NCBI GenBank assembly: GCA_019637755.1
Contig: JAHBVC010000001.1
Location: forward strand, 1,144,480 to 1,208,479
Length of the DNA stretch: 64,000 bases
Direction of reading: 5' to 3'
Origin: Anaerolineales bacterium
GTDB lineage: Bacteria; Chloroflexota; Anaerolineae; Anaerolineales; UBA11579
The notes beneath the pieces are model-generated. The model had not been told where the DNA came from. It did no database searches and was given only the letters and a program-made list of their open reading frames with translations. Made by a program: the position numbers and the translations under genes. This document shows, one piece after another, positions 1 through 64,000 of this stretch (within the stretch, counting starts at the first letter, position 1; each line of letters opens with the position of its first letter).

Positions 1-1
1 G

Positions 2-808
2 CTGGGGGTGGCCAGCGCCCGCCGCATTCTGGATCTGCTCAACAACGAGACCGATCTGGATCAAAACGCCGAGGGCTATCACCAGCCGATGCAAGGCGCA
101 ATCGAATTCAAGAATGTGAGCTTCGCCTACGAGGATCAGGAGCCGGCGCTCAGCAAGGTGAGCTTCACCGTCAAGCCCGGGCTGACCGTGGCGATCGTGG
201 GGCAAACCGGCACCGGCAAGACCTCGCTAGCCAAACTGGTCAACCGCACCTATGATGTCAGCGCCGGCTCGGTGCAGGTAGACGGGGTAGACGTGCGCGA
301 TTGGAATTTGGAGGCGCTGCGCCGCCAGATCTCGATCATTGAGCAGGATATTTTCCTCTTCTCCCGCAGCGTGGCCGACAACATTGCCTTTGGCCACCCC
401 ACGGCTACGCGCGACCAGGTGATCGAGGCCGCCAAGCAAGCCCAGGCGCATGATTTCATCATGGAGTTCACCCACGGCTACGATACCGTGGTGGGCGAGC
501 GCGGCGTCACGCTCTCCGGCGGGCAGCGCCAACGCATGGCGTTGGCACGCGCCTTCCTTACCGATCCACGCATCCTGATCCTGGACGACTCGACCAGCGC
601 CATCGATAGCGCCACGGAGGACAAGATCCAACGGGCGATCTACGCCGCCACCAAGGGGCGCACCACCCTGATCATTACGCACCGCCTTTCGCAGATCCGC
701 TGGGCCGATTTGATCCTGGTCTTACGCGGTGGCAGGGTGGTGGCCTCCGGCAGTCATGATGAGCTACTCAAGACTTCGCCGGCCTACAAACGCATTTTTA
801 GCGAGTAA
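2..808 (+). CDS. ABC exporter subunit, degenerate-site half (5' truncated)
   Basis: This is the C-terminal part of an ABC exporter subunit; the reading frame is open to the window edge, so the membrane domain lies outside. The visible part is the ATPase domain: Walker [10 protein letters not shown], signature LSGGQ, Walker B ILILDD and the H-loop in ITHRLS. The residue after Walker B, normally the catalytic Glu (LDEATSALD in consensus), is Asp here (LDDSTSAID), while the signature is canonical. The next gene has the reverse pattern, Glu present but signature LSMGQ. This is the known arrangement of heterodimeric exporters of the TM287/288 and BmrCD type, with one consensus and one degenerate ATP site. 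The stop is 3 nt before the next start, so the two subunits are co-translated. The substrate cannot be read from sequence; such pairs usually export drugs or lipids. Confidence 0.9.
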
Positions 809-811
809 CCC

Positions 812-2626
812 ATGGGCTTCTTTTCCGGACTCGACGCAGAGCACTACGACCGCCAATACAGCGACAAGCAATTGTTGCAGCGCATGGCGAACTATTTCCG
901 CCCACACATGACCAATTTGTGGGCCATCGGCTTGCTGGCGCTGCTGGCCGCCATCACCGCCGCGGCCGTGCCGCTGCTACTGGCCCGCGCCCTCGACGAG
1001 ATCGGCACCCAGCTCACCAGCCAGCAGATCTGGCTGGTGGTGGCGGTAGTGTTCGTCTCCGGCTTCATCACCTGGGCGGCCAACTGGTGGCGGCGGCGCC
1101 TCACCGCACGCACCATCGGCGATGTCATCCTCACCATTCGTCTGGATGGTTTCCGCGCCGCCATGTCGCACGACCTCTCGTTCTACGACGAAAACCCCTC
1201 GGGCAAAGTGGTCTCGCGCATTACCTCGGATACGCGTGAATACGGCGACATGATCGTGCTGATCACCGATCTGATCTCGCAATTCGGCCAGGCGCTGATC
1301 GTGGGCGTGGCGCTGATCGCCATCAACTGGCGGCTTTCGCTCTACCTGTTCGGCATGCTGCCGATCGTGTATTGGATCGCCACGCTGTTCCGCGAAGCCG
1401 CGCGGCGCACCACGCGCACCGGGATGCGCGCCATGGGCAACGTCAACGCCGTGATCAAGGAAACGATCAGCGGCATCGCCGTCGCCAAGAACTTCCGTCA
1501 GGAAGAAGCTATCTTCCAGGAGTTTGACCGCGGCAACCAGAGCTCCTTCGATGTGAACCTGCGTCGTGGCTTTGTGCTCAGCATGGTGTTCCCTTCGCTT
1601 AACGCGCTGGCTGCGCTGGGCACCGCCCTGTTGCTATATGTGGGCGGTATGCGCGTGGCCGCCGCGGTGATCACGGCCGGCGCCTGGTACCTGTTCCTGC
1701 AGGGGCTGGATCGCTTCTGGTTCCCGGTATTGAACCTCTCGGCCTTCTGGACGCAATTGCAATCCGGCCTGGCCGCCGCCGAGCGCTCGTTCGCCCTCAT
1801 CGATGCCGAGCCGCGCGTTGTGCAAACTGCCAAGGTGCGCACCGCCCGGCTCAAGGGCGATATTCGCTTCGAGCATGTCAATTTCCGTTACACCGCCGGC
1901 GAGCCGATCCTGCGCGACTTCAGCCTGCACATTCGCCCTGGCGAAACCGTGGCCCTGGTGGGCCACACCGGGGCGGGCAAAACCTCGATCGCCAAGCTGG
2001 TCAATCGCTTTTACGAGTTTCAGGAAGGCCAGCTGCTGATCGATGGCCAGGATATTCGCAGCCTGGATCTCACACAGTATCGTCGCCAACTGGGCATCGT
2101 TTCGCAAGTGCCGTTTTTGTTTGATGGCAGCGTAGCCGAGAACATTCGCTACGCCGCGCCCGGCGTAAAAGACGCGCAGATCCTGCGCCTGGCGCGCCAG
2201 ATCGGCAAGGGCGAGTGGCTGGAAACGCTGCCGGATGGGCTCAAGACGCAGGTGGGCGAACGCGGCGGGCGGCTCTCCATGGGCCAGCGGCAACTGGTTT
2301 CGTTGCTGCGCGTGCTGGTGCAAAAGCCGGCCATCTTCGTATTGGATGAGGCCACTGCCAGCATCGACCCCTTTACCGAATGGCAGATCCAGCAGGCGCT
2401 GGATCTGATCCTCAGCAAGAGCACCAGCATTCTGATCGCCCACCGTCTCTCCACCGTGAAGGCTGCGGACCGCATCATCGTGCTGCAAGAAGGCCAGATC
2501 ATCGAAGAGGGCGACCATGACGGCTTGCTGGCGCAGGGCGGCCACTACGCTACCCTGTACAACACCTACTTCCGCCACCAAAGCCTGGCCTACATCGAAG
2601 AAAGCCGCAAGCTGGCTGATCAATAA
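812..2626 (+). CDS. ABC exporter subunit, catalytic half
   Basis: A full-length 604-residue half-transporter: an N-terminal six-helix membrane domain (about residues 30-320) followed by an ATPase domain (about 350-590). Motifs are Walker A GHTGAGKTS, Walker B IFVLDE with the catalytic Glu, D-loop ATASID and H-loop IAHRLS. The signature is LSMGQ rather than LSGGQ, which with the Asp-substituted partner upstream marks a heterodimer with one working ATP site. The ATG lies 3 nt after the upstream stop. A bidirectional terminator follows directly. The role is export across the inner membrane of an unidentified substrate, likely lipid or drug-like. Confidence 0.93.
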   Translation: MGFFSGLDAEHYDRQYSDKQLLQRMANYFRPHMTNLWAIGLLALLAAITAAAVPLLLARALDEIGTQLTSQQIWLVVAVVFVSGFITWAANWWRRRLTARTIGDVILTIRLDGFRAAMSHDLSFYDENPSGKVVSRITSDTREYGDMIVLITDLISQFGQALIVGVALIAINWRLSLYLFGMLPIVYWIATLFREAARRTTRTGMRAMGNVNAVIKETISGIAVAKNFRQEEAIFQEFDRGNQSSFDVNLRRGFVLSMVFPSLNALAALGTALLLYVGGMRVAAAVITAGAWYLFLQGLDRFWFPVLNLSAFWTQLQSGLAAAERSFALIDAEPRVVQTAKVRTARLKGDIRFEHVNFRYTAGEPILRDFSLHIRPGETVALVGHTGAGKTSIAKLVNRFYEFQEGQLLIDGQDIRSLDLTQYRRQLGIVSQVPFLFDGSVAENIRYAAPGVKDAQILRLARQIGKGEWLETLPDGLKTQVGERGGRLSMGQRQLVSLLRVLVQKPAIFVLDEATASIDPFTEWQIQQALDLILSKSTSILIAHRLSTVKAADRIIVLQEGQIIEEGDHDGLLAQGGHYATLYNTYFRHQSLAYIEESRKLADQ

Positions 2627-2645
2627 GCTGCTGCACACAGAAAAT

Positions 2646-2676
2646 AAAAAAGACCGGCTTTTGGCCGGTCTTTTTT
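2646..2676. terminator. Bidirectional intrinsic terminator between ABC exporter and folA
   Basis: A 7-bp GACCGGC/GCCGGTC stem with a 5-nt loop lies between A6 (2646-2651) and T6 (2671-2676). It can end both the plus-strand exporter operon and the minus-strand folA operon, and it overlaps the folA stop codon by 2 nt. Confidence 0.9.
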
Positions 2677-3166
2677 ATTTACGCACTAGTGTTGTGATGG
2701 TGAACGCATGCTGGTTCTTGCCCCCGGCGGCAAACGAGTGGCGGTCAAGTTCCTGCCAGTCGTTCAGATCAAACGGGGGAAAGAAGACATCACAGCCCGC
2801 ATCCACAGCCACGCGCGTGAGGTAAAAGTGCTGCGCCAATGGCAGGGCGCGTGCGAATACCTGCGCCCCGCCGATGACAAAGAGCTCCTGCTCGCCGGCC
2901 GCCTGCGCGGCAGCCACGGCCGCATCGAACGCGGCGAAGACCTGGGCATCGCCTGGCCTGAAGCTAGGGTTATGCGAGAGCACCAGCAAATGGCGGCCGG
3001 GCAGCTTGCCCGCCACCGTATCGTAGGTTTTGCGCCCCATCAGCACGTGGTGGCCACGCGTCAGACGCCGAAAATGTTTAAGGTCATCGCTGAGGTGCCA
3101 GGGCATGCCGCCCTGGCGGCCAATGCCCCCCTTCTCATCCAATGCGGCCAGCAAGGAAATGATCAC
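2675..3166 (-). CDS. folA: Dihydrofolate reductase
   Basis: A 163-residue DHFR that reduces dihydrofolate to tetrahydrofolate with NADPH in the cytoplasm. Family landmarks: the N-terminal strand with GIGRQGGMPWHLSDDLKHF (Trp, and Asp at the folate-binding site), VLMGRKTYD, and the NADPH-binding FVIGGAQVF. It starts at a GTG whose G is the last base of the thyA stop (TAGTG), so translation is coupled. Pairing with classical ThyA makes sense because ThyA oxidises methylene-THF to DHF, which this enzyme recycles. It is the last gene of the long nusA operon. Confidence 0.96.
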   Translation of the reverse strand: MIISLLAALDEKGGIGRQGGMPWHLSDDLKHFRRLTRGHHVLMGRKTYDTVAGKLPGRHLLVLSHNPSFRPGDAQVFAAFDAAVAAAQAAGEQELFVIGGAQVFARALPLAQHFYLTRVAVDAGCDVFFPPFDLNDWQELDRHSFAAGGKNQHAFTITTLVRK

Positions 3167-3960
3167 TACACCGCCACCGTTGCCGCAATATGCGGGTGGG
3201 CTTGATAATCCAGCAGGGTGAAATCTTCATACGTGAAGGCAAACAAGTCAGTCACCGCCAGGTTGAGCTGTAGCCGCGGCAGCGGCAGCGGCTGGCGGCT
3301 GAGCTGCAGGCGGGCCTGCTCGAAGTGATTGCGGTACAAGTGGCAATCGCCCAGCGAAATCACAAAGTCGCCCGGCTGCAGGCCGCTGACCTGCGCCACC
3401 ATATGGGTCAGCAAAGCATACGAAGCGATATTGAACGGCAGACCAAGGAAGATATCGGCTGAGCGCTGGTAAAGCTGGCAAGACAGCTTGCCAGCGGCTA
3501 CATAGAATTGAAAGAGCAGATGACAGGGCGGCAGCGCCATCTGGGGCAGCTCGGCCACGTTCCAGGCGCTGACGATCAGGCGGCGCGAATCGGGGTTGCT
3601 TTGCAGCTCGGCCAACACACCACGCAACTGGTCAATGCTTTGCCCATCCGGCCCCGGCCAACTACGCCACTGCGCGCCGTACACCGGCCCCAGCTCGCCC
3701 TGAGCGTCCGCCCACGCGTCCCAAATACGCACGCCCTGCTGCTGCAAATAGGCAACGTTAGTGCTGCCTTGCAGAAACCAGAGCAGCTCATAGAAAATGG
3801 ATTTGGTATGCAGTTTTTTGGTGGTGAGCAGCGGAAAGCCCTGCTGCAGATCGAAACGCATTTGATGGCCAAACAGTGAACGCGTGCCAGTGCCGGTGCG
3901 GTCTTGCTTGTCCACACCTTCATCCAGCACGCGGCGCATCAAATCGAGGTATGCCTGCAT
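3166..3960 (-). CDS. thyA: Thymidylate synthase
   Basis: A 264-residue ThyA, the E. coli length. It methylates dUMP to dTMP using 5,10-methylene-THF. The catalytic Cys is in ALPPCH and the signature [17 protein letters not shown] follows. Its ATG overlaps the ribF stop by one base (TGATG), and its stop overlaps the folA start by one base. It is the flavin-independent enzyme, so it needs the DHFR encoded next. Confidence 0.97.
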
Positions 3961-4883
3961 CAGCTCAAGGTGTTACGGGCCTGTTCGATATCCAGGTGAA
4001 TTTGGCGCACCAACTCGTCAACGCCGGCAAACTTTTGCTCCCCGCGCAGGCGCGCCACGAATTCCAACTCCAGCGCCTCGCCATAAAATTCCCCCCCGGA
4101 ATAATCCAGGATATGTGTCTCGACAACCGGTGCAGGGGTGCCATCGGCAAAGGTGGGGCGCACGCCGATGTTGGTGACGCTCGGCCAGCGCGTCCCCGCC
4201 AGCGTGGCCCAGGTCACGTACACTCCGCTGGCGGGCACCAGGCGTCGCTCAGGCACCTGCACGTTGGCAGTGGGGATGCCAATCGTGCGCCCACGCTGCG
4301 CCCCGCTGACCACTTCGCCGCGTAGCCGGTAGCGCCGCCCCAGCAAGCGTTCGGCGGTGGTTACATCGCCCTCGGCCAGGGCAGTGCGCACCATGCTGGA
4401 AGAGACCACCGCGCCATCCACGCGCACCGGTAACACCTGGTGCACCGAATAGCCCAGCTCGGCACCAAAGCGGCGCAGGGCATCAAAGTTTCCCTGGCGG
4501 TCACGCCCCAGAGCAAAGTCATGCCCGATCCACAATTGGCTCAGTTGCAATTGTTGGTGCACCTGCCGCATGAACTCTTCCGCTGAGGTATTGCGCAACG
4601 AGGCATCGAACGGTTGCGAGATCAGGATATCCACGCCCAGTTCAGCAAACAACGCGGCCTTGTCCTCGGGGTCATGCAGGTAAAAATTTTTCAGCGGCCC
4701 GTGCAACACTTCCGCCGGGTGCGGTTCGAAGGTGAGCACCACCGCCGGAGCCGCCTCGGCGTGCGCTCCGGCCACCAGCTGGCGGACGATCTGTTGGTGG
4801 CCGGCATGCACGCCATCAAAGGCGCCGATGGTAAGCCAACTCTTGTTGGCATGGGCCAATTGCAGAGCGTGATAGTGCTGCAT
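3960..4883 (-). CDS. ribF: Bifunctional riboflavin kinase/FAD synthetase
   Basis: A 307-residue RibF that converts riboflavin to FMN and FAD. The N-terminal adenylyltransferase domain (to about 180) carries [14 protein letters not shown]; the C-terminal riboflavin kinase domain has GIPTANV and the GVYVTWA strand. I place the start at the ATG of 4881-4883; a TTG one codon upstream is possible. The truB stop ends 8 nt upstream. ribF beside truB is a common bacterial arrangement; its coupling to thyA here is less usual and makes a cofactor-synthesis tail to the translation-factor operon. Confidence 0.95.
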
Positions 4884-4891
4884 CAATTCAT

Positions 4892-5791
4892 TCAGGAAGC
4901 CAGAAATACTTTACGCGGCTGCCACTCCCCTTCTTTAACTTCAACCACCGCCACCAGTTCGCCCTGTTGGCTGACGGCACGCGCCAGCCCCGTGGCTCCC
5001 GGCTCGGCGGGAATACGAATCCCGTTGCTGATCTTGTGCAAAGCCTCTTCATCCAGCTCCACGGCCGGCCAATCTGCCAGCGCTTCGGCCGCCGGGATCA
5101 GGAATTGCGCCCAGGTGCCCTGCTCAAACGCTTCGCGCAAGCGGCGCAGCGAAACAGCATCCCGCAGGGTGAAGCGGCCACTGCGCGTGCGGCGCAGGCC
5201 GACCAGGTGGCCGCCTACGCCCAACTCTTCGCCGATATCGTGCGCCAGGGAGCGCACATAGGTGCCCGAAGAGCAGTGCACGTCCACCACCGCTTCGGGC
5301 AACGCCCATTCCAGCAGTTCCAGGCTGTGCACATGGATGATGCGCGGCGCCAGATCAACTTCCTCGCCACGTCGCGCCATGTCATAGGCGCGCTGCCCTT
5401 GCACCTTGATCGCCGAATAGGCCGGCGGCTTTTGCTCGATCTCGCCCACGAAGTGGGTCAGCAGCTCGGTGAACTGCTCTTTTTCGATATCCACCGGCAC
5501 CTCAGGCCCATTGGGTGTGCCCTCGGCATCATAGGTATCCGTGGAGCTCCCCAGGCGAATGGTGGCTTGATAGCGCTTGTCTTCGGCGGATACGAATTCG
5601 CTCAAGCGCACCGCCGGGCCGATCAGCACCACCAGCACGCCTGAGGCGCGCGGATCCAAGGTGCCGGTATGCCCTGCCCGGCGAATGCCGGTGCCACGGC
5701 GGATGATCTGCACTACGTCGTGCGAAGTGAGGCCTACGGGCTTGTCTACTACCAGCACGCCGGATACAAGGTTGTTGACGTCGTGATTCAT
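4892..5791 (-). CDS. truB: tRNA pseudouridine-55 synthase
   Basis: About 299 residues. TruB makes pseudouridine 55 in the T-loop of tRNAs. The catalytic Asp sits in AGHTGTLDPRASGVL, preceded by the KPVGLTSHD strand typical of the family. I choose the ATG at 5789-5791 because AGGGGA lies about 5 nt upstream; the in-frame ATG at 5830 has no Shine-Dalgarno. The gene lies downstream of nrnA and rbfA, a conserved order in many bacteria. Confidence 0.95.
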   Translation of the reverse strand: MNHDVNNLVSGVLVVDKPVGLTSHDVVQIIRRGTGIRRAGHTGTLDPRASGVLVVLIGPAVRLSEFVSAEDKRYQATIRLGSSTDTYDAEGTPNGPEVPVDIEKEQFTELLTHFVGEIEQKPPAYSAIKVQGQRAYDMARRGEEVDLAPRIIHVHSLELLEWALPEAVVDVHCSSGTYVRSLAHDIGEELGVGGHLVGLRRTRSGRFTLRDAVSLRRLREAFEQGTWAQFLIPAAEALADWPAVELDEEALHKISNGIRIPAEPGATGLARAVSQQGELVAVVEVKEGEWQPRKVFLAS

Positions 5792-5914
5792 AGTTCCCCT
5801 ATCCCCAGGATCTGAGTGATAGTCATGCATGTGAAAACGATAGTTTCCTTTCCATGTTCTTTCTAACGTCTTAGACGCAAATTAACTATAGGTCTTTCGG
5901 ATATCGCCGGCCGC
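5792..5914. other. Gap inside the nusA operon, possible internal promoter
   Basis: The 123 nt between nrnA and truB is the longest gap in the operon and is noticeably AT-richer than the genes around it. I see no convincing -35/-10 pair and no terminator. An internal promoter for truB-ribF-thyA-folA could sit here, but the sequence does not prove it. Confidence 0.3.
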
Positions 5915-6892
5915 CTAGGCATCCTGCAACGCGGCGCGGGTGGCACTGAGTACGCGCGCCTGGGCTTCCGCCAGGCTGCCCGCCACCACCGCACCGGCCG
6001 CGGCGGTGTGGCCGCCGCCGCCAAACTGGGCGGCGATGCGGGCTACATCCTGGCCGCCCTGGCTGCGCCAACTGACCTTGACCTGCTGGTCGGCCTGCTC
6101 CACAAACAGCACAGTAATCTGCGCGCCTTCAATGGTGGCGATATTGTTGACCAGCTCGGCATCATCGTTGCCGGGGTAACCCACGGCCTTACGGTCTGCC
6201 AGGGTCAGGCTGCCCCATACCAGGCCGGGCTCCTGCTGCAAGCTGGTGAGGCCGGCGCCCCAATAGCGCATGGCGCGAAAAGAGCGGCGCAACAAGGCGC
6301 GTTCATACAGCGCGGGCAGATCAGCGCCCATCTCTACCAAATCGGCGGCCAGGCGCAGCGCCTTGGGGTTCATGTTGGAGGTGCGGAAACCGATGGTATC
6401 GGTGAGGATGCCAGTGAGCAACGCATCGATCACTCCGGGCGAGAATTCGAGGCCCAGGGCGGCAAACTGCTCGGCCAACAGGGCGCAAGTGGCCACCGCG
6501 CTTGGGTCTACCAGATTGAGTTCACCAAAATTGGTGTTGCTAATGTGATGATCGATATTGATGTGCACTTGGGGGAAAGTACGCAGGGCTTCGCCACAGC
6601 GCTCCTGGCTGGCCGCGTCCACGGTCACCACCAGGTCCACCGGCGCCTGGCCGCTGCGCACCACCTGGTGCCAGCCTGGCAGATGATCAAAATCAGCCGG
6701 GGCGCCATCGGCCAGCACCATTTGCACATGCTTGCCCTGCGCCTGCAACGCCAGGCCCAACGCTAAGACCGAGGCGATCGCATCGCCATCCGGGCGTACA
6801 TGCGAGGTGATCAGGATGTGTTGGGCGGCGTGCAGTTGCGCGGCGGCCTGTTGCAGCCGGGCCTTATCCACGGCTACCGCCGCCCGAGGCAT
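5915..6892 (-). CDS. nrnA: DHH-family phosphoesterase (NrnA-like)
   Basis: About 325 residues. DHH/DHHA1 proteins of this size and position are bifunctional nano-RNases/pAp phosphatases that degrade 2-5 nt RNAs and 3'-phosphoadenosine 5'-phosphate. Motifs: HVRPDGDAIAS (motif I), the DHHISN triad and the C-terminal glycine motif FGGGGHTAAAGA of DHHA1. The open frame runs further upstream inside rbfA but that stretch is not homologous. I place the start at the ATG of 6890-6892, overlapping the rbfA end by 29 nt; a GTG at 6871 is also possible. The rbfA-nrnA-truB order supports the assignment. Confidence 0.88.
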   Translation of the reverse strand: MPRAAVAVDKARLQQAAAQLHAAQHILITSHVRPDGDAIASVLALGLALQAQGKHVQMVLADGAPADFDHLPGWHQVVRSGQAPVDLVVTVDAASQERCGEALRTFPQVHINIDHHISNTNFGELNLVDPSAVATCALLAEQFAALGLEFSPGVIDALLTGILTDTIGFRTSNMNPKALRLAADLVEMGADLPALYERALLRRSFRAMRYWGAGLTSLQQEPGLVWGSLTLADRKAVGYPGNDDAELVNNIATIEGAQITVLFVEQADQQVKVSWRSQGGQDVARIAAQFGGGGHTAAAGAVVAGSLAEAQARVLSATRAALQDA

Positions 6893-7244
6893 CCGGCTTG
6901 TTCTGGTTAAGTTCGTTGATGATCTGTTCGATGCGCTCAGCGCGCTCCGGCGTAGGGTCCCACACGAAGCGCAAGCGCGGAAAGGTACGCAAATCCAGCT
7001 CACGCGCCAGCTCGCTACGCAGGAAGCCGCTGGCATGCTTGAGCCCCGCCAGCACTTCCTTCTCGCGTGCCACGCCTTCGAGCGCCGAGACGAAGACGCT
7101 GGCTACGGAGAGCTCGCGGTCAACGTTTACGTCGGTTACATACACGCCCTGCAAGCGCGGGTCGGTCACGCGGAATAAGAGCAGCTCAGAGAGCAGCTCG
7201 CGCATGCGTTTGCCAATCCGTGCAGCCCGTGAAAGCGAAACCAT
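6864..7244 (-). CDS. rbfA: Ribosome-binding factor A
   Basis: A 126-residue RbfA, a single KH-like domain that binds the 30S subunit during late 16S rRNA maturation. Family features are the basic N-terminus SRAARIGKRMRELLSELL, the DPRLQGVYVTDV strand and LRFVWDPTPERAERIEQI near the end. The last dozen residues are Gly/Ser-rich. It sits 31 nt downstream of infB, the usual context. Confidence 0.95.
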   Translation of the reverse strand: MVSLSRAARIGKRMRELLSELLLFRVTDPRLQGVYVTDVNVDRELSVASVFVSALEGVAREKEVLAGLKHASGFLRSELARELDLRTFPRLRFVWDPTPERAERIEQIINELNQNKPDASGGGSRG

Positions 7245-7275
7245 GGTTGCCTATCAAGCCCTGCTAGCGGCCAGC

Positions 7276-9090
7276 CTACTGGGCCGCCACCAGCTCGCGC
7301 ACATAGCACTCGATGACATCTTTTTCCTTGAAGTCATCGAAGTCCTTGAGGTTGATCCCGCACTCAAAGCCGGTCTTGACCTCTTTGACGTCATCCTTCT
7401 CATGCTTCAGCGAGCTGAGATCGCCCTCGTGCACCAGGGTGCCGCCGCGGTAGATACGAATGAACGCGCCGCGGCGCAGCTCACCTTCGGTGACGCGGCA
7501 GCCGGCAATTTTGCCGTAGCGGCTGATCTTGAAGACCTGCAATACTTCCGCCTTGCCGATCACCCGTTCTTTGAGCTCGGGCTTGAGCATGCCCTTAAGC
7601 GCCTTCTCTACATCTTCGGTCATGCGATAGATGATGTCGTAGATACGGATGGAGACACCTTCTTTTTCGGCCTTGCGTTGCGCCGGGCCATCCGCCACAA
7701 CATTGAAGCCCATGACGATCGCCTTGGAGGCCGCGGCGAGCTGAATATCGCTCTCACTGATGTTGCCAGTGCCGGTGTGCAGTACATGCACGCCGATCTC
7801 GCCCTCTTTGTCAGTCGATTTCATCTCTTCCAAAGAGGAGACAATCGGCTCCAGCGAACCTTGCACATCAGCCTTGACGATCAAGCGCAGCTCGCGCACA
7901 TGCCCGGCCTGGAAGGCTTCGAACATGCTCTCCAGGGTCAGCGGGCCAGCGGAGTTGGTTTTCTCGGCTTTCTCTTTTTCGATGCGCTCAGCCACGAGGA
8001 CGCGCGCTTCGCGTTCGTTCTCTACGACGCGGAAGGGTTCACCCGCCACGGGCACATCATTCAAGCCCATCACCGAAACCGGCGTGGAAGGGCCGGCGCT
8101 CTCGATCTTCTTGCCGGCGAAATCGAACATGGCGCGCAAGCGGCCATGCGTGGTGCCCACTACTACGGTGTCGCCCATGTTGAGCGTGCCATTCTGCACC
8201 AGCAGCGTGGCGATCACGCCGCGCGAAGGATCGCGCTCGCCCTCGATCACCGTGCCGATAACTTCACCGTTGGGGTTGGCCAAAATTTCAGTGTTATCCG
8301 CCACCAGCAGGATCGCTTCCAGCAGGTCTTCCAAGCCCATCTTCTGCTTGGCCGAGACGGGCACCACGATGGTGTCACCATCCCACTCATCCGGGATCAG
8401 GCCATTGTCGGCCAACTGCTTCTTGACCAGCTCTTGATTGGCGTTGGGGCGATCCACCTTGGTGAGCGCCACCACTAGCGGAACGCGGGCAGCACGGGCG
8501 TGCGCCAGCGCTTCTTTGGTCTGCGGCATCACGCCGTCATCGGCGGCGACCACCAGGATGACCACATCAGCGCCCTGGGCGCCGCGCGAACGCATGGCGG
8601 TGAAGGCCGCATGGCCCGGCGTATCCAGGAAGGTGATCAAGCGATCCTTGTGGGTGGCCTGATAGGCGCCGATATGCTGGGTGATGCCACCGGCCTCTTC
8701 GCTCACCACGGAGGTCTGGCGAATGGCATCCAGCAGCGTGGTTTTACCGTGATCTACGTGACCGAGAATGGTTACCACCGGGGCACGCGGCTGCAGGTTA
8801 GCCTTATCTTCGTTGGCGATCAGTTGGCGCCACAGGGGCACCTCGCCCACCGGCTTGTTCTCCAGCTCGTCCACCTTCAACAGGTTGGCCTCGTAGCCCA
8901 TTTCAGCGGCCACCACGGCGGCGGTATCGAAATCGATCTGCTGGTTGATATTGGCCATGACCCCGTTAGACATCAGGGTCTTGATGATCTGGATCGGGCT
9001 GGCATCAATGGCTTCGGCCAACTCACGCACGGTGAGGTTGGCGGGGAGCTCAATGGACTTGCTCTGAGGATCTTTCACATTTTCTGCCAT
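7276..9090 (-). CDS. infB: Translation initiation factor IF-2
   Basis: About 604 residues. IF-2 is the GTPase that brings fMet-tRNA to the 30S subunit and promotes subunit joining. The short N-terminal region (about 110 residues, including the IF2-N helix bundle with [14 protein letters not shown]) is followed by the G domain: GHVDHGKTT (G1), DTPGH (G3), TKVDRPN (G4). Domains II-IV follow. The start at 9088-9090 is set by AAGGAGA 7-8 nt upstream; the frame extends 15 codons further up without support. The N-terminal extension found in many IF-2 proteins is absent, which is common outside Proteobacteria. Confidence 0.97.
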
Positions 9091-9189
9091 GACACTATCT
9101 CCTTCTATCCATAAGAACTGCTTCCCCCGCAGCACATTCTACCAACTGGCTTTTTTCGCTGCGCGCGTGCCATCAGGAGCACACGGCAA

Positions 9190-9489
9190 CTACTCACTCG
9201 GCGGCAGCGCGTCAAAAAATGCGCTCAGCCGCTGCACATCCGCCTCGCTGAGGTTGGTGCGCAGGGCGCTGGCCAGGCTGTGGCGGATGCCACGCTCCCA
9301 GCAGCTACGCTGGGCATGCAAGTAGGCCCCGCGCCCCGGCTGTTTGCCGGTGGGATCTGCAAAGACGCCATCTGCCGTGCGCACCAGGCGCACCAGCGTA
9401 GCCTTGGCCTCAGTTTCGCGGCAGGCTACGCAGGTGCGCTGGGGCACATGCCGGGGACGCCCAGAAGATGGCTTCGTGGGCTTCGCCAT
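9190..9489 (-). CDS. ylxR: YlxR-family RNA-binding protein
   Basis: About 99 residues, YlxR/DUF448 family, a small protein almost always encoded between nusA and infB. The signature RTCVACRE and the GRGAYLH motif are both present. In other bacteria it has been linked to RNA binding and to regulation including RNase P; its exact role is not settled. I choose the ATG at 9487-9489 because of AAGGAC a few nt upstream; an in-frame ATG at 9522 lies inside nusA. Confidence 0.9.
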   Translation of the reverse strand: MAKPTKPSSGRPRHVPQRTCVACRETEAKATLVRLVRTADGVFADPTGKQPGRGAYLHAQRSCWERGIRHSLASALRTNLSEADVQRLSAFFDALPPSE

Positions 9490-9506
9490 AAGTCCTTTGA
9501 GCGAGT

Positions 9507-11378
9507 TTAGTCTTGTTCCCACTCATCCCGCATGTGCGGAATGGTGGTATCCGTATCCGGATCGTAGTCCAGCTCGCGGAATTTCTTTTTCTTCTTTTTC
9601 TTCTTGTCGTCCGCGGCCGGGCTGCTGGCAGGCTTGCCCTTGCCCGGAGTGAGCTTAGCCGTGGTCTTGGCAAAGATCTCTTCCAGAGACTGGCCGGGGG
9701 CGGGGCGTTCGGCCTGCATCGCCGCCAGCAGGTCTTCATCTTCCTGCGAGAGCTGCACCGGAGCGTCGTCTTCCACCGCCTCTACGGCAGCGGGGGCCAC
9801 GGCCTGCGGCGCTTCCGCTACTGGCTGCGGCTCCGGCTCGGCAAGCACCGGCTCGGCTTCCACCACCTCGGCAGCTTCCACCACCGGGAAGTCAAACGCG
9901 TCAACCGCGGCTTGAATGGCCTTCAAGGTCTCCGGGCCAATGCCTTCCATTGCCAGTAGCACATCGCTATCCAAGGCGAGCTGGGTCATCAGCTCGCCAA
10001 TCGTGGAGTAGCCCTCGCCGCTGAGCTTGATCGCCAAACTCGGCGCCAGGCCCAGATCGTCGAGCGGAATATCGAAGGCGCTTTGCGGCAGCGTAGCTTC
10101 CACATCGGCGCGCTTCTGCCGCTCGGCATCCAGGATGGCTTCGCGTTCGCTCTGGGCGCCGCGTTCAATGCGATCCACAAAGCGGCCAAGCAAACTATAT
10201 TCTTCAGGGGTAAGCGGGCGGCCCTCGGCTTTCTTGGCCAGCGCCACTTCCACCAAAGGCAGTTGCTCGCCCCATTCGGGGTTCTGCTCCAGGAAGCTAG
10301 CATCCGCCTGGGCTTTGGCCAGGGCATCCGCCGCCGCCTCGGGCAGGCTCTTGATGTCAATACGCCAGGCGGTCAGCTTGGCGGCCAGGCGGGCATTCTG
10401 CCCATCGCGGCCGATCGCCAGGCTAAGCTGGTCTTCGGGCACCACCACCGTGGCGGTCTTGCCGCCGCCGAGCTCCTCGAGATAGACGCCGGTCACGCGC
10501 GCCGGGCTGAGCGCCTTGGCAATGAACTGCGAGGGATCCGAATTCCATTCGATGACGTCGATCTTTTCGTCGTGCAGCTCGCGCACGATGGCCTGGATGC
10601 GCACGCCGCGCATACCTACACAAGCGCCCACCGGGTCAATACCGGTTTGCAGCGCCGAGACGGCCACCTTGGAGCGGTAACCGGGTTCGCGGGCGATGGA
10701 ACGAATCTCCACCAAGCCCTGGTAGATCTCAGGCACCTCGTCTTCGAGCAAACGGCGCAGGAAGTCTTTGTGGGCGCGGCTGAGGATAATTTCGGGGCCG
10801 CGCGTGGTGTCTTTGACCTCGAGCAGCAGGGCGCGCACGCGGTCATGCACGCGGAAACGCTCGCCAGGAATTTGCTGGCTGCGCGGCATCTTGCCTTCGG
10901 CCTTGCGGTCGAGGCCAATCGTGATCATGTGCGGGTTGGCCGCCTGCACCACACCGTTGACGATCTCGCCTTCCAGGGTGGAGAAGTGATCCTTCTGGGC
11001 GGAACGTTCGGCTTCGCGGATGCGCTGCTGGATCATTTGGCGCGCCGCCTGGGCGGCCACGCGCCCGAAATCTTCGGGCGTGCTTTCCACCATCACGATG
11101 TCATCCAGTTGGGCTTCTGGGGTCTCTTTGCGGGCGTCCTCCAGCGTCACTTCCGTGCGCTGGTCTTGCACCTCTTCCACCACTTCTTTTTCGGCGTAGA
11201 TCTGCATCTCGCCAGTGGTCTCATTGATGCGCGCCTCGATCTGCTGGGCCGCGGATGCATTGACCGTCTTGCGGTAGGCCGAAACCAGCGCAGCCTCCAA
11301 TGCGCCGACGACTACGTCGCGCGGCAGCTGCTTGTCATCCAGGACTTCATTGAATGCCAGAGCGAATTCTTTCTTCAT
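9507..11378 (-). CDS. nusA: Transcription termination/antitermination factor NusA
   Basis: A 623-residue NusA that binds RNA polymerase and modulates pausing, termination and antitermination. Order: N-terminal RNAP-binding domain (1-125), S1 domain (about 130-200), KH domains ([15 protein letters not shown], later [18 protein letters not shown]), then a helix-hairpin-helix repeat ([13 protein letters not shown]). After about residue 510 comes a long Ala/Glu/Pro-rich acidic linker, then an oligo-Lys run and a conserved-looking end, [23 protein letters not shown] lies upstream of the ATG. The usual neighbour rimP is not found upstream. Confidence 0.96.
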
Positions 11379-11414
11379 CCCTAACTCCTAAAAGGCTACC
11401 AATACTACATATGC

Positions 11415-11436
11415 AAAAAAGTGGGGGTTGCCCACT
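11415..11436 (-). terminator. Terminator-like hairpin in the nusA leader
   Basis: On the minus strand AGTGGG, a 5-nt loop and CCCACT are followed at once by T6. It lies downstream of a good promoter (11473-11501) and upstream of nusA, so besides ending transcripts of the upstream acetyltransferase gene it would sit inside the nusA leader, where it could act as an attenuator. Confidence 0.7.
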
Positions 11437-11472
11437 TCTCTCGCCACTACTATGCGGTTACGAAGCTTGGAT

Positions 11473-11501
11473 ATTTTAGCATTCTGAAATCGAAATGGCA
11501 A
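11473..11501 (-). promoter_or_regulatory. Promoter of the nusA operon
   Basis: On the minus strand: TTGCCA (-35), a 17-nt spacer, TAAAAT (-10) with an extended TG one base before it. The predicted start near 11466 gives a leader of about 88 nt. It lies just after the stop of the upstream acetyltransferase gene. Confidence 0.7.
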
Positions 11502-11519
11502 GTCTGGCAGCCTGCGCGC

Positions 11520-12062
11520 TCAGCCGCTCACCAGCTGCTTACCCATCCGCCAGCCCGGTTCATGGCGATAGCGCTGCACCCCTTCGTGATCGACAAAACT
11601 CCAATAGCCGGAGATAGGCTGCAGCGGCTGGTACCCCAGGCGGCGGTACAGGCGCATCGCCGCGGGATTATCGTCAGCCACGTTGAGGGTAACAAAGCCA
11701 AAGCCGCGCTGGCGCAGGTCTGCTTCGGCATGCTGCATCAAGCCGGTGCCCAGCCCGCCATTGCGGTGCTGCGGCCGCACCCGAAACGAGTGGATGAAGG
11801 CGCAAGAGTGGCCATCGGCACTCACCAGGTCGTTCTCCGCATACAGCAACACAAACACCTGCCCCACCAGGGCATCATGCGCATCCACGGCGCCCCACAA
11901 CTGCGCCTGGCCCGCCGCGGCACGGCTAAGCGCCAAGGCATACAGCCGGCGGTAGTGGCTGTACTCGCCTTCCCATTCCAGGGCCAGCGCATCCTGCGGC
12001 CCCAGCGCGCGAATGCGGTAGCCGGCAGGCAAGGCGGGCGCGTGTGCTTCAGTGTTGTTCAT
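11520..12062 (-). CDS. GNAT-family N-acetyltransferase
   Basis: A 180-residue GNAT acetyltransferase. The acetyl-CoA pyrophosphate-binding loop is FRVRPQHRNGGLGTGLMQHAE (shortened: RNGGLGTG), followed by LNVADDNPAAMRLYRRLGY, the usual C-terminal signature. The substrate is not evident. It overlaps the CCA-adding-type gene upstream by 14 nt, so the two are co-translated. Confidence 0.85.
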   Translation of the reverse strand: MNNTEAHAPALPAGYRIRALGPQDALALEWEGEYSHYRRLYALALSRAAAGQAQLWGAVDAHDALVGQVFVLLYAENDLVSADGHSCAFIHSFRVRPQHRNGGLGTGLMQHAEADLRQRGFGFVTLNVADDNPAAMRLYRRLGYQPLQPISGYWSFVDHEGVQRYRHEPGWRMGKQLVSG

Positions 12063-13350
12063 CGCCGGCCCCGCTTTGCTGGGCGAGCAGTTGCGCGAGC
12101 AGGGCCTGCTCTTGCGCCTGGGTCTTCAGCTTGCCATCCAACCAGGCGGCGCGCAACTGGTAGAGGATGGATTTGTACGCTGGCCCCGGTGTGAGGCCGC
12201 GCCGCAGCAGCTCTGCGCCGCGTGTATAGGGCTGCACATGGCGCCATTCTTTGACGTAGCGCAGCAAACGGTTGCGGTATCTGCCACGCGGCTGTAGTAC
12301 ATAGGCGCTATACAGTGCCAGGCGCGGCATCGAATCCATATACTGCGTGAAGGCGCTAACCGGCAGCGCAGCCAGCCTGGCGGCTTGCGCCTGCAGCCTG
12401 GTGGCTGCCAGCACGGCTTCGGTCACGCTGGAGCTAAAACGCAGCCGCGTGGCCGCGGCCATCGCCGCCGCGGGGCGTAGTTGTGCAAACCACAGGGTGA
12501 AGCCGAGCTGCGCTGGCGTGGTACTCAGCTCCCACTCCGGCTCGGGCGGCCGGCTACGCGCCAAGCCCGCTGCCCGCCGGGCATCAAAACGCAGGCCGGG
12601 GCTGATCGCAGCCAACACCTTGTAGCGCTGCAGCGCGAGCAGCATGGCCTCGCGCTGCGGCTCCAGCAGGATCAGTTCCAATTCTTTGTAGATGCGCTCG
12701 CCTGACACGGCCTCCAACTGCGGCAGATTGGCGCGCAACTGTCGCCGCGTCTGGCGCTCGAGCGCAAAGCCCAGGCGGCCACTGAAGCGCAGGGCGCGCA
12801 GGATGCGCGTAGGGTCATCGCTAAACGAGTGCTCATGCAATACACGGATGACACCGGCGCGCAGGTCGGCCAGGCCACCCCACGCATCCAGGATCTGCCC
12901 CGCGTGCGGCCCATCCAGGCGCAGCGCCAGGGTATTGATGGTGAAATCACGGCGGAACTGGTCCTCAACCAAGGGGGCAAACTCAACCGTGGGCAGCGCA
13001 CCGGGGTGAGCATATTGCTCGCGCCGCGCCGAGATCAAATCGACGAAGACGGGCAGGCCGCGTTGCGCCGGCAGTTGCCACACAGCGGTGCCAAAAGCTT
13101 TGTGGACGGTGAGCGCTCCCCCCAGGGCGCGCTGGACACGGCGCCCGAACGCAATCGCATCGCCTTCCAGCACCAGATCCAAATCCAGGCTGGGGCGCTC
13201 AAGCAGCCGGTCGCGCACGTAGCCGCCCACCAGATACAGCGGCACGCCGGCGTGCTCCGCGGCGCGGATCACGCGCCGCAACCAGCCACGGGTGGCCGCC
13301 GGCAAGGGCGCCAGGGCCTGGCGCAGGGGCAGATAGACATCCACCCCCAC
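12049..13350 (-). CDS. CCA-adding/poly(A) polymerase-type nucleotidyltransferase
   Basis: About 433 residues. Class II tRNA nucleotidyltransferase fold: LVGGYVRDRLL followed by LDLDLV gives the GG/DxD catalytic motif; RRDFTINTLAL and SDDPTRILRALRF are the next conserved motifs of the head/neck. Such enzymes add or repair the 3' CCA of tRNAs or make poly(A). No HD domain is visible at the C-terminus. The start is uncertain: a GTG at 13350 (or 13344, 13377) avoids the overlapping FHA gene, but no Shine-Dalgarno helps. Whether it adds CCA or only part of it cannot be told from sequence. Confidence 0.85.
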   Translation of the reverse strand: MGVDVYLPLRQALAPLPAATRGWLRRVIRAAEHAGVPLYLVGGYVRDRLLERPSLDLDLVLEGDAIAFGRRVQRALGGALTVHKAFGTAVWQLPAQRGLPVFVDLISARREQYAHPGALPTVEFAPLVEDQFRRDFTINTLALRLDGPHAGQILDAWGGLADLRAGVIRVLHEHSFSDDPTRILRALRFSGRLGFALERQTRRQLRANLPQLEAVSGERIYKELELILLEPQREAMLLALQRYKVLAAISPGLRFDARRAAGLARSRPPEPEWELSTTPAQLGFTLWFAQLRPAAAMAAATRLRFSSSVTEAVLAATRLQAQAARLAALPVSAFTQYMDSMPRLALYSAYVLQPRGRYRNRLLRYVKEWRHVQPYTRGAELLRRGLTPGPAYKSILYQLRAAWLDGKLKTQAQEQALLAQLLAQQSGAGDEQH

Positions 13351-13394
13351 ATGATAGTGGAGAGCGTGCCGGCACACCAGTGGGCCGGCGAAGC

Positions 13395-15206
13395 TTATTT
13401 GGTCAGCAGGAAACGAAAGGCCACGCGCCCAATATGTACGATGTCGCCATCCTGGAGGCGGCTGCCTTCCAGCGATACCGGAGCATAGTTGATCCAACTA
13501 CCGGCGTGCGAGCCTTCATCGAGTAGATAAAAATCGCCCAGCTCATCTACGCGAATACGGGCGTGCTGCTTCTCCACCGAAGGCTCAGCCAGAATCAGGT
13601 CACAGGTGGGCGCCGCGCCGATCAGGTTCTCGGCAGCCGCCAGCGGGAAGATCTGCGCCGGCTGGGTGGGGTCTTGCATGGCCAGGCGCTGTAGATAGGC
13701 TGGCGGGCGCTCGCTTTCGCTTTCCGGCGCGCTGGCAAGCTGTGGCGTGACGATCATATCGAGCGGGGTGTCTTGCAATGGGTCGATCGCCGGGCGCGGC
13801 GCCGGGCGGCGTTGGCGGGTCAATAAACGGCCCAGGCGCCCGGGGGCGATGCGTCCAGAGAGCACCATCACCAGAAAGAACGCCCCGGCGGCGATCAGTA
13901 CCACCGAAAAGGCCAGCACAGAGCCGGCGCGTGACAGCAGCGCCTGGAACCAGGTAGCCGGCGCCTGGACGCTGATCTCGATCGGGAATTCAATGCTCTC
14001 ACCCACCAGGCCCAGCTCATCTTGCACTTCGGCACGCAAGAACACCTGCTGGCTTTGGGTATATGGCTTCAAGTCCCAGGCAAAATGGGTGAAGGGTGCA
14101 GTGCTGTTCTCTGCCACCAACTGATCATTGACGTACAGGCTGCTGCGTACCAGATTGCGTTCAAAGCCATCCGGGAACTCGACCAGCAGCTCGATCGGCT
14201 GGCTGAACGGCGAGAGCAACTGCGGGTCGATCGCGGCCGGGCCGCGGGCGATCTGGCCTGGCGGGCTGACCAGCATGGGATTGGGCGGCAGGATATCCAG
14301 GGCGATCGGGTACGGCTGTGAGGTCAGCCCGTCGCCCTGCGATTGCAGGATCAATTCATGATCGCCGCTGCGGCGCAGCTGCGAATAGTATTGAAAGAAG
14401 TAGGCGCTGCGCAACGGGGCAAAATACGGCTCGGGGCTGCTGAGCGCCTCAGGGCCGGAGGAGGCCACGCGCTGGCCGGAGTTGACCGCACTGAGGCTGA
14501 GCAAGGTTTGCGAGGCCTCGTTCTCGAACAGGGAGGGCGAATCGATCTGCCAGATCACCACCGGAACGCCTGTGTCCTCCAGTTGGGCCAGCCAGTCGGC
14601 CGCATTGGCCTCCAGATCGCTCAGGCGCGGCGTACTGGTCACCCACCAGATGACAGTATTGGCATCGTTGGCGGCCGGCTGAGCGGCCAGGGCCAGCGCC
14701 TGGCTGAAAGGCCCTACATCGGGATACAGCGTGGTCGTGCCGATCTCCAGCGCATCCAGCGCGGTTTGCCATTCCGCCACCATGCCATTGCTAACTTGCG
14801 TGCCCTGCGGCGTGATCAGGGTGAGCAAGGTATCGCTGGTGCGCGAGAGCGTGCCCGCCCAGGCATGGATGGCTTGCTTGGCATAGTCGAAACGTGAGGT
14901 GGCCTGCGCATCGCGGATACCGAAGGGCTCGGCCGGCGTGATCACCAGGATCACCCGCAGGCCAATATCCACATTGCGCAGTTGCTGGATCGGCTGGGGG
15001 ATGCCATCTTCCTGCATTTGCAATTGCTCGGCCTGCAGCCCGCTGATCTGTGCGCCGCTGGCATCCTGCGCATTGAAATAGCCGGTGATCACCGGAAACT
15101 GATCGGTTTGCACGGAGCGCAGATTAATACGCGCCCCAGTTTGGGCCGATACCTGCAAGGGGATGGCGGCGGCAAACAGGGCCACCACTACGACAAGGCG
15201 CTTCAC
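13395..15206 (-). CDS. Membrane protein with VWA-like extracytoplasmic part and cytoplasmic FHA domain
   Basis: About 603 residues. An N-terminal signal/anchor (RLVVVVALFAAAIPLQVSA) leads to an extracytoplasmic region resembling a von Willebrand A domain (VILVITPAEPFG, later VIWWVTSTPRLSDL), then Ig-like strands. A membrane helix lies near residues 420-445. A Pro-rich linker leads to a C-terminal FHA domain (LIGAAPTCDLIL, SVEKQHARI, GSWIN), which in this family binds phosphothreonine peptides. The topology would therefore link an outer sensor to inner phospho-signalling; that is inference. I prefer the GTG at 15206, as TAGAAT lies 7 nt upstream; a TTG at 15239 is possible. Confidence 0.75.
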   Translation of the reverse strand: MKRLVVVVALFAAAIPLQVSAQTGARINLRSVQTDQFPVITGYFNAQDASGAQISGLQAEQLQMQEDGIPQPIQQLRNVDIGLRVILVITPAEPFGIRDAQATSRFDYAKQAIHAWAGTLSRTSDTLLTLITPQGTQVSNGMVAEWQTALDALEIGTTTLYPDVGPFSQALALAAQPAANDANTVIWWVTSTPRLSDLEANAADWLAQLEDTGVPVVIWQIDSPSLFENEASQTLLSLSAVNSGQRVASSGPEALSSPEPYFAPLRSAYFFQYYSQLRRSGDHELILQSQGDGLTSQPYPIALDILPPNPMLVSPPGQIARGPAAIDPQLLSPFSQPIELLVEFPDGFERNLVRSSLYVNDQLVAENSTAPFTHFAWDLKPYTQSQQVFLRAEVQDELGLVGESIEFPIEISVQAPATWFQALLSRAGSVLAFSVVLIAAGAFFLVMVLSGRIAPGRLGRLLTRQRRPAPRPAIDPLQDTPLDMIVTPQLASAPESESERPPAYLQRLAMQDPTQPAQIFPLAAAENLIGAAPTCDLILAEPSVEKQHARIRVDELGDFYLLDEGSHAGSWINYAPVSLEGSRLQDGDIVHIGRVAFRFLLTK

Positions 15207-15213
15207 CTGCTGG

Positions 15214-15219
15214 ATTCTA
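15214..15219 (-). promoter_or_regulatory. -10 element for the FHA gene, near-leaderless
   Basis: Minus-strand TAGAAT ends 7 nt before the GTG at 15206, so the mRNA would begin at or next to the start codon. No clear -35 box is seen. Confidence 0.4.
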
Positions 15220-15281
15220 ACCTGAGCAGCGGCCGCCAAGGTGTGAAGCCAATTAAGCCGCGCCGGGCAACAGGCGGCGGC

Positions 15282-15287
15282 TACAAT
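15282..15287 (+). promoter_or_regulatory. -10 element for the heparinase-like gene, short leader
   Basis: TACAAT ends 10 nt before the ATG at 15298, and there is no Shine-Dalgarno in between. A start 7 nt downstream would give a 3-5 nt leader. No good -35 box is seen. Confidence 0.45.
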
Positions 15288-15297
15288 TCAGTTTCGC

Positions 15298-17193
15298 ATG
15301 GCTGCCCAACGCATTCGCACCCTGATGAAAGCGGCCCGCCAGCTTGGCCTGCGCCAAATGGCGGATTACGCCCTCTACGCGCTGCAACTGCGCAGCGGCT
15401 GGCTGCGCCTGCGCACTCCTGCTGGCGGGCGGGCACAACCGCCCAGCGCACTGCAGCGCATCATCGAACCGGCAGCGCCTGCCGCTCTGCGCCGCCTGCT
15501 CGGTACGCGCCAGCGCGAAGTACTGGCCGCCGCCGCCGAGGTGCTGCGCGGGCAGGTGCGCTTGTTCGGCGGCCCGCCGCGCCGCCTGGCACTGGCGCGG
15601 CGCACTCCACAACAGCATTGGACGCAGTACACGCGCTCGCTGCCGGATGGCGAGGACATCAAGCCCGTATGGGAGCTGGGCCGTTTGGGCTGGGCTACCT
15701 TGCTGGCACGCGCCTACTGGCTCAGTGGTGACGAACGCTATGCGCGCGCCTGGTGGCAACGCGTGCAACGTTTCCTGGCGGCCAACCCGGTGAATTGCGG
15801 TCCGCACTGGTCTTCCGCTCAGGAAGTGGCGCTGCGCCTGCTGGCATTGAGTTTTAGCTTCAACTTGCTGGCCGAAGCGCAGGCCAGCACGGTGGCTCGC
15901 CAAGCCTGGTTGAGCCAGGCGCTGGCCGCGCACGCCGCGCGCATTCCGATCAGCCTGCGCTATGCCCGCGCCCAGAACAACAATCACCTGCTCAGTGAAG
16001 CGCTGGGGCTGTGGACGGCGGGGTTGATGCTGCCCGATCACCCCCAGGCGGCGCAGTGGCAACGTTTGGGCCGCCAGCACTTTATAGACGGCGTGCGCCG
16101 CCAGGTGGCGCCGGATGGTGCCTACAGCCAGCACAGCGCCAATTACCAACGGCTGATGTTGCAATTGGCTACCTGGGCCACCGCCCTGGCGCGAGCAGAA
16201 GCCCAACCGCTGCCCCGCGCCACCCTGGCCCAGCTGGGACAGGCGTGCCGTTGGCTCTTCGGCCTGCTTGACGAGCGCAGCGGCCAGGCAGTCAATCTCG
16301 GCCCCAATGACGGCGCCTACATCCTGCCATTCAGCGTAGCGCCCTTTGCCGATTACCGCCCGGCGCTGCAAGCCGCCGCCTGGGCACTCGGCGTAACCGG
16401 GCTGCCAGCCGGCCCGTGGGATGAGCTGCCCCTATGGCTCGGGCTGGCCGCGCCGCGGGGCACGCCACGCACATCCGCCGCGGCACGCAAAACGCGTGCC
16501 CCGCTGCGCCTGGAACGCGGCGAAAGCTGGGCCTATCTGCGCGCCGCCCATTTCAACGGGCGCCCAGGCCACGCCGATCAACTACATCTGGATCTGTGGT
16601 GGCGCGGTTTGAACATTGCCCTGGATGCTGGCACCTACCGCTATACTGCCGCCGCCCCCTGGGATAATGCCTTGGCCAGTACCGCGGTGCATAACACCCT
16701 GATGCTGGCCGGGCGCGAACAGATGCAACGCGCCGGGCGCTTCTTATGGCTTGATTTTGCGCAAGCGTGCGTGCTGCAACACAGCCGCCAGCACGCCAGT
16801 GCCGAGCACGATGGCTACCGCGCAATAGGATGCATCCACCGCCGCAGCGTGCTGGCGCTGCCGCAGGCCTGGCGCATCACCGATGAAGTGTTGGGCGATA
16901 CGCAAGGCCAGCGCGGCCGCCTGCATTGGCTGCTGCCCGATTGGCCGTGGCAGCTGCACGGCGATACCCTGCAACTGCGTTCGCCGCGCGGGCGCATCGA
17001 AATCCAGATCGAGGGCCAGGCGCTCAGCCTGCTGCGTGCCGGCCAACGCCTGCATGGCAGCGCGGCTAGCTCTCCCATCGCCGGCTGGGTTTCAGCCACC
17101 TATGGCAGCAAGCAGCCCGCCTTGGCACTGATCGCCGAGCCATACGATGGGGCTTTGCACAAAATCACCACATATTTCCGGTTGCCCGCATGA
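15298..17193 (+). CDS. Heparinase II/III-family polysaccharide lyase-like protein
   Basis: A 631-residue protein of the heparinase II/III or alginate-lyase-like family. The N-terminal (alpha/alpha) barrel part includes WELGRLGWATLLARAYW and the NNNHLLSEALGLW stretch (family catalytic Asn and His region). Near residue 420 the C-terminal beta-sandwich begins with GRPGHADQLHLDLWWRG, containing the family His, and DAGTYRY follows. There is no signal peptide, which is odd for a lyase acting on outer polysaccharide; related proteins in surface-polysaccharide clusters are often also leaderless. It overlaps the next glycosyltransferase by 4 nt (ATGA), implying shared work in polysaccharide handling. 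Confidence 0.8.
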   Translation: MAAQRIRTLMKAARQLGLRQMADYALYALQLRSGWLRLRTPAGGRAQPPSALQRIIEPAAPAALRRLLGTRQREVLAAAAEVLRGQVRLFGGPPRRLALARRTPQQHWTQYTRSLPDGEDIKPVWELGRLGWATLLARAYWLSGDERYARAWWQRVQRFLAANPVNCGPHWSSAQEVALRLLALSFSFNLLAEAQASTVARQAWLSQALAAHAARIPISLRYARAQNNNHLLSEALGLWTAGLMLPDHPQAAQWQRLGRQHFIDGVRRQVAPDGAYSQHSANYQRLMLQLATWATALARAEAQPLPRATLAQLGQACRWLFGLLDERSGQAVNLGPNDGAYILPFSVAPFADYRPALQAAAWALGVTGLPAGPWDELPLWLGLAAPRGTPRTSAAARKTRAPLRLERGESWAYLRAAHFNGRPGHADQLHLDLWWRGLNIALDAGTYRYTAAAPWDNALASTAVHNTLMLAGREQMQRAGRFLWLDFAQACVLQHSRQHASAEHDGYRAIGCIHRRSVLALPQAWRITDEVLGDTQGQRGRLHWLLPDWPWQLHGDTLQLRSPRGRIEIQIEGQALSLLRAGQRLHGSAASSPIAGWVSATYGSKQPALALIAEPYDGALHKITTYFRLPA

Positions 17194-18428
17194 ACGCCTC
17201 TCCTTTACATATATTGCTGATTCACCAGGCTTTCGTTGCCCTCGACGAGGCCGGCGGCACGCGCCACTACGAATTTGCGCGCTACCTGGCACAGCGCGGC
17301 CATCGCGTCACCGTGATCGCCAGCCAAACCAGTTACCTCACCGGCAGTGATGCCGACAAAGGCCTTGAAAGCCACGATTTTCCAGGCGGCGGCCAATTGC
17401 GCATCCTGCGCGTCAAAACCTTGCCTGGGCTGCACCGCAGTTTCACGCGGCGCGTGCTCAATTTTTTGAGTTTTACCTGGAACGCTTTCTGGGCCGGGCT
17501 GCGCGTCAAGCCCGTGGATGTGGTCTGGGGCACCACCCCGCCGATCTTCCAGGCGGTCAGCGCCTGGGCGCTGGCACGCTGGCAGCGGGCGCGTTTTGTC
17601 TTGGAGGTGCGTGATCTTTGGCCGGCCTTCGCCATCGCCGTGGGCGTGCTGCGCAACCGCGCCTTGATTGCCGCCTCCGAATGGCTGGAGCGCCAGCTCT
17701 ATCGCGCTGCCGATACGGTGCTGATCAATTCCCCCGGCTTTGAGCGCCATGTGCAGGCGCGCGGCGCCCGCCGCGTACGCCTGGTGCCCAACGGCGCCGA
17801 TGCCAGCATGTTTGACCCCGCCGCTAATGGCGCCGCTTTCCGCAGCCAGCACGGTTTGCAAGGAGCTTTTGTTGCGCTCTATGCCGGCGCGCACGGGCTC
17901 TCGAATGATCTGGGCGTGCTGCTGGATGCCGCGGCACTGCTGCAGAGCGAGCCACACATTCAAGTGGTGCTGGTGGGCGACGGTAAGGACAAGCCGCAAT
18001 TACAAGCCCAAGCGGCTGCCCGCCAACTCACCAACGTGCACTTCATTGCCCCCTTAGCCAAGGAAGCTATGGCCAACGCCCTGGCCGCCGCGGATGTGTG
18101 TATCGCCATCCTCAAGCCCTTGCCGCTCTACGCCACCGTGTATCCCAACAAAGTCTTCGATTATCTTGCCGCCGGACGGGCGGTGGTGCTGGCGATCGAT
18201 GGCGTGATCCGCCAAGTGGTCAGCGAGGCACACGCTGGCGTGTTCGTGCCACCGGGGGACGCCAACGCGATGGCGGACACCTTGCGCCAATTGGCCCAGC
18301 AAGCGGACGCAGTGCGCCAGATGGGCGCCGCCGGGCGCGCCTTTTTAGAGCAACATTTCAACCGCCCGCAACTGGCCGCCCAACTGGAAGCTGTGTTGCT
18401 TGAGCAGCCGCCGGCGACCGAGCAGTAA
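17190..18428 (+). CDS. Glycosyltransferase family 4 (WbuB-like)
   Basis: A 412-residue GT-B glycosyltransferase. The N-terminal acceptor domain starts with HILLIHQAFV and GGTRHYEFARYLAQRGH. The C-terminal nucleotide-sugar domain carries LYAGAHGLSNDLGVLLDAA and YPNKVFDYLAAGRAVV, where the Glu found in many family 4 members (E-x7-E) is an Asp. It probably transfers a sugar during capsule or exopolysaccharide synthesis at the cytoplasmic membrane face. The start overlaps the upstream stop (ATGA). Confidence 0.9.
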   Translation: MNASPLHILLIHQAFVALDEAGGTRHYEFARYLAQRGHRVTVIASQTSYLTGSDADKGLESHDFPGGGQLRILRVKTLPGLHRSFTRRVLNFLSFTWNAFWAGLRVKPVDVVWGTTPPIFQAVSAWALARWQRARFVLEVRDLWPAFAIAVGVLRNRALIAASEWLERQLYRAADTVLINSPGFERHVQARGARRVRLVPNGADASMFDPAANGAAFRSQHGLQGAFVALYAGAHGLSNDLGVLLDAAALLQSEPHIQVVLVGDGKDKPQLQAQAAARQLTNVHFIAPLAKEAMANALAAADVCIAILKPLPLYATVYPNKVFDYLAAGRAVVLAIDGVIRQVVSEAHAGVFVPPGDANAMADTLRQLAQQADAVRQMGAAGRAFLEQHFNRPQLAAQLEAVLLEQPPATEQ

Positions 18429-18431
18429 AAT
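18426..18431 (+). promoter_or_regulatory. -10 element for the sortase gene, short leader
   Basis: TAAAAT begins within the stop codon of the upstream glycosyltransferase gene and ends 10 nt before the ATG at 18442, the same spacing as at the heparinase-like gene. Confidence 0.4.
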
Positions 18432-18441
18432 CCCTACGCGC

Positions 18442-19356
18442 ATGGCCAAGAAGAGCAAAACTCTGCATTTAGAAGAAGGCGAATTGCGCCGCATGCTGCT
18501 GGAGCGCCGCAGCGCGGACCGCAAGCGCCGCGTGGCAGCGTATGCGCAGGCCGGCGAGCTGCTGCCGCTGGACGCCGAGGCTACCGAAGGCGTGGTGGCA
18601 GAGCCGCTGGCGGGCACGCGCATTCATGCCGATGCCGATCTACGCCTGGCCCCACCGAAGACCAGCCGCGCCCGCCTATGGGTGGAACGCAGCCTGCTGG
18701 TGATCGAACTGCTGGCAGTGGCTGGGCTTGGCTACATCTTTCTCAACGGACTTGATCTGCTCGGCCAGCTCAATACGGAAGTCAACACGACGCCCAGCGC
18801 AGCCCCCTTGCTTGGCCCGGTCGTGCTGCCCTCCGGGCACACTGCGCCGAGCGCGGGCAACGCCGCCGCACCCAACGAAGCTGAGATCCCAGAGCATCTG
18901 CGCCCCTTGGTGCAGGCCTACACCGCCGCGCTGGTGTTGCCCACGCCCGGGCCCGAACAGGCGCTGGGCATTAGCATTCCTAGATTGGGGTTGAACGCGC
19001 CAGTGGTGCAAGGCGATGATTGGGAAGCGCTCAAGCGCGGGGTGGGCCAGCACATCGGCAGCGCCAACCCCGGTGAGAATGGCAATCTGGTGCTCAGCGG
19101 CCACAATGACATCTATGGCGAAGTCTTTCGCCATCTGGACCAATTGGAGCCAGGTGACGAGATCGTGATCCTGACCGCCGAAACGCGCTATATCTACACC
19201 GTGACCCAACGCCAATTGGTGGCGCCCACCTTTGTAGAGGTGATGTTCCCCACCACAGACGCCACCATCACCTTGATCAGTTGCTACCCCTATATGATCA
19301 ACACCCAGCGCATCATCATCAAAGGCGAACTCAGCGGCATCCGTAGCGCCAGCTAG
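18442..19356 (+). CDS. Sortase (class D/E-like)
   Basis: About 304 residues. A basic cytoplasmic N-terminus of about 80 residues (KKSKTLHLEEGELRRMLLERR) precedes one membrane helix (LLVIELLAVAGLGYIFL), a low-complexity linker and the sortase beta-barrel. Catalytic residues are visible: His in NLVLSGHND, Cys in TLISCYPY and Arg in NTQRIIIKGEL. The domain normally cleaves a C-terminal sorting signal and attaches the protein to the surface or to another protein. No clear LPXTG-type substrate is seen in this window. I start at the ATG of 18442, which keeps the N-terminus clear of the upstream gene. Confidence 0.88.
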   Translation: MAKKSKTLHLEEGELRRMLLERRSADRKRRVAAYAQAGELLPLDAEATEGVVAEPLAGTRIHADADLRLAPPKTSRARLWVERSLLVIELLAVAGLGYIFLNGLDLLGQLNTEVNTTPSAAPLLGPVVLPSGHTAPSAGNAAAPNEAEIPEHLRPLVQAYTAALVLPTPGPEQALGISIPRLGLNAPVVQGDDWEALKRGVGQHIGSANPGENGNLVLSGHNDIYGEVFRHLDQLEPGDEIVILTAETRYIYTVTQRQLVAPTFVEVMFPTTDATITLISCYPYMINTQRIIIKGELSGIRSAS

Positions 19357-19383
19357 CCTCCCTCCCCCGACATCGGAGATGAA

Positions 19384-20628
19384 TTGCCCAAGCTCAATGC
19401 TGCCCTCGTCTATCGCCTGATCTATTTTATTTTCGGCCTCAGCACGCTCATCATCCTCACCATCCATGTGGTCTACCGCGTTGAAGTGGCCGAGCTGGAC
19501 GCGCTGCAATTGGTTCTGCTGGGCACCGCGCTGGAAGTCACTATCTTCCTGTGTGAAATTCCCACAGGCATCGTGGCGGATGTGTATAGCCGGCGGCTCT
19601 CGGCGATCATTGGCATTGGCCTGATCGGGGCCGGCCGGGCGGTGGAGGGCTTGTTGCCAGTCTTCCTGGTGATCCTGGTGGCCCAGATCATCAGCGGCGT
19701 GGGCCAAACCTTTATCAGCGGCGCTCTGGATGCCTGGGTGACGGACGAAGTGGGCGCCGATCAGGTAGGCCCGGTGCTGATCGCCGGCAATCAAATGGAA
19801 ATTCTAGGGAGCCTACTGGGGATTCCTGTTGGGGTATGGGTCAGCGAGCAGATCGGTTTGCAGGCCGCGTATTTTGCTGCCGGCGGCCTGTTGGCGGCAC
19901 TGGTAGTGGCGCTGGCGCTGTGGATGCCCGAACGCGGTTTCAGCGCCGTGCCGCCTGCGCAGCGCCAGGGCTGGCGCACGCTGTTCAGCACGCTGCGCGC
20001 CGGCGTGCAAACCGCCCGCCTGCGCCCGGCCCTGATGGTGTTTGCGGTGATCGGCTTGTTTGTGGGTCTGTTCAGTGAGGCCTGGGATCGTTTGGCGCAG
20101 CCTTATCTATTGGAGACGTTCAGCTTCCCTAGCCTGGGCGCCTTAGAACTCAGCACAATCGAGTGGTTTGGCATCCTCAATGTGGTCTTCCTGCTGGTGG
20201 GCTTGCTGGCCAACCAGATCGCCAAGCACGCTGTCGATACTACCCACGGGCCGGCAATGGCCCGCGGGCTGCAGTGGCTGTATGCCGGCATGGTGGTAAC
20301 GCTGCTGGTCTACTCGCTCACCGCGCAGTTTGGTATTGCGCTGCTGGCAATGGTGCTATTCAACGGATTACGGCGGGTAACCTTTCCGCTGGCGCGCACC
20401 TGGATCAACCAGCAGATCGATTCACGTTCGCGCGCCACGGTGCTCTCCCTGGCCGGGCAAATCGATGCGCTCGGCGAGCTGAGCGGCGGCCCGCTGCTGG
20501 GCAGCGTGGGGCGCTTGTACTCGATGCGCGCCGCCCTGGTCACCTCTGCGCTGATCCTGTCGCCCACCGTTCCGCTGTACCAACGCATCATCGCCATGAC
20601 GCAACCCAAAAAAGAAGAGCCGCACTAG
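19384..20628 (+). CDS. Major facilitator superfamily transporter
   Basis: A 414-residue, 12-helix MFS protein. The motif-A-like loop is IPTGIVADVYSRRLSAIIG between helices 2 and 3. The start is a TTG at 19384 with GGAG 6 nt upstream; the nearby ATG is in another frame. The substrate is unknown; MFS proteins of this type are often drug or small-molecule exporters. The stop codon is inside the loop of a strong terminator hairpin. Confidence 0.85.
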   Translation: MPKLNAALVYRLIYFIFGLSTLIILTIHVVYRVEVAELDALQLVLLGTALEVTIFLCEIPTGIVADVYSRRLSAIIGIGLIGAGRAVEGLLPVFLVILVAQIISGVGQTFISGALDAWVTDEVGADQVGPVLIAGNQMEILGSLLGIPVGVWVSEQIGLQAAYFAAGGLLAALVVALALWMPERGFSAVPPAQRQGWRTLFSTLRAGVQTARLRPALMVFAVIGLFVGLFSEAWDRLAQPYLLETFSFPSLGALELSTIEWFGILNVVFLLVGLLANQIAKHAVDTTHGPAMARGLQWLYAGMVVTLLVYSLTAQFGIALLAMVLFNGLRRVTFPLARTWINQQIDSRSRATVLSLAGQIDALGELSGGPLLGSVGRLYSMRAALVTSALILSPTVPLYQRIIAMTQPKKEEPH

Positions 20629-20640
20629 CGGCTCTTCTTT
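20611..20640. terminator. Bidirectional terminator for MFS gene and repeat lipoprotein
   Basis: A perfect 13-bp stem, AAAGAAGAGCCGC with its complement, has a 4-nt loop that contains the first bases of the MFS stop codon. A-rich and T-rich arms allow use in both directions; the lipoprotein gene ends 11 nt further on. Confidence 0.9.
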
Positions 20641-20650
20641 TTTCTATCAG

Positions 20651-22846
20651 TTAAGGCGCATACCAGCGCGCCCGCCAATCCCCTGAGCCCGCGGTGGGCT
20701 CGAAGAAATCAGCATTGGTGTGCACCATATGGATGAAGAGCTGGCCGGGTTTCAGCGGGAAGGGTGTGCCATCCGCATAGGTAAAACGGATCGGCCGGGT
20801 ACGCCCGGTGTCTTTTTCATACTCCCCATTAACGGTGGACCAGTAGGCATCGCATACCAGCCCGTCGCGCAACAGTTTCACCCGGCCCGTGGTGCTTTCC
20901 ATGTGCACATTAAAGATCGTGCCCGCCGTGTTCAACTGCTCATGCGCAACGAAGTAGACCAGCACATTCTCAAACGCCAGGGGTTGGCCATTCAACGATT
21001 CGCTACTGACTTCCTGCACATCCGGCGCCAGGTAGGTGTTTTGGTGGCGGATGTAGGCGCCGGCGGCTTCGTCATAGCTCCAGTAGGTTTGGTTATTGAC
21101 GTTGTAGAACATGGTCAGCGAGTTGGCCGGCACGCAACCATCCGGCGGGGCCACCTGGAACAGATTGCCGGTCAGGTTGGGTGGGCCATAGATGCTGATG
21201 TTGTTCTTGGCCACCTCTTCCAGCTTGGTGACGTCAATGCCGGCTGCGCCGATGTCATTGGTATCGCTGCTGGCCGCCTGTGCGCAGACCTGGATCTGCG
21301 CCAGCACGGTGGGATCCGCCCCGGCGATCACAGTGCAGCCTTCAAAGTAGCCGCGCATGACTTCATAGACCAGGCGGCCCGAACGGATGCCTTCGATGCG
21401 AATCGAATGGCGCAACCCGGCATCGATGTTCAGGTATTCGCTTTGTCCCTCAGTAAGGGTGAAGCCCTGGGTCACGCCCGTGTCGGGGTTGGGGTCACTA
21501 TCGACCGCGTCATCGGCCAGGTTGGCACTGACAAAGTAGAAGGTATGCAAATTGGCGGGAATGTTAAAGCGCACCTGATAGCTGTAGCCGTACTGTGGCT
21601 CGACCAGGAAGTGATAGCCCCCGGCACCATCACTGGTGGTGCTGGCGATCACCTGGCTGCTCAGGATCAAATCCACGCCGATGCCCGGTATGCCGGGTTC
21701 GCCGGCGTCTTGCTCGGCATTGCCGTTGAGGTCATACCAGACGCGGTCGCCGATCAGCACCTTGCCGGCCTCCGGCTGCGGGGCCGCCTCACCCTGCTGA
21801 TCACCCAACACAGCATCCACATCAATTTCGGGGTAGCAGCCGTAGAACTGGGCATACAGGCGCGTATCGCCATCGCCGATCCACCACTCACTGACCCAGG
21901 CGGCCCATTGCAGCCCGGTAGGTGGCCGCGTGGCGGCCGGCGGGAACTGCGAGATGGAAAGGCCCACCACGCCCCACTCGGCCGCGGCCGGCTCGCACAG
22001 GGGCTGGCCGGTCAGCGGGTTGTAGCCCACCGGGAACTCATCCGGCCCCATGCTGCTGGGCGCTGCGGACACGAAGCCCGCGTCCAACGCCATGCCCTCG
22101 GCAGGTAGTGTATGCAGTGCGGTTTGGCCGCTTTGCGGGCCAACATCGCTATCGATGCTGTCATCGTTCCCCGCATCCATGGAAGTGATCTCGTAGCCTT
22201 CGGGCGGGAAGAAGGCCAACTGGAAGTCACTTTCGGCGAGCACATCATCAAGGATGTAGCTGCCATCCTCGCCAGTGAACTTTTCATCCATGGCATCGCC
22301 ATCACTATTGAGCCATTGCACCTGCACCCCCGCCAGGCCAGGCTCGCCGGCATCTTGCAGGCCGTTGGCGTTCTCGTCCAGCCAGGCGCGGCCGCTGATT
22401 GCGGCGCGGGCGGGCTCGTCGGGCAGCGCCTCCGGCTCGGCGCTAGCCAGCAGGATCAAACCGGCATTGACGTTGTCAACTTTGCCCTCCAGCAGGAACA
22501 CATCCGTTTCACCGGTCTGCGGGTCCACCGCGCTGCTCACGTTAGGGTCATTGCCGGCGCGGGCCTGCGTGAACTGGTAGCCAGCGGGCAATTCGAACGC
22601 CGCCCAGATATAGATCTCATCCTGCTCCAGTTGCAGCGCGTAGCGGCCATCGGCGCCAGTTTGGGTAGTGCCCAGCACCGCCCCGCTGTCATCGTACAGC
22701 GTGATGGATACGCCGGCCACGCCAGGCTCGCCGGCATCGTGGATACCATCGCGGTCTTCATCCAACCACACCAGGCCGCCCGCGCCCGCGCAGGCGGTCA
22801 GCAAAAATGAAAGTAGTACAAGTACCCAAAGGCGTATTGGTTTCAT
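20651..22846 (-). CDS. Lipoprotein with SdrD B-like repeats
   Basis: About 731 residues. The signal peptide ends in the lipobox LLTAC, so it should be lipid-anchored on the outside. Three SdrD-B/Cna-B-like beta domains follow, each with the calcium-loop-like motif DxDxDGxxDAGEPG (DEDRDGIHDAGEPG, DENANGLQDAGEPG, DLNGNAEQDAGEPG). The third comes after a separate segment with paired Trp residues. The C-terminal third is a different domain that I do not recognise. I start at the ATG of 22844-22846 because AAGGA lies upstream and it gives a proper signal peptide. A surface structural or adhesion role is likely but inferred. Confidence 0.82.
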   Translation of the reverse strand: MKPIRLWVLVLLSFLLTACAGAGGLVWLDEDRDGIHDAGEPGVAGVSITLYDDSGAVLGTTQTGADGRYALQLEQDEIYIWAAFELPAGYQFTQARAGNDPNVSSAVDPQTGETDVFLLEGKVDNVNAGLILLASAEPEALPDEPARAAISGRAWLDENANGLQDAGEPGLAGVQVQWLNSDGDAMDEKFTGEDGSYILDDVLAESDFQLAFFPPEGYEITSMDAGNDDSIDSDVGPQSGQTALHTLPAEGMALDAGFVSAAPSSMGPDEFPVGYNPLTGQPLCEPAAAEWGVVGLSISQFPPAATRPPTGLQWAAWVSEWWIGDGDTRLYAQFYGCYPEIDVDAVLGDQQGEAAPQPEAGKVLIGDRVWYDLNGNAEQDAGEPGIPGIGVDLILSSQVIASTTSDGAGGYHFLVEPQYGYSYQVRFNIPANLHTFYFVSANLADDAVDSDPNPDTGVTQGFTLTEGQSEYLNIDAGLRHSIRIEGIRSGRLVYEVMRGYFEGCTVIAGADPTVLAQIQVCAQAASSDTNDIGAAGIDVTKLEEVAKNNISIYGPPNLTGNLFQVAPPDGCVPANSLTMFYNVNNQTYWSYDEAAGAYIRHQNTYLAPDVQEVSSESLNGQPLAFENVLVYFVAHEQLNTAGTIFNVHMESTTGRVKLLRDGLVCDAYWSTVNGEYEKDTGRTRPIRFTYADGTPFPLKPGQLFIHMVHTNADFFEPTAGSGDWRARWYAP

Positions 22847-22974
22847 AATTTCCTTCTCTCCGGAGGGTTTCTGGGGGAAAGAAACTCTCTGGGAAAAATT
22901 GTATACGGAAAAATTTTTTATAGAACTTTCTAAATAATTAAAGACGCCTTGAAAAGGTATGCGGAGGCGGGCGG

Positions 22975-22980
22975 TATAAT
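22975..22980 (+). promoter_or_regulatory. -10 box of the aconitase promoter
   Basis: A perfect TATAAT ends 18 nt before the acnA ATG, with GGAG between. The best upstream -35 candidate, TTGAAA, is 20 nt away, too far for an ideal promoter. Confidence 0.5.
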
Positions 22981-22998
22981 CAAGCCGCGGAGTACTAC

Positions 22999-25701
<2,703 letters not shown>

Positions 25702-25721
25702 CAACACCAAACAACAAAAGC

Positions 25722-25752
25722 AAAAAGCCCCGCCAAATGGCGGGGCTTTTTT
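25722..25752 (+). terminator. Terminator after acnA
   Basis: AAAAAGCCCCGCC, a 4-nt loop, and its complement followed by T6. Confidence 0.92.
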
Positions 25753-25830
25753 GTTAGCCGTGCATCCTGACCGCAGCGCGGGACGCTGCGCATGTGTGAA
25801 ACCAGCTAGGCACAGAATACATGCCAGCAA

Positions 25831-25988
25831 GGATCCTCACGCTGGTCACGGTTCGGCGGTCTGGTGTGGCATCTAAAACCCGCTCAGGATGACACGTCAA
25901 GGTTTTGGTCATTGCGAGGACATGAAGCGGTGCAGCACGTGTCCCGGCTGTCATTCCGAACCCGAGCGTAGCGAGTGGTGAGGAATCC
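25831..25988. repeat. Intergenic inverted-repeat element, MITE-like
   Basis: The 330-nt gap between two terminators holds no credible gene. It has two related modules in opposite orientation: GGATCCTCAC and GGTTCGG at the left, CCGAACC and GTGAGGAATCC at the right, with CTCAGGATGACA and TGTCATTCCGAA in between. The right-hand unit, around TCATTCCGAA...GAGGAATCC, resembles short dispersed repeats I recall from many bacterial genomes. It could be a mobile miniature element or a palindromic intergenic repeat; copies elsewhere in the genome would decide. Confidence 0.5.
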
Positions 25989-26030
25989 TTTAGGGCATTA
26001 CAAGATTTAGCTGATCTTTTGCCTTAAGTC

Positions 26031-26065
26031 AAAAAAAAAGAGCCCGCCAAAATGGCGGGCTCTTT
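26031..26065 (-). terminator. Terminator of the 497-residue unknown gene
   Basis: A 13-bp stem (AAAGAGCCCGCCA and complement) with a 3-nt loop is followed on the minus strand by a run of nine T. Confidence 0.92.
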
Positions 26066-26083
26066 GATTCACTCACTGCGTGC

Positions 26084-27577
26084 CTACATCGGCACTTGTT
26101 CTTCCTTCAGGTGCATACGGCCATCCGGGCCGGGCTCGTAGCTCATCTTGCCCTGCGGAACGTGCGGGTCGATCTCCAGGTCACCGCTGTCCATCGCATC
26201 CCAGAAGAGTTGGAAGGGCACCTTGCCGTCTTCCCACTTCTCGATCATTACCAGGCCGTGGCCAGGCAACACCGTGAAGGCGATCTTACGCGGGTCACTG
26301 GGGTTGAGCAAAATCTCCGAGCGGCTGAAAGCGCCCTTGATGCCCTTGGCCTGTGCTTCGGTAGCGCAGGACACCAGGTAGTGATAGTACGGCGGGTCGA
26401 GCGGAACGTATTCCACCAGATCCGGGTTGAAGGCCTTCACGCCGCGGTGGCCGTGCAGCTTGGAACGCGCCACCGGCACTTCCGCCTTGACCTCGCCGCT
26501 CTGGATCTCGATCCACGGCAGCGGGCCATCCAAATCCATCATTTCCACGGCTTCGGAGGACGGTTTGTCGTTGCGCTTGCCATCCACATGGCGCACCTGA
26601 GCGCCGGCGCCATCCGGGCGCACGCCCACGATCAGCGCCAGGTCATCATCGGTGATGTTGCCTTTATCCACCGGGCGCGCGCTGCCGGTGATGGTGGCTA
26701 CCAGCCCCTTTACCTTGGGGTCCCAGGTACCAAAGCAGCCTTCGCTGTATTGGCTGGCAATCGAGTCATTGACCGCCGGAACGGCCACCAGGTCTTCGAT
26801 GCGCACCATCTCGGTAAAGAAGTTGCGCTTGCCCAGCTCACTACCCGCGCGGCGCATCGCCTCGGGGGTGCTCATCGCCTGCCAATCCTCGGCGGTTACC
26901 TTGGGCTCCAGCACCTGGTGGTTGGTGATCTCATGCGTGCTCTCCGTGGTCACCATGCGCAGGGCAATATCGGTGTAGAAGGCATCCGCGCTGGAATTTA
27001 CTGAGGCAGGGAAAGCGCCCACCAGGTCAAAGTGGTAGACGCGCTCGGGGTGCTCGTCGCCCACGGTGAGCAGCACGCGAATGCTCTTGGCCTGCGCCTG
27101 CAGCAAACGCAGCAGCGACATGATCGGGCCGCCACGCATGCCCTGCTCCATCAGCACCCGCGGCGACTCGGGCGAGAGCCCTTCAAACTCAAAATCCTTC
27201 GGGTCCAGCGGCTGTTTCGCCAGTGCCGCGGTGAAGTGATCGATCTTTTCTTTGAATTCCTGCTCCGTCATGTGGATCATGGTGTAGATGACGGGGGATT
27301 CTTTCAAGCCAAACTGGCGGCGCGCCATGAACATGAAAGCCTTGCGCCAGGGGATCGGCTCGCCATATTTGGCGGTGGTGAGAATGACGTCCGTATTGTC
27401 CGTGGGGGCGTCCACTACGTTGTGGCCGAGTTGCTTGAACTTATCCAGCAGGCCATCGGCCACTTCTTCGATTGCCGAAGAGACGGGGGCCTCACCCGGC
27501 ACAAACGTCACTTCGATCTGGCGCAACCACGCATGGACAGGGTTGGCCACTTTCAGGGCTTCTTGGGGTATTTCCAT
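26084..27577 (-). CDS. Unrecognised conserved-looking 497-residue protein
   Basis: I do not recognise this family. It is soluble, with no signal peptide or membrane helix, and mildly acidic. Distinct segments are SEGCFGTWDP (about residues 285-295), VRHVDGKRNDKPSSEAVE (about 335-350), SKLHGHRGVKAFNPDLVEYV (about 375-395) and a C-terminal WDAMDSGDLEIDPHVP. The many His/Asp/Cys in such segments would suit metal or nucleotide binding, but this is a guess. AGAGG lies 8 nt before the ATG. It is a single-gene unit with its own terminator, divergent from surE. Its codon use looks like its neighbours', so it is probably not recently acquired. Confidence 0.6.
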   Translation of the reverse strand: MEIPQEALKVANPVHAWLRQIEVTFVPGEAPVSSAIEEVADGLLDKFKQLGHNVVDAPTDNTDVILTTAKYGEPIPWRKAFMFMARRQFGLKESPVIYTMIHMTEQEFKEKIDHFTAALAKQPLDPKDFEFEGLSPESPRVLMEQGMRGGPIMSLLRLLQAQAKSIRVLLTVGDEHPERVYHFDLVGAFPASVNSSADAFYTDIALRMVTTESTHEITNHQVLEPKVTAEDWQAMSTPEAMRRAGSELGKRNFFTEMVRIEDLVAVPAVNDSIASQYSEGCFGTWDPKVKGLVATITGSARPVDKGNITDDDLALIVGVRPDGAGAQVRHVDGKRNDKPSSEAVEMMDLDGPLPWIEIQSGEVKAEVPVARSKLHGHRGVKAFNPDLVEYVPLDPPYYHYLVSCATEAQAKGIKGAFSRSEILLNPSDPRKIAFTVLPGHGLVMIEKWEDGKVPFQLFWDAMDSGDLEIDPHVPQGKMSYEPGPDGRMHLKEEQVPM

Positions 27578-27740
27578 CGTTTAAACCTCTACAATGAGAG
27601 AATTACGCCACCATACGGCGTTTTTGTGCCTGGTTCGCACAGGCGCCACAGGCAGCACGGCACCGCAAAGCGGTGCGTGTGCGATAATGCTACCGCAGGG
27701 GTAATTATCACACACTATAAAGGTTAACACGGTATGTCTT

Positions 27741-28505
27741 ATGAAGATACTCGTAACCAACGATGATGGCATCACCCACCCGGGGCTACTGGCCCTGGTG
27801 CAGGCGGTTAAACCGCTGGGAGACGTGACCGTCTTGGCGCCCGACCGCAACTGGAGCGCCTCGGGGCACGTAAAAACGCTGCACCGCCCGCTGCGTGTAC
27901 GCCCCACCGAGCTACCCGATGGCACCCCCGCCCACATGAGCGATGGCGCCCCTTCCGATTGCATCGCCCTGGCGCTGCTGGGCTACTTTGACCACGCGTT
28001 CGATCTGGTGGTTTCGGGCATCAACCCCTACGCCAACATCGGCGATGATGTCACCTACTCCGGCACGGTGACCGCAGCGATGGAAGCCGCCATCGGCGGG
28101 CTGCCCGGCATCGCCTTCTCGCTCGATTCACCGATCGGCCTCAACGGCCAGCGCGATTTCAGCGCGGCCAGCGCGATCTGCCGCCGCGTGGCCACCCGGG
28201 TGGCGGCGGCCGGCTTGCCGCGCCAAACCCTGCTAAACGTCAATATCCCTTACCTGCCGCTGGAAGAGATCAAGGGTGTGCAAGTTACCCGGCTGGGGAT
28301 GCGCGTCTACCGCGACGAGCTGGTGCGCCGCATCGATCCGCAGCACAACCCATATTACTGGATCGGCGGTGAGGCGCCCACTGGCCAGCCGGATGAAGGT
28401 ACTGAGGTTGCCGCGCTGCAAGCCGGCTACGTCTCGGTGACACCTCTGCACATGGACATGACCTCATTCAACCTGATCCCCGAATTGGCGGGCTGGAGCT
28501 GGTAA
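27741..28505 (+). CDS. surE: 5'/3'-nucleotidase SurE
   Basis: A 254-residue SurE, a metal-dependent nucleoside monophosphate phosphatase linked to stress survival. The N-terminal metal site MKILVTNDDG and APDRNWSASGH are typical, as is the NPYANIGDDVTYSGTV segment. The start lacks a clear Shine-Dalgarno; a TATAAA is seen 19 nt upstream. Confidence 0.95.
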   Translation: MKILVTNDDGITHPGLLALVQAVKPLGDVTVLAPDRNWSASGHVKTLHRPLRVRPTELPDGTPAHMSDGAPSDCIALALLGYFDHAFDLVVSGINPYANIGDDVTYSGTVTAAMEAAIGGLPGIAFSLDSPIGLNGQRDFSAASAICRRVATRVAAAGLPRQTLLNVNIPYLPLEEIKGVQVTRLGMRVYRDELVRRIDPQHNPYYWIGGEAPTGQPDEGTEVAALQAGYVSVTPLHMDMTSFNLIPELAGWSW

Positions 28506-28564
28506 CTATTGCCCGCGTCGCTACGTTATTGATAAATGATTAACGCATTCGCAAAACCTTTGAA

Positions 28565-28573
28565 TGCTAAAAT
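28565..28573 (+). promoter_or_regulatory. Extended -10 promoter for the DUF4126 gene
   Basis: TGCTAAAAT, the same extended -10 as at nusA, lies 50 nt before the ATG. Downstream of it is a small inverted repeat TGCAC-5-GTGCA (28584-28598) that might be an operator or hairpin, then AAGGAG. Confidence 0.5.
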
Positions 28574-28623
28574 CGTAGTTAATTGCACATCAAGTGCACT
28601 TTTAAGGAGAGAACGATAGAAAA

Positions 28624-29202
28624 ATGGACGTACTGAGCGGTATCTTTTCTGCCTTTGGCCTTTCGGCGAGCGCGGGATTGAACGCCTACATCCCGTTATT
28701 GGTTGTCTCCCTGTTGGGGCGTTACACCTCGGTGATCCAACTCAACGCTCCCTGGGATACGCTGACCAATGGCTGGATCATTGGGCTTTTGGTAGCCCTC
28801 TCGGCAATCGAATTCTTTGCCGATAAGACCCCGTTGGTGAATCACCTCAATGACGCCATCCAAACCTTCATCCGCCCGGCGGCCGGCGCGATCGCTTTCG
28901 CCGCCAGCACGCAGGTGATCGATGGCATCAACCCGGTGATGGCGCTGGCGGCAGGTTTGCTGGTCGCCGGCACGGTGCATGTAGCCAAAGCCGGCGTGAT
29001 GCGCCCGGCCGTCACCGGCGTGAGCGGCGGCACGGCCAACGTGGCCGTTGGCCTGGTGGAGGATGTGGCGGCGATCTCAATGTCGCTGGTGGCGGTACTC
29101 ATCCCGGTAATCATTGGTATAGTGTTTATCCCTGTGTTGGCGCTGGTGATCTGGCTGGTGATACGCCGTGCCAGCCGCAACACGGCAACACAAACTAATT
29201 AG
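28624..29202 (+). CDS. DUF4126 membrane protein
   Basis: A 192-residue polytopic protein matching the DUF4126 type: GLSASAGLNAYIPLLVVSLLG at the N-terminus, then helices around residues 55, 90, 115, 150 and 170. Function is unknown. AAGGAG is 14 nt upstream, slightly far. It is followed 19 nt later by a small Ser/Gly/Arg-rich membrane protein, probably in one operon. Confidence 0.75.
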   Translation: MDVLSGIFSAFGLSASAGLNAYIPLLVVSLLGRYTSVIQLNAPWDTLTNGWIIGLLVALSAIEFFADKTPLVNHLNDAIQTFIRPAAGAIAFAASTQVIDGINPVMALAAGLLVAGTVHVAKAGVMRPAVTGVSGGTANVAVGLVEDVAAISMSLVAVLIPVIIGIVFIPVLALVIWLVIRRASRNTATQTN

Positions 29203-29221
29203 CTAAGTAAGGAAAGACATC

Positions 29222-29680
29222 ATGACACTTCGAGGTTCATCCGGCAGCAACCGTGGCAAGTCCACGCGTTCCAGCTCCAGCCGCCCGGCGGGCGGCGGCA
29301 GCCGCAGTGGTAGTAGCCGCAGCAGCGGCAGTGGTTCTCGCAGCACCGGGCTGCCCAGCCGTGGCTCGGGCGCCGCGGGCGCGTCCCCGCGCCGTAGCGG
29401 CACTGGCCTGCCCGGCCGCGGCTCCGCCGGCGCAGCGCCGCGCCGCAGTGGTACCGGTCTGCCCAGCAGTGGTTCCGCCGGCGCCAGCCGCCGCGGCCTC
29501 TCTGGCGGCCAGGCGGGCGTGCAGCCCACCTACGGCAACAGCGGTGGGGGCGGCGGTGGCCGCATCACCTGGTTGGTGATCCTGGGCATCGTCATTTTGC
29601 TGCTGTGCTGCATCTTTACCTTCCTGGCCGCCTGGACCTTTGGCGACGGGATCATGGATATGCTGCGCAACTTCATGTAA
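29222..29680 (+). CDS. Ser/Gly/Arg-rich repeat protein with one C-terminal membrane helix
   Basis: 152 residues. The first 100 are low-complexity and strongly basic, with about three copies of a 24-residue unit around RRSGTGLP and GSAGA. A Gly run leads into one membrane helix (WLVILGIVILLLCCIFTFLAAW) and a short tail. With no signal peptide, the basic part should stay in the cytoplasm. AAGGAAAG lies upstream. No known family; the basic repeats might bind nucleic acid or acidic lipid headgroups, which is speculation. Confidence 0.65.
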   Translation: MTLRGSSGSNRGKSTRSSSSRPAGGGSRSGSSRSSGSGSRSTGLPSRGSGAAGASPRRSGTGLPGRGSAGAAPRRSGTGLPSSGSAGASRRGLSGGQAGVQPTYGNSGGGGGGRITWLVILGIVILLLCCIFTFLAAWTFGDGIMDMLRNFM

Positions 29681-29697
29681 GCGTGCATCGTATAAAT

Positions 29698-29728
29698 AAA
29701 AAGCGCCGGCGTAGCCGGCGCTTTTTTT
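29698..29728. terminator. Bidirectional terminator
   Basis: AAAAAGCGCCGGC, a 3-nt loop and its complement followed by T7. It separates the Ser/Gly/Arg-rich gene from the convergent DUF402 gene and overlaps that gene's stop by 2 nt. Confidence 0.9.
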
Positions 29729-30182
29729 ATCTGGCAAACTTTTCTCGAAAATAGGCTTGTACTTGCGCCAAGCCTTGCTGCGCCAACTGGCGCTCCTGCG
29801 CCGAACATTCCAAAGCAGCGAATTCGTCTTCGTCCAGCACCACCTGGCGCCCGTCCGGGTACACCAGTAGATCGAGGGCAAAATCACGAAAGCTGACCTG
29901 GTGGGCGGCGATGATTGCCGGGGCGCTAACATTGCAATACCACCCCTTGAGCCGGTCGTCATCTTTATCGCGGATCTCAAACACATTGAACCAACGATCA
30001 TCGTAATAGGTCTCAATGAAGCGATCGCCCTGCTGCAATGCGATCTCTTCCATCATGCCGCTCTTGGCATTGAAGCGTGCTTCCACCAGGGCCTCAGGCG
30101 AGCGGTAGTGCAGTAACTGCCCGGCCCAACTGTACATCAGCTCGCCGGCAGGGTTCTGCTTGTATACGGTAATTTCAGTCAT
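29727..30182 (-). CDS. DUF402 (FomD-like) protein
   Basis: About 151 residues of the DUF402 family, whose members include the nucleotide-hydrolysing FomD. The family core is visible: YYDDRWFNVFEIRDKDD, GWYCNVSAP and the acidic FRDFALDLLVYPDG and DEDEFAAL stretches, which in FomD-like proteins bind metal. The start is the ATG at 30180-30182, overlapping the end of the ATPase gene by 8 nt, so it is the last gene of the thiamine operon. A role in nucleotide or TPP-analogue hydrolysis is possible from context but unproven. Confidence 0.8.
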   Translation of the reverse strand: MTEITVYKQNPAGELMYSWAGQLLHYRSPEALVEARFNAKSGMMEEIALQQGDRFIETYYDDRWFNVFEIRDKDDDRLKGWYCNVSAPAIIAAHQVSFRDFALDLLVYPDGRQVVLDEDEFAALECSAQERQLAQQGLAQVQAYFREKFAR

Positions 30183-31197
30183 CAGCAAGGATTTGCACCG
30201 CCTCCGCGGGCTCGAAATGGATCGTTACCGGGGCGCCGAGTGGCGGCAACGCCATCGCCGACGACAATTCTAGTTCAATCGGCACGCCACGCACATCCAC
30301 GCGGGCCAGCCACTGGCTGCCACGGAATTGCTTGTACGCCATGTGGCCGGCCAGGCTGGCCGGCCCGCCGCTGCCCAGCGAGAGCCGGTCAGGGCGCAGC
30401 AGCAGGGTGGCCGGGCCATCCGGCGCGGCCACTGGCAATAGGCCAAGCGGCGTGTGCGCCTGCTGGTTGGCGATTTCGGCGTGAAATACATTGTGCATGC
30501 CCAGAAAACGCGCCACAAACGCTGAGGCGGGCTGGCGATAGAGCTCCTGCGGCGGGCCGACCTGCACCAGGCGCCCGGCGTTCAAGATGGCGATGCGGTC
30601 AGCGATCGCATAGGCTTCTTCCTGGTCATGCGTCACGTAGAGGCTGGTCTGGCCGTGTTGGCGCAATACCGCGGTCAGCTCCGTCAGCAATTGGGTACGC
30701 AAGGCGCGATCCAGCGAGCCGAGCGGCTCATCCAGCATCAGCAGGCGCGGGCGTGGCGCCAGGGCGCGCGCCAGCGCCACGCGCTGCTGCTCCCCGCCCG
30801 AGAGGCTGGCTACCTCGCGTGGCTCAAAGCCCGCCAGGCCGAGCGATTGCAATACCTGGCTCACGCGCGCAGCCATCTGCGCATCAGGCTGCCGCGCCAT
30901 TTGCAAACCGAAGGCTACATTGCCAAACACATTGCGATGCGGGAAGAGCGCGAAGTCCTGGAACATCAGCCCAAAGTTGCGCAGATGGGCCGGCGTATGG
31001 GTCAGCTCTGCGCCGTCCCACAACACCTGGCCGCCATCGGGTGCTTCCAAGCCAGCTACGATCGAGAGTAGGGTGGATTTGCCGCTGCCACTAGGACCCA
31101 GCAAGGCCAGTACCTCGCCAGTAGCCACCTGCAGGTCGATTTGATTCAGGATGGTGCGGCCAGCATACGATTTGGTGATCTTGCGTAGCTCCAACAC
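30175..31197 (-). CDS. thiQ: Thiamine-type ABC importer, ATPase
   Basis: 340 residues. Walker A GPSGSGKST, signature LSGGEQQRVALARAL, Walker B LLMLDEPLGSLD, H-loop VTHDQEEA. After about residue 230 a TOBE-like C-terminal region follows. It energises import by the permease encoded upstream, with which it abuts or overlaps by one base. Assignment to thiamine rests on the TPP riboswitch and thiamine pyrophosphokinase of the same operon; sequence alone fits the wider iron/thiamine/spermidine importer group. Confidence 0.85.
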   Translation of the reverse strand: MLELRKITKSYAGRTILNQIDLQVATGEVLALLGPSGSGKSTLLSIVAGLEAPDGGQVLWDGAELTHTPAHLRNFGLMFQDFALFPHRNVFGNVAFGLQMARQPDAQMAARVSQVLQSLGLAGFEPREVASLSGGEQQRVALARALAPRPRLLMLDEPLGSLDRALRTQLLTELTAVLRQHGQTSLYVTHDQEEAYAIADRIAILNAGRLVQVGPPQELYRQPASAFVARFLGMHNVFHAEIANQQAHTPLGLLPVAAPDGPATLLLRPDRLSLGSGGPASLAGHMAYKQFRGSQWLARVDVRGVPIELELSSAMALPPLGAPVTIHFEPAEAVQILADD

Positions 31198-32873
31198 TAG
31201 AACTCTCCTACCTCAGCAATGCGCACACGCTCGATCAGCAGCATGCCCGCGCCAGTGAACAGCATCAGCAAGGTGCTCAAGGCCATCGCCTGGCCATAGG
31301 TGACTGCGCCCGGCTGCGCCAGCAGGCGGTAGATCAGCACCGGCATGGTGGGGTATTCCGGCCGGGCGATCAACGCCGAAGCGCCGAATTCGCCCACCGA
31401 GATGGCAAAGGCAAACAAGGCCGCCGCCACCAAGGCCCGCCCGACCAGTGGCACATCGATACGGCGCACCACCTCAGCCGGGCTGGCGCCCAGCAGCGCG
31501 GCTGCCTGGCGCAGCCGCGGGCGGATGCTGCGCAGCGCGGGCACCAGGCTGCGCACCACAAAAGGCAGTGCCACCAGGGTATGCGCCAGGGGCACCAACA
31601 ACGGAGAGGCACGCAGATCCAGCGGCGGCGTATCCAAGGCCACAATGAAACCCAACCCCAAGGTAAGCGCCGAGGTGCCCAAGGGCAGCATGAGCAGCGC
31701 ATCAAGCCAGCGCATCAGGCGCGCTGGCCCCCTGGCCTGCTCGGGCTTGGCCAGCAGCCAGGAGGCGGGCAGGCCAACCAGCAGCGCCAGCACCACCGTG
31801 CTGCCCGCGTATACCAGTGAGGTTTGGATGGCACGCAAGGGCGAGGCGAAGAACAGATTGTTGCGTGGGTCTTCGCCCAGGGCACGGTAGTAATCCAGCG
31901 TGATGCCCGCCTGCGCCGCCTGGCGACGGTCCGTGTCCAGGCGGGTCAGCGAGCGCGCCGCCAGCCCACCCAATGGCGCCACAAAGAACAGGCCCAGCAG
32001 GGCGAGAAAGGCCGCACTGAGCCAGCGCTGCGGTTGTGCGCTCAGCGGGCGCAGGCGTGCAGCGCGCGACTCCAGCGGGCGCGAGAGGCGCGCCGCCAGC
32101 CGCGTGTACACGCTGGTGAGCGCCAGCGTGCACAACAGTTGGAGCAACGCCAACAAGGCGGCCGCCGGCAGGTTGAACAAAGCCACCGTTTGGTAATAGA
32201 TCTCGGTCTCCAGGGTGGCAAAGCGCGGCCCGCCCAATACCAGGATCACGCCGAACGAAGTGAAGTTAAAGATAAACACCAGCAGGGCGGCCGCCGCCAG
32301 CGCCGGCGCCAGCATCGGCAAGCTGACTTTGGTGAAGAGCTGCCAGGGGCTGGCGCCCAGGCTGCGCGCGGCCTGCTCACTGCGCGGGCTGAGCCGCGCC
32401 CAGAAATCGCCCACCATGCGCAGCACAATGGTGGTGTTATAAAACACATGCGCCATCAGAATGGCGCCAAAACTGTTGATGAACTCCAGCGGCGCCACAC
32501 CCAGCGCCTGCAGGCCTTGATTGACCCAGCCATGCGGCCCCAACAACGCGTTGAACGCCGCAGCCACCACCAGGGTGGGCAACACGAACGGGATGCTGCT
32601 GACGGCGCGTAGCCAGCGCTTACCAGGGAAGGTGTAGTGCGCCAGCAGGTAGGCTGCGGGCAGCCCCAAAGCCAGCGTGAGTGCGGTAGACAAGCTGGCC
32701 TGCCATAGCGTGAAGCCCAGCACACGATGAATAGCACCGTCACCAAGCAATTGCAGCAAGGCCGGCCGCCACCCCTCCGCCAGGCTGAGCGCCAAAACAC
32801 TTCCCAGCGGGTAGAAGTAAAACAACGCCAGAAAGGCCAATGGCAGCAGGGCCAGCCAGGTTAACTTACGCAT
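31197..32873 (-). CDS. thiP: Thiamine-type ABC importer, fused permease
   Basis: 558 residues with about 12 membrane helices in two tandem permease domains, the ThiP/FbpB architecture. Each half has an EAA-like loop facing the ATPase (first: EQAARSLGASPWQLF; second: RQAAALLGASPAEVVRRI). It forms the channel for the periplasmic or surface binding protein encoded 19 nt upstream. Confidence 0.88.
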   Translation of the reverse strand: MRKLTWLALLPLAFLALFYFYPLGSVLALSLAEGWRPALLQLLGDGAIHRVLGFTLWQASLSTALTLALGLPAAYLLAHYTFPGKRWLRAVSSIPFVLPTLVVAAAFNALLGPHGWVNQGLQALGVAPLEFINSFGAILMAHVFYNTTIVLRMVGDFWARLSPRSEQAARSLGASPWQLFTKVSLPMLAPALAAAALLVFIFNFTSFGVILVLGGPRFATLETEIYYQTVALFNLPAAALLALLQLLCTLALTSVYTRLAARLSRPLESRAARLRPLSAQPQRWLSAAFLALLGLFFVAPLGGLAARSLTRLDTDRRQAAQAGITLDYYRALGEDPRNNLFFASPLRAIQTSLVYAGSTVVLALLVGLPASWLLAKPEQARGPARLMRWLDALLMLPLGTSALTLGLGFIVALDTPPLDLRASPLLVPLAHTLVALPFVVRSLVPALRSIRPRLRQAAALLGASPAEVVRRIDVPLVGRALVAAALFAFAISVGEFGASALIARPEYPTMPVLIYRLLAQPGAVTYGQAMALSTLLMLFTGAGMLLIERVRIAEVGEF

Positions 32874-32892
32874 CGCTCAGCTTGCTTGCGCG

Positions 32893-33933
32893 CTAGCGCA
32901 ACACCGTTTGCGTCCAGGCGTTGATCCATTCTTCACGGTGTGCGGCAATATCCGCCGGGCTCACCGGCGCGGTTTCATCCGGCACCTCGAGATAATCCAC
33001 AAACTCGGCCTGCAACTGCGCATTGGGGTTGACCGGGAAGACGAACATCTGCAGGGGCATATCCTCCTGGAACGGAGTGGAGAGCATAAAGTCCACCCAC
33101 GCCTCGGCCAACTCCCGATTGGCTGTGTTGCGCAAAATGCCCACGAATTCGATCTGGCGGAAGCAGGCGCCATCCGCCACTACCGCTGCGGTGGGCGGCT
33201 CGTCCAGCGGAGTTTCGGCGAAGACCAGCTCCACCGGCGGGCTGGAGGCGTACGAGACGATGACCGGCCGCGTGCCGCCCCATTGGCTAAACTCGGCGTA
33301 GTAGGCCGTCTCCCAATCGTTGACCACTTTGACGCCATTGGCCACCAAGCCCTGCCAATACTCCAGGTACCCTTGCGGGCCAAAGTGGCCGATGGTGGCG
33401 AGCAAGAAGGCCAGGCCCGGTGACGAAGTGGCCGGGTTTTCCACCGCCAGCAGGTCTTTGTATTCCGGCCGCAGCAAATCTTCCAGGTTGGCCGGCGGAG
33501 CGATGCCGGCTTCCGCAAAATAGGCTTTCTCGTAATTCAGGCACACATCGCCAAAATCCACCGGCAGTGCCCGCTGCTGCGGGTCGAGCTCGAACGCGTC
33601 AGGTATCTCGGCCAGCAAGGGCGAAGCGTAGGGTTCAAAGATGTTGCCATCCAGGGCGCGGCTGAGGAAGGTGTTGTCGACACCGTAGAACACATCCGCC
33701 AGCGGCTGTTCGCCAGCCAGGATGGCCGCATTGGTGGCCGAACCGGCATCACCCATTTTGAGGAAGGTGACCGTGGCGTTGTGCTCGGCCTCAAAGGCCG
33801 CCACCACCTCAGCGGATACCGCAAACGAATCGTGCACCATCACGGTGAGGGTGCGCGGCCCGCTGGGCTGCGCCGGGCGGCAGGCAGCCAAAGCCAGCAT
33901 CAGCACCAGGGCCAGAGTATGTTGTTTTTTCAT
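32893..33933 (-). CDS. thiB: Thiamine-type ABC importer, substrate-binding lipoprotein
   Basis: About 346 residues. The signal peptide ends in a lipobox (LALAAC), then the mature binding protein: TLTVMVHDSF, FEAEHNATVTFLKMGDAG and VDNTFLSRALDG are typical of ThiB/TbpA proteins. I start at the ATG of 33931-33933 because AGGAG lies 7 nt before it; the ATG two codons up would sit on the Shine-Dalgarno. It begins 10 nt after the thiamine pyrophosphokinase stop. Confidence 0.88.
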   Translation of the reverse strand: MKKQHTLALVLMLALAACRPAQPSGPRTLTVMVHDSFAVSAEVVAAFEAEHNATVTFLKMGDAGSATNAAILAGEQPLADVFYGVDNTFLSRALDGNIFEPYASPLLAEIPDAFELDPQQRALPVDFGDVCLNYEKAYFAEAGIAPPANLEDLLRPEYKDLLAVENPATSSPGLAFLLATIGHFGPQGYLEYWQGLVANGVKVVNDWETAYYAEFSQWGGTRPVIVSYASSPPVELVFAETPLDEPPTAAVVADGACFRQIEFVGILRNTANRELAEAWVDFMLSTPFQEDMPLQMFVFPVNPNAQLQAEFVDYLEVPDETAPVSPADIAAHREEWINAWTQTVLR

Positions 33934-33943
33934 TTCCATTCTC

Positions 33944-34579
33944 CTAATCAAAATTGGCGGGGCTTACGACACACAAAAGCAGCCCGCCCTGCAAAGTCAC
34001 TTGAGCTTCAGCCGCCGCCACCACATTGCTTACGCCGCGGCTGCTGCCAAAGGGGATGGTTTCGTCGTCCAGGGGGTACTCCAGCCCGCGCGTGCGCACG
34101 CCGTGCGCATCGCCGGCCAGCGGGATCAGCGAAATGCGGCTGCCGAGCGGGGCTGCCAAGCTGGCCTGCGAACGAATGGGGAAGAGCTGTTGCTCACCAT
34201 GCAAGAAGGTGATCGGCAGCTGCGCAAAGCGCGCATCGGCGGCCAGCAGCAGGTTGGCCAGGCTATGATCCCAGCGGCGTCCCAGGCCGCCGATCACGCT
34301 GACCGTGCTGGCTCCGGCCGACTGGGCGTGCAACAGGGCCAGCTCAAAATCGGTCTCGTCTTTGCGAACCGGAAAGGGCAGCAGCTCGCTGCCATGGGCG
34401 CGCAGCTCCTGCTGCAACGGCGCCGGCAACGAATCCAGATCACCGATGACCACATGCGGGTAGAGGCCGAGGGTGCGGCAATGGCGCGAGCCGCCATCCG
34501 CCGCAATGTATAGCTCCGCGGCGGGCAGGCCGCGGGCAGGCAGCGCTAGTTCTCCATTGGCAAACACGAGTGCGTGCAA
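33944..34579 (-). CDS. thiN: Thiamine pyrophosphokinase
   Basis: About 211 residues. It transfers pyrophosphate from ATP to thiamine, making TPP, the ligand of the riboswitch in front of it. Motifs: AADGGSRH, PHVVIGDLDSL, KDETDFELAL and GGLGRRWDHSLAN. The frame is open upstream through the riboswitch, but that stretch is RNA structure. I place the start at the TTG of 34577-34579 with GGAGG 8 nt upstream; a GTG at 34567 is the alternative. The product and the importer downstream make a salvage route. Confidence 0.88.
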   Translation of the reverse strand: MHALVFANGELALPARGLPAAELYIAADGGSRHCRTLGLYPHVVIGDLDSLPAPLQQELRAHGSELLPFPVRKDETDFELALLHAQSAGASTVSVIGGLGRRWDHSLANLLLAADARFAQLPITFLHGEQQLFPIRSQASLAAPLGSRISLIPLAGDAHGVRTRGLEYPLDDETIPFGSSRGVSNVVAAAEAQVTLQGGLLLCVVSPANFD

Positions 34580-34585
34580 AACAAA

Positions 34586-34610
34586 AACCTCCTGCAAAGT
34601 GCCGGAGGTT
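34586..34610 (-). promoter_or_regulatory. Expression platform of the TPP riboswitch
   Basis: On the minus strand AACCTCC, an 11-nt loop and GGAGGTT form a 7-bp hairpin. The 3' arm holds the thiN Shine-Dalgarno and is followed by TTTTGTTTTG. It could sequester the ribosome site or terminate transcription. Confidence 0.7.
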
Positions 34611-34629
34611 GGTCGTTCAGCAAGTGCGC

Positions 34630-34730
34630 ATTCCTCCGCCGGCATGATCCGGATCAGGTAGTACGGGTCGCAGACTGCGGTCTGCCTCTCAGCTCCGGCG
34701 GTGTAAAACACCGCAAAGCTCCCCGAGCGA
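34630..34730 (-). ncRNA. TPP riboswitch (THI element)
   Basis: The minus strand carries the conserved core: CGGGGAGC, GCTGAGAG, GACCC, ACCTGATCCGGATCATGCC and GCGGAGGAA in order and at normal spacing. It binds TPP and would lower expression of thiN and the importer when TPP is plentiful. It is followed by a hairpin over the thiN ribosome site. Confidence 0.95.
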
Positions 34731-34746
34731 TTTCAGTTGTAGGTTT

Positions 34747-34752
34747 AGTATA
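34747..34752 (-). promoter_or_regulatory. -10 box for the thiamine operon
   Basis: Minus-strand TATACT lies about 17 nt before the aptamer. The -35 position has only a weak match. Confidence 0.45.
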
Positions 34753-34760
34753 TCGCGGCG

Positions 34761-35447
34761 CTAGCGCTTTGGCTTTCCATTTTTGTAATTCGCCGCGTAG
34801 TAATCGCACAGATCCTTCACTGGGCAGGCCGGGCAATTGGGCTTGCGCGCCTGGCAGATCTCGCGCCCCAGGCGGATGATGTTGAGGTGGGCGGCGTAGT
34901 GCGTCTCCGGCGGGAACAGCGCCTCCAGCACCGGGTGCGCATCCTCCACGCTGATCTTGGCCGGACGCAAGCCCAGCCGCCCCGAAACGCGATAAATATG
35001 CGTATCCACCGGAAAGGCGGGCTTTTCCAGCGAGAATTGCAAGACGATCGCGGCGGTTTTGGGCCCCACGCCATTGAACTGCATCAGCCACTGGCGTGCT
35101 TCTTCCAAAGGATAGTCTTTAAGAAAATCCAATGTAAGCTCGCCGCGTGCCGCAGTGATCGCCTGCAGCACGGCTTTGATCCGCGGCCCCTTTTGATTGG
35201 CCAGCCCGGCGGGCCGGATGGCTTCGATGATCGCTTCTACCGGTGCATCGCGCACCGCTTCCCAGGTGGGGAAGGTGCTGGTGAGGGCGAAGAAGGCTAC
35301 ATCGCGATTCACATCGTTGGTATTTTGCGACAGGATGGTGGAGACCAGCTCATGCAGGGCGGGCAGCGGGGTGCGCCACTCCGGCTCGCCGAAGAATTCA
35401 AGCAATCGCTGGTGCATCGCCAGGGCGCGCCGGGCCAGCGCCTTCAC
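34761..35447 (-). CDS. nth: Endonuclease III
   Basis: About 228 residues. A base-excision-repair DNA glycosylase/AP lyase removing oxidised pyrimidines. The helix-hairpin-helix FNGVGPKTAAIV holds the catalytic Lys, and VDTHIYRVSGRLGL the catalytic Asp. The C-terminal [4Fe-4S] loop has four Cys in C-x6-C-x2-C-x5-C spacing. I start at the GTG of 35447, whose TGA overlaps the asparaginase stop (GTGA). This gives four-base coupling. Confidence 0.93.
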   Translation of the reverse strand: MKALARRALAMHQRLLEFFGEPEWRTPLPALHELVSTILSQNTNDVNRDVAFFALTSTFPTWEAVRDAPVEAIIEAIRPAGLANQKGPRIKAVLQAITAARGELTLDFLKDYPLEEARQWLMQFNGVGPKTAAIVLQFSLEKPAFPVDTHIYRVSGRLGLRPAKISVEDAHPVLEALFPPETHYAAHLNIIRLGREICQARKPNCPACPVKDLCDYYAANYKNGKPKR

Positions 35448-36490
35448 GCCAGCTCCAGGGTAAAGCACGGCGCGGCCTGCCCCACCACCTGCCCGCTCCA
35501 GTTGGTGACCGGGCGTAGCGGCCCATAGTCAGCCAGCGCCGCCATGCGGCCCGCATCGAGCGCGCCCAATTGGCGCAGCACCTCCAGAGCCACCGCATGG
35601 CTGGCCCATTGGCGCGCGTCGCCATCGGCGATCTTGATCGCAATCCCCAGCGCGGGCGACTGCGGCCCAAGGAAGCCCGCCGGCAGCCCAAAGGCCTGAA
35701 AGCCCTCGGCGCCCAGTTTGGAGATCAAGCCGGGCAGGTGCTGCATGCAGGCGGTGTCAAAGCGCCGCGGGCCAGCCACCATATCCGGGTGGGCGCGCAT
35801 CGCATCGGCGATCTGGCCGGCCGCCTGCGCCTGAGCCTCCGGCAAGCCCGCCGGATCGGCCAGGCGCGCATAGGCCCAGGCAGTGTGCGCCAGCGGGGCG
35901 GCCCAGTTGGGCGCCGAGCAGCCATCCACACCAATCGCCAACTGCTCCACACGCATTCCCGCTAGTTCCGCAAACAACGCCACGATCTCCTGCTGCAGCG
36001 GGTGCTGCGGATCAATGTAATCATCCAGGCGCCAGCCACGCAGTTTGGCGTAGGCCAGCATGCCGCAGTGTTTGCCGGAGCAATTATGGTGAGCTACATT
36101 GGGGGCTTCGCCGCGCGCACGTAATTCTTCTGCACTGGCCGCGTGATACGGCGGGTGCGTGCCACACAGCAATTGCTGTGCCTGCAAGCCAAATTTTTGC
36201 AACAAGCCTTCGAATACGGCCACATGCGCCGGCGTGCCAGAGTGCGAAGCGCACAGCAAGGCCAATTCCTGCGGAGTGAGCTGGTAGTGCGCCACTCCAC
36301 CGGCGACCACAAAGGGCAGCGCCTGAAAGGGCTTGGCGGCCGAGCGCAAAAACGCCGCCTGCTGCGGATCGCCCAGCCAGGCGCGCAGCGCGCCGTGAAC
36401 ATCCACAACGGCCACGGCACCATAGTGCAGCGATTCAAGGTGTTCGCCGCGGTGCAGGGCGAAGATCGGCTGGTATCCGGGCGGCATCAT
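35444..36490 (-). CDS. L-asparaginase (AnsA-like, PF06089 type)
   Basis: 348 residues, similar to the Rhizobium etli-type asparaginases, unrelated to the E. coli enzymes. Landmarks: LRSAAKPFQALPFV, LLCASHSGTPAHV and HHNCSGKHCGMLA with the family Cys and Lys; VDGCSAPNWA further on. It would hydrolyse asparagine to aspartate and ammonia. It starts 2 nt after the preceding gene and overlaps nth by 4 nt. Confidence 0.88.
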   Translation of the reverse strand: MMPPGYQPIFALHRGEHLESLHYGAVAVVDVHGALRAWLGDPQQAAFLRSAAKPFQALPFVVAGGVAHYQLTPQELALLCASHSGTPAHVAVFEGLLQKFGLQAQQLLCGTHPPYHAASAEELRARGEAPNVAHHNCSGKHCGMLAYAKLRGWRLDDYIDPQHPLQQEIVALFAELAGMRVEQLAIGVDGCSAPNWAAPLAHTAWAYARLADPAGLPEAQAQAAGQIADAMRAHPDMVAGPRRFDTACMQHLPGLISKLGAEGFQAFGLPAGFLGPQSPALGIAIKIADGDARQWASHAVALEVLRQLGALDAGRMAALADYGPLRPVTNWSGQVVGQAAPCFTLELA

Positions 36491-36492
36491 GG

Positions 36493-37338
36493 CTAGCTGC
36501 GGCGAGCGCCAGCCTGGCGTTCTACGTATTCCTGCATGCCAAAACGCAAACGCTGCACATACTGGGTGCGCAGGCGTGCGCTGAGCTTGTAGCGCTCCGC
36601 ATAGCGCACGGCCAACTTGTCAATTTCGGCCACGCGGTTTTTGCTGCGGCTCAGGCTGCGCAGCTTGACCTGCAGGTCCTTCAACAAGCTGTGCATTTGT
36701 TTGATGTCGCGCCCCTCGGCCTTGCCGCCGCGCCCCGCCACTACCGTGAAATTCTTATAGGCACGGCTTTGCAACAATTCCAATTGCTCCAGCCAGGCAG
36801 GGATATCGGCCTGGGCCAGAAAAGGCGGCTCACCCAAGGTCAGCGCATCGCCCACGAAAACAACCTCGGCCTGCGGCAATGCCAGCCAACTGGCACCGGG
36901 GCCGGGGCCGGCATGTGGTTCAACGAGCGCCAGCAGGCCATCCAAATGAAGTTGCATCGTTGCTGAAAAAGTAAGCCGCGGTAGGGCAAAACGCAGGCCG
37001 GTGAGCCCCGGCGTGATCTCCCACTCCGAGCCATGCTCTTGCGCTTGGGTCTTGAATACCGCGGCCCGCCGGCCGACGTGGTGCGCTACTTCGACCTGCG
37101 CGAGGGTATCCGCTTCCAGCGCCTGGGCGCCCAGCGTGCGATCTGGGTGGGCATCCAGGCACACCAGGCTGCGTTGGCGGCTGGCGCCAGCCGCCGCCAG
37201 GCTATCCAGCCAGGCACGCCCGTCTTCGGGGCGCAAAGGAGCATCGATGAGTAGCGTGTGGTCAGGGGAAAGTACGGCGCCGAGCGTGACGCCTTTGTAA
37301 CCGTCTTCGTAAAAAATTGCCGGTTTTATCTTCCTCAT
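36493..37338 (-). CDS. Metallo-beta-lactamase-fold protein with degenerate metal motif
   Basis: 281 residues. The fold is suggested by [36 protein letters not shown] and [16 protein letters not shown] in the usual order. The first metal motif, normally HxHxDH, reads DxHxDR, so two ligands have changed; the GD motif remains. The C-terminal 90 residues are helical and basic ([13 protein letters not shown]), possibly a coiled coil or nucleic-acid-binding tail. Catalysis may be lost or altered. It overlaps the sensor kinase gene by 4 nt. Confidence 0.7.
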
Positions 37339-39458
37339 TGTTTTAATTCGCCCGTACGCGCGATGGGCAATGTGAAGATAAAACGAGAGCCCTTACCCAA
37401 TTCGCTTTCCACCCAAATTTTGCCGCCGTGGCCTTCAACCGCCAGCTTGCAGTAAGCCAGCCCCAGCCCCAACCCCTTGGTGTTGCCAGTGGCGCCTACT
37501 TGCACGCGGGCAAACTTCTCAAAGATGCGCTCCAGGTCTCCCTTGGGGATACCGCGCCCCTGGTCCTGCACCGACATTTCAACAAAATCGCCGTTGCGCT
37601 TGGCCGCCACGGTCACCGTTTGGTCTTTGGCGGAATACTTCAGTGCGTTTTCGATCAGATTGATCAGCACGCGCCGGATCATCTCCGCGTCCACCATCGC
37701 TTTGGGCAGGCCCTTGACCACCGCCGCCTTCAGTTGGATCTCCTTGGCCTGGGCGCCAGGCGCGGTGGCATCCAGCGCGGCCTGCACAATATCGGCCACC
37801 GCGGTGGGCTCGGGGTTGCCGATGCGCTGGCCCGCTTCCATGCGCGAGGTATCCAGTAGCGAGTTGGCCAGGCGCTGCACGCGCTCGGTGGAGCGCATGG
37901 CAATATCCAGCACCGAACGGATCGTAGGATCCTGGTCTTCGGGCAACATCATCTGCAGCACATCCAAGCCAGAGACCACGTTGGCCAGCGGAGAGCGCAG
38001 GTCATGGTAGATCATCGAGGCCAGGTCTTCACGCAACTGGTCAAGGCGTTTGCGCTCGGTAATATCGCGCAAGATCCACTGCAATTGCTCCTGGCCCTCT
38101 ACAACGATCGAGTGCACAAACACTTCCACCGCGATCTGCGTATTGCCTTGCCCTTGCAGCACCGATTCGTAAGAGACACTGCGGCCATCTTGCAGTTGCG
38201 CCATGTCCGTGCCCAGCGCCTTGTAATCTGCCTGGTGAAAATGGTGCACGTTCATGCTGTGCAGGCTTTCTTCGTCGAAGCCGATCCACAGTTCCGCCTG
38301 GCGGTTGGCCTCAGCAATGTTGCCTTGCAGATCGGTGACAAAGATGGCATCGATGCTGTCTTCGAAGAGTTCGCGGTAACGCGTGCGGGCCGATTCCATC
38401 TGCGCAAACAATTGCGCATGCTCGATGGCCGTGCCCGCCAGGGTACCGATGCCATCCAGCACCGGCAGGTCAGTGGCATCGAAGTGACCATCGCGCGGGT
38501 TGAGCGCCTCGATCACGCCGATCACGCGGCCGCGCGCCAGGATCGGCACGCAGGCCACCGCCTGGGTACGGTACCCGGTAAGCTCATCGACCATAGGGTA
38601 GAAACGCGCATCGGCCTGAGCATCAACGACCAGCACGCCTTTGCCCTGCTGCGCCACCCAGCCGGCGATGCCCTGCCCTAACTGGATCTGCAAGCCGATC
38701 ACCTGCTTGCTGCGCTGGCCCGTGGCCTCGCGGAAGGTGAGCGTCTGGCCGCCGCTATCGATAAGCGCCAGCGAGACGGCCTCCACATCCAGAGCCTGCG
38801 TAGTCTGCTCCAGAATGGTTTGCAACACTTGGTCGAGCTGCAAACTGGCGTTGATCACCGAGGCACTCTCAGCAATCGCAGTCATAATGCCAGCATTGCG
38901 TTGGCTTTCGGCATACAGGCGCCCATTGAGCACGGCGAAGGCGGCCTGCTCACCGATGATCTTTACCAGGGCGAGGTGCTCTTCACTAAACAGGCCGGGT
39001 TGCCCGTGAGTCAGGGTCAACACGCCAACCAGCTTTTCGCGCACCAGCAGGGGCGCCGCCACGACTGACTTGGGGCCAGTTTGCCGGCCCGAGGGCGCGG
39101 CTTGCCAGCGCGCATCGACGCTGGTATCAGTAACTAAGGCAGGTTGGCGGTGGTTGCGCACCCAGCCAGCCAGCCCGTTTTGCAAAGTGAATTTAAGTTG
39201 TTCGGTGGTTTCTTGGATGACTTTGTCTTCCACCACGATGATGGAATCGAGCGGCGCGCCTTGATCGTCCAACACGATGATGCTGCCGCTGCTGCCGCCC
39301 ACATTGTGCAGGCACAGCTTGATCACGCGTTCGAGCACCAGGCGCAGATCGAGCGCAGAGGCCAGCTCGCGGCTGACATGGACTAAAAGGTCCAGCGAGG
39401 ATTGCGGCCGTTCGTCTCGAACGGCGTCGCCCTTAGAGGCGGCGGGGAGTGCGGCCAT
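37335..39458 (-). CDS. Sensor histidine kinase with two GAF domains and a PAS domain
   Basis: 707 residues, soluble. Order: GAF (about 40-185), GAF (about 205-350), PAS (about 360-475), HisKA with the phospho-acceptor His in [10 protein letters not shown] (about 490), then the ATPase domain with [11 protein letters not shown] (N), [11 protein letters not shown] (G1) and [10 protein letters not shown] (G2). No receiver domain or response regulator gene is adjacent, so its partner is elsewhere. The lack of membrane helices suggests a cytoplasmic signal. Confidence 0.92.
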
Positions 39459-39476
39459 GGGGTTTCACATAGGGGG

Positions 39477-39518
39477 TTGGCATCGGAACTGCCAAAGTCA
39501 GGCTATTAAGCCAGTATA
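39477..39518 (-). promoter_or_regulatory. Promoter -10 box and leader palindrome of the sensor kinase
   Basis: On the minus strand TATACT (39513-39518) is followed about 18 nt later by a palindrome TTGGCA-7-TGCCAA (39477-39495), inside a leader of about 47 nt. The palindrome could be a protein-binding site or a hairpin. No good -35 is seen. Confidence 0.4.
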
Positions 39519-39540
39519 GCATGCAGCCCCCTTTCCTTGC

Positions 39541-40554
39541 TCATGCCAGCGTAGGCAATTCCAATAACAACACTTCCAGAGCCAGGCGGGCATTGCTATT
39601 GGTCTCCAACTGCGCCAGGGTGCGCTCCACCGCCTGCAGTGCGGCCGCCGCGGGCGCCAGCCCCAGTGCGCCCGCTAGGTGCTGCACCTGGGCTTGGCGA
39701 TCATAGTTGTGCAAGGGTAGCTGCGCCCCGGCTGCGGCCACCATCACATCACGCCAGAACGATAGCCATACCAGCAGTAGCTGCTTAAGCTCCTGGCGAT
39801 CTTTGCTGGCCTTTTCGGCGAAGGCAAACCGTTCCACCCGGCCAGCCGGCAACAAGGCCTCGGCCGTTGCCAGCCACTCGCGGCGCTGCTCCAACAGGGC
39901 GCCATGCGCCTGCAGCCGCAACGCCAGCCCTGGCACGCCCTGGCTGGTGGCGGCCAGCAACTGCGCTTCGGCAGCCTGCAAGCCCAGCCGGGCTTGCAGG
40001 GCCACGGCCAGCGCCTCCAGCGGCAGCGGGCGCAAGCGCACATGCTCGCAGCGCGAGACCACCGTGGCCGGCAGGCTGTCGGCATCGCGCGCCGTCAGGC
40101 ACAAGATCACCGAAGGGCCGGGCTCTTCCAGCGTTTTGAGCAAGGCATTGGCGGCTTCTTCGCTGGCCTCGTGGAAATCGAGCAGCAAGGCGATCTGGTA
40201 GCGAGCTTCCAGCGGAGTACGCGACAGCGAGCGGGTCAGGCTGCGCAGCGCATCGATCTTAATTTCGCGGTCGCCTTCCTGGCGTTCCACCAGCAACAGG
40301 TCAGGGTGCTGGGCGCGGCCAAAGCCGCGGCAAGCACGGCACTGCCCGCAAAACTGGCCGGGCGCAGGCGGCTGGGTGCAGTTAAGCGCCTGCGCCAGAT
40401 GCAGCGCCAGGCTGCGCCGCCCGATGCCGGGTGGCCCGGTGAAGAGGTACGCATGGCGTTGGCGGCCTTCTGCCACTTGGCGGCGCAACAGATCCACAGC
40501 CCAAGCATGCCCGATGAGACCCCAGTTGGTTAAAAAATCAATGGGTGCTTCCAT
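39541..40554 (-). CDS. holB: DNA polymerase III subunit delta'
   Basis: About 337 residues. Clamp-loader subunit: Walker A-like FTGPPGIGRRSLA (the usual GKT is GRR here, as in delta' proteins that do not hydrolyse ATP), a zinc module (CGQCRAC), and RYQIALLLDFHEASEEAANALLK. I place the start at the ATG of 40554; a GTG three codons up is possible. The start lies inside a perfect 12-bp hairpin, described separately. Confidence 0.9.
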   Translation of the reverse strand: MEAPIDFLTNWGLIGHAWAVDLLRRQVAEGRQRHAYLFTGPPGIGRRSLALHLAQALNCTQPPAPGQFCGQCRACRGFGRAQHPDLLLVERQEGDREIKIDALRSLTRSLSRTPLEARYQIALLLDFHEASEEAANALLKTLEEPGPSVILCLTARDADSLPATVVSRCEHVRLRPLPLEALAVALQARLGLQAAEAQLLAATSQGVPGLALRLQAHGALLEQRREWLATAEALLPAGRVERFAFAEKASKDRQELKQLLLVWLSFWRDVMVAAAGAQLPLHNYDRQAQVQHLAGALGLAPAAAALQAVERTLAQLETNSNARLALEVLLLELPTLA

Positions 40555-40567
40555 TGGAAGCACCCAT
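40541..40567 (-). repeat. Perfect 12-bp inverted repeat over the holB start codon
   Basis: The sequence ATGGGTGCTTCC, a 3-nt loop, and its exact complement. On the minus strand it is followed by TGATTTTTT. It contains the holB ATG and could act as a terminator for the gene upstream or as a translational block on holB. Confidence 0.8.
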
Positions 40568-40590
40568 TCTACTCTTTGGTCAGCAAACGC

Positions 40591-41472
40591 TTAGCGCCGG
40601 GTCTTCTTTTTAGGCGCGCTACTCTTTTTGGTCTTGGCTTTGGCCTTTGTCACCGTCTTCTTGGCAACTTTTGTCTTGGCTTTGGCCTTAGCTACCGTCT
40701 TCGTCTTAGCTTTGGCCTTAGTCTTGGCCTTGGCTACTGCCTTTGTCGCAGACTTCTTAACAACTTTCGGCTTGGCTTTAGCTTTAGCTTTAGCTACCGA
40801 CTTCGGCTTGGCTTTAACCTTGGTAGCTACTTTAGCTTTTGATTTCGGTGCAGCTTTGCTCTTTGTTGCCGCCTTAGTCTTAGGCTTCACCTTGGGCTTG
40901 GCCTTTGTGGCCGCTTTGGCCTTCGGCTTAGCAGCAGCTTTCGCCGTGGATTTTGCCGGAGGCGCTTTGGGCGCGCTGGGTGTAGCCGCCGGCGCGGGCG
41001 GGCTCACCGCGGCCATCGCCGCCGAGGGCGTCGCCATCGTTTCTGGCTTGGGTTCGGGCGCGGGCTTCACTGCGTCAGACGGCGCATCCCACGGGCGCGC
41101 CGGGCTGGGCATGCTGCTGGCCGGCTGCGGCACCGGAAGATTGCTGGCCGGTTCATCGCCAGCATCCATACCTGTGTCATCTGCCTCGGCGGCGGCGGCA
41201 AAGCCAACCGCTTCCGCCTGGCGCAGGTAGACTTCGTCGCCAGCCCGCACGGGGGCGCTCACCAAGATGGCCACATCGTCTCCCGGGAACGCCTCGGAGA
41301 CACTAGTGTGCTCAATTTGCATCGAGCGTACTTCTTCCACTAACTCTGTGCTGAAGCCGGCAATATGGATCTCATCACCCACTTTAAGCGGTGCACTGAG
41401 GCTCAACACTGCCGCACTGGGACCGCCGAAGAAATGAGTGACAACGCCAATCTTCTTCTCGTTCATCTCCAT
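40591..41472 (-). CDS. Elongation-factor-like barrel fused to a histone-H1-like Lys/Ala tail
   Basis: 293 residues. The N-terminal 85 resemble the translation-factor domain II barrel (IGVVTHFFGGPSAAVLSL, LKVGDEIHIAG, EAFPGDDVAILVS, VRAGDEVYLR), with no GTPase domain. A Pro/Ala-rich linker (about 90-150) leads to about 140 residues made almost only of Lys, Ala, Thr, Val and Pro, KAK/AKPK repeats like histone H1 and bacterial Hc1-type proteins. GGAGG lies 7 nt before the ATG. The tail should bind DNA or RNA; the barrel may contact RNA or protein. It is divergent from the helicase gene. Confidence 0.75.
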   Translation of the reverse strand: MEMNEKKIGVVTHFFGGPSAAVLSLSAPLKVGDEIHIAGFSTELVEEVRSMQIEHTSVSEAFPGDDVAILVSAPVRAGDEVYLRQAEAVGFAAAAEADDTGMDAGDEPASNLPVPQPASSMPSPARPWDAPSDAVKPAPEPKPETMATPSAAMAAVSPPAPAATPSAPKAPPAKSTAKAAAKPKAKAATKAKPKVKPKTKAATKSKAAPKSKAKVATKVKAKPKSVAKAKAKAKPKVVKKSATKAVAKAKTKAKAKTKTVAKAKAKTKVAKKTVTKAKAKTKKSSAPKKKTRR

Positions 41473-41554
41473 TGCTCTTCCTCCACAGCTGCTGGAATGT
41501 TTAAATACTATACAGCATGTGCCATGGGCTTACAACGCCAAGAATCGCTACAGG

Positions 41555-41560
41555 TACAAT
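41555..41560 (+). promoter_or_regulatory. -10 element for the helicase gene, leaderless
   Basis: TACAAT ends 6 nt before the ATG, so transcription would begin at or next to the start codon. TTACAA lies 19 nt upstream, a rather long spacer. Confidence 0.5.
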
Positions 41561-41566
41561 CACGTT

Positions 41567-43747
41567 ATGCTAGACCTTGCCGTGGGCCTGAATCCACAAC
41601 AACAACAAGCCCTGCTGGCCAGCGCCGGCCCGGTGCTCGTACTGGCCGGCCCCGGCTCGGGGAAAACTCGGGTACTCACCCATCGCATCGCCTACCTGAT
41701 CAGCGAGCTGGGGGTCAATCCCTACAACATCCTCGCGGTGACTTTCACAAACAAAGCCGCCAAGGAGATGAATACCCGCGTAGAGAATCTGCTCGGCGGG
41801 CGCCCGCGCGGCCTGACCCTGGGCACCTTTCACTCGATCTGCGCGCGCTTGCTACGCCAGGAAGCCGAGCACCTGCCGGTCAATCAGAATTTCGTCATCT
41901 ACGATAGCGACGACCAGCTCGCCATCGTGCGCCAGGCGCTCAAGGACCTCAACATTGACGAGAAGATGCACCGTGCCGGCGGGGTGCATGCCAGCATCTC
42001 CGCCGCCAAGAATGAGCTGGCCCTGCCCGAAGATATGCCCGTCAACAGCTATCGCGACGAGGTGGTGGCGCGCGTCTACCAACGCTACCAGCAGGCGCTG
42101 CTAGCCAACAACGCCATGGATTTTGACGACCTGCTGCTATGGACGGCCTACCTGCTGGACACCAACCCCACCGTGCGCCAAAAGTATGCCCAGCGCTACG
42201 AGCACATCCTGGTGGATGAATTTCAAGACACCAATCAGGCGCAATACAGCCTGCTAAAGCATTTGGCCTCAGTGCACCGCAATCTCTATGTAGTCGGCGA
42301 TACTGACCAATCGATCTACCGTTGGCGCGGCGCCGATTACCGCAACGTGATCCGCTTCGAAGAAGATTATCCCGACGCCCAGGTCATTCTGCTGGAGCAA
42401 AATTACCGCTCCACCCAGCGCATTCTGGATGCGGCGATGGCGGTGATCGATCGCAACCCGCACCGCACGCGCAAGCAGCTCTTCACCCAGCGCGGCGGCG
42501 GGGACAAGGTGATCTACCAGCAAACGCTCAACGAGCAAGAGACTGGCAAATTTATCGTGGAGACGATTGCCAGCCGCGTGGCCGAGGGCGCCCGCCTAGG
42601 CGACTTCGCCGTGATGTACCGCACCAACGCCCAATCGCGCCTGATCGAAGAAGCCTTCTTGTACGCCAACCTGCCCTATAAGCTGGTAGGCGCCCAACGC
42701 TTCTATGGCCGGCGCGAGGTGAAAGATGTCTTGTGCTATCTGCGCCTGGTGTTCAACCCCAATGACGAAGTCAGCCTTAACCGCGTGATCAACGTGCCCA
42801 CCCGGCGCATCGGCATCAAGGGCCAGGCGGTTTTGCGCACCCTGGCGCTGCAGCACAAAACCACCCCTGGCGATCTACTGATGCAATTGGGCGCCGCGCC
42901 CGAAGACCCGCGCTTCGCCCCGCTGCCTTCCCCCACCGCGCAAGCCATGGCGAAGTTCGGCACCTTGCTGGCCCACTGGCACGCCCTCGCCGAGGCGGGC
43001 AGCGAGCCAATGCAACTGATGGATCGCATCCTCCACGATGTGGATTACCACGGCTACCTGATGGCGGATGATGGGCCGGATGACGAAGCCCAGGACCGTT
43101 GGGACAACGTGCAAGAGCTGCGCCGCCTGGCCGCCGAATACAGCGGCAAAACCCTGCCAGAGTTTTTGGAGAACATCGCCCTGGTGTCAGATCAGGATAC
43201 GCTGGATGAAGCCGCCGAGGTGCCCACCCTGCTGACCCTGCACGCGGCCAAGGGTCTCGAGTTCCCCACCGTGTTCATCACCGGCCTGAATGATGGCACC
43301 CTGCCGCACCAGCGCGCCCTCGACGACCCCGAAGAAATGCAGGAAGAGCGCCGCCTGTTTTACGTGGGCATTACCCGCGCCAAGGACCAACTGATCCTGC
43401 TGCACAACATGTACAAGAGCAGTTACGGCTACGCCGAAGGCACCCTGCCCTCGCGCTTTCTAGATGATCTGCCCGATGAATTGGTGGAAGGCGGCAACCA
43501 AACCCGCCGGGAGCACCCTAACCGCCCTGACCGTTGGCAAAATCCCCGCCAGCCCAGCGCGCCGATCTTGCAGCCCAAGTTCACGCCCGGCATGAACGTT
43601 CTGCACCCTACCTGGGGCGAGGGCATGGTGTTGAACAGCCGCATCCAGGATGATGATGAGCTGGTGGATATCTTCTTCCAGGGCGTGGGCCTCAAAAAAG
43701 TGATGGCGGCCTTCGCCAATTTACAACCACTCCCTAAAGGGAAATAG
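41567..43747 (+). CDS. pcrA: UvrD/PcrA-type DNA helicase
   Basis: About 726 residues. SF1A helicase used in repair and replication: Walker A AGPGSGKTRVL, TFTNKAAKEM (Ia), DEFQDTNQ (II), GDTDQSIYRWRGAD (III), LTLHAAKGLEFP (V) and VGITRAKDQL (VI). The final 55 residues form the PcrA Tudor-like domain that binds RNA polymerase (HPTWGEGMV). The frame extends upstream, but the ATG at 41567 matches the family start; no Shine-Dalgarno, a -10 box close by. galE follows 2 nt later. Confidence 0.95.
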   Translation: MLDLAVGLNPQQQQALLASAGPVLVLAGPGSGKTRVLTHRIAYLISELGVNPYNILAVTFTNKAAKEMNTRVENLLGGRPRGLTLGTFHSICARLLRQEAEHLPVNQNFVIYDSDDQLAIVRQALKDLNIDEKMHRAGGVHASISAAKNELALPEDMPVNSYRDEVVARVYQRYQQALLANNAMDFDDLLLWTAYLLDTNPTVRQKYAQRYEHILVDEFQDTNQAQYSLLKHLASVHRNLYVVGDTDQSIYRWRGADYRNVIRFEEDYPDAQVILLEQNYRSTQRILDAAMAVIDRNPHRTRKQLFTQRGGGDKVIYQQTLNEQETGKFIVETIASRVAEGARLGDFAVMYRTNAQSRLIEEAFLYANLPYKLVGAQRFYGRREVKDVLCYLRLVFNPNDEVSLNRVINVPTRRIGIKGQAVLRTLALQHKTTPGDLLMQLGAAPEDPRFAPLPSPTAQAMAKFGTLLAHWHALAEAGSEPMQLMDRILHDVDYHGYLMADDGPDDEAQDRWDNVQELRRLAAEYSGKTLPEFLENIALVSDQDTLDEAAEVPTLLTLHAAKGLEFPTVFITGLNDGTLPHQRALDDPEEMQEERRLFYVGITRAKDQLILLHNMYKSSYGYAEGTLPSRFLDDLPDELVEGGNQTRREHPNRPDRWQNPRQPSAPILQPKFTPGMNVLHPTWGEGMVLNSRIQDDDELVDIFFQGVGLKKVMAAFANLQPLPKGK

Positions 43748-43749
43748 CT

Positions 43750-44727
43750 ATGCACATTTTCGTCACTGGCGGCGCCGGATATATCGGTTCAGCCGTTGCC
43801 ACCCAACTCCTCGCCGCCGGCCACCAGGTCACCATCTACGACTCGCTGGTAACCGGCCACCGCGCCGCCCTGCCCGCCGCGGCGCACTTCATCCAGGCCG
43901 ATCTGGCCGATCGGTCCGCACTTCAGGCCGCGCTGGCTGCGCAGCCTTATGAAGCAGTGCTGCACTTCGCCGGCTTCATTGAAGCCGGGGAGAGCATGCA
44001 AAACCCCGGCAAGTACTTTGACAATAATGTCAGTGCCTCTTTTGCTCTTCTGCAGGCCGCCCAACAAGCGGGAGTAAAACGCTTCGTCTTCTCCTCCACT
44101 GCTGCGGTCTACCGCAGCAGCGATACCCCGCTGAGCGAAGCCTCGCCACTGGGGCCGGAGAACGCCTACGGGCAAACCAAGCTGATGGTGGAAGAAGCCT
44201 TGGAATGGTATCGCCGCGCCCACGGCATGCATTTCGCCGCGCTGCGCTACTTCAACGCCGCCGGCGCCATGCCAGGGCACGGCGAAGGCCACCAGCCGGA
44301 GAGCCATCTGATCCCGCTGATCCTGCAGGTGGCGCTGGGCCAGCGCGAGCAGATTGCCATCTATGGCGAGGATTACGCCACGCCAGATGGCACCTGCATT
44401 CGCGATTACATCCATCTACAGGATCTGGCTGCCGCCCACCTGCTGGCACTCGACGCGCTGGGGGCGCGCGATCGTATGATCTACAACATCGGCAGCGGGG
44501 AGGGCTTCTCCGTGCGCCAGGTGATCGAGATGGCCCGCCAGGTCACCGGCCACCCGATCCCGGCGATCGACAGCCCGCGCCGCCCAGGTGATGCCGCGCG
44601 CCTGGTGGCCTCCCCTGCCCTGATTCAAAGCGAACTGGGCTGGAAGGCTGTACACTCCAGTTTGGAAAGCATCGTGGGCAGTGCGTGGGCCTGGCACCAA
44701 AGCCACCCACACGGATACGAAGAATGA
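43750..44727 (+). CDS. galE: UDP-glucose 4-epimerase
   Basis: 325 residues of the extended SDR family: NAD-binding TGGAGYIGS, catalytic YGQTK (Tyr/Lys), FSSTAAVY with the Ser/Thr, and the LRYFNAAGA segment. It interconverts UDP-glucose and UDP-galactose and supplies surface sugars. AAAGGGAAA precedes the ATG. It overlaps the next gene by 4 nt. Confidence 0.93.
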   Translation: MHIFVTGGAGYIGSAVATQLLAAGHQVTIYDSLVTGHRAALPAAAHFIQADLADRSALQAALAAQPYEAVLHFAGFIEAGESMQNPGKYFDNNVSASFALLQAAQQAGVKRFVFSSTAAVYRSSDTPLSEASPLGPENAYGQTKLMVEEALEWYRRAHGMHFAALRYFNAAGAMPGHGEGHQPESHLIPLILQVALGQREQIAIYGEDYATPDGTCIRDYIHLQDLAAAHLLALDALGARDRMIYNIGSGEGFSVRQVIEMARQVTGHPIPAIDSPRRPGDAARLVASPALIQSELGWKAVHSSLESIVGSAWAWHQSHPHGYEE

Positions 44728-45152
44728 GAATCTATTTCGCATGTTCCATTGTAGGCGGCCGGCAGGATGAGGCGATCTATCGCCATATCGTGCAGGCCCT
44801 GCTTGACGATGGCCACACCGTGCCCACCGCCGCGAACGCGGGTGTGTTGGCCGCGGGCGAGCCCGGCATGGAAATCGACCTGGCTCCGCAGGAAGTCTAC
44901 AGCCGCGACATTGGCTGGATCGATGATAGTGACGCCCTGATCGCCGAAGTCAGCACGCCCTCCCACGGGGTCGGCTATGAGATCGGCTACGCGCTAGAGT
45001 ATCAAAAACCGGTGCTGTGTATCTTCCGCCAAGGGGTGCGCGTCTCCAAGATGATCACGGGCAACACCAAGCCCGGCCTGACCCTGGCAGACTACGCCAA
45101 TGAGCAGGAAGCGATTGAGGATGTGCGCAACTTCCTGGCCAATTTGAGCTAG
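44724..45152 (+). CDS. Nucleoside 2-deoxyribosyltransferase-fold enzyme (DNPH1-like)
   Basis: About 142 residues. The fold and residues fit the deoxyribosyltransferase/2'-deoxynucleoside 5'-phosphate hydrolase group: IYFACSIVGGR at the N-terminus, IGWIDDSDALIAE and the catalytic Glu in GVGYEIGYAL. It may remove damaged or unwanted deoxynucleotides. Its start (44724) overlaps the galE stop (ATGA). Its stop overlaps that of the convergent kinase within CTAG. Confidence 0.85.
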   Translation: MRIYFACSIVGGRQDEAIYRHIVQALLDDGHTVPTAANAGVLAAGEPGMEIDLAPQEVYSRDIGWIDDSDALIAEVSTPSHGVGYEIGYALEYQKPVLCIFRQGVRVSKMITGNTKPGLTLADYANEQEAIEDVRNFLANLS

Positions 45153-46570
45153 GGCTTCGCCAGCGGCAGCACCACGGTAAAAATACTGCCCTCCCCCACT
45201 TTGGAATCCACCCAGATGCGCCCGCGGTGGTTCTCCACGATCGTCTTCACGATCGCCAAGCCCAACCCGGTACCGGGAATGCTCGGCAGCGCATTCGTAG
45301 CGCGGTAGAAGCGATCAAAGATCTTGCCCTGCTCCTCAAGCGGGATGCCCGGCCCGCTATCGGCCACATGCAGGATCAGTTGGTTTTGCTCACGGCGCAG
45401 CAGCACGCGCACTTCGCCGCCCGCCGGTGTGTACTTCACCGCATTGCCGATCAAGTTGGCGGCCACCTGCCCCAATTGTGTATGGCTGCCCAGCACCGCC
45501 GGGACATCCTGCGGCACGGCCAGCTTCACTGTCAGCTGCTTGTTTTCAATCTGGCCTTGTAAGGCATCCAGGCTGGCCTGCACGATCGCCGGCATGTCTA
45601 CAGGCGCCAGCTCGTCGATCAGGCCCACCTCCACGCGCCCCAGATCCAGCAGATCATCGATCAACTCGGTGGTGGTATACACACTGGTCTTGACGCGCTT
45701 GATGAATTCGGCCTGCTGCGGGTTTACCGGCCCGGCACGCTCGATCAGCTCCACATAGCCGAGGATAGCGGTCAGTGGCGAGCGCAGATCATGCGAAACG
45801 GTGTTGACAAAGTCTTTGCGTAAATGGTCCAGCTCGATCAGATTGGTAATATCCAGCAGGCTGATCGCCGTGCCGATCCCAGCGATCAGTGAAAGGCGCA
45901 CATCGTAGCTGCGCCCCGCCGGGCTCTTGATCTCAATATGAGCAGTCTCCGCCGGTGGTTTGCGCAGCAGCTCATGCAGCTCACGATTGGGGATTACGTC
46001 TTGCACCGGGCGGCCCACCGGGTCACGGCTGCCCAGCGAGAAGGCTTTGCGCATGGCCCGGTTGACCATGAGCACCTTGTGCTCGCGGTCCACCAACATC
46101 ACGCCATCATTGACTTGTTGCAGAATGCTTTCGAGTTCGGCCAGGCGCCGGGTGAGCGTGCCTGTAACGCGGCCGGTTTCCTTGCGCAGCCAGCCTTCCC
46201 AACGCCGCTTGCGCTCCAGCCCGCGGCTGGCCGCTTCCAGCAGCACCAACGGCTCGACCGGCAGGGTGAGGTAATCGACGAAGCCGAGCTGCACACCGCG
46301 CAACAACTGCTCCTGCGAGGCGTGCGCGGCCAGGAACACCACCGGCAGCGTGGGCTGTTCAGCCTTGATGCGTTCGGCCAGCTCAAACGCATCCGCGCCG
46401 GCCAATTCACCAAGGAACAATACATCGGGTTGGCTGGCCGCCAATGCCGCCTGCAATGCTGCTGTATCGAGCGCTACCTGCACGGTATACCCCGCAGGCT
46501 CCAGCACATGCTGGGCCATATGGGCAGCCAGTGGCGCTTGAGAAAGAGAGAGCAGGACTTGCTTGGGCAC
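45149..46570 (-). CDS. Histidine kinase with a receiver-like domain lacking the phospho-acceptor
   Basis: 473 residues. The N-terminal 120 have the receiver fold (QVLLSLSQAPLA; LPVVFLAAH; GFVDYLTLPVEPLVL), but where the phosphorylated Asp should be the sequence is DVLFLGELAG, with Gly. A PAS-like domain (about 145-245) precedes HisKA with VSHDLRSPLTAILGY and the ATPase domain (NLIGNAVKYT, DSGPGIPLEE, GLGLAIVKTI). The start is a GTG with TATGAT 9 nt upstream. The receiver-like domain may sense a ligand or mediate dimerisation rather than accept phosphate. Confidence 0.88.
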   Translation of the reverse strand: MPKQVLLSLSQAPLAAHMAQHVLEPAGYTVQVALDTAALQAALAASQPDVLFLGELAGADAFELAERIKAEQPTLPVVFLAAHASQEQLLRGVQLGFVDYLTLPVEPLVLLEAASRGLERKRRWEGWLRKETGRVTGTLTRRLAELESILQQVNDGVMLVDREHKVLMVNRAMRKAFSLGSRDPVGRPVQDVIPNRELHELLRKPPAETAHIEIKSPAGRSYDVRLSLIAGIGTAISLLDITNLIELDHLRKDFVNTVSHDLRSPLTAILGYVELIERAGPVNPQQAEFIKRVKTSVYTTTELIDDLLDLGRVEVGLIDELAPVDMPAIVQASLDALQGQIENKQLTVKLAVPQDVPAVLGSHTQLGQVAANLIGNAVKYTPAGGEVRVLLRREQNQLILHVADSGPGIPLEEQGKIFDRFYRATNALPSIPGTGLGLAIVKTIVENHRGRIWVDSKVGEGSIFTVVLPLAKP

Positions 46571-46579
46571 TGTTTTGAC

Positions 46580-46585
46580 ATCATA
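46580..46585 (-). promoter_or_regulatory. -10 element for the receiver-like kinase
   Basis: Minus-strand TATGAT ends 9 nt before the GTG start; no Shine-Dalgarno is present between them. Confidence 0.4.
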
Positions 46586-46615
46586 GCATGATGCCTGTTT
46601 CTAACAATGCTCTTA

Positions 46616-46643
46616 TTGACTCGGCGCACGGCGGTCATAGAAT
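46616..46643 (+). promoter_or_regulatory. Promoter of the dnaJ-htrA operon
   Basis: TTGACT, a 16-nt spacer and TAGAAT, with the ATG 30 nt downstream. It is divergent from the kinase gene. Confidence 0.65.
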
Positions 46644-46673
46644 ACACAAGAACGACCCGAGCGTAGTAACCCT

Positions 46674-47564
46674 ATGGAATACAAAGACTATTACAAAGTG
46701 CTGGGCGTAGGCCGGGATGCCAGCGCGGATGAGATCAAAAAAGCCTATCGCAAGCTGGCCCTGCAATACCACCCCGACCGTAACCCGGATGACAAAAGCG
46801 CGGAAGACAAGTTCAAAGAGGTTAACGAAGCCCATCAAGTGCTGAGTGACCCCGAAAAACGTGCCAAGTATGACCAATTGGGCAGCGCCTACACGCAATG
46901 GGAACGCGGCGGCCAACCCGGCGGGTTCAACTGGGGCCAATGGGCCAACCGCGGCGGCAACGAGCAATATGCTGACCCGGCCGACGTGTTTGGTGGCCGC
47001 ATGGGCGGCTTCTCTGATTTCTTTGAGCAGATCTTTGGTGGCGGTTTCACCCAAACCGCCACGCGCCAAAGCCGCCGCGCCCAACCCGCGCCTGCTTACG
47101 AACAAGCCATCGGCATCAGTCTCGAAGAAGCTTTTCGCGGCGGCACGCGCCTGCTGCAACTGGATGGCAAGCGGCTGGAGGTAAAGATCCCCGCTGGCGC
47201 CCAGACGGGCACCAAGATTCGCATGGCCGGCGCCGCCAATGGCAGCGACTTGTACCTGGTGGTGGAGGTTGGCGCGGATGCGCGCTTCAGCCGTGAAGGG
47301 GATAACCTGCGCTGCGAAATCACGCTGGATCTGGCCACCGCGGCCGCGGGTGGCGAGGTGCGCGTACCCACCATGGACGGCGAAGTAGTGCTGACCGTGC
47401 CGGCGGGCACGCAGCCGGGGCAATCCTTCCGGCTGAAGGGCAAGGGCATGCCCAAATTGCGCCAACCCAGCCAGCGCGGTGATCTGTTTGCGCAGGTACG
47501 CGTGCGCATTCCTAAAGTAACCAATCCTGACGAGAAGGCTTTTCTCGAAAATCTCACTCAGTAA
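46674..47564 (+). CDS. DnaJ/CbpA-type co-chaperone
   Basis: 296 residues. J domain at residues 1-70 with the HPD motif ([10 protein letters not shown]), a Gly/aromatic-rich linker, then two beta-sandwich C-terminal domains ([36 protein letters not shown]). The Cys-rich zinc domain of DnaJ is absent, so this is a class II (CbpA/DjlA-type) co-chaperone for DnaK. It precedes an HtrA-like protease by 15 nt, consistent with joint protein quality control. Confidence 0.92.
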
Positions 47565-47579
47565 TACCGTAGAGGACCT

Positions 47580-48746
47580 ATGCAACCAAAGCGCACACGT
47601 TCGTTTGTAGCCGCCATCAGCGTGCTGGTGCTGGCTACGCTGGCCTGTGGCACGATCCGCCTGCCGGATGCTTCCCAAGCCCTGCAAAACTTCAGTGAGC
47701 AGGTGCAAGAGCAGATGGAGAACATGCAGTTGCCGCAGATACAAAGCAACCCGCAGATCCAGGTCTCCAGTGACATGCTCTCGCAGCAGGAGGCGCTGGT
47801 TTCGTTGTATGAAGCCGTGAGCCCGGGCGTGGTTTCGATCGCCGTGGCCACGCAGCAAGGCAGTGGCCAAGGCTCTGGTTTTGTGTACGATGTGCAAGGC
47901 CACATCGTCACCAATTTCCATGTCGTCGAAAACGCCCAATACATCGAAGTGACTTTTCCGTCTGGCTTTCAGGCGATTGGCAAAGTCATCGGCGAGGACC
48001 GCGATTCGGATCTGGCCGTGCTCAAGATCGAGGCCCCGGCCAGCGAGCTGACCCCCTTGGTGATCGGCGATTCGGATACGCTGCATGTGGGCCAGTATGT
48101 GGTGGCGATCGGCAACCCGTTCGGGTTGAGTGGCAGCATGAGCCTGGGCGTGATCTCCAGCAAAGGGCGCTCGCTGGAATCGCTGAACTTTGCCCCTGAT
48201 ACCAACCAATACTTTAGTGCCGGCGATATTTTGCAAACCGACGCGGCGATCAACCCCGGCAATTCCGGCGGGCCGCTGCTCAACCTGTACGGCGAAGTCA
48301 TCGGCGTCAACCGGGCGATCCGTTCGTTCAGCTTCAACGATTCGGGCGATGCGTTGAACTCCGGCGTGGGCTTCGCCATCTCCTCGAATATCGTGAAGCG
48401 CGTTGTGCCCAGCTTGATCGCCACCGGCCACTATGAATATCCCTACCTGGGGCTGAGCAGCACCAGCAACCTCAGCCTGGCGGCGGCGCGCGAACTGGGC
48501 CTGCAGGATACCAAAGGCGCCCTGGTGGCCAATGTGGTGGCCGGCGGCCCCTCGGACAAAGCCGGCCTGCGCCAGGGCGATATGATCGTGGCGATCGATG
48601 GCCGGCACGTCAAAAATTTTGACGAGCTGATCTCTTACTTGTTCAGCCATGCCAGCCCCGGAGATGTAGTGCAACTGGACGTGCTGCGTGAGGGCCAACC
48701 GCAACAAATTGAGCTTACGCTGGGGGCGCGCCCCGTTTCTCCGTAA
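47580..48746 (+). CDS. HtrA/DegP-like serine protease lipoprotein
   Basis: 388 residues. Signal peptide ending in a lipobox-like LATLAC, a Gln-rich linker, then a trypsin-like domain with His in NFHVVENA, Asp in RDSDLAVLK and Ser in NPGNSGGPL, and one PDZ domain (GALVANVVAGGPSDKAGL; GDMIVAIDGRHV). It should degrade or refold misfolded proteins outside the membrane. AGAGGA precedes the ATG. Confidence 0.93.
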   Translation: MQPKRTRSFVAAISVLVLATLACGTIRLPDASQALQNFSEQVQEQMENMQLPQIQSNPQIQVSSDMLSQQEALVSLYEAVSPGVVSIAVATQQGSGQGSGFVYDVQGHIVTNFHVVENAQYIEVTFPSGFQAIGKVIGEDRDSDLAVLKIEAPASELTPLVIGDSDTLHVGQYVVAIGNPFGLSGSMSLGVISSKGRSLESLNFAPDTNQYFSAGDILQTDAAINPGNSGGPLLNLYGEVIGVNRAIRSFSFNDSGDALNSGVGFAISSNIVKRVVPSLIATGHYEYPYLGLSSTSNLSLAAARELGLQDTKGALVANVVAGGPSDKAGLRQGDMIVAIDGRHVKNFDELISYLFSHASPGDVVQLDVLREGQPQQIELTLGARPVSP

Positions 48747-48758
48747 GTGTTGGTGCCA

Positions 48759-48803
48759 AGCGAAACAAAAAGCGGCCATATGGCCGCTTTTTTTGTTTCG
48801 CTT
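48759..48803. terminator. Palindromic terminator between htrA-like gene and acetyltransferase
   Basis: AAGCGAAACAAAAAGCGG and its near-exact complement flank a central CCATATGG, giving a long stem with A-rich and T-rich arms. It can serve both strands. Confidence 0.9.
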
Positions 48804-49243
48804 CAGAATGTGAGCCGCATGATGAGCTCATCTTCATCTACTTCCCCCGTATCTACAAAGCCGAGCTTCTTATAAAAGGGCTGTGGGCTGTGCTCATCAG
48901 GCACGTAGCTCAAGGTCATCTCGGTGGCCTTGGGCAACTGCTTTACGCGCTCGATCAGTAATTGCATTGCCTGATAGCCATAGCCCTTCCCCTGGTGCTC
49001 GGCGCCGATCAAAAAGCGCCACAAGTAGTATCTGCCTTGCTCCGGGTCTTCTTCCATCATCATAAAGCCTACGGGCGTTTCGCCGGCATAGACCGCACGA
49101 TACCAGGCCTTTGGCTGGAACAACGCCTCGGCCAGCGAGTAGGCGTTAGAGGCCACAAACTTCTCTTGCGCGGCAGCCACACGCAATTTCAGAATGGCGT
49201 GCACATTCTCCGCGGTGATGGGACGCAAAGTGACTGCGGCCAT
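48803..49243 (-). CDS. GNAT N-acetyltransferase, diamine/spermidine-type
   Basis: 146 residues. The acetyl-CoA loop is GAEHQGKGYGYQAM; the WRFLI strand before it and FYKKLGF near the end fit the polyamine acetyltransferase subgroup (BltD/PaiA-like), but the substrate is uncertain. Its ATG ends one base before the ftsK stop (49244), so the pair is translated together. Confidence 0.82.
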   Translation of the reverse strand: MAAVTLRPITAENVHAILKLRVAAAQEKFVASNAYSLAEALFQPKAWYRAVYAGETPVGFMMMEEDPEQGRYYLWRFLIGAEHQGKGYGYQAMQLLIERVKQLPKATEMTLSYVPDEHSPQPFYKKLGFVDTGEVDEDELIMRLTF

Positions 49244-51559
49244 TTACTCGCCCACTGGCGGAGCGTCGCCGCCGCCGTAATCCAACACCTCGCGATGCTG
49301 GGCGCCGGGCTTCTGCGGCCCGATGATGCCGCGCGCTTCCATCTGCTCGATGATGCGCGCCGAGCGCGTGTAGCCGATGCGCAAACGGCGCTGCAGCATC
49401 GAGATCGAGGCGCGGCCACGGCGGCGCACCAGGTCTACGGCTTCATCGAAAATGCTGTCTTGCTCATCTTGATTCTGAATTTCTTCGATCTCTTCCCAAA
49501 TAGGGATCTGTTTGAGCGGCAGATCGCGCGCCAGGGTTTCTTCGCCTTCGTGGTCAGTGGTGAGGCGCGGCGCGCCCGGGTGCACCTGCTCGGCGCTACC
49601 GGCAAAGCTGCGCCAGTGAGTGGTGATGCGCGTGATCTCGCTCTCGGCCAGGAAGGCGCCTTGCAAGCGCACCGCGGCGGGCGCATCTGGCGGTTGGAAG
49701 AGCATGTCACCCTTGCCCAGTAGGCGTTCGGCGCCGGGCTGGTCAAGGATCACGCGGCTATCGGTGGTGCTGGCCACGGCGAAGGCAATACGCGCCGGGA
49801 AGTTGGCTTTGATCAGGCCGGTGACCACGTCCACCGAGGGGCGTTGGGTGGCCAGCACCAAATGGATGCCGGTGGCACGCGCTAATTGAGCTACACGTGT
49901 GATCAGCTTCTCGGTTTGGTCTGGCGCCACCATCATCAGGTCTGCCAGTTCATCAATGATGACGACCAGATAGGGCAACTTGTCGCTCGCGGGTTGGACG
50001 CGTTGGTTGTAATCCGTGATGTGGCGCGCCCCCACTTTGGAAAACTTCTGGTAGCGCTTGTCCATCTCATGCGTGACCCACTGCAGAATACCGACGACGC
50101 GATCGATCTCGACCACTACCGGAGTGAGCAAATGCGGGATGCCGTTGTAGCCGGTCAGCTCGACGCGCTTAGGGTCGATCATGATCAGGCGCAGTGTTTC
50201 CGGCGTGTTGTTGAGCAGCAGGCAGCAGATCAGCGCGTTGACGCACACGGATTTACCGGAGCCGGTGGCGCCGGCGATCAGCAGGTGCGGCATGGCGGCC
50301 AGATCCGCCGAGACGGCATTGCCAGCTACATCCTGCCCGAGGGCGAAGCGCAGTGGCGAGCGCAAGCGGTTGAACGCTTCGCTCTCGACCACATCGCGCA
50401 GCGCCACGCGGCCGATCTGCTCATTGGGCACCTCGATGCCGACATAGCCTTTGCCCGGTACGGGCGCCTGCACGCGAATGCGTGAGGCGGCCAGGGCGAG
50501 GGCCAGATCATCCGCCAGGGCAGCGATCTTGCCGACGCGTACACGCGTGCGGCCACCGCGCGTCTCAACAAATTCTGGCTCTACGCCAAACTGGGTGATG
50601 GTGGGGCCGCGGTTGATCTCGACCACGCGGGCCGGCGCGCCGAAGGAGTGCAAGGTTTCTTCGATGAGTTCACCGCGTTGGCGGTCGGCGTCGGCACTGA
50701 AGGTAAGTACATCGCCGGGGTCGAGCATATCAGCCAGCGCGGGCAATTCCCACACGGGGGCTGCCGCCGGGGCTGCTTCGGCGATCTCTTCCTCAATTTG
50801 TTCAGCCAGTTGCTGCATCTCGGCTTGTTGTTGCGGGCTCACCACCGCCGGCGCCGCTGGGCTGGCCACGGGCAGCTCAGGCTCGGCGGGGTAATCAGGC
50901 TCCAACGGAGGATAGACCTCCCACTCGGGTGGGGCCGCGCTGGTGGGCTGGCGGCGCAGTGTGGCCAGCAAGGGTGGCAGCCAGGCCACCAGGCTACTGG
51001 CGGGCAGATCAAAGCTGAGCAGTACGGCGATCACCAGCCAGGTGAGCGCGCTGACCCACATGCCCGCCGGGCCAAGGCCGGCCAGCAGGGCGTTGTACAG
51101 CCCGGCGCCCACGCGCCCGCCGCCCATGCCTTGCTCGGCGATCTGCAGCGCCGCGCCAGCATCCAGCGGAAAGAGGAAGGCGTGCAGCAGGAACAGTACG
51201 TTGCCCAGTAGCAGGCCGATGCCGAGCAGGCGGCGCAGGCGCAGTGGAGGGATGCGCTCAAAGTGGCGCAGCACCAGCCACCCGCCGAGGACGATCAGCG
51301 CCAGCGGGAAGAGGTAGAGCCCCCAGCCGAAGCCGGCACGCAGCAAGCGCACCCAGGCCGCCCCGAGGTTGCCGGGCGAATCGGAAAAGACCAGCAACAA
51401 GGTGAGGATGCCCAGCCCGGCCAGCAGGATGCCGAGCGCATCCAGCTTGCGGTCTGGCGAGATGCTGTTCCAGAACGATTCGAGAGCCGGCAGGATTTGC
51501 GGCTCATAGGCGCTTTGGTTGCGCGAGCTTTTTTTGGTGGTGCGTTTCTTTTTAGCCAT
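49244..51559 (-). CDS. ftsK: DNA translocase FtsK/SpoIIIE
   Basis: 771 residues. Four membrane helices in the first 190 residues, an acidic linker of about 100, then the motor: Walker A GATGSGKSV, Walker B LVVIIDELADLM, and LATQRPSVDV. The C-terminal gamma winged helix (RRRGRASISMLQRRL, GYTRSARIIEQMEARG) reads chromosome-orienting sequences. It pumps DNA through the division septum. The basic N-terminus (KKKRTTKK) follows a start without a clear Shine-Dalgarno. Confidence 0.95.
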   Translation of the reverse strand: MAKKKRTTKKSSRNQSAYEPQILPALESFWNSISPDRKLDALGILLAGLGILTLLLVFSDSPGNLGAAWVRLLRAGFGWGLYLFPLALIVLGGWLVLRHFERIPPLRLRRLLGIGLLLGNVLFLLHAFLFPLDAGAALQIAEQGMGGGRVGAGLYNALLAGLGPAGMWVSALTWLVIAVLLSFDLPASSLVAWLPPLLATLRRQPTSAAPPEWEVYPPLEPDYPAEPELPVASPAAPAVVSPQQQAEMQQLAEQIEEEIAEAAPAAAPVWELPALADMLDPGDVLTFSADADRQRGELIEETLHSFGAPARVVEINRGPTITQFGVEPEFVETRGGRTRVRVGKIAALADDLALALAASRIRVQAPVPGKGYVGIEVPNEQIGRVALRDVVESEAFNRLRSPLRFALGQDVAGNAVSADLAAMPHLLIAGATGSGKSVCVNALICCLLLNNTPETLRLIMIDPKRVELTGYNGIPHLLTPVVVEIDRVVGILQWVTHEMDKRYQKFSKVGARHITDYNQRVQPASDKLPYLVVIIDELADLMMVAPDQTEKLITRVAQLARATGIHLVLATQRPSVDVVTGLIKANFPARIAFAVASTTDSRVILDQPGAERLLGKGDMLFQPPDAPAAVRLQGAFLAESEITRITTHWRSFAGSAEQVHPGAPRLTTDHEGEETLARDLPLKQIPIWEEIEEIQNQDEQDSIFDEAVDLVRRRGRASISMLQRRLRIGYTRSARIIEQMEARGIIGPQKPGAQHREVLDYGGGDAPPVGE

Positions 51560-51584
51560 TGTTAAATTCAGTTGAGTATACCTA

Positions 51585-51648
51585 CCAGTCGGCTAGTCAG
51601 TTAGTCGACCGGTCAACCAGTTGACTACCCGACTAGCTCATTGCTGAG
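51585..51648. repeat. Degenerate 8-nt tandem repeat, tract 1
   Basis: Eight consecutive octamers: CCAGTCGG, CTAGTCAG, TTAGTCGA, CCGGTCAA, CCAGTTGA, CTACCCGA, CTAGCTCA, TTGCTGAG. Cores such as AGTCGA recur every 8 nt (51587, 51595, 51603, 51611, 51619). It lies between the ftsK start and the -10 box of rnz. Confidence 0.75.
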
Positions 51649-51653
51649 TCAAG

Positions 51654-51659
51654 TACAAT
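51654..51659 (+). promoter_or_regulatory. -10 element of rnz
   Basis: TACAAT lies 20 nt before the TTG start, just after repeat tract 1. The -35 position (51631-51636) falls in the repeats and does not match consensus. Confidence 0.45.
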
Positions 51660-51679
51660 CCCCTCATAAACGAGGAATT

Positions 51680-52624
51680 TTGTTCGAGATCACTTTTCTA
51701 GGCACCTCTGCCTCGGCGCCGTCTGTGCACCGCGGGCTCTCCGCCCACATCATCAAGCATGATGAGTATCGCTTTCTGGTGGATTGTGGCGAGGGGACGC
51801 AGCGCCAGATCCTCAAATCTGGCTTGGGCTTCAAACGCCTCAATCACATCCTGATCACCCACGGCCACCTGGACCATATTTTGGGTTTGGCTGGCTTGTT
51901 CTCCACCTTCACCCGCTGGGAGACGCTGGAGGATATTGAGATCATGGCGGGGAGCTGGACGCTGGAGCGCATTGAGGCGCTGCTGTACGGCGTGCGCGTG
52001 ATCCCCAAGGGCAAACAGAACCCGGTCAACGTCAGCCTGAAAGCGGTGGCGCCGGGGGTGATCTTTGAAACTGAAGATTTTGACATCCGTGCCTTTGCGG
52101 TGAGCCATCGTGGGCCAGACTGTCTGGGCTTTGTGTTTGAGGAGCCCGCCCGCCGCCCGTTCCTGCCCGAGAAGGCCGAGGCGCTGGGTGTGCCGAATGG
52201 CCCGCTGCGCCGCGACCTGGTGCTGGGCAAGACGGTTACATTGCCTGATGGCCACACAGTGCAGCCGCACGAAGTGCTGGGCGAAGAAGTGAAGGGCGCC
52301 AAACTGGTGCACATTGGCGACACCGGCCGCACGGATGATGTCGTGGAGCACTGCCGCGCCGCAGACGCGCTGGTGATCGAGGCGACCTATTTGGAATCGG
52401 AGCGGGATATGGCGCGCGATTTTGCGCACCTGACGGCGCGCCAAGCGGCCGAGCTGGCCGCCGAGGCGGGCGTGGGCAAACTACTGCTCACGCATATCTC
52501 ACGCCGCTATCGCGAGAGCGATGTGTTGGCCGAGGCGCGGGCGATCTTCCCCAATGTGGTTGTGGCGCGTGATTTTGATACGTTCCAGGTAAAGCGGGGC
52601 GAGGTGGTGAAGGTGGAGGATTGA
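51680..52624 (+). CDS. rnz: Ribonuclease Z (tRNA 3'-processing)
   Basis: About 314 residues of the metallo-beta-lactamase fold. It cuts the 3' trailer from precursor tRNAs. Metal motif: ITHGHLDHILGLAGL (HxHxDH), with later GDTGRTDD and the C-terminal LLLTHISRRY. I start at a TTG (51680) so the protein begins with FEITFLGTSASAPS; GAGGA lies upstream. It follows repeat tract 1 and ends just before tract 2. Confidence 0.92.
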   Translation: MFEITFLGTSASAPSVHRGLSAHIIKHDEYRFLVDCGEGTQRQILKSGLGFKRLNHILITHGHLDHILGLAGLFSTFTRWETLEDIEIMAGSWTLERIEALLYGVRVIPKGKQNPVNVSLKAVAPGVIFETEDFDIRAFAVSHRGPDCLGFVFEEPARRPFLPEKAEALGVPNGPLRRDLVLGKTVTLPDGHTVQPHEVLGEEVKGAKLVHIGDTGRTDDVVEHCRAADALVIEATYLESERDMARDFAHLTARQAAELAAEAGVGKLLLTHISRRYRESDVLAEARAIFPNVVVARDFDTFQVKRGEVVKVED

Positions 52625-52680
52625 CCAATCGATGATCGATAATCAAAATCGTCGATTGGTCGATTAGTTGATTTGTCATC
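52623..52680. repeat. Degenerate ~8-nt tandem repeat and hairpin, tract 2
   Basis: Cores AATCGA, GATCGA, AATCAA, CGTCGA, GGTCGA, AGTTGA and TGTCAT recur every 7-9 nt. The first half folds back: GACCAATCGA (52623-52632) pairs exactly with TCGATTGGTC (52652-52661). It starts at the rnz stop codon and could fold as a 3' structure of that mRNA. Confidence 0.7.
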
Positions 52681-52757
52681 ACATCCGCTAGACACACGTA
52701 TTGAATTGAAGCAGCCTAAAAGAGCTTGAAGTTCAGCATAGATACTTCTTGGGCAGT

Positions 52758-52786
52758 TTGACACTGCCCCCCGCTGGCGATATACT
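52758..52786 (+). promoter_or_regulatory. Promoter of the methionine operon with an inverted repeat over the -35
   Basis: TTGACA, a 17-nt spacer and TATACT: the best promoter in the window. The -35 is in the loop and arm of an inverted repeat GGGCAGT-TTGAC-ACTGCCC (52751-52769), a possible repressor site. The predicted start is near 52793. Confidence 0.8.
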
Positions 52787-52841
52787 CACCTCCAATTGAA
52801 TAGGCGAACACGCTTTCGTTCGCCGCGCTGCGCAGCAGCGC

Positions 52842-52942
52842 ACTCATCCAGAGAGGTGGAGGGAATCGGCCCTTTGAAGCCTCGGCAACCCCCTGAAACG
52901 GACGGTGCCAAATCCGACAGACGAATTCTGGGAGATGAGGCG
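52842..52942 (+). ncRNA. SAM-I riboswitch (S-box)
   Basis: The conserved core is present: AGAGAGGTGGAGGG, then CGGCAACC, CGGTGCCAAATCC and GGGAGATGAG. P1 pairs CTCATC (52843-52848) with GATGAG (52934-52939). It binds S-adenosylmethionine and should stop transcription of metH and the genes behind it when SAM is high. A 7-bp GC hairpin (GCGCTGC/GCAGCGC, 52825-52841) abuts the aptamer's 5' end. Confidence 0.95.
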
Positions 52943-52961
52943 ATGAAGTCTAGTTTTCGGT

Positions 52962-52990
52962 CGCCTCTTGTATAGAGGCGTTTCGTTTTT
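52962..52990 (+). terminator. Riboswitch terminator of the metH leader
   Basis: CGCCTC (52962-52967), a 7-nt loop, GAGGCG (52975-52980) and TTTCGTTTTT. The same CGCCTC can instead pair with GAGGCG at 52937-52942, an antiterminator that uses part of P1. This explains how SAM binding switches the hairpins. Confidence 0.88.
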
Positions 52991-53000
52991 AAAGCATCTG

Positions 53001-53048
53001 TTAATCAGTTAATCAACCAATCGATTAACTGATTAAGCAATTAGGAGA
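53001..53048 (+). repeat. Degenerate 8-nt tandem repeat and hairpin, tract 3
   Basis: Octamers TTAATCAG, TTAATCAA, CCAATCGA, TTAACTGA, TTAAGCAA, TTAGGAGA in exact 8-nt phase; the last contains the metH Shine-Dalgarno. The same stretch holds a perfect 14-bp inverted repeat (53001-53014 with 53023-53036) just before that ribosome site. Confidence 0.8.
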
Positions 53049-53053
53049 TTCTT

Positions 53054-56000
53054 TTGAGCACACACCGCACTTACACCCGCCGTGGCTTTTTGGATGCGCT
53101 GGCCAAGCGCGTACTGGTCTATGACGGCGCCATGGGCACCAGCCTGCAAAAGCTCAACCTGACCGCTGAACACTACGGCGGCGAGCAGTACAACGGCTGC
53201 CCGGATTACCTCAACATCACCTACCCCGAGGCGCCTGCCAGCGTGCACCGCTCCTTCCTGGAAGTGGGCGTCGATGTGATCGAGACCAACACCTTCCGCA
53301 GCAACCGCCTGACACTGGGTGAATACGGCCTGGGCGAGCGCACCATCGAGATCAACATGACCGCGGCGCAGTTGGCGCGCAAACTGTGTGACGAATTTAG
53401 CACGCCGGAGCAACCGCGCTTCGTGGCCGGCTCGATCGGCCCCAGCGGCAAGCTGCCCAGCGCCGACGACCCGACCCTTTCGGACATCACCTATGACCAA
53501 CTGGTCGAGCTGTTCCGCGAGCAGGCCGTGGGCCTGATCCAGGGCGGCGTGGATGTGCTGCTGATCGAGACTTCGCAAGACATTCTGGAAGTCAAAGCGG
53601 TGATCAACGGCATCCAGAAAGCCTTTGAGGACACCGGCGAGGTCTTGCCGATCCAATGCCAGGTGACGATGGATGTTACCGGGCGCATGCTGCTGGGCAC
53701 GGACATCGCCGCGGCGCTGACCATTCTGGAGGGCATGCCCATCGATGTCATCGGCCTGAACTGCTCCACCGGGCCGGAACACATGCGCCAGCCAATCAGC
53801 TACCTGGGCGAGCACACCCATTTGCCCGTCTCAGCCATCCCCAACGCCGGCCTGCCGCTCAACGTCAACGGCGAAGCGGTGTACCCGCTGGAGCCGGCGC
53901 CGTATGCCGAAGCGATGGCTGAATTTGTCAGCAAGCACCACGTCAGCGTCGTGGGTGGCTGTTGTGGCACTACGCCTGAGCATCTTAAGTTGCTGATCGA
54001 AACGCTCAACCACCAAAGCGCGCCGGCCCGCCCCACGGAACCGCTGGCGCGTTTGTCGTCTTCGATGCAGGCCACCAGCATGATCCAGGAGCCGCCGCCG
54101 CTGTTGATCGGCGAACGGCTGAACGCCACCGGCAGCCGCTTGTTCAAGCGCCTGCTGATGGAAGAAGATTTTGACGGCATTCTGGAAATGGCCCGCGAGC
54201 AGATCGCCGGCGGCGCCCACACGCTGGATGTCAGCGTGGCGCTGACCGAGCGCCCCGACGAAGCCTACTTGATGAGCAAGGTGGTCAAGAAACTGGCGAT
54301 GGGTATCGAAGCCCCGCTGGTGATCGACTCCACCGAGCCGGATGTAATGGAAGTGGCGCTCAAGATCGCCCCGGGGCGCTGCCTGCTGAACTCCACACAT
54401 CTGGAAGCCGGCCGCCCCAAGATGGACCGCGTGCTCAAGCTGGCCAAGGAACACAACGCCGCCGTGCTGGCGCTGACGATCGACGAAACCGGCATGGGCA
54501 AAACCGCCGAACGCAAGATCGAGATCGCCAGGCGCATTCATGATATTGCCGTGAATGAATTCGGCTTCCGCCCGCAAGACCTGGTGTTCGATGTGCTCAC
54601 CTTCCCGCTGAGCACCGGCCAGGAAGAATTTGCCAACAGCGCGGTGGAGACGATCAACGCCATCCGCGAGATCAAAACTCAGTTGCCTGGCGTATTCACC
54701 TCGCTGGGCGTCAGCAACGTCAGCTTTGGCCTCAGCAAGGCCGCCCGCCCGGTGCTTAACAGCATGATGCTGCACTTCTGCGTGCAGGCCGGGCTGGATA
54801 TGGCCATCGTACATGCCAGCAAGGTCAAGCCCTACGCCGAGATCCCCGAAGAAGAGCGCGTGCTGATGGAAGATCTCATCTTCAACAAGCGCCCGGATGC
54901 GCTGCAGAAGGTGATCGAATTTTACGAAAACCGCGCCCCCAGCGAAGAAGAAGGCGCGGCGGACCCCACCGAAGGTATGACCTCGGAGGAGAAGCTGCAC
55001 TGGAGCATTCTGCACCGCCACAAAGAAGGCGTGGAAGATGCGATTGACGAAGTGATCGGCCGCAAGGAACACGAAAGCGACCACATCACCGCGGTGGGCT
55101 TGCTCAACAACACACTGCTGCCGGCGATGAAGGAAGTGGGCGACAAGTTTGGCGCCGGCGAGCTGATCCTGCCCTTCGTGCTGCAATCGGCCGAAGTCAT
55201 GAAGAAATCAGTCAACCATCTTGAGAACTATCTCGAAAAGGTGGAAGGTGTGAGCAAGGGCAAGGTGGTGCTGGCCACCGTGTACGGAGACGTGCACGAC
55301 ATCGGCAAGAACCTGACCAAGACGATCCTGGTCAACAATGGCTACGAGGTATTCGACCTGGGCAAGCAAGTGCCCGCTGAGACGATCATCAGCAAAGCGG
55401 AGGAAGTGGGCGCCACGGCGATCGGCCTCAGCGCACTGCTGGTGAGCACCAGCAAGCAGATGCCGCTCATCGTCAACGAACTGCAGCGCCGCGGCCTGAA
55501 GTACCCGGTGCTGGTGGGCGGCGCGGCGATCAACCGCCGCTTCGGCTGGCGCATCCTATACACCGAGGGCGGCGCGCCCTACCAACCCGGCGTCTTCTAC
55601 TGCCAGGATGCGTTTGAGGGCCTGGAAACGATGGATAAGCTCATCGACGAGCCCAAGCGCAGTGAGCTGATCGAAGACATCTTCACCAAGGCCGCCAAGG
55701 AGCTGGAGCGCGAGAGCAAGCCGCGGCCGGTGGCACGCGTCACCGGCCGCTCAGCGGTTGGCCCCGCCGCCAAGATCCCCACGCCGCCGAAGTGGGGCGT
55801 GCACGTAGTGAAGGAAATGCCGCTCGATCTGGTGTTCGAGTGCCTGTACAAAAACGAACTGTATCGCCTCTCCTGGGGCGCCAAGAACAAGCAGGGCGCC
55901 GAGTGGGAGCAGATCTCCAAGGAATTTGACGAGCGCCTGGCGCGCATGGAAAAGCACGCCAAGCAAACCGGCTGGCTGAAACCGCAGGCGGTCTACGGCT

Positions 56001-56575
56001 ACTGGCCGGCGCAGGCCCAGGGCGACGAGCTGCTGGTCTACGACCCGGCCAGCCTGGGCTCCGCCAAGCCGACTGAGCTGACCCGCTTCGGCTTCCCACG
56101 CCAACCCAGCGGCGAGCTGCTGTGCCTGGCGGATTACTTCGCCCCGGTGGAGAGCGGCATCATGGATGTGGTCATCTTCCAGATCGTCACCGTGGGCCAG
56201 CGTGCCACCGCCGAGATGGAAAAGCTGCAAGCCGCCGGCGATTACACCGAGGCCTACTTCATGCACGGCCTGGGCGTGCAAAGCGCCGAGGCCACGGCCG
56301 AGTTCTTACACCGCCACATCAAGCGCGAGCTGGGGCTGGAGCCCAAACAAGGCAAGCGCTATTCGTGGGGCTACCCGGCGATCCCCGAAGTAGACGACCA
56401 CGCCAAGGTGTTCGCCCTGTTGCCGGCCGAGAAAGAGCTGGGCATGCAGCTCACCGATGGCTTCCAATTGATGCCTGAGCAATCCACCGCGGCGATCGTA
56501 CTGCACCACCCTGAGGCCAAGTACTACAGCGTGGGCGAGAGCCGCGTGGAACAACTGCTGCGCGAGCGGGGATAG
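53054..56575 (+). CDS. metH: Cobalamin-dependent methionine synthase
   Basis: 1173 residues, the full four-module enzyme. Homocysteine domain 1-330 with zinc Cys in GLNCSTGPE and GGCCGTTPEH; methyltetrahydrofolate domain about 345-620 (LIGERLNATGSRLF); cap and B12 domain about 645-880 with DVHDIGKN, whose His binds cobalt; C-terminal activation domain with the AdoMet-binding RYSWGYPAIPE. It remethylates homocysteine to methionine. The start is a TTG with AGGAG 6 nt upstream. It heads a four-gene operon under the SAM riboswitch. Confidence 0.97.
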   Translation: MSTHRTYTRRGFLDALAKRVLVYDGAMGTSLQKLNLTAEHYGGEQYNGCPDYLNITYPEAPASVHRSFLEVGVDVIETNTFRSNRLTLGEYGLGERTIEINMTAAQLARKLCDEFSTPEQPRFVAGSIGPSGKLPSADDPTLSDITYDQLVELFREQAVGLIQGGVDVLLIETSQDILEVKAVINGIQKAFEDTGEVLPIQCQVTMDVTGRMLLGTDIAAALTILEGMPIDVIGLNCSTGPEHMRQPISYLGEHTHLPVSAIPNAGLPLNVNGEAVYPLEPAPYAEAMAEFVSKHHVSVVGGCCGTTPEHLKLLIETLNHQSAPARPTEPLARLSSSMQATSMIQEPPPLLIGERLNATGSRLFKRLLMEEDFDGILEMAREQIAGGAHTLDVSVALTERPDEAYLMSKVVKKLAMGIEAPLVIDSTEPDVMEVALKIAPGRCLLNSTHLEAGRPKMDRVLKLAKEHNAAVLALTIDETGMGKTAERKIEIARRIHDIAVNEFGFRPQDLVFDVLTFPLSTGQEEFANSAVETINAIREIKTQLPGVFTSLGVSNVSFGLSKAARPVLNSMMLHFCVQAGLDMAIVHASKVKPYAEIPEEERVLMEDLIFNKRPDALQKVIEFYENRAPSEEEGAADPTEGMTSEEKLHWSILHRHKEGVEDAIDEVIGRKEHESDHITAVGLLNNTLLPAMKEVGDKFGAGELILPFVLQSAEVMKKSVNHLENYLEKVEGVSKGKVVLATVYGDVHDIGKNLTKTILVNNGYEVFDLGKQVPAETIISKAEEVGATAIGLSALLVSTSKQMPLIVNELQRRGLKYPVLVGGAAINRRFGWRILYTEGGAPYQPGVFYCQDAFEGLETMDKLIDEPKRSELIEDIFTKAAKELERESKPRPVARVTGRSAVGPAAKIPTPPKWGVHVVKEMPLDLVFECLYKNELYRLSWGAKNKQGAEWEQISKEFDERLARMEKHAKQTGWLKPQAVYGYWPAQAQGDELLVYDPASLGSAKPTELTRFGFPRQPSGELLCLADYFAPVESGIMDVVIFQIVTVGQRATAEMEKLQAAGDYTEAYFMHGLGVQSAEATAEFLHRHIKRELGLEPKQGKRYSWGYPAIPEVDDHAKVFALLPAEKELGMQLTDGFQLMPEQSTAAIVLHHPEAKYYSVGESRVEQLLRERG

Positions 56576-58573
56576 ATGACGGCGCGCGCCCGCACGCACC
56601 GCCCGCATAGCGCAAGCACCCGAACACCGCCCGAAGGGCTGGTGCTCGGGTGCTTGCTGTTGGGCTTGGCGCTGCTGGCGGCACGGCTGGCCGGTGATTA
56701 TGGCATCACCATCGATGATCCCGGGCTGTGGGCTTATGGCAAGCATGTTGTGCTGCTGTATCAAGAGGCGTTGCACGGCCAGTTCAGTTTTGACCCTGGC
56801 CCTGAGAACCTGCGCTTTTACGGGCCGGCCTTTGTAACGCTGGCCAGCCTGGCCGAGAGGGCGCTTGTGGCGCTACAACCCACCTGGGAGCGTGTGGCGG
56901 CCTGGCACTTCTCCATCTTTGTAAGCTTCCTGGCGGGCATCCCGGCGTTGTACGCCCTCGCCCGGCGTCTGTTTGCACCGCGCCCGGCAGTAGCCCTGAC
57001 CCTGCTGTACACCAGCCAGCCCTTGCTGTGGGGGCATGCCTTCATCAATGGCAAAGATATTCCGTTTCTTAGCGCCTTCCTGATCAGCGTGGCTGCCGGG
57101 TTGCGGCTGAGCGAACAAGTGCCTGCGGCGGGCGCGCGCCGCCAGCCGCCGCGCCCCGCCGGCGTTGCGGCACTGGCACAGGACCTGGGCCAATGGCCGG
57201 CAGCGCTTAAGACACGCATGGGGCTGGCGCTGGCCGGCCTGGGCACGCTGAGCGTGCTGCTGCGCAGCTTCCCGCAATGGTCGCAGCCCGCGGTACGCGG
57301 GCTGCTGACTCAGGCGGCTACGCAAGGCGAAACATGGCTGGGGCGCTGGTTCGCGGCGCTGGCCGAGCACAGCACAACGCTGCCACTGGAAAGCTACATT
57401 AACAAGGGGGTAGCGTTGGTGCAGGCAGCCAGTGGCGGGCTGCTGGCGCTGGCCTGGCTGGGCTTGTTGTTGAGTGTGCTGCGGGCCCTGCCGCGCAGCC
57501 GCCAGGCGCTACTTTACGCGGTGCAGCAACTGCCCTGGCGCGCCAGCGTGCAGGCCTTGAAGGCGCCAGCGTTTTGGCTGGCCAGCCTGGCACTCGGTGT
57601 GACCTTTGCGATCCGTGTGGTGGGGCCGTTTGCCGGGGTGCTGGTGGCGGGCTATGTGCTGGCGCACAAAGGTCGCCGGGCGTTGCCGCTACTGCTCTTG
57701 TATGCGGGCGTGGCCTGCCTGGCCGGCTACCTCTTGTGGCCCTACCTGTGGCCGGCGCCGCTGGCGCATCTCATCGGCAGCCTGCGCACAATGACCGATT
57801 TTCCGCAGGAGAACCTGCAACTGCTTAACGGGCAGTTTTTAAGCGGCAGTGCATTGCCGTGGTATTTTGTGCCTGAGCTGCTCTTGTTGCAACTGAGCCT
57901 GCCAACCTGGCTATTGCTCGCTGTGGGGTTGTGGCAGGCGTTCCGCCGCCAGCCCAGCGATGCGCGGCTGCGCACGCTGTTGGCGCTGTGGGCCGGGCTG
58001 CCGTTGCTATATTGCGTTGTTTTTACGCCCACGATGTACAACAATTTCCGTCAATGGTTATTCATCCTGCCGCCCTTGTTTATTTTTTGCGGTTTCGCTT
58101 TCGAAGCCCTGGCGCGCCGGCCGTGGGCGTTTGCCAGCGCACTGCTCATCGTGCTGGCAGTCCACGTCAGCAGCCTGGTGCGGCTGCACCCCTACCAGTA
58201 TCTGTACTACAACGAATGGGTGGGCGGCGTTAGCGGGGCGGCGGGACGCTTCGAAATGGATTATTGGGGCACGGCGATGCAACCAGCGATGCAGCAGTTG
58301 AATACGTTTGCGCCGCCGCAGAGCCGCGTGGTGGTCTGGTCAGCCAGCTCTGAAACCGCCAGCACCGCCGCCCGGCCGGACCTCTTGGTGGAAGGTGAGC
58401 AAGGCGGCACCTATGACCTCGAAAGCGGTTACCACTACGCCATCATTCAGTTAGGCTCCACACGCAGTTTGTATTCACCCTACCCGGCCGCGCCGGTGGT
58501 CGCCAGTGTGGATCTGCTTGGGGTACCGCTGGCGATCGTCAAGCAAATCATCCCGAACGGAGCGCAGCCATGA
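56576..58573 (+). CDS. Membrane glycosyltransferase, GT-C type (1)
   Basis: 665 residues with about 12 membrane helices. The first outer loop carries the acidic pair typical of PMT/ArnT-like (GT39) enzymes (GITIDDPGLWAYGKH). A long middle segment (about residues 180-320) is poorly conserved-looking. The last 90 residues are soluble and probably outside. Such enzymes take sugars from polyprenyl phosphates and transfer them to proteins or lipids on the outer face. The ATG follows the metH stop directly; it overlaps the next gene by 4 nt. Confidence 0.78.
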   Translation: MTARARTHRPHSASTRTPPEGLVLGCLLLGLALLAARLAGDYGITIDDPGLWAYGKHVVLLYQEALHGQFSFDPGPENLRFYGPAFVTLASLAERALVALQPTWERVAAWHFSIFVSFLAGIPALYALARRLFAPRPAVALTLLYTSQPLLWGHAFINGKDIPFLSAFLISVAAGLRLSEQVPAAGARRQPPRPAGVAALAQDLGQWPAALKTRMGLALAGLGTLSVLLRSFPQWSQPAVRGLLTQAATQGETWLGRWFAALAEHSTTLPLESYINKGVALVQAASGGLLALAWLGLLLSVLRALPRSRQALLYAVQQLPWRASVQALKAPAFWLASLALGVTFAIRVVGPFAGVLVAGYVLAHKGRRALPLLLLYAGVACLAGYLLWPYLWPAPLAHLIGSLRTMTDFPQENLQLLNGQFLSGSALPWYFVPELLLLQLSLPTWLLLAVGLWQAFRRQPSDARLRTLLALWAGLPLLYCVVFTPTMYNNFRQWLFILPPLFIFCGFAFEALARRPWAFASALLIVLAVHVSSLVRLHPYQYLYYNEWVGGVSGAAGRFEMDYWGTAMQPAMQQLNTFAPPQSRVVVWSASSETASTAARPDLLVEGEQGGTYDLESGYHYAIIQLGSTRSLYSPYPAAPVVASVDLLGVPLAIVKQIIPNGAQP

Positions 58574-60474
58574 GCCTATCGCCAAACCGCAGGCCCAAAG
58601 GATTGGATATCGTGTTGCTGGCGCTACTGCTCGGCGGTAGTTTGCTGCAACTGGGCCAATTGGCCAGCCGTTACAGCACGCGGGTCAGCGAGATCTATCA
58701 CGCTATCGGCCAACACGGGTTGTGGCGCAGCGCCAACTTTACCTTTGGCCAGCGCACGGCCAATTTTTACGCCTTCTTGAACGAACACGTAGCGCCAGAG
58801 GCAAGCATTGTGGTGCCGGTGCGCGTGCAGAGCCCGCTGCCCTTGATGCAGCAGGCCTATGTGGAATTTTTCATCCAGCCGCGCCAGCTGATCTATTGTG
58901 AAGATCGCCCAGCGGAGTGCGTGGCGCAGTATGCCGCCGTGCCGGATGCGGCCGTGCTGTTGGTGGATTGGCCGGCACTGCCTGCGGATGCCGCCGGGAG
59001 CGCGCGGCTCGAAAAGTTTGATGACGAGTGGGCGCTGCTGCTACCGGTGGATGGCGCGCCTGGCCAGGCCTGGCCAGGCTACAGTTCCATCGGCGAGATC
59101 GTGCGCAGCAGCCTGCCAGCCCTGCTCTTCCTGGCGGCGCTGATCACGCCAGCCAGCTTGTTGGCGCGGCGCAGCCTGCCGCACGCCAGCGCCTGGCTAC
59201 ACGCCGCGCTGGGCAGCGGTGGGGCGGTTGCCTGGCTGACCTTGAGCCTGTGCATCGCCCTGTTATTGGGCCTGCCCCTCACGGCTGGCTTGCTGTGGAG
59301 CCTGGTAGCGGCAGCCTGGGGGGTCTGGCTGCTGGTGGCCTGGCGCCTACCGGCCGCGGCGCACGCGCACACCGCGCCTAGCCGCCATGCCTGGCTGCTG
59401 CCAGCCTTGCTGGCCTTGCCGCTGGGGCTGGCCTGGGTGCTGGCGCTGGGCAACGGCTTCACCGAAACAGACGAGCTGATCCTGTGGGGCGCTAAGGGGG
59501 TGGGCATCTCGGTGCTGGGGCTCAGTGAGGGAGCGAGTTTGCGCGGCACACTCACCACCTGGTATCCACTGAATGTGCCGCTGGTGGTGAGTAGTATGCT
59601 GACCCTGTTCGGGGAGCGTTTGCCGGCCAGCAAACTGGTCTTCCCGCTGTTTCTGGCGGGCAGCGCCGCGGTGGTATATGCCTACCTGCGCCAGCACACC
59701 CAGGCTTGGGCGGCCGCGCTGGGGGCGCTGCTGTTGGTGACCACGCCAACCATCTTTTACATGGGCACCCTGGCCCACGCCAACGTGCCGATCATGTTCT
59801 ACATTCTCGCCGCGGTGGTGCTGTATGAGCTCGCCTACACTGCCGAGCCGGCGTTACGCCTGCGCTACTGGGGATGGGCCAGCCTGGCGGTGGTCTGCGC
59901 CGCCTGGACGCGCCCCGAAGGCCTGCATCTGGCCTGGGCGCTGACCCTGATGGCGCTGGTGCTGTATTGCCGCGAGGTGCGCCGCGCCCGGGCACAGATT
60001 GCGATCAGCCTGGGCAGTTTGCTGGCGTATACGCTGTTTTGGCAATGGGCCTCCCCGCAGATCTACTCGCACGCCGGGTTTACCGATTCGGCCTTTGCCA
60101 CCGCCTTTGCGCAGATCCTGCGCGGGGATCTGAATCTGTACGAGCTGGGCTACATCGCCTCCTCACTGGTAAGGAAGCTGCTCTACCTGCCTGAGTGGGG
60201 AGTGCTGGGCCTGGTGATGCTGGCCGGGCTGCTGGTGTGGGCGGTGCGTCACCCGGCCGGGCCACGCCGCGTGCTGTGGCTGGGGCTGGCCCTGCTGTTG
60301 GCCGTGACTGGCGGCTTCTGGCTCAATACCTACACGTTCTACGAGGGGATGGATCTGAGTGTGTGGGTGAATTCAAGCTACATCCGCCTGGTGCTGCCCG
60401 GGGTGGCGGTGCTATGGCTGTTTCTGTTTAATTTATTGGCGCATATATTGTGGCCGAAGGATACTGACGAATGA
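58570..60474 (+). CDS. Membrane glycosyltransferase, GT-C type (2)
   Basis: 634 residues, polytopic. Residues 1-200 hold a helix, a soluble extracytoplasmic segment of about 130 residues (containing YVEFFIQPRQLIYCEDRP) and another helix. The GT-C core starts near residue 290 with the acidic loop GFTETDELILWGAKG. About nine further helices follow. The substrate is unknown. The two glycosyltransferases differ from each other but probably act in one surface-glycan route. It overlaps metF by 4 nt (ATGA). Confidence 0.75.
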   Translation: MSLSPNRRPKGLDIVLLALLLGGSLLQLGQLASRYSTRVSEIYHAIGQHGLWRSANFTFGQRTANFYAFLNEHVAPEASIVVPVRVQSPLPLMQQAYVEFFIQPRQLIYCEDRPAECVAQYAAVPDAAVLLVDWPALPADAAGSARLEKFDDEWALLLPVDGAPGQAWPGYSSIGEIVRSSLPALLFLAALITPASLLARRSLPHASAWLHAALGSGGAVAWLTLSLCIALLLGLPLTAGLLWSLVAAAWGVWLLVAWRLPAAAHAHTAPSRHAWLLPALLALPLGLAWVLALGNGFTETDELILWGAKGVGISVLGLSEGASLRGTLTTWYPLNVPLVVSSMLTLFGERLPASKLVFPLFLAGSAAVVYAYLRQHTQAWAAALGALLLVTTPTIFYMGTLAHANVPIMFYILAAVVLYELAYTAEPALRLRYWGWASLAVVCAAWTRPEGLHLAWALTLMALVLYCREVRRARAQIAISLGSLLAYTLFWQWASPQIYSHAGFTDSAFATAFAQILRGDLNLYELGYIASSLVRKLLYLPEWGVLGLVMLAGLLVWAVRHPAGPRRVLWLGLALLLAVTGGFWLNTYTFYEGMDLSVWVNSSYIRLVLPGVAVLWLFLFNLLAHILWPKDTDE

Positions 60475-62342
60475 CTGGTTTTGCACAACACCTGAAACAA
60501 ACTACGCGGCCGCTGCTGGCCGATGGTGCCATGGGCACCGTGCTGCACGAGCGCGGCGTGGCCTTTGCACGCAGCTTTGACGAGCTCAACCTGACCGACC
60601 CGGCGCTGGTGACCAGCATCCATGCCGAGTACATCGCCGCTGGCGCCGAGATCGTGATGACCAATACCTTCGGGGCCAATCGCTATCGCTTGGCCGAGCA
60701 CGGGCTCGAAGAGCAGGTGGCGCAGATCAACCAGCGCGGCGTGGAGCTGGCGCGAGCCGCGGCCCAAGCCGCCAGCCACCCGGTGTGGGTGGCCGGCGAC
60801 ATCGGACCGCTGGGCGTGCGCCTGGCGCCGTTCGGGCGCGTGCAGCCGGAGGACGCCCGCGCGGCCTTTGACGAGCAGGTGCGCGGCCTGCTGCTGGGCC
60901 AGCCAGACCTGCTGCTCATCGAAACGATGACCGACCTGTATGAAGCGCGCGAAGCGGTGCAAGCCGCCAAGGCGCTGACTGAGCTACCGGTGCTGGCCTC
61001 GATGACCTTTACGCGCGATGACCGCACACTGCTGGGCGACACGCCCAGCAAAGTAGCCACCACGCTGCACGAAGCCGGCGCCGACATCATCGGCATTAAC
61101 TGCTCGGGCGGCCCGGCACAGTTGCTACGCATCCTCAAGCAGATGAAAGAGGCCGTACCGGGCGCCACGTTCTCGGTGATGCCCAATGCGGGTTGGCCGG
61201 AGCAGGCCGCCGGCCGCATTCTGTACCCGGCCGGGCCGGAATACTTCGGCCAGTATGCCCAGGCCTTTGCCCGCGCCGGGGCCAGCATCGTGGGCGGCTG
61301 CTGCGGTAGCACACCGGCGCACATCGCCGCCATGCGCGCCGCGCTGGACAACCCAGAATCGGTAGAGCCAGTCGAGAACGGCCAGATGCGCATCATTGAG
61401 CGCACCGAAAAGGTGACCGGCACGGACAAGGGCTCTGAGTTGGCCGAGAAGTTTGCCCGCGGGCGCTTTGTGGTGGCAGTGGAGATGGACCCGCCGCGCG
61501 GCCTCTCGACCAGCAAGCTACGCCGTGGCGCAGAGCTGTTGGAGGAGGCTGGCGCAGACGTGATCAACGTAGCAGATAGCCCGATGGCACGCATGCGTAT
61601 GAGCCCCTGGGCGGTGTGCGAACTGCTGCAGCGCGAGGTGCAGATCGACACCACGCTGCACTTCCCCACGCGTGGGCGCAACTTGCTGCGCGTGCAGGGC
61701 GACCTGCTAGCGGCGCACGTGCTCGGCATCCGCAACGTCTTCGTGGTGATGGGTGACCCCACCGCCATCGGTGACTATCCCGATGCGATGGACAACTATG
61801 ACCTGGCCCCCACTGGCCTGATCAAGCTCATCAAGCAAGGCTTCAACTCGGGTGTGGACCACGCCGGGGCGGAGATCGGCCAGCCGACCTCGTTCTTCGT
61901 CGGCGCGGCACTTAACCTGGCCCCGCCCGACCCCGAACGCGAGATAAAGCTGCTCAAACGCAAGCTAGCCAATGGCGCAGATTTCTTCTTGACCCAGCCG
62001 GTCTACGAACCGGCCAAGGCGCGTAAATTTTTGCAGATGTTGGCCGACAGCGGCCAGCCGCTGCAAAAACCGCTATTGGTGGGCGTGCTACCTTTGTTTA
62101 GCGCGCGCCACAGCACCTTCTTGAACAATGAAGTGCCAGGCATCTCCATTCCAGAAAGCATCCATGCGCGCATTGAGAAAGCCGGCGATAAGGAGCAGAC
62201 CGCGGCGGAAGGCATCAAGATCGCGGCCGAGATCATCGAAGAAATTAAAGAATGGGGACAGGGCGTGTACCTGATGCCACCCTTCAGCCGCTACGACCTG
62301 GCGGCCGAGCTGATAGACAAAATAAGAGCTAGCGATCGCTAG
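60471..62342 (+). CDS. Fused homocysteine S-methyltransferase/methylene-THF reductase
   Basis: 623 residues. Residues 1-290 are a homocysteine methyltransferase domain (LLADGAMGTVLHERG; zinc Cys in GINCSGGP and GGCCGSTPAH). Residues 325-620 are a MetF domain (VAVEMDPPRG; FFLTQPVYEP; GVLPLFSARH) that reduces methylene-THF to methyl-THF, the methyl donor for MetH upstream. The fusion is known in several phyla. With metH it supplies the whole methyl branch. It has no cobalamin domain of its own. Confidence 0.93.
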   Translation: MTGFAQHLKQTTRPLLADGAMGTVLHERGVAFARSFDELNLTDPALVTSIHAEYIAAGAEIVMTNTFGANRYRLAEHGLEEQVAQINQRGVELARAAAQAASHPVWVAGDIGPLGVRLAPFGRVQPEDARAAFDEQVRGLLLGQPDLLLIETMTDLYEAREAVQAAKALTELPVLASMTFTRDDRTLLGDTPSKVATTLHEAGADIIGINCSGGPAQLLRILKQMKEAVPGATFSVMPNAGWPEQAAGRILYPAGPEYFGQYAQAFARAGASIVGGCCGSTPAHIAAMRAALDNPESVEPVENGQMRIIERTEKVTGTDKGSELAEKFARGRFVVAVEMDPPRGLSTSKLRRGAELLEEAGADVINVADSPMARMRMSPWAVCELLQREVQIDTTLHFPTRGRNLLRVQGDLLAAHVLGIRNVFVVMGDPTAIGDYPDAMDNYDLAPTGLIKLIKQGFNSGVDHAGAEIGQPTSFFVGAALNLAPPDPEREIKLLKRKLANGADFFLTQPVYEPAKARKFLQMLADSGQPLQKPLLVGVLPLFSARHSTFLNNEVPGISIPESIHARIEKAGDKEQTAAEGIKIAAEIIEEIKEWGQGVYLMPPFSRYDLAAELIDKIRASDR

Positions 62343-62354
62343 CTCTTATTTTTT
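62321..62354 (+). terminator. Terminator of the methionine operon, containing the stop codon
   Basis: A perfect 30-nt palindrome (62321-62350) made of AATAAGAGCTAGCGA and its complement, followed by T6. The stop of the HMT-MetF gene (62340-62342) is inside the palindrome. The centre is GCGATCGC. Confidence 0.88.
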
Positions 62355-62378
62355 ATACGTGTGATGTATTGTTTCGCG

Positions 62379-64000
62379 TCAGGCACGCAACTGGGCGCCC
62401 AGCTCCTGCGTGATGCGGCGGATGATGCGATCACGCAGCTTGGCCACTTCATCATCAGTGAGCGTGCGCTCCGCATGCTGGTAGGTGAGCTGATAGGCCA
62501 GGCTCTTCTTGCCCGCACCGATCTTATCACCACGGAAGACGTCAAACAGCGTCACCGCGGCCAGCAGGCTGCCACCCGTTTGGGCGATCATCGCCTCGAC
62601 CTTACCGGCCGGCAAACTCTCGTCTACCACCACGGCCAAATCTTCGATCACCGGCGGGTATTGCGGTACGGGGCGCGAGTCGAAGCGCTCGGGCACCAAC
62701 TCGCCCAGCACATCGAGATTGAGCGTGATGGCTTGCAGGGTGTGTGCGCCCAGATCGTACTGGCTTTGTACCTGCGGGTGCAGCTCGCCGAAGACGGCCA
62801 GCTGGCGCTCGCCGGCCAGCACGCGGGCGCACTTGCCCGGGTGGAAGCTGGGATGCTCGCCCGGTTCATATTTCAGGTTGTGCAGGCCCAGGCCTGCCAA
62901 TAGCTCAGTGACAACACCCTTGGCGGCGTAGAAATCATAGGCGGCGCTGTCTGCAGCCTGCCAATCGGCGGGCTGCTGCTGGCCGCCGAGGATCACGACC
63001 AGGCGCTGAAGCTCATCTGGCAGCGTTTCTTCGGAGGCATGGAACACCGGCCCGACTTCAAACAGGGCAATACGCTGGCGCAACCGTGCGTTGCGCTCGG
63101 CAATCTCCAGCACCGAGGCGAGCAGGCTCTTGCGCAGCACGGTACGCTCCTGCGAGATGATGTTGGCGAGCTTGACGTAGGGCTTATCATCCGGCGGGGT
63201 GCCGGGTGGCAAGCGGCGCGCCTCGATCTCGGGAGCGGTCAGGCGATAGGTCATCACTTCCTGAATGCCCATGCGCGCCAGCAGATCCTTGATGCGCTCC
63301 TCCAATTCCAGCTTGGGGTTGCCGTGCTGCGGTGGCAGCGGGTCTGCCAGGCGCGTGGCGGGGATGTTGTCGTAGCCGTAGATACGCGCCACTTCTTCCA
63401 TCACGTTAGCCTTGCCCACTACGCCCGTTTCAATGTCGAGACGGTGATCGGGCACGGTGACCTGCAAGCCATCGCCTTGCGGCGCAACCTCAAAGCCGAG
63501 CTGAGTGAGGATCTTGCTCATCGCTTCATTGCTGAGCGCAACACCCAGCCAACGCTTGGCATCCGCGGGGCTGATCTGGACCTGCACCACTTCAGCGGGC
63601 TGGGGGTATTCGTCTACTAAGCCAGCATCCACCACCCCACCCGACCATTGGCGCATGAGCTCTAGGCCGCGGCTGACGCCGCGCGGCGCCATGGCAGGGT
63701 GCACACCGCGCGAGAAACGATAGGCGGCCTCAGACGACATGCGCTGGGCGACCAGCGTCTTGCGCACATTGATGAAGTTCCACGCCGCGCCTTCCAGCAG
63801 CACGTTACGTGTGGTTTCGGTGACTTCGGATTCGAGGCCGCCCATGATGCCGCCGATGGACAGCGAGCCGGCGGTATCGCACACCAGCACGGTGAAATCA
63901 TCCAGCCTGTGTTCCACGCCATCCAGCGTGGTGAGCGTTTCGCCCTGTTTAGCTGGGCGCGTGATGATGGTGGGCGGCTTGCCGCCGGCGCGCTGCACGA
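62379..64000 (-). CDS. pheT: Phenylalanyl-tRNA synthetase beta subunit (5' truncated)
   Basis: The C-terminal 540 residues or so; the start lies beyond the window. Visible parts are the end of the B3/4 editing domain (VLVCDTAGSLSIGGIMGG), the B5 domain (DYDNIPATRLADPL-like region, YGYDNIPATR), the catalytic-like core (RLTAPEIEARRLP; FEVGPVFHA) and the C-terminal FDX-ACB anticodon-binding domain (PPVIEDLAVVVDE). Together with PheS it charges tRNA-Phe. The convergent terminator of the methionine operon ends 25 nt before its stop. Confidence 0.95.
   Translation of the reverse strand, partial: VQRAGGKPPTIITRPAKQGETLTTLDGVEHRLDDFTVLVCDTAGSLSIGGIMGGLESEVTETTRNVLLEGAAWNFINVRKTLVAQRMSSEAAYRFSRGVHPAMAPRGVSRGLELMRQWSGGVVDAGLVDEYPQPAEVVQVQISPADAKRWLGVALSNEAMSKILTQLGFEVAPQGDGLQVTVPDHRLDIETGVVGKANVMEEVARIYGYDNIPATRLADPLPPQHGNPKLELEERIKDLLARMGIQEVMTYRLTAPEIEARRLPPGTPPDDKPYVKLANIISQERTVLRKSLLASVLEIAERNARLRQRIALFEVGPVFHASEETLPDELQRLVVILGGQQQPADWQAADSAAYDFYAAKGVVTELLAGLGLHNLKYEPGEHPSFHPGKCARVLAGERQLAVFGELHPQVQSQYDLGAHTLQAITLNLDVLGELVPERFDSRPVPQYPPVIEDLAVVVDESLPAGKVEAMIAQTGGSLLAAVTLFDVFRGDKIGAGKKSLAYQLTYQHAERTLTDDEVAKLRDRIIRRITQELGAQLRA

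Follow-up and report, generated by a model that had tools for sequence, protein, structure and literature searches.

A strand-symmetric YYRR repeat family in the intergenic spacers of an Anaerolineales genome, possibly renewed by slippage and fold-back template switching

The spacers in the genome of an uncultured Anaerolineales bacterium carry a family of short tandem repeats that follows a pattern of purines and pyrimidines. The code of the arrays is the two-class YYRR-TYRR, a period of 8 built on a period of 4, and it equals its own reverse complement and is therefore strand-symmetric. The arrays occur genome-wide and lie mostly between genes, their hairpin arms are inverted copies of each other, and in a close relative their letters have turned over at positions that were kept. 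We give about an even chance to the view that slippage and fold-back template switching, acting in spacers free of other constraint, have dispersed and homogenised this family. Compensatory changes in stems are usually read as proof of a functional RNA. In the present family both inverted symmetry and compensatory changes are found in DNA that, lying upstream of putative -10 boxes, is probably in part untranscribed. The family could serve as a natural system in which to study template-switch evolution, and it would call for caution in predicting RNA structures in Anaerolineales.

The window, i.e. the whole stretch of 64 kb that was analyzed, is part of a 2.26-Mb genome on two contigs (the source genome, G000). 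At the RNase Z locus, the nearest named relatives are the Anaerolineales metagenome genomes TGS_CHL6, TGS_CHL7 and TGS_CHL2, with protein identities of 98%, 87% and 85%, respectively. The features of the locus are as follows.

49244..51559, minus strand: ftsK, DNA translocase (Pfam), start at 51559
51575..51580, minus strand: putative ftsK -10 box TATACT (from sequence), conserved in the close relative G001 (same box in L084)
51584..51652, no strand: tract 1, YYRR octamer array (score 53) with stem AGTCGGCTAGTCAGTT / AGTTGACTACCCGACT, filling the ftsK-rnz promoter gap
51654..51659, plus strand: putative rnz -10 box TACAAT, conserved in G001, L052 and L053
51680..52624, plus strand: rnz (RNase Z), with Lactamase_B_2 and tRNase Z endonuclease domains
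52622..52680, no strand: tract 2, phase-broken YYRR array from the rnz stop codon, with a 10-bp stem GACCAATCGA/TCGATTGGTC
52758..52786, plus strand: metH promoter candidate TTGACA-17-TATACT (11/12 consensus positions)
52841..52941, plus strand: SAM riboswitch aptamer RF00162 (79.2 bits)
52962..52990, plus strand: terminator hairpin of the SAM riboswitch with T-rich tail (from sequence)
53000..53044, no strand: tract 3, YYRR array (score 41) with a perfect 14-bp stem and 8-nt loop, in the metH 5' leader from terminator to Shine-Dalgarno
53054..56575, plus strand: metH, B12-dependent methionine synthase (Pfam)

The start codon of rnz is likely TTG, judging from a conserved Shine-Dalgarno (SD) and TTG. 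A search of the whole window with the Rfam covariance models returned only the SAM riboswitch and a TPP riboswitch (34614-34735, minus strand), neither of which overlaps a tract. The perfect stem that had been predicted for tract 3 was found as TTAATCAGTTAATC-aaccaatc-GATTAACTGATTAA. For tract 2 the predicted 10-bp stem is present, within an array of broken phase, and this stem lacks a T tail. Tract 1, for which short GU-containing stems had been proposed, does fold on itself and does contain G-T pairs, but its stem is longer than was said and comprises 16 positions (13 Watson-Crick pairs, two G-T pairs and one C-C).

The tracts stand out clearly when YYRR runs are scored with +1 for a match and -3 for a mismatch. 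In the window, the top three segments were 51584-51652 (53), 53000-53044 (41) and 52651-52678 (24), with 21 for the next-best segment and 16-19 for the maxima of five first-order Markov shuffles. At a score of at least 24, we counted 45 runs in 464 kb of the source genome (400 kb chosen around pattern hits plus the window), against 0, 2 and 1 in order-3 Markov copies. The reversed YYRR pattern is YYRR shifted and thus offers no control, so other two-letter codes of period 4 were used instead. Over 864 kb of the source genome, of which about half was selected around hits and the remainder was partly the complement of stretches selected earlier, so that the counts refer to the stretches sampled, YYRR gave 49 runs, YRRR 1, and YYYR and YRYR 0, while the strong/weak codes gave 0-5 and the keto/amino codes 0-1. 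Genome-wide, an exact 24-nt pattern matched 66 times in forward and 86 times in reverse orientation, unevenly spread, most of them falling within contig 2 or the initial 670 kb of contig 1. The original prediction held that the tracts form one repeat family in which the phase is kept and the bases vary; the observation turns out to be stronger than was stated, and neither of the outcomes named as speaking against it, a genome devoid of further tracts or an equal frequency in shuffled sequence, occurred.

The inner structure of the arrays was derived from 88 of them (4.2 kb, from G000 and G001), in which the letter identity between positions 8 nt apart (lag 8) was 0.67, against 0.43 for a lag of 4 and 0.24 for a lag of 7. 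The tetramers alternate between two classes, TCGA/TCAA/TTGA/CTGA and CTAA/TTAA/CTAG/CCAA. Thus the 8-nt alternation of the originally proposed unit, YYRRTCRA, was retained and the unit itself refined to YYRR of period 4 with two tetramer classes. At lags of 16, 24 and 32 the identity fell to 0.65, 0.59 and 0.54, whereas a shuffle of the phase classes within each array gave a flat value of about 0.61. Adjacent units are therefore the most alike, as slippage predicts. In most arrays the units vary within the purine and pyrimidine classes, and a few arrays are near-exact, e.g. (AAACAACC)n. A near-perfect tandem array of the latter octamer adjoins a terminator at L042 16458-16571, and related tracts are present in G001, G007 and G008.

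The arrays keep their phase over up to about 140 nt (L035 8451-8591), which would suit a protein that binds the array and steps along its 8-nt units. Nevertheless, we regard such a protein as highly improbable: 8 nt does not correspond to a helical turn, the letters of the units differ among arrays, the phase is broken by steps of 7-9 nt in tract 2, and no candidate protein was found.

In the stretches sampled, where genes were called with a simple codon-bias script, the arrays lie mostly between genes. The original expectation that copies would lie only between genes holds for most of them but not for all, as there is one in-frame array at L040 10935-10980 (G000:C1 about 615935-615980). It encodes KPTSRLVDQSTGQLVK and sits between the C-terminal domain of a CO-dehydrogenase-type flavoprotein and a 2Fe-2S domain. 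The array differs from its counterpart in G001 by one change in 46 nt, with flanks that differ by ~18%, and it has the look of a former spacer that now links the two parts of a fused gene.

Since YYRR is its own reverse complement, part of the self-pairing comes free. The symmetry goes beyond this, in line with the initial suggestion that the tracts fold on themselves: in 13 of the 45 arrays the best stem exceeded that of phase-preserving (8-nt) shuffles at p<0.05, where some 2 would be expected. Long hairpin stems occur in about 40% of the runs, for example 21 bp at L074, 21 bp at L083 and, the maximum, 27 positions at L043 16586-16655; many arrays, on the other hand, are plain direct repeats that have no strong stem. 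More specifically, 23 of 45 stem bases that break the code were complemented in the opposite arm, where independent arms would give roughly 5%, with the caveat that the choice of a stem itself favours pairing. The arms are thus inverted copies, irregular bases included, as in the quasi-palindromes that arise by template switching, which likewise have arms made alike by inverted copying, show multi-base compensatory changes and do not require an RNA function (PMC8794818, PMC7202029). The known quasi-palindromes are isolated hotspot events, whereas the YYRR arrays form a genome-wide family with a single code. The earlier judgement that simple slippage alone would not account for the tracts was a fair one, because inverted copying is also needed.

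From these patterns we infer a near-neutral process of replication, in which errors would create and renew the arrays in DNA that is under no other constraint. Slippage in steps of 8 nt would make neighbouring units alike and change the length by 8 nt at a time, and fold-back (quasi-palindrome) template switching would turn one stretch into an inverted complementary copy of its neighbour. As the code is self-pairing at each 4-nt shift, a strand that has slipped or folded back could re-pair anywhere, which would explain how the phase is kept while C and T, and A and G, vary. Template switching would also yield inverted copies with irregular bases and compensatory changes without any RNA being involved. 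In E. coli it makes quasi-palindromes more perfect (PMC7202029), and it is known both to generate stems and to mend them, which can look like compensatory change (PMC8794818). Most copies would have no general RNA function, and a few would have been co-opted to serve as terminator or coding linker.

The comparison at the level of arrays involved two species, G000 and its close relative G001. Predicted genes of both sets of stretches were paired, and the 49 syntenic spacers that measured 30 nt or more were compared. An array was present in both species in 13 spacers, in one only in 3, and in neither in 33 (p about 5e-9). The G001 stretches had been selected for strict arrays, so all spacers with any strict array were removed in a retest, and the association persisted (both 4, one 2, neither 33; p about 2e-4). 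The spacer positions are common to the two species and the letters of the arrays are mostly replaced. In tract 1 of G001 (L051) exactly one unit is missing from the loop region, so that it is 8 nt shorter, and its stem is a perfect one of 16 bp. In place of the C-C mismatch of G000 there is T-A, in place of its two G-T pairs there are A-T and C-G, and at one stem position a G-C pair faces A-T, with both sides changed. The compensatory changes that had been looked for are therefore present in tract 1. At the site of tract 3, G001 has an unrelated hairpin of CAGTGA-type heptamers and a different SD; the overlap between the metH Shine-Dalgarno and the last unit of tract 3, originally read as an identity of the two, is thus incidental. 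In other spacers the related species have CTTTGTG hairpins, CATCCTT heptamers or nothing. Transitions outnumbered transversions in the arrays (129 to 65) and not in the flanks (176 to 214), a suggestive difference of little weight, as the arrays were selected by their code, which makes the comparison partly circular, and alignment within arrays is unsafe. Taken together, a shared position with changed letters is better explained by the way in which the DNA of these spacers is copied than by a conserved RNA.

The double change in tract 1 could also be seen as a sign of transcribed hairpins that are kept by base pairing and act as terminators, stabilisers or leader switches, the more so as tract 3 sits in the metH leader and as the array at L048 9147 is a perfect bidirectional terminator, with A and T runs (by eye) flanking a hairpin between convergent genes. 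Several results render this distinctly improbable. Among array spacers, taken with flanks, a stem scoring at least 12 was found in 9 of the 19 divergent ones, in 10 of the 20 convergent ones and in 16 of the 44 co-directional ones, against 21 of 242 control spacers, and this similar excess indicates that the hairpins are independent of transcription. Pairing kept in RNA predicts mainly G-T mismatches on the coding strand, but among the stem mismatches of co-directional spacers, read in the sense of the genes, 18 were G-T and 30 A-C (p 0.11 against equality), which is the wrong direction for RNA; the originally suggested maintenance by RNA structure was thus not upheld. By an automatic count, a T run followed just 2 of the 35 stems that lie close to 3' ends, and we rejected the reading of the arrays as intrinsic terminators, with L048 9147 as a further exception. 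The position of the arrays relative to promoters is equally telling. Arrays commonly end 0-18 nt upstream of a putative -10 box, and many predicted promoters in the G000 and G001 stretches have TATAAT a few bases (4-12 nt) upstream of ATG and lack a recognisable -35 motif. Such promoters suggest that leaderless transcription is common in these stretches, and arrays upstream of the putative -10 boxes are probably untranscribed from that promoter. Indeed, tract 1 lies upstream of both flanking putative boxes, that of ftsK and that of rnz. An RNA element was therefore discarded as the general explanation. A reading of the arrays as tandem -35 boxes was also dropped, since a -35 motif was found neither at promoters beside arrays nor at array-free promoters.

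The main rival to slippage and template switching is selection at the level of the DNA, in which cruciform-prone or protein-bound dyads would be kept as boundaries between neighbouring transcription units, whether for insulation, for supercoil relief or as sites of a nucleoid protein that recognises YYRR. The placement of the arrays is in line with it: they separate divergent promoters as well as convergent genes, follow stop codons and precede -10 boxes. So are the array positions that G001 shares while the letters change. Moreover, spacers free of YYRR are in part occupied by other hairpin or tandem families, as at the tract 3 site in G001 and in spacers 26 and 28 of G006, G007 and G008. However, only a minority of spacers has an array, the same spacer can be empty in other species (nothing was present in spacer 27 of G004, G009 and G010), many arrays lack a strong stem, and the density of arrays along the chromosome is very uneven. 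We therefore consider it unlikely. Unlikely too, in our estimate, is the related proposal that YYRR itself is selected, as a sequence-independent but R/Y-strict and self-complementary DNA signal with which this genus marks the boundaries of transcription units. The signal would be kept by a factor that binds or copies DNA and recognises the order of purines and pyrimidines rather than individual bases. If true, a signal of this kind would be unusual.

Local fold-back does not cover all of the copying. One palindrome of 30-34 nt is nearly identical at four separated G000 loci, far above the expectation from shuffled sequence, with looser copies at two more, and it is nearly absent elsewhere in the genus; some copying between loci, over a long range, is thus needed in addition. 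This could suggest a REP-like mobile family, whose palindromic units are copied by a transposase such as RAYT (Y1_Tnp). The likeness includes short intergenic palindromes in tens of copies (PMC3733652), G000 has one Y1_Tnp gene, and GTAG-type REPs have been reported from some Chloroflexi (PMC3733652). Yet Y1_Tnp is found in nearly all members of the genus, mostly in single copy, in array-rich and array-poor species alike. Of four loci of the gene that were inspected, three (L097, L098 and L100, about 3.3 kb each), the one of the source genome included, have no array beside it, and the fourth, L099, has just one weak segment (score 21). The G001 loci share no unit beyond chance, and inspection of the flanks of 45 arrays revealed no fixed element ends or GTAG tag. 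Where REP elements have a conserved palindrome with a GTAG or CGTC end tag, the YYRR arrays have the one shared palindrome, no conserved sequence or tag that could be seen, and stems that reach 27 positions and contain repeats within their arms. We discarded the link to RAYT, as Y1_Tnp genes and arrays are not associated, and judge a REP-like origin to be improbable.

In other respects the family resembles the TAACTGA heptamers (LSSR/STRR) of Beggiatoaceae, Cyanobacteria and Bacteroidetes (MacGregor 2015, PMC4679880, citing Mrazek 2007). Both consist of short tandem units that are mostly intergenic, often near start codons and patchy across species, with lengths that differ at shared positions, and the YYRR arrays have head-to-tail units in the range of 5-11 nt beyond chance, as follows from the lag-8 identity and the counts given above. 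In contrast, apart from the few exceptions they are not near-exact copies of one unit: the unit is 8 (4+4) instead of 7 nt, highly degenerate yet R/Y-strict, strand-symmetric and present in inverted copies, whereas the TAACTGA repeats are exact and directional and have no predicted structure (PMC4679880). Judged by its sequences, the family thus shares features with the TAACTGA heptamers and with REP elements and fails a defining feature of each. Our search of the literature found no description of this YYRR spacer family.

Among 61 genomes (the source genome and relatives), 22 contained a 28-nt pattern, which was richest in G000, G001 and G008 of the genus and in G028 and G029 from outside the family. 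A stricter pattern occurred in 17 of 400 genomes of the phylum, mostly as near-simple arrays of TCAG or TCAA tetramers. From both scans the octamer form would therefore belong mainly to this genus, with a scattered presence elsewhere in the order. Why the code should be frequent in G000, G001 and G008, but not in the remaining species of the genus, is not accounted for by a neutral process alone.

The genus has several repeat families side by side, as degenerate heptamer arrays of the AGCCGTA/AGCTCTA, GCTTATG and CAGTGAACAG types fill other spacers (L096 680-755, L044 12150-12200 and the promoters of L078 and L080). In addition, L096 has tandem copies of CCTAAAGGATTCCTCCCTCGCTGCGCTCGGTTCGGAATGACA at 780-1500, spaced ~110 nt apart, the core of which is dispersed through the source genome and its relatives.
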